IMG/VR virus record: IMGVR_UViG_3300047471_000194
Span: 1 to 28,059 of that record
DNA length: 28,059 nt
From: a virus
Strand: one strand, 5' to 3'
Numbering within the stretch: position 1 is the stretch's first letter; every line of letters starts with the position of its first letter. Below are positions 1 to 28,059 of the stretch, in pieces. Under the pieces are notes generated by a model. That model made no database searches. It worked only from the letters and a program-made list of their open reading frames with translations, and was not told the DNA's origin. The position numbers and the translations under genes are program-made.

Positions 1-54
1 GGCACATTTCCGTCTCTGAGAACGAAACGGTCGTTTCCTAGAAGGGCAACGTCG

Positions 55-330
55 TTGCGCGGCTACGGGACGAGGCACCAGTCGGAACGGCGCAGATGGA
101 GGGTGATCGTGCTGGGGGGTCAGGTGCGGTGTGCCCGCGGCGCGGACTGTTTGAAGGCTGACGAGCTGAACGGGGTTCCGGTGGGTGGGTTCATCCATCC
201 GCTGGAGCCGTGGGATCTGGATCACTCGGATGACCGCCGTCATTGGATGGGTCCGGCCCATCGGGCGTGTAACCGGTCGGCGGGAGCTCGGAAGCGGAAC
301 GCGAAGACTCGGAGGTCGAGGGCGTGGTAG
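55..330 (+). CDS. HNH endonuclease next to the terminase
   Basis: Small HNH nuclease of 91 residues. Visible signatures are an N-terminal YGTRHQSERRR stretch, a Cys pair (C26, C32), WDLDH (H57) and GPAHRACNRSAGA (H69, N73), matching the beta-beta-alpha metal fold. Phage HNH proteins encoded beside the terminase are known to work with it in cutting concatemeric DNA at cos sites, so this is the likely role; metal binding is inferred. The TTG start has an AGAAGGG Shine-Dalgarno about 8 bases upstream, but the frame stays open to the window edge, so a longer N-terminus is possible. An in-frame GTG at 103 would remove the conserved N-terminal motif and is disfavoured. The 3' end overlaps the terminase start by 7 bases. 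Confidence 0.85.
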   Translation: MRGYGTRHQSERRRWRVIVLGGQVRCARGADCLKADELNGVPVGGFIHPLEPWDLDHSDDRRHWMGPAHRACNRSAGARKRNAKTRRSRAW

Positions 331-1817
331 CTGTGGTCGATACGGATCTGGTGATGCCGCGGATTTGCCATGTGCCGGACGCGGCGGACTGGTCGATCGG
401 TGACCACGCGGTGGAGTGGTGCCGCGAGCACAAGCTTCGGCTGGATCTCGAGCAGGAGTTCATGCTGCGTTCGATGCTGGGCGTCGACGAGAACGGGCGC
501 TGGCAGTCGTTCGAGTTCGCCTTGTCCGCGCCGCGCCAGAACGGCAAGGGTGAGGTGCTGCTCGCGCGCGAGCTCTACGGGATCTTCGTGCTGGACGAGC
601 GGCTGATCATCCATTCGGCCCATGAGTTCAAGACCTCAGCGCGCCACTTCCAGCGGTTGGAGAAGGCGATCCGTGACAACGACGATCTGCTCGCCCTGGT
701 GGAGCGCTCAGGTCTGGGGACGCAGCGGCTGGTCGGCTTCAGGTATTCGCACGGCGACGAGGCGATCACGTTGCAGGACGGGTCGAAGATCGAGTTCAGG
801 ACGCGGACGAAGTCGGGCCTGAAAGGCGTGGACGATGTGGCGCTGCTGGTGCTCGACGAAGCGCAGATCCTCAGCGAGTGGGCGCACGGCACGATGGTGC
901 CGACGTTGCGCGCCTCGACTGCGGAGCGCGGGCCCCAGCTTGTCTACGCCGGCAACGCTCCCGACCAGGACAAGGATGACCACGCGATCGTGTGGACGCG
1001 GGTGCGCGAGCGCGGTATCGACGGGGTGGAGGATTCGCTCGTCTACCACGAGTACTCGCTGGACTTCGAGTCACCGGACGAGGTGCCTGAGGATGTGGCG
1101 CGCGACCCGGCTGCGTGGCTCGAGGTGAACTGGGCGATGGTCAGGGGCCGCGTGACGGAGAAGCACATGGCGAAGGAGATCCGGCTGCTCGGCTGGCGGC
1201 AGTTCGTGACCGAGCTCCTGAACGTAGGCGACTACCCGGACACCGATCTGGTCGGCAACCAGGAGATCAGCCAGGAGAAGTGGGAGGCGTGTGAGGATGC
1301 TGAAGCCGTACTGGTGGATCCGATCTGTATTGCGTTCGATGTGGCACCGAACCGTCGGACGACTATCACGGCGGCAGGCTTGAACGAGCGGGGTCGCAAG
1401 ATGGTGGAGATGGTCAGCTGTCGTTCCGGTACGGGCTGGGTGCCCGAGTACGTCGTCGGCCTGTGCGAGAAGCATGAGGTGATCGAGCTCGTCTGTGACG
1501 GGTTCGGACCGGCGAACGCCATCGCGAAGCAGATCGAGGAGCAGACCGGACTGGATGTGCGGCGGCTGAAGACGGGCGAGTACGCGGACGCCTGCGGGCA
1601 GTTCGCGACAGCCGTCGAGGAGAACGACCTGATCCATCTGGGCCAGGAGGAGTTGTCGACCTCGGTGCGCGGTGCTCGTACACGTCCGCTCGTCGACCGT
1701 TGGGCGTGGTCGCGTTCCAAGTCGAAGACGGATCCGGGTCCGATCATTTCGTCCTCGATCGGCTTGTGGTCGGCAATGGACAGGGACATCGCGAACAGCG
1801 AGGTAATGATCTTCTGA
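324..1817 (+). CDS. terL: Terminase large subunit
   Basis: DNA-packaging motor and nuclease, 497 residues, the usual TerL size. The ATPase half shows a Walker A-like APRQNGKG (69-76) and a Walker B VALLVLDEA (172-180) with the catalytic Glu, plus a YAGNAPDQ segment near 209 that fits motif III. The nuclease half is RNase H-like: CIAFDVAPNRR around D339, LVCDGFG around D392, and a C-terminal DPGPIISSSIGLW that fits the last acidic position. It translocates genome into proheads through the portal encoded just downstream and cuts DNA, probably with the HNH protein upstream. The GTG start overlaps the HNH stop. No small subunit is visible, so it probably lies upstream of the window. Confidence 0.95.
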   Translation: MVAVVDTDLVMPRICHVPDAADWSIGDHAVEWCREHKLRLDLEQEFMLRSMLGVDENGRWQSFEFALSAPRQNGKGEVLLARELYGIFVLDERLIIHSAHEFKTSARHFQRLEKAIRDNDDLLALVERSGLGTQRLVGFRYSHGDEAITLQDGSKIEFRTRTKSGLKGVDDVALLVLDEAQILSEWAHGTMVPTLRASTAERGPQLVYAGNAPDQDKDDHAIVWTRVRERGIDGVEDSLVYHEYSLDFESPDEVPEDVARDPAAWLEVNWAMVRGRVTEKHMAKEIRLLGWRQFVTELLNVGDYPDTDLVGNQEISQEKWEACEDAEAVLVDPICIAFDVAPNRRTTITAAGLNERGRKMVEMVSCRSGTGWVPEYVVGLCEKHEVIELVCDGFGPANAIAKQIEEQTGLDVRRLKTGEYADACGQFATAVEENDLIHLGQEELSTSVRGARTRPLVDRWAWSRSKSKTDPGPIISSSIGLWSAMDRDIANSEVMIF

Positions 1818-1969
1818 TGGTGAGAGCTCTGCTCTTGATCTCTCTCGGCGCAGGACTGGTCGGCGTCGCAGACGCGCTGTGGGGCGGCGTCTGGAAGACG
1901 GAAGGCTGGATCGTCGTCTGCTTGGGCGCTCTCGTCGCGGCCCAGGTCGTCGAGAGGATGCGCGCATGA
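1817..1969 (+). CDS. Two-helix membrane microprotein between terminase and portal
   Basis: A 50-residue protein starting at the ATG that overlaps the terminase stop by one base. It has two hydrophobic segments: ALLLISLGAGLVGVADALW (about residues 4-22) and WIVVCLGALVAAQVV (about 31-45), and ends in a basic VERMRA tail. It probably sits in the inner membrane as a hairpin. Its stop overlaps the portal ATG by four bases (ATGA), so it is translationally coupled to the packaging genes on both sides. I do not recognise a family and the function is unknown. An upstream in-frame start at 1700 would bury the gene deep in terminase and is not needed. Confidence 0.7.
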   Translation: MVRALLLISLGAGLVGVADALWGGVWKTEGWIVVCLGALVAAQVVERMRA

Positions 1970-3252
1970 GCCTGCTCGACAGGATCCTGGGTCCGCGCCC
2001 CGATGTGGGCCAGCCGATCGTCCACCGCGAAGAGGCTCTCATGACGCGCGATGTCGAACCGCTCGAGGGCACGAACATGAACCTCTGGGATTCGATCATC
2101 CCGAACTTCTGGACGGAGAACGGGCTCAACGCCGCAGGCCAGATGTTCTGGCCCGGTAACGGACTGCTCGCGGAGCGGACCTGGATCTCGAACCGCTGCA
2201 TCCAGATGAACGCGCAGCAGATCGCGTCGATGCCGCTGCGCTTCGAGGCACCCAACGTCGTGGACGCGACGGAGCCGATGTGGGTCTGCAACCCTGACCC
2301 GCTCTTCTACCCGAATGGTGTCTCGGACGCGATCTTCGCACTCGTCGCTGACATGTACGGCTGGGGGTACGCGCTCGCCTACATCACGCAGCGGTACGCG
2401 AACGGGTTCCCGCGCAACTGGACGACGATCCCGGCCCGCATCTGTGAGCCGCTGTGGCGGGACGGCGTGCGCGAGTACAAGATCCTGGGCGGCGACACTC
2501 TCGACCCTGCGGACGTGATCCAGATCGACCGGAACCCCGGCGCGCAGGCAACCTTCCAGGCGCACGGCACGCCGACGATCCGCGCCTACGCGCAGCTGGC
2601 CTGGGGTCTGCTCGCCGCCGGCAACGCGGCGCTCGAGGTGAACACGGGAGGGATCCCGAAGGTGGCGCTCAAGTCGCAGCGGAAGCTGGACTCGGCGCAG
2701 GCCGAAGCGATCCAGACCCAGTGGCAGGCAAGAACTGCTGCCCGGTCAGGCGCTCCTCCCGTGCTGCCGCCGGAACTCGACTTCGAGCAGTTGTCCTTCA
2801 ACCCGAAGGATCTGTCGCTGCTCGAGAACCAGGACTTCAACGCGGTTGCGCTCGCAGCCGCTTTCGGCATCCCCGCCATCCTCTTGAACCTGACGGTCGG
2901 CGGCGGTCGCGGCAACGCGAGCCTGACCTATCAGAACCCAGGGATGCTGGGCGAGATGTGGTGGCGCTTCGAGTTGCGCCCCACCGCGAAGAGGATCGCA
3001 GACGCGTTCACCTCGCAGGCGCTGCCGTCAGGCCAGTGGGTCTGGTTCGACGCGAACGACACGTTCATGCCGCTGCATCTTGAGCAGGGCGTCACCGCAG
3101 GACCGTTCGCCACCGAGGCTGACGACCCGCAGGCTGCTGCGGCATCTCAGGACTATCCACAGACACCGGCAGCACCTCCCACAGCGGGAGCGTCGCCTGC
3201 CCAACAGAACCAGCCGCCACAGCCGCGACTGGTCGGACTCGGGAGGAGCTAG
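1966..3252 (+). CDS. Portal protein
   Basis: HK97/SPP1-type portal of 428 residues, the dodecameric ring through which DNA enters and leaves the head. The family pattern is clear: an early segment ERTWISNRCIQMNAQQIASM followed by PLRF, a central LGGDTLDPADVIQID region, and a late AAAFGIPAILLNL segment followed by a glycine-rich turn and NASLTYQNP. The C-terminus is Pro/Ala/Gln-rich and probably disordered. The start at 1966 overlaps the preceding microprotein (ATGA); an in-frame start at 1879 would overlap that gene by 91 bases and is disfavoured. The protease follows directly after the stop. Confidence 0.93.
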   Translation: MSLLDRILGPRPDVGQPIVHREEALMTRDVEPLEGTNMNLWDSIIPNFWTENGLNAAGQMFWPGNGLLAERTWISNRCIQMNAQQIASMPLRFEAPNVVDATEPMWVCNPDPLFYPNGVSDAIFALVADMYGWGYALAYITQRYANGFPRNWTTIPARICEPLWRDGVREYKILGGDTLDPADVIQIDRNPGAQATFQAHGTPTIRAYAQLAWGLLAAGNAALEVNTGGIPKVALKSQRKLDSAQAEAIQTQWQARTAARSGAPPVLPPELDFEQLSFNPKDLSLLENQDFNAVALAAAFGIPAILLNLTVGGGRGNASLTYQNPGMLGEMWWRFELRPTAKRIADAFTSQALPSGQWVWFDANDTFMPLHLEQGVTAGPFATEADDPQAAAASQDYPQTPAAPPTAGASPAQQNQPPQPRLVGLGRS

Positions 3253-4200
3253 ATGACCGAAGTTGTGGAAGAGGCCAAGGTCGGGCGCGACATCCTCGTC
3301 CGCACCTTCGCCGTCCAAGCACAGGCGGGCGACGGGCGCACCATCCATGTCCGCGTCGTCCCGTTCGACGAGGTGGCGGACGTTGCCGATCCGCCCGACT
3401 TCAAGCCGTACAAGGAGCAGTTCATGCCGGGCGCGTTCGCGCGCAACGTGCCTCACGCGCACCGGATCCGGCTCCGCTCCGACCACAACGCGCTTGACGA
3501 GAACGGTGGCCGAAAGCCTGGCACATACGGCATCGTCGGCACCGGCAAGACCTTGACAGAGACTCCCAGCGGGTACGAGGGCGAGTTCCAGTTCCTCGAC
3601 ACGCCGGATGCGATGACCGCTCGCGAGCTCGTATTGAACGGCGGCTACGACGGCGTGTCCGCAGAGTTCCTGCCGATCAAGTCGGGCCGTACCAACGACG
3701 GGATCGTGCAGCGACAGGTGGCGCACCTGGACAGCGTCGCTCTCGCCTGCGGTCCCGCCTACTCGACCGCCACGATCCTGTCTCTGCGTGAGGAGCAGAT
3801 CGTGGACGAGTCGATGTTGCCGCCGCCCCCCGACCTTGCTCTGCTCGAGCGGTGCGCGGAGCTCGGGATCGATCTTCCCGAGGACATGGCGATCCTGTTG
3901 GCGCGTGCGTACACGGAGATCGCCTGGGATGGGAGCGCTTCCCGTTTCGACACACCGGAGGCGTACTGCGCCGCCGCCGCGATCGACCTGAACCCGTCCG
4001 GCAGTCCGAAGACGAAGGACAACTGCCATCTCCCGTACAAGGAGCCAACCGGCGAGATCAACGTCGGAGGCGTCCGGGCTGCGCTCTCTCGAATCGGCCA
4101 AGGATTTCCGAACGACGCGACGGCAGCGCAACGCGACGCAGCCGAGATCAAGCTGAAGAAGATCCTCGACGCGTTCAACTCGACCAGTTCATCCACCTGA
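3253..4200 (+). CDS. HK97-family prohead protease with extra C-terminal module
   Basis: Capsid maturation protease of 315 residues. The protease domain covers about residues 10-180, with the catalytic pair visible as RSDHNALDENGG (H78) and GGYDGVSAEFLP (S136). It cleaves the capsid delta domain and itself during head maturation. Residues 225-308 form a second unit starting WDGSASRFDTPEAYC and running through HLPYKEPTGEINVGGVRAAL to a helical end. Similar WDGSASR...LP...P.G..N units recur in phage head proteins, but I cannot assign it a function. A GGAGGAG Shine-Dalgarno lies 6 bases before the ATG. About 130 noncoding bases separate it from the capsid gene. Confidence 0.92.
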   Translation: MTEVVEEAKVGRDILVRTFAVQAQAGDGRTIHVRVVPFDEVADVADPPDFKPYKEQFMPGAFARNVPHAHRIRLRSDHNALDENGGRKPGTYGIVGTGKTLTETPSGYEGEFQFLDTPDAMTARELVLNGGYDGVSAEFLPIKSGRTNDGIVQRQVAHLDSVALACGPAYSTATILSLREEQIVDESMLPPPPDLALLERCAELGIDLPEDMAILLARAYTEIAWDGSASRFDTPEAYCAAAAIDLNPSGSPKTKDNCHLPYKEPTGEINVGGVRAALSRIGQGFPNDATAAQRDAAEIKLKKILDAFNSTSSST

Positions 4201-4331
4201 TCCTCTACTCTTGAACCGCTCAACACACAGGGCGCACCTCGAGCCAACAGGCACCCCGGCACTGACCGGCACCCCTGACATCGACACCCGCCAGCAGGAG
4301 TCCATGTCAACCAGTTCGGAGGTGTAAAACG
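4201..4331 (+). promoter_or_regulatory. Capsid gene leader region
   Basis: Largest gap in the head module (131 bases). It ends in a strong ribosome-binding site, GGAGGTG at 4318-4324, 7 bases before the capsid ATG. It contains a direct repeat CCGGCAC-TGA-CCGGCAC and a seven-codon reading frame (ATG 4304, stop 4325-4327) whose codons cover the capsid ribosome-binding site. There is a TTGAAC at 4211 but no convincing -10 element at the right spacing, so I do not call a promoter. The leader probably supports high capsid translation; the short frame may be chance. Confidence 0.4.
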
Positions 4332-5582
4332 ATGAGCGAAACGACTCAGTCGGAGACCCGGCTGGCGACGCTCCTCGACGAGCGCCAGATCATCACGGAG
4401 AAGTGGGAGGCGCTGAACGCGTCGATCAACTCCCGTGACGAGAAGGTTCTCACCGAGACGGAGCAGGAGCATGTCCTGATGTACCGCGAGCGCGTCACCA
4501 CGATCGACGCGGAGACCACGACGCTCTCCAACGACATCGAGTCCACCCGCAACGCCATCGCCAACGCGGCCAAGCTGCGCCGTCTGATGGCGGGCGAGAC
4601 GGAGGGCGTCGAGATCGACGGCGACGGGATCATGTACCGCGACTTCTCGTCGTACGCGCTCGACATGATCCTGACGCGCGGCACGACCCAATGCGACAAG
4701 ATCGCCCAGCTGGCGGGCGGCAACGATGTCGTCCTGAAGGCCCGCGAGCGGTTGCAGTTGCTGCAGAGGGTTCCGGCGAACACGCTCTCCAGCAACGTCG
4801 CCGGTCTGCAGACGCCGCAGTACCTCGACCAGATCTTCCAGATCATCAACAAGAACCGGAATCTGGTCAATTCGGGCATGCGGACCTCGCTGATGCGGGG
4901 CACGCTCACCTACCCGAAGGTCACCACCCGCCCGGTCGTTTCGGTGCAGGCATCGCAGAAGACCGAGGCTGGCAACACCGGCATGGTCGTCGACTTGGTC
5001 ACGCAGACCGCCTCGACGTACCTCGGCGGCGGCGACCTGTCGTGGCAGGCGATCAACTGGACGACGCCGGACGCGTTGTCCCTGTGGTTCGACCTCGCTG
5101 CAGCCGACTACGCGCTGAAGACGGAGCAGGACGCCGCCAAGGCGGTCACCGACTCCGCGTACTCGCATCACATCTCGACCCAGGTCGGTGCAACCGACAC
5201 CTACGCCCAGCACATGACGGGCATCGGTGCCGGTTACGCCGCTGTGTTCGCCAACAGCGGCCGTGTCGCAGACACGGTCTACCTCGCCCCGGACCGTTTC
5301 GGCTACTTCCTGGGGCTCACGACCAGCGCATTCACGCAGTTCATGAGCGTCAACGGCCAGAACATCGGCCCGATGAACCTTGTGATCTCGCGCGGACTCG
5401 ACAGCGGCACGATCATCGTCGGTGACTCGGCGGGACTGCTCGTCGCAGAGACGGCAGGGGCTCCGGTCGAGCTCCGCGTCGTCGAACCGGCGATCGGTGG
5501 AGTCGAGGTCGGACTCATCGGAGCGTTCGAGGCCGATGTCGTCGACGACGGTGCCTTCGCACTCGTAACGACCGCCTCGTAA
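4332..5582 (+). CDS. HK97-fold major capsid protein
   Basis: 416-residue capsid subunit. Residues about 1-85 are a charged, helical coiled-coil segment (LLDERQIITEKWEALNASI onward), the expected delta/scaffolding domain removed by the upstream protease. The mature shell domain starts near residue 95 and shows family features: VPANTLSSNVAGLQTPQYLD, then LTYPKVTTRPVVSVQ, TASTYLGGGDLSWQAINW, and a late GAPVELRVVEPAIGGVEVGL followed by a typical final strand (GAFALVTTAS region). It carries a strong ribosome-binding site and is followed by a stable hairpin, both consistent with very high expression. Confidence 0.94.
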   Translation: MSETTQSETRLATLLDERQIITEKWEALNASINSRDEKVLTETEQEHVLMYRERVTTIDAETTTLSNDIESTRNAIANAAKLRRLMAGETEGVEIDGDGIMYRDFSSYALDMILTRGTTQCDKIAQLAGGNDVVLKARERLQLLQRVPANTLSSNVAGLQTPQYLDQIFQIINKNRNLVNSGMRTSLMRGTLTYPKVTTRPVVSVQASQKTEAGNTGMVVDLVTQTASTYLGGGDLSWQAINWTTPDALSLWFDLAAADYALKTEQDAAKAVTDSAYSHHISTQVGATDTYAQHMTGIGAGYAAVFANSGRVADTVYLAPDRFGYFLGLTTSAFTQFMSVNGQNIGPMNLVISRGLDSGTIIVGDSAGLLVAETAGAPVELRVVEPAIGGVEVGLIGAFEADVVDDGAFALVTTAS

Positions 5583-5604
5583 GGTACGAGGCGTAGAGGG
5601 GAAA

Positions 5605-5639
5605 GGGAGGGTCCGGCCACCAGGGGGCTGGATCCTCCC
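5605..5639 (+). terminator. Stable hairpin after the capsid gene
   Basis: Inverted repeat with a 14-bp stem (5605-5618 pairing with 5626-5639, two G-T wobbles) around a 7-base loop, starting 23 bases after the capsid stop. No T-run follows, and the next gene's ribosome-binding site (AAAGGAG) begins about 10 bases later. It is therefore more likely a partial terminator or mRNA-stabilising hairpin that raises capsid message over downstream genes than a full terminator. Confidence 0.5.
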
Positions 5640-5658
5640 GCTTCCGAAAGGAGAGAGC

Positions 5659-5934
5659 ATGAGTGAGATGTCAGGGATGGAGTCGGGGACTCAGGAGAAC
5701 ACGGGAGGCATGCCCGCAGGACCGGAGCCGTACAACCCATCGGGGCAGGAGATGCCCACCGACGGCGGCAACTACGGCACCAACGCGTCACCCGCTCCCG
5801 GCGATGTCGTATCGCCCGACGTGGAGATGCCCGGAGACGCGAGCACGGGTAGCGGCGGCAACGTCCCGGCGCAGATCGCGGAGCAGTTGCCTGCCGGCAA
5901 CTCGTTCGCCCAGATGCCGACCCCGGACAACTAG
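5659..5934 (+). CDS. Low-complexity Gly/Pro/Met-rich protein after the capsid
   Basis: 91 residues, rich in Gly, Pro, Met, Asn and Ser with almost no hydrophobic core; it is acidic and almost certainly disordered. The ATG is preceded by AAAGGAGAGAGC, a good ribosome-binding site. No family recognised. Its place right after the capsid gene would suit a minor head component, linker or decoration-associated peptide, but the sequence alone does not show this. The next gene starts three bases after its stop. Confidence 0.7.
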   Translation: MSEMSGMESGTQENTGGMPAGPEPYNPSGQEMPTDGGNYGTNASPAPGDVVSPDVEMPGDASTGSGGNVPAQIAEQLPAGNSFAQMPTPDN

Positions 5935-5936
5935 AG

Positions 5937-6086
5937 ATGACGCCGTACACGGAGCGTCGGGCGATGGGACACTACAACCCGACAGGCGAGATCACGAAGT
6001 CGACTACGACTGACAACCTCGCCGGACTCGGCGCTCCGCAGGCGGTCAAGGCCAAGCCCAATCCGAAGGCGAAGAAGAAGACGTAG
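5937..6086 (+). CDS. Small basic head-region protein
   Basis: A 49-residue frame from ATG 5937 to TAG 6084-6086 that fills exactly the gap between its neighbours. It starts MTPYTERRAMGHYNPTGEI and ends in a lysine-rich tail KAKPNPKAKKKT. Its stop directly abuts the next ATG (TAGATG), the same junction style as other genes here. No family recognised. The strongly basic tail could bind DNA or the acidic capsid interior; that is inference. Confidence 0.65.
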   Translation: MTPYTERRAMGHYNPTGEITKSTTTDNLAGLGAPQAVKAKPNPKAKKKT

Positions 6087-6983
6087 ATGGCTGTCGTCTG
6101 GGCCTACGCGGGATCCACGTCGATCTCGGCAACCGTGGACACGGTCGTCGGGCACGACTACCAACTGATCGTCACCGACGCGAACTCGCAGCACATCGAC
6201 GACTTCAGCGGCAACGGGTCACCGATGGTGCGGACGGTCACCCCGCTGGCAGGTCTGGTCGCAGGCAACGTATTCGGCGGCGACGTTAGGGACATCACCG
6301 ACAGCACGTTCCTCTCTGCGGAGAATTTCGTGTACGCGACTCCGTCCGCCGGCAGCGGTGGTCATGCGGGGACATGGTCCTATGACGGATCGCGCTCGAT
6401 CTCGTTCACGGCCACCCTGACCGTCGGAGTCCAGTACAGGCTCTACCTCGACTACTTCAGCGGCGGCGTCTTCTTTGAGGATGCAGGGACGCCGTTCACC
6501 GCTACCGGGGTCGAGCAGCTGCTGGAGATGGTGGCGACGCGCACGCTGGACGCAGTATTCGAGGCGTCGTTGTGGCTGAACCAGGACGAGTTCACGTCGC
6601 AGGCGAGCCAACTCTTCACCAGCGGCACACCTGTCGGCGTCACGTCCTATGCGACAACCGCCGACCTGTTCCGCATCCTCAAGATCAAGACTCCGACGGC
6701 GGATCAGACGCTCGCCGCGCAGGGAGACCTGGACACGGCGACGATCGAGATCAACGCGGAGATCGACCATTCGCCGGCAGGCCCAGCGCTCACAACCCAG
6801 GGGCTGGAACTTTGCAAGGGAGTCTGCATCGATCGTGCCGCTGACCTTTGGCGGCACCGCGAGTCCGCGCCGGGGATCCTCGGCGTTGTCGATGAGGCTG
6901 TCCCGTCGTCGTTCGGCCGGTACTCCTGGGAGCGGTACGCGCAGCGGCTCTCTCCACTCAAGGAGCAATGGGGCATCGCCTAG
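6087..6983 (+). CDS. Head-tail connector with duplicated beta-rich N-terminus
   Basis: 298 residues in two parts. The C-terminal third (about 188-298, from YATTADLFRILKI through GLELCKGVCIDRAADLWRHR to YSWERYAQRLSPLKE) is helical and resembles head-tail connector/adaptor proteins that dock under the portal, which fits its position. The N-terminal half is beta-rich and contains a duplication: residues 5-29 and 97-121 align without gaps at 12 of 25 identities (W-x-Y-x-G-S-x-S-I-S-x-T...V-G-x-x-Y-x-L). Connectors of this type are usually just over 100 residues, so the N-terminal part is an addition, perhaps displayed on the neck. Connector assignment is fairly confident; the role of the added part is unknown. 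Confidence 0.72.
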   Translation: MAVVWAYAGSTSISATVDTVVGHDYQLIVTDANSQHIDDFSGNGSPMVRTVTPLAGLVAGNVFGGDVRDITDSTFLSAENFVYATPSAGSGGHAGTWSYDGSRSISFTATLTVGVQYRLYLDYFSGGVFFEDAGTPFTATGVEQLLEMVATRTLDAVFEASLWLNQDEFTSQASQLFTSGTPVGVTSYATTADLFRILKIKTPTADQTLAAQGDLDTATIEINAEIDHSPAGPALTTQGLELCKGVCIDRAADLWRHRESAPGILGVVDEAVPSSFGRYSWERYAQRLSPLKEQWGIA

Positions 6984-7442
6984 ATGGCGACCATCGCTCA
7001 GGTCATGGATGCCATGGCCGCACAACTTGAGGACGAGCTCCAGCCGGTGTCCCCGGTGACATTGCACTTCGAGCCGCGTGCCTTCGCGATCGCGGAGACA
7101 CCGGCGATCGACATGCTGATCGCCAACCCGACCGGACTCGAGGCTGGGCTAGCCGCGTACGGTGACCTGTACGGCGGGATCCCGATCACGGTCCGGGTGC
7201 GAGTGTCCACCGCCGACCTGTACACGGGCGAGGACATCCTGCTCGCGCTGATGGACGACGAGGACGACATGTCGATCGTCAAGGCGCTCGACACGGATCA
7301 CACCCTCGGCGGCTGGGCGCAGGATCTGAAGTGGCAGGACGGGTTCCCCTGGTCCGGCTACACCGACTTTACGGACCTGAACGGCGAAGGGTTCTTCCTC
7401 GGCTCGCTGCTCCAGGTCGTCGTCGTGAAAGCGAAGAGTTGA
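6984..7442 (+). CDS. Tail terminator / head-tail joining-like protein
   Basis: 152 residues, beginning with a helix (MATIAQVMDAMAAQLEDEL) and continuing into alternating strands: IPITVRVRVSTADLY, a helix LLALMDDEDDMSIVKAL, then TLGGWAQDL and a final strand LGSLLQVVVVKAKS. This layout and its position after the connector match siphovirus tail-terminator or tail-completion proteins, which cap the tail tube and join it to the head. Assignment is by pattern and gene order rather than a diagnostic motif. The ATG directly follows the connector stop. In most related phages the tail tube gene would follow closely; here an enzyme cassette intervenes. Confidence 0.65.
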   Translation: MATIAQVMDAMAAQLEDELQPVSPVTLHFEPRAFAIAETPAIDMLIANPTGLEAGLAAYGDLYGGIPITVRVRVSTADLYTGEDILLALMDDEDDMSIVKALDTDHTLGGWAQDLKWQDGFPWSGYTDFTDLNGEGFFLGSLLQVVVVKAKS

Positions 7443-7528
7443 TACGCAGCGACGGATTCATGGTGCTCCTTGGAATGATCATCTGCATTGTCGTTGCGCT
7501 GACGCTGATCGAGGTCTTCTACTCGTGA
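7439..7528 (+). CDS. Single-helix membrane microprotein
   Basis: A frame of 29 residues from a TTG overlapping the previous stop (7439), or 22 residues from ATG 7460. The sequence is dominated by one hydrophobic helix, MVLLGMIICIVVALTLIEV. Its stop overlaps the next gene's GTG (GTGA), the coupling style used throughout. The ribosome-binding site is weak for either start. No family recognised. It sits at the head of the enzyme cassette and could anchor a cassette enzyme at the membrane, but this is speculative. Confidence 0.5.
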   Translation: MIRSDGFMVLLGMIICIVVALTLIEVFYS

Positions 7529-8013
7529 TCGCCAAGCCTGAGACGTTCGACGCGCTGAATCGGAACGCGCAGCCCTACCCGTCCTTCCTGCTGCCGAAAG
7601 ACGGCGGGACGGCGCTGTCGTTGTTCGCAGCCGGGTTCTGGGGTTGGAACGACGGCATCCATCTGATCCGTGCCGGCCTGACCGTCGACTTCGTCGACAC
7701 TGACGCGGACAGGCTGTTCGAGATGACGCTGCTGATGCCAGAGGGACACGCCTTCCATGTCGACGACGCCTATGAGTTCGCCAGCCGCGCCGGCATGGAG
7801 GGCCGCGAGTGGGATGTCGTGTCGGTGGATCCGTTCATGGGTCACATGCAGGAGCGCTCCTGGGAGATGCTCTACCTGTGGCTGACGATCGCCCGCAAGA
7901 TGGTGACGCTCACCGTCAGAAGCGATGTGGAAGTGCTCGAGGATGACACCTGGGCGGCCTCGTACTTCCCTCGCAACGAGAAGGTCGGCTGGCTAGTGAT
8001 GCGCCGTGCTTGA
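7525..8013 (+). CDS. Rossmann-fold, class I methyltransferase-like protein
   Basis: 162 residues. The order of elements suggests a small SAM-dependent methyltransferase fold: a glycine-containing first loop after a strand (LSLFAAGFWGWNDGI, about 31-45), a second strand ending in an acidic residue (VDFVDTD, 54-60), and a motif IV-like strand WDVVSVDPF (96-104). The first loop lacks the classic GxGxG, so cofactor binding is uncertain. It is the first enzyme of the cassette, starting at a GTG that overlaps the microprotein stop and ending in an 8-base overlap with the next gene. Substrate unknown; with glycosyltransferases downstream, a sugar or acceptor modification is plausible. A degenerate non-catalytic Rossmann protein is the alternative. 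Confidence 0.5.
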   Translation: MIAKPETFDALNRNAQPYPSFLLPKDGGTALSLFAAGFWGWNDGIHLIRAGLTVDFVDTDADRLFEMTLLMPEGHAFHVDDAYEFASRAGMEGREWDVVSVDPFMGHMQERSWEMLYLWLTIARKMVTLTVRSDVEVLEDDTWAASYFPRNEKVGWLVMRRA

Positions 8014-8647
8014 GACGCTGGCGCTTCCCGTCGACCTCGTCGGTGACTGCGTCGAGGAAGGCTGCGCCGACCACGCGCAGCATCTGGCCGAAACGCTCGC
8101 CTCGATCCGCTACCAGAGAGGCGTGTCGATCATGGCCTGCCCCGCCTCGCTCGACGAGTGGCGCTCCGAGCATCGGACCGCGCGCAAGCGCAGCGACCGC
8201 TGTGAACGTCGCGGCTACATCGTCAACGAGGTCGACTACAGCCAGTACTCCGACGACATGTTCGCGATCAACACGTCCCTCGATGAGCGTCAAGGGCGAC
8301 CGATGGCGGCTGGCTACACGAAGTTCTGTGAGCGCGGACGGCTTGCCCAGTTCCCCTGCGACCTCCACAACACGCGCACCTACGGTGTCCTGTCACCACG
8401 CCTCAATCTCGTCGCCTATCTGACCTTGCATCGCAGCAACGAGCTCGCCATGGTGTCGATGATCCTCGGCCACGGTGACTATCTGCGTGACGAGGTCATG
8501 TACCTCCTGTTCGCCGGCATGGTCGAGGATCAGTCAGGCAACCCTGGCATCCTCTACTACAACCGCCACGACTCAGGGCAAGAGGGACTTCGCTTCTACA
8601 AGGAGCGCGTCGGGTTCAGGGAGGGGGATGTGGCATGGTCGACGTGA
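8006..8647 (+). CDS. GNAT-like acyltransferase
   Basis: 213 residues. The region from about 125 to 210 follows the GNAT pattern: strands around RLNLVAYLTLHR, a central LGHGDYLRDEVMYLLFAG segment, a strand GILYYNRHD, and the end signature GLRFYKERVGF followed by VAW. The N-terminal part is charged and helical with several Cys (C14, C20, C45, C66, C108, C118), which is not typical. It may transfer an acyl group to an amino sugar, which would pair logically with the deacetylase further down. Fold assignment is by pattern only. The GTG start overlaps the upstream stop and the 3' end overlaps the next glycosyltransferase by 13 bases. Confidence 0.5.
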   Translation: MLETLALPVDLVGDCVEEGCADHAQHLAETLASIRYQRGVSIMACPASLDEWRSEHRTARKRSDRCERRGYIVNEVDYSQYSDDMFAINTSLDERQGRPMAAGYTKFCERGRLAQFPCDLHNTRTYGVLSPRLNLVAYLTLHRSNELAMVSMILGHGDYLRDEVMYLLFAGMVEDQSGNPGILYYNRHDSGQEGLRFYKERVGFREGDVAWST

Positions 8648-9291
8648 CGATCATCAGCTGCCTGTACGGAGCAACCCACGACAACTACCTGTCCGACTGG
8701 TTGCACGCCGTCGGGATGCTCAACCCGGCACCGCGCGAAGTCGTCATCGGCACCGACCGCTACCGGCACATCACCAGCGTGCTCGAGGTGTTCCGCCGCC
8801 GCCAGAACAGGGACTCGTACCCGCAGGCTTTCCACCTGAACAGCGCGCTTGAGCAAGTGACGAGCGAATGGGTCTGGATCCACGACATCGACGACCTCGC
8901 CTTCCCTGATGCGCTCGAGGGGATCGAACAGGTCGACGCCGATGTCATCCAGTGCGGCTACGAGCGCAGTGATTGGGAGGTCTATCTTCCTCCCGTCATG
9001 GACAACGCTGAGATCTTGGCGCTCGACCACAATCCGTTCGTAGCCGGATCCTTTATCCGCACCGACATCCTGCTCGACGCCGGCGGGTTCCCTGACTGCG
9101 CGTTGCAGGACTGGGCGCTATGGCGCAGGCTCGCCACGATCGGTGCCGTGTTCGCTGCCGGCGACAGGCCGCGCTTCAAGTACATGCGCCACGGGCTGAC
9201 GCGGGGCGCGACAGAGTTGACGCTCGAGGAGCGCGGCAAGCACATGCGCGAGATGCTCCGCTGGGAGGACAGTCTTGCTGTCGCCAAGTGA
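8635..9291 (+). CDS. GT-A glycosyltransferase (family 2-like), first of three
   Basis: 218 residues with the GT-A layout: N-terminal strand VDVTIISCLYG, a helix, a second strand REVVIGTDRY, the region AFHLNSALEQVTSEWVWIHD containing the metal/nucleotide-sugar DxD at D84-D86, then PFVAGSFIRTDILLDAGGF and LQDWALWRRL (158-165), matching the acceptor-side E/D-D-W-x-L motif of family 2 enzymes. It is shorter than many family 2 enzymes but complete in motifs. It probably transfers a sugar from a nucleotide donor to a protein or glycan. It overlaps both neighbours (13 and 17 bases), so it is translated as part of the cassette. Confidence 0.78.
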   Translation: MVDVTIISCLYGATHDNYLSDWLHAVGMLNPAPREVVIGTDRYRHITSVLEVFRRRQNRDSYPQAFHLNSALEQVTSEWVWIHDIDDLAFPDALEGIEQVDADVIQCGYERSDWEVYLPPVMDNAEILALDHNPFVAGSFIRTDILLDAGGFPDCALQDWALWRRLATIGAVFAAGDRPRFKYMRHGLTRGATELTLEERGKHMREMLRWEDSLAVAK

Positions 9292-9871
9292 CGTGACCGC
9301 CGTGATCGTGACGCGCGGAGACGTTCCCCTCGATCCGATCATCGACACGCTCGTCTTCCCTGACGTGATCGTCTGGGACAACAGCCGCGAGGAGAAGGAC
9401 CAGATGACGTACGGACGGCTGCTCGGAGCGCTGCGAGCGGACACGGGGATCATCTACAGCCAGGACGACGACATCGTCCACTCGCCCGAGAACCAGATGC
9501 AGATCCTGGCCGCATACTCGGAGTCGTATCTCGTCGGCTGCATGTGGAAGGACTGGTCGGATGGAGCGCGACGGCAGGGGATCGAGGGGGGCTACGACGA
9601 TCTTGTCTTCCCAGGCTCAGGTTCGATCAGCAACCGCGAGCTCTGGGTCGACGCCCACCTCCGCTACCTGGAGCACTACCCACACGACGACTTCTTCCGC
9701 ATGTGGTCGGACACCATCATCGGCGTCATCACTCCGACCGTCCAGCTGCCGCTCCGCTTCGAGGAGCTCGACTGGGGCAACGACGACAACCGGATGGCGC
9801 ACATGGAGAACGCCGTCGAGTTGAAGACCGAGGCGATCCGGCGTGGCCGCGAGGTGCGAGATGCGTCCTAG
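9275..9871 (+). CDS. GT-A glycosyltransferase, second of three
   Basis: 198 residues. First strand DVTAVIVTRG, second strand DVIVWDNSRE (the donor-side aspartate of GT-A enzymes), a helix, then GIIYSQDDDIVH with the DxD at about 64-66, and a later DDFFRMWSDTIIGVITP segment on the acceptor side. It is not a close copy of the gene upstream, so the two probably catalyse different steps. The TTG start at 9275 is preferred because GGGAGGAC lies just upstream; the in-frame GTG at 9293 has no ribosome-binding site. It overlaps the next gene by 11 bases. Confidence 0.72.
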   Translation: MLSPSDVTAVIVTRGDVPLDPIIDTLVFPDVIVWDNSREEKDQMTYGRLLGALRADTGIIYSQDDDIVHSPENQMQILAAYSESYLVGCMWKDWSDGARRQGIEGGYDDLVFPGSGSISNRELWVDAHLRYLEHYPHDDFFRMWSDTIIGVITPTVQLPLRFEELDWGNDDNRMAHMENAVELKTEAIRRGREVRDAS

Positions 9872-10691
9872 AGCACCGTTCAACATGGCCGACCTGGAGG
9901 ATCTCGACACGCTGTTCATGTCGAAGGCCGACAGGGTCATCCCGCTGCGCGAGGTCGTCGCCGGCGATCGTGCCCCGAACGCGATCGGGATGCGCCACGA
10001 CTGCGACAGTCAAATGTCGCTCCTCACCGCTACGAATATGGCAGCGTGGGAGCAGAAGCGCGGTTACCGCTCCAGCTACTACATCCTCCACGGCTCCGGC
10101 TATTGGGATCAGCCAGGGTTCGAGTCCTACCTGGAGGTGATCGCGCTGCACGGCCATGAGATCGGGATCCACGTCAACGCGCTCGCGGACGCGCTCCGCA
10201 CCGGCCGCGACCCCGACGAGATCCTCGAGGAAGCACTCGCACGGCTGCGCGGACTTGGACACGATGTCGTCGGTGCCGCGGGCCACGGCGACAGGTTGTG
10301 CAGCTACGGAGCAGGAGATGGCGAGGCGTGGTTCGCCAACGACGAGCAGTTCCTCGAGTGCCGACGCGGGCAAGTGGGGGACACGATCGTCGAGGGAGGC
10401 GTGCGCGAGATCAACCGTGGCGCTGCCAGTCTGCTCTTGCAGCCTCGCCCGCTCGCTGACTTCGGCCTTGAGTACGAGGCGCTCTTCTGTGCTCTGCCGT
10501 TCAACTTTCGCTTCAGCGACTCCGGTGGCAAGTGGAACCCGGAAGATTTCATGCACATCGCGTCTCTGCTCAACGCGTACGTCACGACGACGGAAGCACC
10601 ACAGACGCCTGACGATCCGAAGCAGCTGCACATGCTGATCCACCCGGACTGGTGGGCCAACGCCTTCCACATGTCTCCGGTGGCCGCGTGA
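9861..10691 (+). CDS. NodB-like polysaccharide deacetylase
   Basis: 276 residues from ATG 9861, which has GAGGTG five bases upstream; an in-frame GTG at 9843 lacks such a site. The NodB/carbohydrate esterase 4 pattern is visible: RHDCD (45-49) for the catalytic base and metal aspartates, HGHEIGIHVN (97-106) with the H-x(4-5)-H metal pair, GHGD near 141-144, and LIHPDWW (259-265) for the late catalytic His. Such enzymes remove N-acetyl or O-acetyl groups from glycans. No signal peptide is seen, so it acts in the host cytoplasm, unlike most cell-wall deacetylases. Flanked on both sides by glycosyltransferases, it probably edits an acetylated sugar in the same pathway. Confidence 0.72.
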   Translation: MRPRAPFNMADLEDLDTLFMSKADRVIPLREVVAGDRAPNAIGMRHDCDSQMSLLTATNMAAWEQKRGYRSSYYILHGSGYWDQPGFESYLEVIALHGHEIGIHVNALADALRTGRDPDEILEEALARLRGLGHDVVGAAGHGDRLCSYGAGDGEAWFANDEQFLECRRGQVGDTIVEGGVREINRGAASLLLQPRPLADFGLEYEALFCALPFNFRFSDSGGKWNPEDFMHIASLLNAYVTTTEAPQTPDDPKQLHMLIHPDWWANAFHMSPVAA

Positions 10692-11449
10692 AGACGCTCT
10701 GGTTTGTCGTGCCGGTCCACGGTCGGCTGGAGCTCGCCAGGATCTGCCTGCGCCAGTTACGCCGGACATGCGACGCGCTGATCGAAGAGGGCGTCATGGC
10801 GAGCGCCGTGGTCGTGTCGGATGCGGACACGTTGGAGGATCTGTGGCCGCATGATCTCCGGTTCGGCTGGGTGATCCGAGAGAACGACTACACCTCCGCG
10901 AAGTTCAACGACGGCATCCAGCTAGCGACCGACCCGCGCTACAACCCGAACCCGGTCGACTACGTCGTCCCCTGCGGATCAGATGACTGGCTCGACCACA
11001 AACTTTTCACGGAACCTTTGCCCTCCGCGCATGAGATCTTCGGCTTCCAGCAGATGTCGTTCGTGCGCGAGGATGGCAGGGAAATCGTCTCTCCCACGAT
11101 CGGCTACAACGGAGGGTCGGGCATCAGGATCATCCCGCGCGAGTTGCTCGAGGCGCTCGATTACCGGCCTGCAGACGAGGACCGGATGCGCGGCTGCGAC
11201 ACGTCGATCCTGTCCAATATCCGTGTCGCGAACCCCCGCCTGGAGGTGAGGCATTGGCATCTTCACGCACGTCAGATCGTCGACTGGAAGACGCCCGGAC
11301 TCCAGTTGAACTCGTACAAAGAGGTGACCGCGATCCACGGGGCATCCTCACCGGACGACCCGTTCGAAGTTCTCGCGGACTGCTACCCGGCGGAAGCGCT
11401 GGAGGAGATGCGCGCCTATTACGCCGACCTCGTTTTGGCGGCGGCGTGA
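10688..11449 (+). CDS. GT-A glycosyltransferase, third of three
   Basis: 253 residues from GTG 10688, whose bases overlap the deacetylase stop (GTGA). First strand TLWFVVPVHGRLELARICL, donor-side strand AVVVSDAD, then AKFNDGIQLATDP and DYVVPCGSDDWL with the DxD-equivalent SDD at 98-100, followed by GYNGGSGIRIIPRELLEAL and a CDTSILSNI segment. The N-A/D-G-I-x-x-A and GSDDW pattern is typical of family 2 enzymes. An in-frame start at 10652 would overlap the upstream gene by 40 bases and is disfavoured. The stop overlaps the next tail gene start, so cassette and tail module are translated together. Confidence 0.75.
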   Translation: MKTLWFVVPVHGRLELARICLRQLRRTCDALIEEGVMASAVVVSDADTLEDLWPHDLRFGWVIRENDYTSAKFNDGIQLATDPRYNPNPVDYVVPCGSDDWLDHKLFTEPLPSAHEIFGFQQMSFVREDGREIVSPTIGYNGGSGIRIIPRELLEALDYRPADEDRMRGCDTSILSNIRVANPRLEVRHWHLHARQIVDWKTPGLQLNSYKEVTAIHGASSPDDPFEVLADCYPAEALEEMRAYYADLVLAAA

Positions 11450-11682
11450 AGTATCTGCTGCTGGAGGTGCAGGGCCAGCGCGAGTACCGGGGCCACCGTC
11501 CGGGCGAGCAGTTCGTGACGAGGCTCGACCCTGCGCTCGAGCGCGGCATCGCTCGCGGCAACGTGATCGTGGTTGCGGAGGTCGAGGCGAAGCTTTCGGA
11601 GGGCCAGTACGGACTCCCAGAGGATTGGCCGACGGGAGCGTCGGCTGATGCAACAGTCACCGAGAGAGGAGGAATCAAGTGA
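11446..11682 (+). CDS. Small protein upstream of the tail tube gene
   Basis: 78 residues from GTG 11446, overlapping the glycosyltransferase stop. It begins MKYLLLEVQGQREYRGHRPG and carries a GEQFVTRLDPALERGIARGN segment, then a polar tail. Small proteins with a G-x-x-P-G-E-x-F ... L-D...G.I pattern often precede tail tube genes in phages; I cannot name the family or role. Its end contains AGAGGAGG, the ribosome-binding site for the major tail protein, and its stop overlaps that gene's GTG. Confidence 0.65.
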   Translation: MKYLLLEVQGQREYRGHRPGEQFVTRLDPALERGIARGNVIVVAEVEAKLSEGQYGLPEDWPTGASADATVTERGGIK

Positions 11683-12086
11683 CGTACACCAAGAAGACCG
11701 CTCTCCACGATCGCATCACCATCGACGGCGTGGACATGAGCAACGCGTTCGACACGTTCGGCTTCACGTCGGACGACCAGGACGTGGACGTATCCGGCTT
11801 CAGCGTGTCAGGATCGGACGAGACGCTGTCCGGCACCCGCGCTGAGGGCTTCACCGGGGACGTGTTCATCACCAAGGAGACGGAAGCGCTCCTGTGGCCG
11901 CTCCACTACAACAGGACGATCTTCCAGGTCTCCTGGCAGCCGGACGGCCTGATCGACAACACCCGCACGACGTACCACGGCAACTGCCAGCTGCGGACGT
12001 ACGATCCGTCTGCGACTCGCGGCCAGCCGTACAAGACGACCGCGACGTTCCGTATCGCGGACACCAACGGAATCGGCACCTCGTAA
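11679..12086 (+). CDS. Major tail (tube) protein
   Basis: 135 residues, beta-rich: DRITIDGVDMSNAFDTFGF, VDVSGFSVSGSDETLSGTR, EGFTGDVFITKET, IFQVSWQPDGLIDNTRT, YHGNCQLRTYDPSATRGQ, TTATFRIADTNG. These alternating strands with G-T-R and R-G-Q turns are the pattern of siphovirus tail tube subunits. Its position before a frameshifted tail chaperone and the tape measure makes the call firm. It polymerises into the tube that DNA passes through. GTG start with a near-consensus ribosome-binding site (AGAGGAGG), consistent with high expression. Confidence 0.85.
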   Translation: MTYTKKTALHDRITIDGVDMSNAFDTFGFTSDDQDVDVSGFSVSGSDETLSGTRAEGFTGDVFITKETEALLWPLHYNRTIFQVSWQPDGLIDNTRTTYHGNCQLRTYDPSATRGQPYKTTATFRIADTNGIGTS

Positions 12087-12113
12087 GGAGATGCCCAACA
12101 GAAGGAGCTACGC

Positions 12114-12626
12114 GTGGCCGCTGAAACCACAACGGAGGAGCAGGAGTACGGATACACGATCGACGGTGAGGTTTATCCCGAGCCTGAGAACCTCACCATG
12201 GACGATCACCGCATCGTCAAGAAGTACACAGGGCTCAACTTCCGTGACCTAGCCGCCAAGTCGGCTGACCTCATGTACGTCGACCAGGACGGCATCGCCG
12301 CGATCATGCACATCTCGTACCGGCATGTCCATCCCGAGATGAGCTATGACGAGATCGCGGAGATCATCGGACGGCAGTCGCTCGAGGAGGCACAGGTCAG
12401 CCTCCAGAAGGTGGACGACGGTGAAGTCCCTTTGGACCCGGAGTCGACGCCGAAGCCCGACGAATCATCGCTGACAAGGAAGCCCTCTACGAGCAGTCCT
12501 TCTGGGACCGATTCGGAGAAGAGTTCGGACCGCTGGGTCGTGCCCCCCGGTACTACTGGGACTTCCGAATCGGAGCCGTCCTCCCCGCAGTCGGACCAGG
12601 AAACGACGGAGGTACTGGCGAGTTGA
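12114..12626 (+). CDS. Tail assembly chaperone, unshifted product
   Basis: 170 residues if read without a shift. GTG start with GAAGGAG six bases upstream. The first ~107 residues are an acidic helical domain (DHRIVKKYTGLNFRDLAAKS, MSYDEIAEIIGRQSLEEAQ) that fits the G part of lambda-type G/GT chaperones, which coat the tape measure during tail assembly. After residue 107 the frame becomes Ser/Thr/Pro-rich (STPKPDESSLTRKPSTSSPS) and is probably disordered; the same bases code for a well-folded-looking sequence in the -1 frame. It lies between tail tube and tape measure, the expected place. Confidence 0.8.
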   Translation: MAAETTTEEQEYGYTIDGEVYPEPENLTMDDHRIVKKYTGLNFRDLAAKSADLMYVDQDGIAAIMHISYRHVHPEMSYDEIAEIIGRQSLEEAQVSLQKVDDGEVPLDPESTPKPDESSLTRKPSTSSPSGTDSEKSSDRWVVPPGTTGTSESEPSSPQSDQETTEVLAS

Positions 12627-12694
12627 CTCCGGGGGATCTAATGGCGGCGCTCGAAGTGTTCGACGCCAAGTACTCGTCCGGGGAAGAGGACTAG
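12114..12694 (+). CDS. Tail assembly chaperone, -1 frameshift fusion product
   Basis: Join of 12114-12434 and 12434-12694: ribosomes slip back one base on C CCT TTG and continue for 86 codons to TAG 12692-12694, giving 193 residues. The -1 frame shows real-protein character: DAEARRIIADKEALYEQSFW, then DRFGEEFGPLGRAPRYYWDF, and an end GELTPGDLMAALEVFDAKYS. This frame has a stop at 12422-12424, six bases before the slippery site begins, so it cannot be reached from much further upstream. It has no good start of its own at the 5' side. The TAG abuts the next gene's ATG. This is the GT form of lambda-like chaperones. Confidence 0.82.
12428..12434 (+). other. -1 ribosomal slippery heptamer C CCT TTG
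   Basis: In the chaperone zero frame the codons read GTC CCT TTG, so the last base of GTC plus the next two codons form X XXY YYZ with X=C, Y=T, Z=G. After a one-base slip both tRNAs can re-pair with CCC and TTT in the first two positions. The -1 frame opens just before this site and stays open to 12694. I did not establish a specific stimulating hairpin downstream. Confidence 0.75.
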
Positions 12695-13141
12695 ATGGCC
12701 GGACGCCTCGAGAACCCGGTGATCGTGGCCGGATTCGCGCAACTGGAGCGCGATCTGAAGGCGACGAGTCCGCTGTTGTTGAAGGCGATGCGGACGGGCC
12801 TGACGATTGCTGTGCAGCCGATCAAGAAGGAGGCGGACAGGCTCGCCCTCACCAGGATCAGCGGCATGGCGCGGGCGAAGAAGGGTGCGGCGAAGAAGAA
12901 CTCGTTCATCGGTCCCGTGCTCCCAGCGTGGTCGGTGCAGAAGACGGGCCAGAACACCAAAGAGGTGTACATGGTCCCAACCGAGAAGGGCGCACGGGCC
13001 AGGGAGAACTCGGGCCTGCGCCGTCCGAACTTCGCGACCCTCATGCTCGGCAAATCGTATGACCCCGCGCTCGAGGGGAACCGTGTCCAGGTCTTGAACA
13101 CGGTTGACCATGTCATCGGCTCCGTGACGAGGACGTTCTAG
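12695..13141 (+). CDS. HK97 gp10-like / minor tail-completion protein
   Basis: 148 residues. It opens with VIVAGFAQLERDLKATSPLL followed by LKAMRTGLTIAVQPIKKEAD, the helical beginning typical of gp10-like tail completion proteins (a G-x-x-x-L-x-R-x-L motif then a long helix ending in A-x-x-x-P-I-x-x-x-A). The middle is Lys-rich, and the C-terminus has strands VQVLNTVDHVIGSVTRTF. In many siphophages this type lies near the tail terminator; here it sits between chaperone and tape measure, an uncommon place. The function is inferred from pattern. Starts directly after the frameshifted chaperone stop. Confidence 0.55.
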   Translation: MAGRLENPVIVAGFAQLERDLKATSPLLLKAMRTGLTIAVQPIKKEADRLALTRISGMARAKKGAAKKNSFIGPVLPAWSVQKTGQNTKEVYMVPTEKGARARENSGLRRPNFATLMLGKSYDPALEGNRVQVLNTVDHVIGSVTRTF

Positions 13142-15855
13142 TGGCTGCACCGCTGATCGTCCGTCTCGTCATGGACGCCGCTGGCTACCTGAAGACGGTA
13201 GATACGGCGGTCGCGTCGAACACGAAGCTGGAGCAGTCGTCGCTTGGTGTGGGCGAGGCAGTGGGGCTATCGGCAAAGAAGCAGGTTGAGGCGTCACTTA
13301 AGGCGTCGGAGGCGCTGAAGGTTCAGATCGCTGATCAGCGCGCACTCGCTGTCTCCGTGACTGAGACTCAGGCGGTTAGGGATCGCGCGAACCTGCTCGC
13401 CGACAGGGGGCAGGCTCGCCTCAACTCTGCGCTGGGACTCACAACTGCGGCGACGCTCGGAACGTCGAACGCGGCAAAGACTGGAGAGCGCGACCTCGGC
13501 AAGTTCACGCGCGGCGCTCTTGCAGGATCCGGGGCCGCATCGTCGCTCGGCCGCTCGCTCGCGTTCGCCTCCACAGGGTTCATCGCCATCGCCGGCGGCG
13601 CGACGCTGATTGCGGCATCGATCAGGGCGGCGATCCTCCTCCAGAAGACGCAGCGCCAGATCGACACGCAACTTGCGACGAGCGGCAAGTCGTGGGACCA
13701 GTACGGCCAGAGGATCGATCAGGCCGACCTGAAGCTCTCCCACATCTCCGGGTTCACGAACCAGGAGTTGCTGCAGTCGTTCACGACGCTGTTCCGTGCA
13801 ACCGACAACGTCAGCAACTCGCTGCACCTGAACGCCGTCGCGGCCGATGTGGCTCGAGGGCGGGGCATCAGTCTCGCCGCCGCATCGAACGCTCTCGCGA
13901 AAGCAGCCGAGGGATCGTTCAGCGCGCTTCGCCGCCTGAACATCATCGTCCCGAAGGGGTCGAGTGTTCTCGAGGCCCTCACGTTCGTGCAGCAGAAGTA
14001 CGCAGGGCAGGCTGCGGCTGGTGCGACCGTCTCAGACAAGTTCCACTCCGCGCTCGTCAATGTCGAGGAAGTGATCGGTACCGCGCTCCTGCCGGGGTTC
14101 ACGAAGGCGACGACGGCGATCACCGACTGGCTCGCGAAGGTGACCCAGACTGGACAGTTGCAGCGCGACTTGAACCAAGTCGTCGCGGTCGGTGGGGTAA
14201 TCTTCCAGACGATCGGCTCGATCATCTCGACCGTCGACAGGGTCACGGGCAGCTTCGGCAACACGCTGAAGATCATCGTCGAGCTCTACTTGGGACGCGA
14301 GCTTTTCAAGGCCGTGCTCGGTGTCGAGAAGCTCGCAGCCAGCTGGGGTCTGGTTGCTGAATCGGCGGGAGCAGCGGCAACAGCCCAGGAGGGAGCCGTA
14401 GCCGCTGGCGTTGGTGCCGGTGCTACCGGAGCTGCGCGCGGAGCAGCAGGTAGGGCTGCGCTCGGTGGACTATCGAACGCAAACATCGCCGCGATCGTCG
14501 CCGCCACAGCGGTCATCGTTCTCAACTCCAACTTCTACAAGAACCTGCAAAGCCGCGTCCATTCGGATCTGGGTCCGCTCGGTTTCCTCACCAACAACAT
14601 CAAGAATCTCGGCCAGGACTTCGTCAATGCGACGAAGAACGTGGTCACGGCAGGGGATTTCCTCCTCGGCAACAGGATCGGCGGACCGATTCTTCCGGTA
14701 CCGGCGACAGGTTCCGACTCTCCGAATCGCGGCGGGTTGGCTCCTCCCCTTCGTATCGCTCCGGGGACAGACCCGGTTGTTGTCTACGCCAAGTACCAGC
14801 AGACGATCGCGGATGCCATCGCCGTCGCCCAGGCAGCGCTGACGAAGACGACGGCAGACGATGTTGCCATCGCCAAGAGGATCATCGCCCAGATCAAGCA
14901 GGAGATCGCGCGGGGTCATCTGAAGGGAGCACAGCTTGTCGCGGCGCTGCAAGACGAGAAGACGCAGCAGACGGTTCTCGACAACGCGCGCGCTACGGCA
15001 GCGCAACAGGCGGCGACGATCGCTGCGACGAAGAAGGCGACGGCGAGCTCCTACACGACTCCGATCGACCTTCAGCTTGCCGAGGCTCGAGCGCAACTGA
15101 CCAAGCAGACCGCCGACGACATCGCGGCCGAGAAGCAGATCCTCGCCGCCGCCAAAGCAGCCGTAGCCGCCGGCAAGAAGAACAAGCAGGGGCAGCTTGC
15201 TGCACTCCAGATCGAGCTTCAGGCGCAGCAGGCACTCCAGTCGCTGCGACAGCAGAATGCCACCTCGTTCACGCTCCCCGCACGGCTCCAGTTGGCGCTC
15301 GCGAAAGCGCAGGCTCTCGGACAGGATCAGGTTCCGATCCTGAAGAGGATGAAGGCTTCGCTCGAACGCGCGCTCAAGGCGGCGAAGGGGAACATTCAGA
15401 AGCAGATCGACATCTACAACCAGATTTACTCGATCAACCAGCAACTGGGCGCAGGCGGAACGAACGCGTACGGCGACTACAAGAAGGCGAGCGTCAAGGC
15501 CCTCACGTCCGGGCAGAATCTGACGGCGGTGCAGAGACGCGAGCTCGAGCAGCGGCTCTCAAGGATCGGCCCTGGAGGGACTGTCCCCGGTACCGGCACG
15601 GGCGCTGCCGGGTTCATCATCGGCCCCGACGGACGGCCGATCCAGATCCACCATCACCGACGGCCACGCTACGGGCGCGACGCTGGTGGCACCGGAGCGG
15701 ACGGCGGTCCGCGCAAACTCCAGGCGTACGTCAACATCCGCGTCTACCTGGAAGGCAAGGACATCACGCGGAGCGTCACCATCGAGCAGCAGCGCTACCG
15801 TCGAGGTAACCCGTCGTCGCGCCGCGGCCCGAACGCTGGCGTGGCACATGCCTGA
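13141..15855 (+). CDS. Tape measure protein
   Basis: 904 residues, the longest gene here, in the expected place. It is Ala/Gln/Lys-rich and mostly helical. Early coiled-coil region (about 40-120), hydrophobic segment FIAIAGGATLIAASIRAAIL (about 145-165), a globular-looking region with LSHISGFTNQELLQSFTTLF, a second hydrophobic stretch ANIAAIVAATAVIVL (about 446-460), then three imperfect coiled-coil repeats (about 556-640, 641-712, 713-790). The C-terminus ends VYLEGKDITRSVTIEQQRY followed by a basic SSRRGP tail, typical of actinophage tape measures. No lysozyme or peptidase motif is seen. At about 0.15 nm per residue, tail length would be near 135 nm (estimate). GTG start overlaps the upstream stop by one base. 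Confidence 0.93.
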   Translation: MAAPLIVRLVMDAAGYLKTVDTAVASNTKLEQSSLGVGEAVGLSAKKQVEASLKASEALKVQIADQRALAVSVTETQAVRDRANLLADRGQARLNSALGLTTAATLGTSNAAKTGERDLGKFTRGALAGSGAASSLGRSLAFASTGFIAIAGGATLIAASIRAAILLQKTQRQIDTQLATSGKSWDQYGQRIDQADLKLSHISGFTNQELLQSFTTLFRATDNVSNSLHLNAVAADVARGRGISLAAASNALAKAAEGSFSALRRLNIIVPKGSSVLEALTFVQQKYAGQAAAGATVSDKFHSALVNVEEVIGTALLPGFTKATTAITDWLAKVTQTGQLQRDLNQVVAVGGVIFQTIGSIISTVDRVTGSFGNTLKIIVELYLGRELFKAVLGVEKLAASWGLVAESAGAAATAQEGAVAAGVGAGATGAARGAAGRAALGGLSNANIAAIVAATAVIVLNSNFYKNLQSRVHSDLGPLGFLTNNIKNLGQDFVNATKNVVTAGDFLLGNRIGGPILPVPATGSDSPNRGGLAPPLRIAPGTDPVVVYAKYQQTIADAIAVAQAALTKTTADDVAIAKRIIAQIKQEIARGHLKGAQLVAALQDEKTQQTVLDNARATAAQQAATIAATKKATASSYTTPIDLQLAEARAQLTKQTADDIAAEKQILAAAKAAVAAGKKNKQGQLAALQIELQAQQALQSLRQQNATSFTLPARLQLALAKAQALGQDQVPILKRMKASLERALKAAKGNIQKQIDIYNQIYSINQQLGAGGTNAYGDYKKASVKALTSGQNLTAVQRRELEQRLSRIGPGGTVPGTGTGAAGFIIGPDGRPIQIHHHRRPRYGRDAGGTGADGGPRKLQAYVNIRVYLEGKDITRSVTIEQQRYRRGNPSSRRGPNAGVAHA

Positions 15856-17296
15856 CGGTCGCGTACTGATCGCGCCAGAAGACGGGCCCCTCGAGCCGAG
15901 CCCGACCTGGGTGAGGGTGGACGCTCCCGGCGGCGACTTCCCCGACCAGTTCGTCTCAGGCTTCGACCTGTCCAACGGCAAGCAGACGCTGCTCGCCGCG
16001 ACCGACACGGGCACCGCGACCGTCTACTGCAACGACCACGACTACGGGCTGTTTGATCCGCGCAACGCGAGCTCGCCCTACTACCAGGAGCTCGACAACA
16101 AGCAGATCATGCTCCAGTTGTTCGACCCCGTGCTCGAGTCGTGGGAGACACAGTTCCGCGGCAACATCGACGCCGCCCACTATGTCCTCGACAACACCGC
16201 CGTCAACAGTCTCGGCCAGCCGATCAACGCGAACATCCAGCTGGCATGTTCAGACAGGTTTGGGTACCTCGCAGGGTTCGGACTGACGCCCGGACTGGCA
16301 GGCGATCGTCCGCCGCAGGGAGGAGCCGACGGCATCTGGTACGCGCCCACCACCGACGAGGTGTTCGTCCGCATCATCCAGATCCTCGCTGACGCCCAGA
16401 TCGACGACGGCGGCACGAACACGCTGTACGTCGTCTTCAGCGGTAACGTCGCCCTCCAGACGGTCAAGTACGACGTGGGAGAATCAGCGCTCTCCGCGCT
16501 GCGAGATTGCGCGGAGGCTGACGCCCCGTACATCGCTGCTCTGTACGTTGATCGCCTGGGCCGCGTGGTGTTTCACGGCCGCTATGGACGCTTTGATTCC
16601 GCCGCCGTGGCTGCTGCCGCAGGCTCGGATCGCTGGGACTACCACGAATGGCAACTCGGTGACGGCAAGGCCGTGCGCGACGACGGGCGCACCCAGATGC
16701 GCGTGCTCGAGTTCGACCGCGCGCTGCAGAACATCGTCAACGTCGCAAGCTGCTATCCGCAGGGGACGCAGACGACACAGATCCCCAGCCAGGTCTACGC
16801 CGACACGGGGAGCATCGGCTCCTTCGGCCAGTACGCGTCGCCCGCGATCGAGAACCTGCTCACCGGGAAGCCGATCACAGACAACCTGAACGGACACCCG
16901 ACCTGGGACCGCTACACGGAATGCCTCAAGTACGCCGAGCTCCTGGTCAAGAACCAGAAGGATCCACGCGAGTCGATCACGGCGCTCCAGGTGAAGACGG
17001 TCGATCCGAGCGACAGCCGCGCGACCGACGTGTGGGCGTTCCTGACGCAGGCCGATGTGAGCGACCTCGTCAACGTCAAGGTCGGCTACCCCGCAGGCAC
17101 AGGATTCACAGGGTCGAGTCCAGCCGACGACTACTTCATTGAGGGACGCCAGATGCGAGTCCGCCCGCTCAATGCTTCGGCGCTGTCGAGCTCGCTGCCC
17201 GGCTACGACTACGTCGAGCTCGACGTGGCCGTGTCTCCCGCGATCTGGTCGCAGGACACGCACAGCGTCTTCCCCGCGTGGCCGGGTGGAGTATGA
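15848..17296 (+). CDS. Minor tail protein, distal tail/hub-like
   Basis: 482 residues from ATG 15848, which overlaps the tape measure stop by 8 bases; an in-frame start at 15686 would overlap far more. The N-terminus matches actinophage minor tail proteins: FVSGFDLSNGKQTLL, then TDTGTATVYCNDHDYGLFDP, NASSPYYQELDNKQIMLQLF and a W-E-T-Q-F-R-G-N-I-D stretch. The rest is beta-rich with a central domain (DEVFVRIIQILADAQID, ALRDCAEADAPYIAALYVD). Position directly after the tape measure suggests the tail-tip hub or distal tail component. No enzymatic motif is seen. Confidence 0.8.
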   Translation: MPDGRVLIAPEDGPLEPSPTWVRVDAPGGDFPDQFVSGFDLSNGKQTLLAATDTGTATVYCNDHDYGLFDPRNASSPYYQELDNKQIMLQLFDPVLESWETQFRGNIDAAHYVLDNTAVNSLGQPINANIQLACSDRFGYLAGFGLTPGLAGDRPPQGGADGIWYAPTTDEVFVRIIQILADAQIDDGGTNTLYVVFSGNVALQTVKYDVGESALSALRDCAEADAPYIAALYVDRLGRVVFHGRYGRFDSAAVAAAAGSDRWDYHEWQLGDGKAVRDDGRTQMRVLEFDRALQNIVNVASCYPQGTQTTQIPSQVYADTGSIGSFGQYASPAIENLLTGKPITDNLNGHPTWDRYTECLKYAELLVKNQKDPRESITALQVKTVDPSDSRATDVWAFLTQADVSDLVNVKVGYPAGTGFTGSSPADDYFIEGRQMRVRPLNASALSSSLPGYDYVELDVAVSPAIWSQDTHSVFPAWPGGV

Positions 17297-17883
17297 GCGG
17301 CATCGCAGGAGTCCGCGGCGGACGCGTCTACGGCCAGCACGGCCCGCGTCACGCCCCTCGCGGCTCCGATCCTTCGGAGACGGATCAGTGGCGGAATGTC
17401 GGGTCGACAGGGACGCCGTGGAGTTCGGGCACTACCTACGACGCGGGCGACATCATCGATGACGCGGGTGGGATCTTCAAGTACCAGGCGGCGTCGGGGA
17501 TGGTCAACGGAGTAGCGAATCTGGCGATCGAGCCTGGCGTCACCTCGGGCTGGTGGTCGTTCTGGAACTACTACGCGTCGATCTTCCAGAACGGATCGAA
17601 CAGGATCACGGGCGGTCTGATTCCGAATCCGACACCGATGCGATACCGCCTGTCGATCGGGAGACCGAACGACATCGAGGAGGGAGTGATCCTCAACTAC
17701 ACGCATCATCAGATCGATATCGAGGGCGACATCACCAGCATTCTCGCTGGCGAGACAGTGTTCACGATCCTGCCTGAATACCAGAGTGACAGTGACATCG
17801 CGTACCGCAGCCACGACAGTGCTGGCTTTTATGTTCCGTGTCGTCTGCTCTCCACCGGAGAATTCATCTGGGGGACACCATGA
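17293..17883 (+). CDS. Minor tail protein with CBM-like segment
   Basis: 196 residues from ATG 17293 (ATGA overlap). A short basic N-terminus ends in RHAPRGSDPSETDQW, a linker commonly seen in tail-tip proteins of actinophages. Residues 43-90 (WSSGTTYDAGDIIDDAGG, IFKYQAAS, then GWWSFW) resemble the carbohydrate-binding module 5/12 pattern of W, Y-x-x-G-D, G-x-x-Y-x-A and a late W. The C-terminus is beta-rich. Likely a receptor-contacting tail-tip protein; sugar binding is inference. Confidence 0.6.
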   Translation: MSGIAGVRGGRVYGQHGPRHAPRGSDPSETDQWRNVGSTGTPWSSGTTYDAGDIIDDAGGIFKYQAASGMVNGVANLAIEPGVTSGWWSFWNYYASIFQNGSNRITGGLIPNPTPMRYRLSIGRPNDIEEGVILNYTHHQIDIEGDITSILAGETVFTILPEYQSDSDIAYRSHDSAGFYVPCRLLSTGEFIWGTP

Positions 17884-17893
17884 GGAGGAAGTG

Positions 17894-18079
17894 ATGGAGC
17901 TACAGGAGGGAAGGATGCCGCTCACAGCGGGAGAGACTGCGGCGGTCGACGGGCTGATAGTCAGCAACGCGGACGCACCTGTTTCGTTCACGCGTGAGGG
18001 CGAGCAGCTTGTCGTCTACGTTGGCGACGAAACCTGGGATGTCCCCAGCAGCGGCACGGCGATCAGGAGGGTTGACTGA
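17894..18079 (+). CDS. Small tail-region protein
   Basis: 61 residues from ATG 17894, with GAGGAGG about 5 bases upstream; a second in-frame ATG at 17915 also has a GGAGGG site, so the start is not settled. Sequence: AGETAAVDGLIVSNADAPVS, then REGEQLVVYVGDETWDVPSS, short strands suggesting a small beta domain. Acidic. No family recognised. Its stop overlaps the next ATG by one base, and it lies within the tail-tip group. Confidence 0.65.
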   Translation: MELQEGRMPLTAGETAAVDGLIVSNADAPVSFTREGEQLVVYVGDETWDVPSSGTAIRRVD

Positions 18080-18471
18080 TGGCGAGCCAACTCTTCCCCA
18101 AGGGCGCGGGCCACCTCCTCGGCGCGACGACCAAGGTCGATCTCGTCGCGGACAACATCAAGTTCCTCTTCTATTCGGCCGCGATCACGACGACCTGGGA
18201 GTTCGTCGGTGACCTGACCGGAGGTTCGATCGTTGCGCGCTCGGGCAACCTTGCGTCCAAGACAACCACGAACGGAGTCTTCGACGCGGCCGACGTGACG
18301 GTGACGGCTGTGTCGGGTTCGGCGTTCACGCACGTCGTCCTGTACGACGACACGCCGGCTACGGATGCGACCAAGCAGCTGATCTGCGTCTTCGATGTGG
18401 CGAGCTTCACGCCTAGCGGGGGCGACATCAACGTCGTCTGGAACGCTTCCGGCCTGTTCTCGATCGCCTGA
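18079..18471 (+). CDS. Conserved phage structural (tail-tip) protein
   Basis: 130 residues. Pattern: MASQLFPKGAGHLLGATTKV, IKFLFYSAA, then a S-G-N-L-A-S-K-T stretch, NGVFDAADVTVTAVSGSAFT, HVVLYDDTPATDATKQLICV, and a final SGGDINVVWNASGLFSIA. This order (K-F-L ... L-x-x-K-T ... G-V-F-D-A-D ... V-L-Y-x-D-T) recurs in tail-region proteins of many phages infecting Gram-positive hosts. It is probably a small beta-sandwich at the tail tip. Function not established. It overlaps both neighbours by one base. Confidence 0.65.
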   Translation: MASQLFPKGAGHLLGATTKVDLVADNIKFLFYSAAITTTWEFVGDLTGGSIVARSGNLASKTTTNGVFDAADVTVTAVSGSAFTHVVLYDDTPATDATKQLICVFDVASFTPSGGDINVVWNASGLFSIA

Positions 18472-19463
18472 TGGCTGTCGTCTTCATAGAAGGATTCGAT
18501 CACTACCTTGGGGGGTCGGCTATCACCAAGGGGTGGAACGGAAACTTTGGCACCAGCCCGGCAGGACGATTCGATGGGTTCGCAGCTCGCTTCGCGGCTA
18601 CCGCTACCCAAAGAACCCATGGGCTGCCATCGTCATACGCGACGATCATCGCCGGATACGCGTTCCGCGCCTCGACATCGCCTCCTGCCTCGACTTTCGA
18701 TACGTTCGTTTTCCAGGCTGGCGCGGTCTTGACTTGCAGGATCGGTGTCAACTTGTCGGGATTCATCGTCGTCCGCAACAGTGGTGGCACAGTCATTGCC
18801 ACGGGCACGTCTGCGCTGATCGCGAACGCCTGGAATTACATCGAGGTCAAGCTGTTCGTCAACGGGGCCAGTGGAACCGTCGAGGTACATCTGAACGGTG
18901 TGACGGAGATCGCTTCTACGACGGGAAACTTCGGGTCGACGAACATCGACACAATAGGGATCAACCAGACCACTTCGAACAGCAACACCGACTACGACGA
19001 CATGTACGTCCTCGACACCACCGGCTCGTCTCCGCGCAACACCTTCCTCGGCGACGTTCGCGTCGAGACGATCTACCCGACCGGAGCTGGAGCTCACACC
19101 CAATGGACACCAGACTCAGGATCGAACTGGGCGCGCGTCAGCGAAGCCCAAGCGGACGGCGACACCAGCTACGTCGCAGACGGGACACCCAACGACCTCG
19201 ACTCGTACGTTTTCGGGGACATCGACGGCGGGGCCACCGTCTACGGAATCCAGACCAACCTCTACGCCCGTAAGGACGACGCTGCTACTCGTCAGATCGC
19301 GAACCTGATCCGTCAGGCCAGCACCGACTACATCGGCAGCACGGTCACGCTCTCCAGCAGCTACGCCTTCTTCTCGCAGCTTTACAACCAGGATCCGACA
19401 GCAGCCGACTGGACGGCGACGAACATCAACGCCGACGAGTTCGGTATCAAAGAGATCGCATAG
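18471..19463 (+). CDS. Lectin-like (LamG/concanavalin-type) tail protein A
   Basis: 330 residues. The N-terminus MAVVFIEGFDHYLGGSAITK and a jelly-roll-like region (about 60-190, including WNYIEVKLFVNGASGTVEVH, then NGVTEIASTTGNF and DYDDMYVLD) match the laminin-G/concanavalin-like domain common in phage tail fibres. The C-terminal ~120 residues form a second conserved unit ending QASTDYIGSTVTLSSSYAFF ... LYNQDPTAADWT ... ADEFGIKEIA. It is clearly paralogous to the gene at 20630-21610. Likely surface glycan or receptor binding. Confidence 0.72.
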   Translation: MAVVFIEGFDHYLGGSAITKGWNGNFGTSPAGRFDGFAARFAATATQRTHGLPSSYATIIAGYAFRASTSPPASTFDTFVFQAGAVLTCRIGVNLSGFIVVRNSGGTVIATGTSALIANAWNYIEVKLFVNGASGTVEVHLNGVTEIASTTGNFGSTNIDTIGINQTTSNSNTDYDDMYVLDTTGSSPRNTFLGDVRVETIYPTGAGAHTQWTPDSGSNWARVSEAQADGDTSYVADGTPNDLDSYVFGDIDGGATVYGIQTNLYARKDDAATRQIANLIRQASTDYIGSTVTLSSSYAFFSQLYNQDPTAADWTATNINADEFGIKEIA

Positions 19464-19487
19464 GGTCCGACTTGAGCGGATGATGGC

Positions 19488-20630
19488 GTGGCCCTAAGTC
19501 GCGTAGGTGGCTCGAGCGCCGCTGCCACATCGATAGCGATCCCCACTCATGTAGCTGGGGATCTGATCGTCATCTGGGCGTACCGCGACGGCAACACAAC
19601 GCCGCCCACGGTGCCCGCAGCTGCCGGAACCGTTCCGGCATTCACGACGATTGATGGTCCGACCGGTGCGAACCTCAACTCTGCTGTCTGCGCCTATGCG
19701 GTTGCCGCCGGCACGACGGACACGTCGGGTACATGGACGAACTCGACCGGCATGTCGGTCGAGGTTTGGCGGGGGGCATCGTCGTCACCGTCACCGATAG
19801 GTGGTCACGCACAGTCGGGGGGATCGGTTGCCAGCGGAGGAAACCTCGCTGTTCCTGCGATCACGCTCAGTGATCCGACCGGCAACTCGGTTGTACTCGC
19901 CTTCGCTGGCTGGCAGACCGTCACGGCCTGGAGCGCCGCCCCGTCTGGGTATACGCAGCGATCTCAGGTTGCGACCGAATGCGAGGCTCTGAGCAAGAAC
20001 AGCACGACTACCGCTGGGGCGTTCAATGTCAGCGGCACCGCCTCAGGGACAGGTGGGACCAGGACGCAGCAGCTGGAGATCCTGGCCGACTTCGGGAACC
20101 GCGTCTCGCAGGAGACGGTCGAAGTCGTCTACACGACGACGGGTGCCAAGGCTCGAGTCAGCCAGGAAGTAGCTGAGGTTCTCTACTCGACGGGCTCTGC
20201 GAAGGCGCGCGTCTCCCAGGTCGCAGTCGAGATCCTCACTCGCTTCCCAGTTGTCAAATCTCGTGTCTCCCAGGTCGCGGTCGAGGTTCTCAAGTCCCGC
20301 GCAGACCTACGGAGCATGGACTTCATCTCGTCGGTCACGGTTGTCCATGCGCCAGTCCTCCAGGGGAATATCACCCCCAGCTTCATCGGCAGTCAGACCG
20401 TTGTCTACACGCCCGTCCTCTCTGGGTCCGGTGTCAACGTCCCGTTTATCCCGAGCGTCACCATCGTCTACACGCCGACGCTCTCACTCAATGTCCCATT
20501 CATCGGTAGCAACACGACCGTCTACCCGCCCACCATCCAGATCCACTTCACCGGAGACGGGGTCAGTCAAGTCACGCTAGAACTCCTCATGGCGTACAGC
20601 ACCGACGCCCACATCTCGGGGAGGCACTGA
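19488..20630 (+). CDS. Repeat-built tail protein
   Basis: 380 residues. Residues 1-204 look like a beta-rich domain (VGGSSAAATSIAIPTHVAGD, LIVIWAYRDGN, AFAGWQTVTAWSAAPSGYTQ). The rest is built of two repeat types. Type one: four exact 18-residue units beginning RVSQ (bases 20100, 20154, 20208, 20262), with a fifth copy GVSQVTLELLMAY at the C-terminus. Type two: four units beginning FI-x-S-x-T-x-V (20322, 20382, 20445, 20499) with VYTPxL endings. It lies between two lectin-like paralogues, so a tail-fibre or spacer role is likely. GTG start with only a weak ribosome-binding site. Function inferred. Confidence 0.65.
   Translation: MALSRVGGSSAAATSIAIPTHVAGDLIVIWAYRDGNTTPPTVPAAAGTVPAFTTIDGPTGANLNSAVCAYAVAAGTTDTSGTWTNSTGMSVEVWRGASSSPSPIGGHAQSGGSVASGGNLAVPAITLSDPTGNSVVLAFAGWQTVTAWSAAPSGYTQRSQVATECEALSKNSTTTAGAFNVSGTASGTGGTRTQQLEILADFGNRVSQETVEVVYTTTGAKARVSQEVAEVLYSTGSAKARVSQVAVEILTRFPVVKSRVSQVAVEVLKSRADLRSMDFISSVTVVHAPVLQGNITPSFIGSQTVVYTPVLSGSGVNVPFIPSVTIVYTPTLSLNVPFIGSNTTVYPPTIQIHFTGDGVSQVTLELLMAYSTDAHISGRH
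20100..20315 (+). repeat. Four tandem 54-base units in the tail repeat protein
   Basis: Units start at 20100, 20154, 20208 and 20262, each exactly 54 bases (18 codons) and each opening RVSQ. A diverged fifth copy starts at 20559. The third and fourth units are closest to each other, sharing CTCCCAGGTCGC and the peptide RVSQVAVE. Confidence 0.85.
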
Positions 20631-21610
20631 TGGCGCTCATCCTGATCGAAGGATTCGACCACTACGACGTGGATGACGCGTTTCGCAAAGGGTGGGACAA
20701 CATTACCCTCATGTCCCGTGGCAGAGTGCCGTTCCCACTCAGCCAGTCGGTCAAGGTCATCATCAACAACGGAATCAACAAGACTCTTCCAGGCTCCTAC
20801 AACGAATTGATCATGGGATTCGCGTTCAAGCTGTCCGCGTTCCCCGCCGCGGACAAAGCGATAGCGAAGTTCGATCCTTCGGCTACCGCATTCGTCGGGG
20901 TCACCCCCACAGGGTTCCTCTACCTCAGCGACTCGACGGGTGCGAATCTTGCCACCGGGGGCACCCAACTCGTGATTGATACTTGGTACTACTGCGAGCT
21001 CCACGCGACAGCCACCCACGGCGAGATTCACCTGGATGGGGTGTCTGAGATCGCATCTACGGCGGGCACCTATACGACTCCGTGGGACAACATCGGATTC
21101 CAATATCAGGTACTCGGCGGGAACAGCGTCATCGTCGATGATGTGTATGTGATCGATCCTTCGACGGGCATCAACACGACCTTTCTCGGCCCTGTCGTGG
21201 TCCGCACTATCTGGCCCGACGCGGACGCTACCTATACGGATTTCACCCCATACCCGTCGTCGGCCGACCCCGACCATTTCCCGCATGTCAACGAACGCAT
21301 CTTCGACTCCGACGTGACGCTCGTCTACGACGGCACTCCCGGCCAGAAGGACAGCTACAAGATGGCGCTCTATGGAGACGATGCCGTCTATGGGGCACAA
21401 CTCAACCTGGGAGCTCGGAAGGGAGACTTCGTCACGCGGCAGATCGAACCGCTGATCCGGCAGTCCGCGACCGACTACACGGGAGCTACATCGACCCTGT
21501 CGCTCGACTATCTCTTCTACAGCTGGCTACTCAACCAGGATCCATCCGGCAGCGACTGGACAATCGCAACCGTGGACGCCGATGAGTTCGGAGTCGAGAT
21601 CGTCGCGTGA
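20630..21610 (+). CDS. Lectin-like (LamG/concanavalin-type) tail protein B
   Basis: 326 residues, a paralogue of the protein at 18471-19463. Shared landmarks: IEGFDHY near the N-terminus followed by KGW, YCELHATATHGEIHLDGVSE (lectin core), IVDDVYVIDPSTGINTTFLG, and a C-terminal unit KDSYKMALYGDD ... YGAQLNLGARKGDFVTRQIE ... LLNQDPSGSDWT ... DADEFGVEIVA. The C-terminal unit is more conserved between the two than the lectin cores, suggesting a shared attachment part and diverging binding parts. The start overlaps the repeat protein's stop (TGATGG). Confidence 0.72.
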   Translation: MALILIEGFDHYDVDDAFRKGWDNITLMSRGRVPFPLSQSVKVIINNGINKTLPGSYNELIMGFAFKLSAFPAADKAIAKFDPSATAFVGVTPTGFLYLSDSTGANLATGGTQLVIDTWYYCELHATATHGEIHLDGVSEIASTAGTYTTPWDNIGFQYQVLGGNSVIVDDVYVIDPSTGINTTFLGPVVVRTIWPDADATYTDFTPYPSSADPDHFPHVNERIFDSDVTLVYDGTPGQKDSYKMALYGDDAVYGAQLNLGARKGDFVTRQIEPLIRQSATDYTGATSTLSLDYLFYSWLLNQDPSGSDWTIATVDADEFGVEIVA

Positions 21611-22113
21611 TGGGCTGGGTCCCGCAAGGCTGGCCGGGACTGCTCGCACTCGTCGGGGTGACATCCGGTCTGATAGGAGCGGTCCGCTTCTCGGACACGG
21701 TCACCATCGGCTCGATCATCGTTGCCTCGCTGGTCGTCATCGCCGGCGGCGTCTTCAGCTTCCGCAACAACATGCGAACCTTCTGGCGCAACCTCGCGGA
21801 AGAGAGGCAGGAGCAGATCAGAGTTCTTGAGGAGCATGCCCATGAGAGGGAAAACCAGATGCTGGAACTGCAAGACCAGTACCACGTTCAGCTTGCCGAA
21901 GCCGCGGAGCAGCAAAGGCTTCTTCGTCACGAACTGAAGAACGAGCTCGCGTCCGTCAAGGCGCTCCTCGCAGTCGAGCACTCCAAGACCGACCTCTCCG
22001 CGCTGCTGGATCTGCTGTCAAGACAACACGACGAGGCAATGCTGAGAATGGAGACAGGAATGGAAAACCAGAAGCGGATTCTCGGACTGCTAGGAGAGAG
22101 GAGAAAGCCATGA
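21607..22113 (+). CDS. Membrane protein with long coiled coil, lysis-region
   Basis: 168 residues from GTG 21607 (GTGA overlap), or 167 from ATG 21610. Two N-terminal hydrophobic helices (GWPGLLALVGVTSGLIGAV and VTIGSIIVASLVVIAGGVF) are followed by about 110 charged helical residues (RNLAEERQEQIRVLEEHAHE ... QDQYHVQLAEAAEQQRLLRH ... RHELKNELASVKALLAVEH) with heptad character, then a basic end. It sits immediately upstream of the endolysin gene with an ATGA overlap, so a lysis role (holin-like or accessory) is reasonable, but the large soluble coiled coil is unusual for a holin. A tail-associated membrane protein is an alternative. Confidence 0.6.
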   Translation: MMGWVPQGWPGLLALVGVTSGLIGAVRFSDTVTIGSIIVASLVVIAGGVFSFRNNMRTFWRNLAEERQEQIRVLEEHAHERENQMLELQDQYHVQLAEAAEQQRLLRHELKNELASVKALLAVEHSKTDLSALLDLLSRQHDEAMLRMETGMENQKRILGLLGERRKP

Positions 22114-22598
22114 CGCTGGCCCAACGCCAGAAGATCCAACGCATCCAGGCGTACCTCGTCTGGAAGAAAGACCAGATCGGCTACATCGAACGACGGCCGA
22201 TGGAGACGGCGCACATCACGACGATGACGCAACTGATCGCGCACACCGACAAAGGATTCGCGATGGACTGCTCGGAGTCCTGTGTGCTGATCTGCCACGT
22301 CTGCGGCGTCAAGTCACCGACGGGAAGCTGGTCGATCGGCAACACCGAGACGATGCTCAGTCGGCTCAAGCACTACACGGACGCGAAGGCCGCTCTGCCC
22401 GGAGCTCTCGTCGTCTTCAACGCGAACCGTCCGCTGTCTGAACAGCACGTCTGCCAGGTCCACCAAGCCGACAAGCTGCACGGCAACCCCGTCCTGTTCA
22501 CGCACGGAGAAGCCGAGGATCCGAACTTCCGCACGCTCGACTGGATGCAGCACGGCTTCAGTGGCGCGACCACGTTCCTCAGCGTCACGAAGCTCTAA
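22110..22598 (+). CDS. Endolysin, NlpC/P60-like cysteine peptidase
   Basis: 162 residues. After a helical N-terminus, FAMDCSESCVLICHVCGVKS presents the likely catalytic Cys (C54), followed by GNTETMLSRLKHY, a GALVVFN strand, SEQHVCQVHQ with the likely catalytic His, and PVLFTHGEAEDPNFRTL. The D-C-S ... G-x-x-x-V-F ... H-V ... H-G pattern matches phage peptidoglycan hydrolases of the NlpC/P60 type, which cut cell-wall peptide stems. It has no separate wall-binding domain and no signal peptide, so it would rely on a holin. Start ATGA overlaps the upstream stop. Confidence 0.72.
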   Translation: MTLAQRQKIQRIQAYLVWKKDQIGYIERRPMETAHITTMTQLIAHTDKGFAMDCSESCVLICHVCGVKSPTGSWSIGNTETMLSRLKHYTDAKAALPGALVVFNANRPLSEQHVCQVHQADKLHGNPVLFTHGEAEDPNFRTLDWMQHGFSGATTFLSVTKL

Positions 22599-22613
22599 AC
22601 CAAAGGAGAAGGC

Positions 22614-22817
22614 ATGTCCAGCACCACGCTCGCCACGATCGGCCATCTACTCATGGGCCTCGCGATCATCGTCTCCGCGACCGTCCTGCTCGCCCTGCAC
22701 GACCTCACCGAGACAACCGCGATGGCACTCTACGCCGCAGCGATCGGCCTGATTGGCGGTTCACTCAATACCGCTCTCGCGCTCAAGGTTCCCAGCGATC
22801 CGCCGGCAGGATCATAA
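22614..22817 (+). CDS. Two-helix holin candidate
   Basis: 67 residues with two hydrophobic helices, HLLMGLAIIVSATVLLALHD (about 11-30) and AMALYAAAIGLIGGSLNTAL (about 36-55), and a short polar tail. ATG has AAAGGAGAAGG just upstream. Size, topology and its place one gene after the endolysin fit a class II holin that opens the membrane at lysis. No sequence motif proves this. Its stop overlaps the next ATG by one base. Confidence 0.6.
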   Translation: MSSTTLATIGHLLMGLAIIVSATVLLALHDLTETTAMALYAAAIGLIGGSLNTALALKVPSDPPAGS

Positions 22818-23251
22818 TGTCAGACCAGCAGAGGATCGAAGCGGCCGATGCGTTCAGGGCCGCATACGCGGACAAGCTCGGAGAGGCGAAGACCGACCAG
22901 ATCATCGAGGCGATGCTCGCCGCCGAGACGGTCTATCCGGCGAACGGCGCGATCGTGTCCGGCGTCTTCTGGGTCCAGGTCAACGTCAACGACTGGGACG
23001 GCCAGCCGAAGGCGTATGTCGGTGAGGGCGGCGGTGTCTTCACACCCGGCGGGGGTGCCTTGATCGGTGCCGTCTACACGGACGACCTAGACGGACTGCT
23101 CGCGAACACGACGCGGTTCGAGGTGAACGCCGCCGTCGCGTACACGAGCATCGTCTTCTTCGACGACGACTCCAACTGCCTCGGCTCCTACCAGTCCGGC
23201 AGCGTGTCGACCGTGATCGGCATCGGCGGCGGAAAGGGAAGCTGGGCGTAA
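22817..23251 (+). CDS. Unknown protein with possible small beta-barrel C-terminus
   Basis: 144 residues. Residues 1-40 are helical and acidic (QQRIEAADAFRAAYADKLGE). The rest is beta-rich with many Gly: VFTPGGGALIGAVYTDDLDG, RFEVNAAVAYTSIVFFDDDS, NCLGSYQSGSVSTVIGIGGG and a final KGSW. The T-x-D-L ... F-F-D ... L-G ... G-x-V-S-T-x-x-G-x-G-G-G-x-G-S-W order recalls the small beta-barrel proteins of the Vap type in some actinobacteria, but this is from memory and tentative. It follows the holin candidate. No signal peptide is visible. Function unknown. Confidence 0.6.
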   Translation: MSDQQRIEAADAFRAAYADKLGEAKTDQIIEAMLAAETVYPANGAIVSGVFWVQVNVNDWDGQPKAYVGEGGGVFTPGGGALIGAVYTDDLDGLLANTTRFEVNAAVAYTSIVFFDDDSNCLGSYQSGSVSTVIGIGGGKGSWA

Positions 23252-23253
23252 CA

Positions 23254-23523
23254 ATGACGTGGCTCGACATCTTCGGGTACAACGGCATCAACGCCAAACT
23301 CGACGACATCCTTAGGAGGATCACATCTATGGCGATCGACCAAGCCACGTTCGACACCGACCTCGCCGCACTCGTCCAGGCGATCACCGACCTGGACACC
23401 GCGGTCGAGGCGCTGATCGCGTCCAAGTCCACAGCCGACCTGACGACTGAGGACCAGTCCGTTCAGACTGCCGCTGCCGCAGTGGCTGACGAGCTTGCGA
23501 AGCTCGCCCCGCCGGCCGCGTAG
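23254..23523 (+). CDS. Small coiled-coil protein at the end of the late operon
   Basis: 89 residues. Begins MTWLDIFGYNGINAKLDDIL, a pattern seen in small phage proteins that start W-L-D-x-F-G then a helix, and continues with LVQAITDLDTAVEALIASKS and AAAAVADELAKLAPPAA, likely coiled coil. ATG 23254 lacks a clear ribosome-binding site, whereas an in-frame ATG at 23329 has AGGAGGA 8 bases upstream and would give a 64-residue product, so two products or a shorter gene are possible. Followed by the operon's terminator hairpin. Confidence 0.6.
   Translation: MTWLDIFGYNGINAKLDDILRRITSMAIDQATFDTDLAALVQAITDLDTAVEALIASKSTADLTTEDQSVQTAAAAVADELAKLAPPAA
23314..23331 (+). promoter_or_regulatory. Strong internal ribosome-binding site and alternative start
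   Basis: AGGAGGA at 23314-23320 with ATG at 23329-23331, in the same frame as the 89-residue gene. The match to consensus is much better than at the upstream ATG, so it may be the main start of that gene or produce a shorter second form. Confidence 0.55.
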
Positions 23524-23533
23524 CATTCCCGTC

Positions 23534-23569
23534 GTCGAGGGCCGGGCCCGTCGCAGTCTGGCCCTCGAC
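23534..23569 (+). terminator. Terminator-like hairpin ending the late operon
   Basis: Perfect 10-bp inverted repeat (23534-23543 with 23560-23569, GTCGAGGGCC and its complement) around a 16-base loop that itself starts with a GGGCCC palindrome. It begins 10 bases after the stop of the last late gene. Only a short TT follows, which is common for terminators in high-GC Gram-positive genomes. It lies directly before the promoter candidate. Confidence 0.65.
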
Positions 23570-23598
23570 TTGACTCCGTCCGGGCGCGGTGATAGTTT
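23570..23598 (+). promoter_or_regulatory. Housekeeping-type promoter candidate
   Basis: TTGACT at 23570-23575 and TAGTTT at 23593-23598, separated by exactly 17 bases, fit the actinobacterial TTGACN / TANNNT pattern. An overlapping GATAGT (23591) gives a 15-base spacer. Transcription would start near 23605, leaving a short leader with AAAGAGGAG before ATG 23634. It would drive the second operon (zinc-finger gene onward). Confidence 0.55.
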
Positions 23599-23633
23599 CC
23601 TCGGCGTCTAGTTCCCTAAAGAGGAGACGCAAC

Positions 23634-23789
23634 ATGGAGACGAAGATTCCTCGCGCTGCCTACGACTCCGCCACCAAGAGGTACGTCGCGCGCTGTCCCA
23701 AATGCGGCTACAAGATCGAGCGCTCGAAGCGAGCAGCCGCCGAACACAACTTGGCCCAACACGTTGGATACGAGATGTGTCGTCGGTGA
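23634..23789 (+). CDS. Zinc-finger microprotein
   Basis: 51 residues from ATG 23634, with AGAGGAG about 7 bases upstream; an in-frame start at 23589 would lie inside the promoter. It is basic and carries CPKCGYKIERSKRAAAEHNL followed by AQHVGYEMC, giving C-x2-C ... H-x4-H with a final Cys, so one zinc is probably bound. First gene after the promoter, which suits a small DNA- or RNA-binding early protein. Target unknown. Confidence 0.68.
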   Translation: METKIPRAAYDSATKRYVARCPKCGYKIERSKRAAAEHNLAQHVGYEMCRR

Positions 23790-24079
23790 ACCACCCAAAG
23801 ATTCCACCTGTGGTCCCTGCAACCCTCGTTGGGAAGCGCGCGGGAACGGGGGCCACTCTAACTTCCGAGGGGAACGATGGGCAGCAACCGCCTGCAGGGC
23901 TGCAGCGATCGGCGGCAGGAAGTGTCCGGCCCGACCCATACATCGGCAGTGCTCGGACTGGGCGAAACGTGCCGAGCACCTCTTTCTGCTCGTCCTCTCG
24001 GATAGCTCTCGCACACGCGCATCGCGCATGGGCGAAGAGACACGCGCCGTGGCTGCTCAAGGAGTACGGCGATGCCTGA
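23786..24079 (+). CDS. Uncertain small gene in a poorly coding stretch
   Basis: Possible 97-residue product from GTG 23786, which overlaps the zinc-finger stop (GTGA) and ends at TGA 24077-24079, overlapping the next gene. The end, AHRAWAKRHAPWLLKEYGDA, looks plausible, but the middle is Ser/Gly/Arg-rich with weak codon bias. Two other + frames compete: a Cys-containing one across roughly 23764-24153, and a short one from ATG 23876 with a GAGGGGAA ribosome-binding site that ends near 24004. One of the three may be real, or a gene here may be broken. I cannot decide from sequence alone. Confidence 0.3.
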   Translation: MNHPKIPPVVPATLVGKRAGTGATLTSEGNDGQQPPAGLQRSAAGSVRPDPYIGSARTGRNVPSTSFCSSSRIALAHAHRAWAKRHAPWLLKEYGDA

Positions 24080-24200
24080 GGAAAACGTGGAGGCGATGGA
24101 GCACGCCATGGACATCTTCTGGCAGATCGCCAACGCTGATCTACGAATCGTAGATCGTGGCGTGCCGCTAGCCGACCTGGAGGAGCCCGACGATGGATGA
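24072..24200 (+). CDS. Small acidic protein
   Basis: 42 residues from ATG 24072 with AAGGAG 8 bases upstream: MPEENVEAMEHAMDIFWQIA, then NADLRIVDRGVPLADLEEPD. It is acidic with an amphipathic helix at the N-terminus. Its end overlaps the next gene by 8 bases, as other genes here do. No family recognised. Confidence 0.55.
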   Translation: MPEENVEAMEHAMDIFWQIANADLRIVDRGVPLADLEEPDDG

Positions 24201-24465
24201 GCGCATCGCCAAGAAGATCCTCATTGACCTGGAGATCGCGCATTTCAACTTCCAGCGTCGCGAAGCCATGGCGTGGTTGGTCATGTGTTACGACACCTCG
24301 CTCGAGGTGAGCGAAGAGACGGACGGGATCATCGGAGCGTACGGCCCATTCGCGTCGCCTGAGGAGGCTCTCGTCGAATGTGGCAAGCACGACAACGCCA
24401 GCCTGCCCGACTTCAAGAACGCGGTCATCCCCCTCTACCCACCCGTGGTATGGAAGGACGAATGA
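24193..24465 (+). CDS. Hypothetical protein
   Basis: 90 residues, acidic. An N-terminal helix (RIAKKILIDLEIAHFNFQRR) leads into strands AMAWLVMCYDTSLEVSEE and a YGPFASPEEALVECGKHDN segment. The G-P-F-x-S-x-E-E-A-L pattern is common in small phage and bacterial proteins of the kind that take one alpha/beta unit; no function follows. ATG overlaps the previous gene, and its stop overlaps the next ATG. Confidence 0.65.
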   Translation: MDERIAKKILIDLEIAHFNFQRREAMAWLVMCYDTSLEVSEETDGIIGAYGPFASPEEALVECGKHDNASLPDFKNAVIPLYPPVVWKDE

Positions 24466-24722
24466 TGGAGACAATCGATGCGCTACGCGACTTGCTTGCC
24501 CAGCACGATCTCGATCGCGTCTCATTCGACACGTTCGACGGCTACATTCACATCCCCGACCCCGACACTCACGGCGTGAGCATGAAGGATGTGAGGACGG
24601 GCGATAGGGCTGTTGTCCTACTCGGCCCAGCCGATCAACTAGATGGCGTCCTGCGAATAGATCGCGAGAAGGGAACCGCGACCATTGAGTTCACCTTCCC
24701 GATGAAGATGTCGGCATCATGA
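24462..24722 (+). CDS. Hypothetical protein
   Basis: 86 residues from the first of two adjacent ATGs (24462, 24465) that overlap the upstream stop. Sequence: METIDALRDLLAQHDLDRVS, then FDTFDGYIHIPDPDTHGVSM and TGDRAVVLLGPADQLDGVLR, ending in a strand TATIEFTFPMK. It looks like a small alpha plus beta protein. Not recognised. It ends with an ATGA overlap to the next gene. Confidence 0.65.
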   Translation: MMETIDALRDLLAQHDLDRVSFDTFDGYIHIPDPDTHGVSMKDVRTGDRAVVLLGPADQLDGVLRIDREKGTATIEFTFPMKMSAS

Positions 24723-24979
24723 GCGAAGTCGCAGTAGAGCCTCTCACCTCCGACCAGCTGGCGGCGATCCGTGAATGCCGCTTCAGCTTCATCAACGTCG
24801 CGCATACGATCGCCTGGGCGTATACGACGGATGCTGCTCTGGCCGCGCGCTGTCCGGGTAGCAAGACACCCGTGACGAAGAGCCGCGAGCCCCTGCTTGT
24901 CGAGTACGAGATCCAGATGTCTCACCCGCAGGCTCTGGAGCTCGTCGCGGAGATACAGGATGAGAGGGCTGAGGCGTGA
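24719..24979 (+). CDS. Hypothetical protein
   Basis: 86 residues. MSEVAVEPLTSDQLAAIREC begins a helical part; the middle has a hydrophobic VAHTIAWAYTTDAALAARC stretch, too short and polar to be a clear membrane helix; the end EYEIQMSHPQALELVAEIQD is helical. Two Cys at C20 and C45. No family recognised. ATGA overlap upstream and a 4-base overlap downstream show it belongs to the same operon. Confidence 0.62.
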   Translation: MSEVAVEPLTSDQLAAIRECRFSFINVAHTIAWAYTTDAALAARCPGSKTPVTKSREPLLVEYEIQMSHPQALELVAEIQDERAEA

Positions 24980-25191
24980 AGGTCGACGCCGTGTTCTCCG
25001 AAGGCATGACGCGCGTACTCAACGGTCACGCCATCGGTGACGAGTTCACCATCACCGCCAAGGCGAGGATCATCGGGGCCGAGGAAGTCCTGGTCGACGC
25101 AAGCGAGATGGGCGCGGAAGACCCGCTGCTCCTCCAGGGAGAACTGAAGGTCACGTTGCTCCTCAGCCATCCCAAGAGGGACGAGGCATGA
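24976..25191 (+). CDS. Small beta-rich hypothetical protein
   Basis: 71 residues from GTG 24976 (GTGA overlap). Strands: KVDAVFSEGMTRVLNG, DEFTITAKARIIGAEEVLVD, then LQGELKVTLLLSHPK. Probably a compact beta protein. Not recognised; directly upstream of the exonuclease gene with an ATGA overlap, so it may belong to the recombination group. Confidence 0.62.
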   Translation: MKVDAVFSEGMTRVLNGHAIGDEFTITAKARIIGAEEVLVDASEMGAEDPLLLQGELKVTLLLSHPKRDEA

Positions 25192-26042
25192 TCGACATCG
25201 GCCAGCACGACGCGATCCCAGAGGCGGAGTACCACGCCGACGCAGCACTCTCCTCGGGCATCGCGAAGCTTCTCATCGACCGCTCGCCGGCCCATGCGTG
25301 GACGGCGCACCCGACGCTCAACCCGAACTGGAAGCCAGAGGTCGAGGACAAGTTCGACATGGGCACGGCGGCGCACAAGCTGCTGCTCGAGGGCGAGAAC
25401 TGCATCGCCGAGGGTGACTTCCCAGACTGGCGTTCCGCGGTCGCCAAGCAGTTCCGCGAGGACGCGAGGAAGCTCGGACAGGTGCCTCTGCTCATGCCGC
25501 AGGCGAACCGTGTTCGCGAGATGGTCGAGAAGGGCCAGGAGCAGATGGGCACTTGGTACTCCGATCTCGACCTCTTCCTCAACGGCAAGCCCGAGGTGAC
25601 GATTCGCTGGGAGGACGACCACGGCGTCCACTGTCGGGCCCGGATCGACTGGCTGCACGACGAGACGATGGCCGTGGACGACTACAAGACGACCAGCGCA
25701 AGCTCACTCCCCGCCAAGTGGGAGCGGACCATGTACGGCATGGGTGCCGATGTCCAAGTCGCGTTCTACCTGCGAGGACTCAGGAAGCTCTACGGCTATC
25801 CGGCCACGGACCAGCAGTGGCGCTTCGTCGTGCAGGAGACGTATCCGCCGTATGCGCTCTCCGTCGTCACGCTCGCTCCATCCGCGATGGCTATCGCGAA
25901 CGACAAGGTCCAGAAGGCCATCGACCTCTGGGCGACGTGCATGGAGAAGGACTTCTGGCCGGCGTACCCGTCGAAGGTTGCCTCGATCGAGGTGCCGACG
26001 TGGGAAGAGATGCGCTGGCTCGACAGACAGGACGAGTCGTGA
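25188..26042 (+). CDS. PD-(D/E)XK exonuclease (RecE/Cas4-like)
   Basis: 284 residues. Nuclease motifs in order: GTAAH (59-63) with the metal-site His, E136 in KPEVTIRWED, RARIDWL (150-156) with D154, VDDYKTT (163-169) with the D-x-K catalytic pair, and QVAFYLRGL (190-198), the Q-x3-Y motif. This set is shared by RecE-type and Cas4-like phage exonucleases. It probably resects double-stranded ends so that the downstream ATPase can load on single strands for recombination or replication. ATGA overlap upstream; 4-base overlap with the next gene. Confidence 0.85.
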   Translation: MIDIGQHDAIPEAEYHADAALSSGIAKLLIDRSPAHAWTAHPTLNPNWKPEVEDKFDMGTAAHKLLLEGENCIAEGDFPDWRSAVAKQFREDARKLGQVPLLMPQANRVREMVEKGQEQMGTWYSDLDLFLNGKPEVTIRWEDDHGVHCRARIDWLHDETMAVDDYKTTSASSLPAKWERTMYGMGADVQVAFYLRGLRKLYGYPATDQQWRFVVQETYPPYALSVVTLAPSAMAIANDKVQKAIDLWATCMEKDFWPAYPSKVASIEVPTWEEMRWLDRQDES

Positions 26043-26269
26043 CTTCGTTCTGGCATACAGAGGAAGGCGAGAGGCTTACGAAGGCGCGGTCAGCTTCCCA
26101 CCATGCGGCCACGAAGCGTCTCAAGGAGAATCACGCAGCCGAGTACGCCGGGTTGCTTGCCGCCGAACGCGTGTCCCGTGGACTTCCACCCGAGACGGAG
26201 AAGGGCAACGTGGATCTACTCAAAGCTCGTATTGCGGAGCTTGAATCAGAACTGGAGGCACGTCCATGA
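26039..26269 (+). CDS. Small helical protein between exonuclease and ATPase
   Basis: 76 residues from GTG 26039, overlapping the exonuclease stop; a much longer in-frame extension upstream would lie inside the exonuclease gene and is rejected. Helical and charged: TEEGERLTKARSASHHAATK, LKENHAAEYAGLLAAERVS, then RGLP and a Glu-rich coiled end. The K-A-R ... L-K-x-x-H-x-x-E-Y ... R-G-L-P arrangement is frequent in small proteins of actinophage replication regions. Function unknown; it overlaps the ATPase start (ATGA). Confidence 0.65.
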   Translation: MTSFWHTEEGERLTKARSASHHAATKRLKENHAAEYAGLLAAERVSRGLPPETEKGNVDLLKARIAELESELEARP

Positions 26270-27201
26270 GCATCACCTTCCGTCCGGCCGTCCGCGAGCA
26301 GCTGCCCCTCCTGCTCGGCCTCGCCGGCGGGACCGGATCCGGCAAGACCTACAGCGCGCTCGAGTTAGCCAAAGGCATCGCCAAGGGCGCGCGGTTCGTC
26401 GTCATCGACTCCGAGAACGGACGGGCCAGTACCTACGCCGACCAGTTCGATTTCGATGTCGCGGACATTCGGGCCCCATTCCGGCCGTCCACCTACACGG
26501 ACGCGATCCTCGCCGCGGACGGTGCCGGCTATCCGGTGATCGTCGTCGACAGCGCCAGCCATGAGTGGTACGGCGACGGCGGTTGTCTCGACTGGCACGA
26601 CGAGATCATGGGCACCGACCAGAAGAAGAACATCACCGCCTGGATCGAACCGAAGAAGGCGCACAAGCGAATGGTGACGAGGCTGCTGCAGACATCAGCG
26701 CACGTCATCCTCTGCTTCCGGGCCGAGCCGAAAGTCGACATCGAGACGGACGCGCAAGGCCGGATGAAGGTGATCCCGAAGGCGAGCCTGACCGGACTGG
26801 ACGGATGGATCCCGATCGCGGAGAAGAACCTGCCGTACGAGTTGACGGCGAGCTTCCTGCTGATGGCCGACAAGCCGGGGATCCCGAAGCCGATCAAGCT
26901 GCCTGCACCGCTCGCTCCGCTCGTCCCGCTTGACCGGACGCTTGATGCGGCCGTCGGACTGGCGATGGCTGAGTGGGCGCTCGGAGGCGTGAAGCAGACG
27001 CCGGCCGAACGGAAGAAGGTTGCCAGCGAGGACGCGGAACTCGAGGAGGAACTCCTCGCGCTAGCCGAACGTCTTGACAAGATCCAACAGGTCGAAGAGG
27101 CCCTGGACCGCCGCAGGCCCAACCCTGGTTTCAGCGAATGGTTGAAGCGCCAGGTGGAGCGCATGCGCGAGGCCGTGGCCGAGAAGGAGGACGCGACATG
27201 A
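26266..27201 (+). CDS. P-loop ATPase, Sak4/RecA-like recombination protein
   Basis: 311 residues. Walker A GGTGSGKT (21-28), a strand ARFVVIDSENGRAS, and Walker B VIVVDSASHEW (91-101). A later ASLTGLDGWIPIAEKN region and a helical, acidic C-terminus (ELEEELLALAERLDKIQQVE) follow. The compact NTPase core with D-S-E-N-G-R after the P-loop is typical of phage RecA-like/AAA ATPases encoded beside PD-(D/E)XK exonucleases, which promote single-strand annealing. The C-terminal tail might bind single-strand binding protein; this is inferred. ATGA overlaps on both sides. Confidence 0.78.
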   Translation: MSITFRPAVREQLPLLLGLAGGTGSGKTYSALELAKGIAKGARFVVIDSENGRASTYADQFDFDVADIRAPFRPSTYTDAILAADGAGYPVIVVDSASHEWYGDGGCLDWHDEIMGTDQKKNITAWIEPKKAHKRMVTRLLQTSAHVILCFRAEPKVDIETDAQGRMKVIPKASLTGLDGWIPIAEKNLPYELTASFLLMADKPGIPKPIKLPAPLAPLVPLDRTLDAAVGLAMAEWALGGVKQTPAERKKVASEDAELEEELLALAERLDKIQQVEEALDRRRPNPGFSEWLKRQVERMREAVAEKEDAT

Positions 27202-27431
27202 CCACGATGGAAGACGCGATCGGTGAGGGGCTACGCCTCGTCCGAGCGAGCGAACGGCTGGGTGCGCTGATTCGTCCCATGGAGGCACAGCTGGAGATGA
27301 TCGACGAGATCATCGAGGTTGCGCCCGAGCTCGGCCCGGAGATGTCCGCGCTGTGCGCTCGGTTGTCCGAGTCGCTAGACCATGTCAAAGCAGCCGCCTT
27401 TGTCCTAGACGAGAAGGTGAAGCTGATATGA
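27198..27431 (+). CDS. Small helical hypothetical protein
   Basis: 77 residues from ATG 27198 (ATGA overlap). Mainly helical and acidic: MEDAIGEGLRLVRASERLGA, PMEAQLEMIDEIIEVAPELG, SALCARLSESLDHVKAAAFV. Could form a small helical bundle. No family recognised. Its stop overlaps the next ATG. Confidence 0.62.
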   Translation: MTTMEDAIGEGLRLVRASERLGALIRPMEAQLEMIDEIIEVAPELGPEMSALCARLSESLDHVKAAAFVLDEKVKLI

Positions 27432-27571
27432 GCGCGCTACTCCTGATCCTCCGCATCGAGGCTGCTCTCTGCTGCATGTTCGGGCTCTGGTCGCACGACT
27501 GGCGTCTGATCATCGCCGGCCTCGTCTGCTTCTCAACCGCACCTATGGTTCGGCATGAGGTCGAAGCGTGA
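27428..27571 (+). CDS. Membrane microprotein
   Basis: 47 residues from ATG 27428. Hydrophobic segments LLLILRIEAALCCMFGLW and LIIAGLVCFSTAPMV suggest two membrane helices around a W-S-H-D-W-R loop. Function unknown. ATGA overlap upstream; its TGA overlaps the next ATG by one base. Confidence 0.58.
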   Translation: MSALLLILRIEAALCCMFGLWSHDWRLIIAGLVCFSTAPMVRHEVEA

Positions 27572-27675
27572 TGCCGCGTTGGGATCTTGTCGCTCTCAGC
27601 GTGTGGATCTTCATCGTCGGCTTCATCTGCTTCACCATCGTCGCGCTCGTCCAGCTAGCGGAGTGGCTGGCATGA
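27571..27675 (+). CDS. Single-helix membrane microprotein
   Basis: 34 residues from ATG 27571: MPRWDLVALSVWIFIVGFIC and FTIVALVQLAEWLA, essentially one long hydrophobic helix with a short basic start, so it probably inserts with the N-terminus in the cytoplasm. The exact one-base and four-base overlaps with both neighbours support it as a gene. Not recognised. Confidence 0.55.
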   Translation: MPRWDLVALSVWIFIVGFICFTIVALVQLAEWLA

Positions 27676-27749
27676 CCTGCACCTGTCGCAAGGGAGCGAT
27701 CACTCCGGGTTGCGAGCGCCACGACCCGCAGGGGAGGAAGAGCGCATGA
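27672..27749 (+). CDS. Cysteine-containing microprotein
   Basis: 25 residues from ATG 27672 (ATGA overlap at both ends). It begins MTCTCRKG and continues to GCERHD, giving C-x-C ... C-x2-H, a possible zinc site, and ends basic. Very short, but its precise overlaps with two neighbours and its Cys/His spacing favour a real gene. Function unknown. Confidence 0.5.
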   Translation: MTCTCRKGAITPGCERHDPQGRKSA

Positions 27750-28059
27750 GCGGCCACGCCGACACCATCCGCCTCGCTCTTGGCACCGACCTCCTAGACC
27801 AGGACGATGGGGGCGTACCGGCTGCGCTCGCTGCTCTGGACGCGCTTGTGGCGGAGAACCAGCAGCAGACTGAGGCGCTGCATCGTTGCCGTGACGACTA
27901 TCACACGAAGGTCAAGGCGCTTGTGGCGGAGAACCAGCAACAGGGGCACAAGGTCGCGGCGTACGACGCGGCCAGGGCGAAGGTCAAGATCGAGGGAAAC
28001 ACCCGCGCTTACTACGTCTTGCGAGCTGAGAAGGCCGAGGCGGAGATCCAGCAACTACG
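27746..28059 (+). CDS. Coiled-coil protein, cut by the window end
   Basis: Starts ATG 27746 (ATGA overlap) and runs off the edge without a stop; 104 residues visible. Begins MSGHADTIRLALGTDLLDQD, then a helical Gln/Glu-rich part containing ALVAENQQQ twice. The two copies come from a 27-base direct repeat (27842-27868 and 27917-27943, one mismatch) exactly 25 codons apart. Similar small coiled-coil genes near phage replication genes are of unknown function. Confidence 0.65.
   Translation, partial: MSGHADTIRLALGTDLLDQDDGGVPAALAALDALVAENQQQTEALHRCRDDYHTKVKALVAENQQQGHKVAAYDAARAKVKIEGNTRAYYVLRAEKAEAEIQQL
27842..27943 (+). repeat. 27-base direct repeat, one mismatch
   Basis: Copies at 27842-27868 and 27917-27943 share 26 of 27 bases and start 75 bases apart, keeping the reading frame. 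The only difference is a silent Gln codon change (CAG/CAA). Near identity in bases as well as protein suggests recent duplication in a coiled-coil segment. Confidence 0.85.

What the first reader, a model, noticed from the sequence alone, without database searches (positions are those of the whole stretch)
7525..11449. Glycan-type enzyme cassette embedded between tail terminator and tail tube genes
Six overlapping genes (Rossmann/methyltransferase-like, GNAT-like, GT-A, GT-A, NodB-like deacetylase, GT-A) sit inside the structural operon where only one or two tail genes are expected. Each overlaps its neighbour, and the last overlaps a tail gene, so they are made with virion proteins. Three different glycosyltransferases plus a deacetylase and an acyltransferase suggest a multi-step sugar chain with N-acyl editing. 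None has a signal peptide, so the work is cytoplasmic. Decoration of capsid or tail protein during assembly, perhaps to alter adsorption or escape binding molecules, is the leading idea.
Basis: partly seen in the sequence, partly recalled or inferred. Interest (0 to 1): 0.8.

Follow-up and report, generated by a model that had tools for sequence, protein, structure and literature searches.

The report
Phage cassette for sugar-coating virions
A soil phage keeps a set of sugar-building enzymes among its particle-building genes, most likely to attach a chemically edited sugar chain to its own shell and tail; sugar-coated phages are already known, but this set of enzymes, including a likely sugar de-acetylase and a transferase of the amino-acid-attaching type, has not been described in what I could search.

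Summary
Six enzyme genes do sit between the tail terminator and the tail tube of this uncultured soil phage, all under purifying selection. C and F are GT2 glycosyltransferases and D is probably one. E is a CE4/NodB-like deacetylase, B a GNAT and A a small Rossmann protein. Two corrections: most overlaps are 4-17 bp, and a seventh small gene (sm) lies between F and the tail tube.

About 67 distinct virus contigs carry cassette genes. F, B, E and A form the core; C and D vary. In a second group of contigs with a P22-like coat protein, the cassette follows the coat gene. No nucleotide-sugar or DNA-base-hypermodification genes were found. The nearest cultured relatives by capsid are Corndog-type mycobacteriophages, a group with reported virion glycosylation, whose non-homologous glycosyltransferase cassette also lies among the head genes. 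All tail tubes here end in Ser/Thr, all capsids in Ser.

Best reading: virion glycosylation with amino-sugar editing. B's closest solved folds are aminoacyl-tRNA-dependent transferases (Sbb17, MprF, FemX), so deacetylation by E followed by aminoacylation by B is a testable idea. New variant of a known kind; acceptor site and glycan chemistry are inferred, not shown.

The parts
6984..7442 (+). Tail terminator (upstream boundary of the cassette)
   Evidence: phrog_17840 tail terminator E 1.4e-5; conserved upstream neighbour in relatives
7525..8013 (+). A: small Rossmann-like protein, class I methyltransferase-like (dehydrogenase-like alternative open)
   Evidence: Relatives hit PF08241 (3 of 47, best 1.1e-3) and PF03721 (10 of 47, best 6e-4), all weak; present in 27 of 29 contigs that hold both tail terminator and tail tube; dN/dS 0.11
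8006..8647 (+). B: GNAT of the FemX/MprF/Sbb17 type, candidate aminoacyl- or acyltransferase; invariant C118, H121 and K199, nearly invariant C20
   Evidence: PF13480 in 12 of 55 relatives; invariant residues; AlphaFold model pLDDT 94.9; nearest PDB folds Sbb17, MprF, L-PGS, FemX, E 3e-7 to 1e-5; 28 of 29 contigs
8635..9291 (+). C: GT2-type glycosyltransferase (variable component)
   Evidence: PF13641 E 1.3e-5 (below curated cut-off); phrog_9549 glycosyltransferase E 2.3e-8; 11 of 29 contigs
9275..9871 (+). D: probable GT-A glycosyltransferase
   Evidence: Invariant Q63-D64-D65-D66 in 35 relatives; best PDB sequence match is KfiA, E 0.34, not significant; 23 of 29 contigs
9861..10691 (+).
   Evidence: Model pLDDT 92.8; the 22 best PDB folds are CE4 deacetylases, best E 2e-3 with modest TM-scores; RHDxD, HExGxH and LxH motif residues invariant in 43 sequences; 28 of 29 contigs
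10688..11449 (+).
   Evidence: PF00535 in 7 of 46 relatives, best 4.8e-7; invariant G109 and D111, nearly invariant S110 and D112; 29 of 29 contigs
11446..11682 (+). sm: conserved small protein (78 aa) of unknown fold; motif YRGHxPGxxF; GTGA overlaps with F and with the tail tube gene
   Evidence: Follows F in nearly all contigs that hold it; in-frame inside F in L016
11679..12086 (+). Tail tube protein (135 aa), candidate acceptor; ends ...GIGTS
   Evidence: Named from position before chaperone-like genes; C-terminal residue Ser/Thr in 33 of 33 relatives although the preceding residues vary
4332..5582 (+). Major capsid protein, candidate acceptor; ends ...VTTAS
   Evidence: phrog_2263 E 5e-30; Ser last in 43 of 43 relatives; 26-27% identical over its length to Corndog-type capsids

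Best explanation
The cassette makes and attaches a short glycan to major virion proteins, most likely the tail tube and probably the capsid, in the infected cell's cytoplasm during late expression. Shown: the genes, their conservation, their order and their folds, with A and D weak. Inferred: F, the invariant glycosyltransferase next to the tail-tube gene, adds the first sugar to Ser/Thr, plausibly at or near the C-terminus; D and C extend it using host nucleotide sugars; E removes the N-acetyl group of a hexosamine residue; B acylates or aminoacylates the freed amine; A methylates or otherwise modifies the sugar. The core F+B+E+A is kept and the extending transferases vary, as expected if the outer glycan structure diversifies.
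For: Location: between tail terminator and tail tube in most of 29 contigs that hold both (F 29, B 28, E 28, A 27, D 23, C 11). Directly or closely after a P22-like coat gene (PF11651) in several contigs whose capsid is of that different type. A capsid-based search not aimed at the cassette found no contig in which the tail terminator is followed directly by the tail tube. E-F-sm-tail tube are joined by GTGA overlaps. No hydrophobic segment that would mark a signal peptide or membrane anchor. No thymidylate-synthase-like hypermodification enzyme, nucleotidyltransferase or NAD-dependent epimerase in 12 records, with positive controls. Precedent: nearest cultured relatives by capsid are Corndogvirus, also among the portal matches; Catdawg has an O-methyltransferase plus three glycosyltransferases between portal and protease; Che8, Corndog and Myrna have glycosylated virion proteins (PMC12363180; see also PMC11600133), with glycans at the C-termini of capsid and tail tube (PMC12619734). 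Tail tubes end in Ser/Thr in 33 of 33 although positions -2 to -6 are Ser/Thr in only 15-30%; capsids end in Ser in 43 of 43; the cassette enzymes do so in 0-13%. Capsid and tail protein of four mycobacteriophages with annotated glycosyltransferases all end in Ser.
Against: No biochemical data. C-terminal Ser/Thr is not specific: the tail terminator has it in 42 of 45 and the DIT-like protein in 13 of 25; Charlie, without a recognisable glycosyltransferase, also ends in Ser in both proteins, and the Phrux capsid and Arib1 tail protein end in Ser/Thr. The P22-like coats next to the cassette end in Ala. The enzymes are not detectably homologous to the Corndog-type and Che8 glycosyltransferases. 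A and D assignments are weak. The lineage offers no cassette-free member for a direct contrast.
Confidence: 0.68

Rival explanations
1. The cassette modifies a host surface polysaccharide (receptor masking or superinfection exclusion) and sits in the late operon only for expression timing.
For: B and E neighbour each other inside a bacterial Wzy/O-antigen-type locus (L147), so the same chemistry serves cell-surface glycans elsewhere. C has a weak match to the N-acetylglucosaminyltransferase 6h1j (E 0.5), which I recall as a wall-teichoic-acid enzyme.
Against: No membrane protein, flippase, polymerase or lipid-linked transferase in the cassette; no hydrophobic segments. Placement is tied to coat or tail tube in two lineages with different capsids. 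Expression with virion genes is late for receptor masking (inference).
Confidence: 0.14
2. The cassette hypermodifies phage DNA (glycosylated, acylated bases) against restriction.
For: Phage glycosyltransferases that glycosylate DNA are known (PMC12619734); A is methyltransferase-like.
Against: No thymidylate-synthase/hydroxymethylase family member in 12 records, several over 40 kb, though records may be incomplete. A lacks a conserved amino-methyltransferase DPPY motif: only the D of 'VDPF' is invariant. DNA-modification genes are not expected to track tail tube and coat genes.
Confidence: 0.06
3. The cassette glycosylates a variable fibre or decoration protein rather than capsid or tail tube.
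For: One contig carries a 1092-aa collagen-like protein (PF01391 E 3e-119) inside the cassette between E and F, with an extra methyltransferase and a GT4. Many contigs carry variable genes between capsid and head-tail connector, or between E and F.
Against: The window and its closest relatives have no such gene in the cassette, and the inserts are not conserved while the cassette is.
Confidence: 0.12

Closest known systems
Virion glycosylation by mycobacteriophages Corndog, Che8 and Myrna (Freeman et al. 2023, cited through PMC12619734, PMC12363180, PMC11600133; the original paper is not held)
   Same: Several glycosyltransferases, with a methyltransferase in Corndogvirus, where they lie inside the head operon (Catdawg genes 33-36 between portal and protease); related capsid and portal; capsid and major tail proteins end in Ser.
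   Different: No detectable homology of A, C, D or F to those enzymes; adds a CE4/NodB-like deacetylase and a FemX-like GNAT, neither of which is annotated in the Catdawg cassette; located before the tail tube instead of after the portal.
Aminoacyl-tRNA-dependent GNAT transferases: Sbb17/Sba18, BD-12 Orf11, MprF, FemX (PMC12945691)
   Same: Top fold matches of B; invariant Lys in an aromatic-Lys context near the C-terminus, resembling DhpH-C Phe328-Lys329 (position match by eye, not by superposition); Orf11 aminoacylates an amino sugar using glycyl-tRNA.
   Different: B is only 213 aa with one GNAT core, whereas FemX and its antibiotic-pathway relatives have two; TM-scores are modest (0.46-0.58) and tRNA dependence is untested.
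CE4/NodB polysaccharide deacetylases (PgdA, PdaC, chitin deacetylase)
   Same: Fold and Asp/His motifs of E.
   Different: Very divergent: Pfam PF01522 not reached (best 0.14 in one member); motifs RHDxD and HExGxH instead of the classical TFDDG and HSxxH; no signal-peptide-like segment.

Membership tests
Mycobacteriophage-type virion glycosylation system | Phage-encoded glycosyltransferases | tested here: met
   C and F are GT2 by profile, D probable
Mycobacteriophage-type virion glycosylation system | Homology of the transferases to Corndog-type/Che8 enzymes | tested here: not met
   Best profile E-values about 1
Mycobacteriophage-type virion glycosylation system | Glycan on capsid or tail tube C-terminus | not testable with these tools
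   Only indirect: Ser/Thr-ending tail tube and capsid
CE4/NodB deacetylase (E) | CE4 fold | tested here: met
   The 22 best PDB matches of a pLDDT 92.8 model are CE4 family, probability up to 1.00, but best E only 2e-3 and query-normalised TM 0.23-0.39
CE4/NodB deacetylase (E) | Asp-His-His metal site and catalytic Asp/His | tested here: met
   D53, D55, H105, H110 and H267 invariant in 43 sequences; roles assigned by analogy only
CE4/NodB deacetylase (E) | Match to PF01522 above cut-off | tested here: not met
   Best E 0.14 in 1 of 16
FemX/MprF-type aminoacyl-tRNA transferase (B) | GNAT fold closest to this subfamily | tested here: met
   Top 13 PDB matches are Sbb17/Sba18, MprF, A-/L-PGS and FemX
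FemX/MprF-type aminoacyl-tRNA transferase (B) | Double GNAT domain | tested here: not met
   213 aa and one GNAT core by secondary structure of the model; two domains stated for the family in PMC12945691
FemX/MprF-type aminoacyl-tRNA transferase (B) | tRNA-dependent aminoacyl transfer | not testable with these tools
   Needs an enzyme assay
GT2 glycosyltransferase (F) | PF00535 match and DxD motif | tested here: met
   7 of 46 relatives, best 4.8e-7, not the window protein itself; GSDDW motif
Class I methyltransferase (A) | Methyltransferase profile match | tested here: inconclusive
   Weak matches to both methyltransferase and dehydrogenase Rossmann models
Phage DNA hypermodification system | Base-modifying hydroxymethylase or thymidylate synthase homologue | tested here: not met
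   0 of 12 records, some possibly incomplete

The most novel reading that the evidence does not exclude
Phage particles carry an amino-sugar glycan that is deacetylated by a phage NodB-like enzyme and then aminoacylated from aminoacyl-tRNA by a single-domain FemX/Sbb17-like enzyme, giving a charged, amino-acid-bearing coat on tail tube and capsid.
Probability: 0.27. Interest if true: 0.86.

Novelty: new variant of a known kind. Interest (0 to 1): 0.62.

Why it matters
Experimentally supported virion glycosylation of phages is known to me from a few mycobacteriophages. A conserved, non-homologous multi-enzyme cassette in a large uncultured soil-phage lineage, also found in phages with a different capsid type, would show that sugar-coating of virions evolved more than once and is a core trait in some lineages. 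The deacetylase plus aminoacyltransferase-like pair predicts specific glycan masses that mass spectrometry can test.

Tried and rejected
Direct Pfam and PHROG scans of single window proteins gave almost nothing except C; profiles built from relatives were needed. DNA search of the window and protein searches with E, F and C in 50,697 phage records found no match. Homology of A, C, D and F to Corndog-type and Che8 enzymes was tested and not found. C-terminal Ser/Thr as a universal signature of glycosylation was rejected: it also occurs in the tail terminator and in Charlie, and is absent from P22-like coats. DNA hypermodification and phage-made nucleotide sugars were looked for and not found. 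The ORF 5663-6013 after the capsid gene is probably the wrong frame (codon-position GC); 5659-5934 is likelier. Literature searches found no report of a deacetylase/GNAT virion-glycan cassette, but only open-licence papers are held.
Full report
What is there. The window is a 28-kb virus record with a classical siphophage structural order: terminase, portal, protease, capsid, connector, tail terminator, [cassette], small gene sm, tail tube, chaperone-like genes, a long tape-measure-like ORF, minor tail proteins (tail tube, chaperone and tape measure named from position). The six cassette genes are real: GC3 matches neighbouring genes and dN/dS against relative L020 is 0.09-0.18. Conserved start sites shorten E (9861) and F (10688); E-F, F-sm and sm-tail tube overlap by GTGA, consistent with translational coupling into the tail tube gene. 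A is separated from the tail terminator by 82 bp.

What the enzymes are. C reaches GT2 Pfam and PHROG glycosyltransferase models, below the Pfam curated cut-off. F does so through relatives (PF00535, best 4.8e-7). D has an invariant QDDD motif and only a non-significant match to KfiA. E models confidently (pLDDT 92.8) and its 22 best PDB matches are CE4 deacetylases, with modest TM-scores; the expected Asp and His residues are invariant. B models confidently (94.9) and its nearest solved folds are aminoacyl-tRNA-dependent transferases: Sbb17/Sba18 of streptothricin-type pathways, MprF, A- and L-PGS and FemX. PF13480 is matched by 12 of 55 relatives. A review states that a related enzyme, Orf11, aminoacylates an amino sugar with glycyl-tRNA and that such enzymes have two GNAT domains (PMC12945691); B has one. 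A is a small Rossmann protein of unresolved type.

Relatives. Scans of viral contigs with E, F and B gave about 67 distinct contigs. In 29 that hold both tail terminator and tail tube, F is in 29, B and E in 28, A in 27, D in 23, C in 11. These contigs were found by way of cassette genes, so the counts describe co-occurrence, not prevalence. Order B-A is commoner than A-B. A capsid-based scan returned no contig where the tail terminator is followed directly by the tail tube, so the cassette looks like a core trait of this lineage, although many contigs end too early to tell. Exceptions are informative: in L050, B-A-D-E moved upstream of the portal while F-sm stayed near the tail genes; in L032 and L045 the tail tube moved next to the capsid gene while F-sm stayed; L052 has two F copies with no other cassette gene recognised. 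In a separate set (L027, L072, L076, L129, L074 and others) F-B-(A)-(D)-E follows a P22-like coat gene.

Substrate. Placement points to virion proteins. The tail tube ends in Ser or Thr in 33 of 33 contigs even though residues -2 to -6 are Ser/Thr in only 15-30%; the capsid ends in Ser in 43 of 43, but its whole C-terminus is conserved, so that is weaker evidence. Capsid and tail protein of Catdawg, Che8, MooMoo and prophiGD91-2, all of which carry annotated glycosyltransferases, also end in Ser. Of seven other mycobacteriophages, two capsids and two tail proteins end in Ser/Thr; for six of these only part of the genome was viewed, so absence of glycosyltransferases there is not established, and the Giles tail protein is uncertain. 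The tail terminator (42 of 45) also ends in Ser/Thr, and P22-like coats end in Ala. I treat C-terminal attachment as plausible, not shown.

Comparison with the known. Virion glycosylation by phage enzymes is reported for Che8, Corndog and Myrna. The closest cultured phages by capsid (26-27% identity) and among the closest by portal (28%) are Corndogvirus, and Catdawg has an O-methyltransferase and three glycosyltransferases within its head operon. Those enzymes are not detectably homologous to this cassette, and a deacetylase or GNAT is not annotated in the Catdawg cassette. B and E also neighbour each other in a bacterial Wzy-type polysaccharide locus of a Desulfovirgula MAG (L147) and in an Anaeromyxobacter MAG (L146), supporting a joint action on an amino sugar.

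Rivals. Host-surface modification and DNA modification are less likely: no membrane-associated steps, no hydroxymethylase or thymidylate-synthase homologue, nucleotidyltransferase or epimerase in 12 records, though those records may be incomplete. Glycosylation of a fibre or decoration protein instead of capsid and tail tube stays open.

Verdict. Observation confirmed with small corrections; interpretation partly supported. New variant of a known kind, because the system appears to work like mycobacteriophage virion glycosylation but with unrelated enzymes and added amino-sugar editing. Chemistry, acceptor and benefit are inferences.

Noticed in passing
L016:10031-11020: The small protein sm is inserted in-frame inside glycosyltransferase F, just before its GSDDW motif; in nearly all other contigs sm is the gene after F. 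One contig only; could be an assembly effect.
   Followed up: partly
L014:2345-10013: A 7.7-kb insert between E and F holds a 1092-aa collagen-like protein, a PepX_C-domain protein, a methyltransferase and a GT4 glycosyltransferase.
   Followed up: partly
L024:8498-8860 and L025:10837-11265: HNH endonuclease and NUMOD3-containing genes inserted within the cassette, suggesting homing-endonuclease invasion.
   Followed up: no
window 6087-6980 and L009:15333-15869: The N-terminal ~180 residues of the connector protein match a stretch after the tape measure gene in L009; possibly a mobile domain.
   Followed up: no
window 18471-19463 and 20630-21610: Two proteins of the same PHROG family (phrog_2448) flank a minor tail protein, probably a duplication.
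   Followed up: no
window 5583-6087 and the same interval in L102, L116, L135, L140 and others: Between capsid and connector, relatives carry 0.5-6 kb of variable genes, some Ser/Thr-rich, possibly decoration or fibre proteins.
   Followed up: partly
window 6984-7442: The tail terminator ends in Ser/Thr in 42 of 45 relatives, like the capsid and tail tube; unexplained.
   Followed up: no
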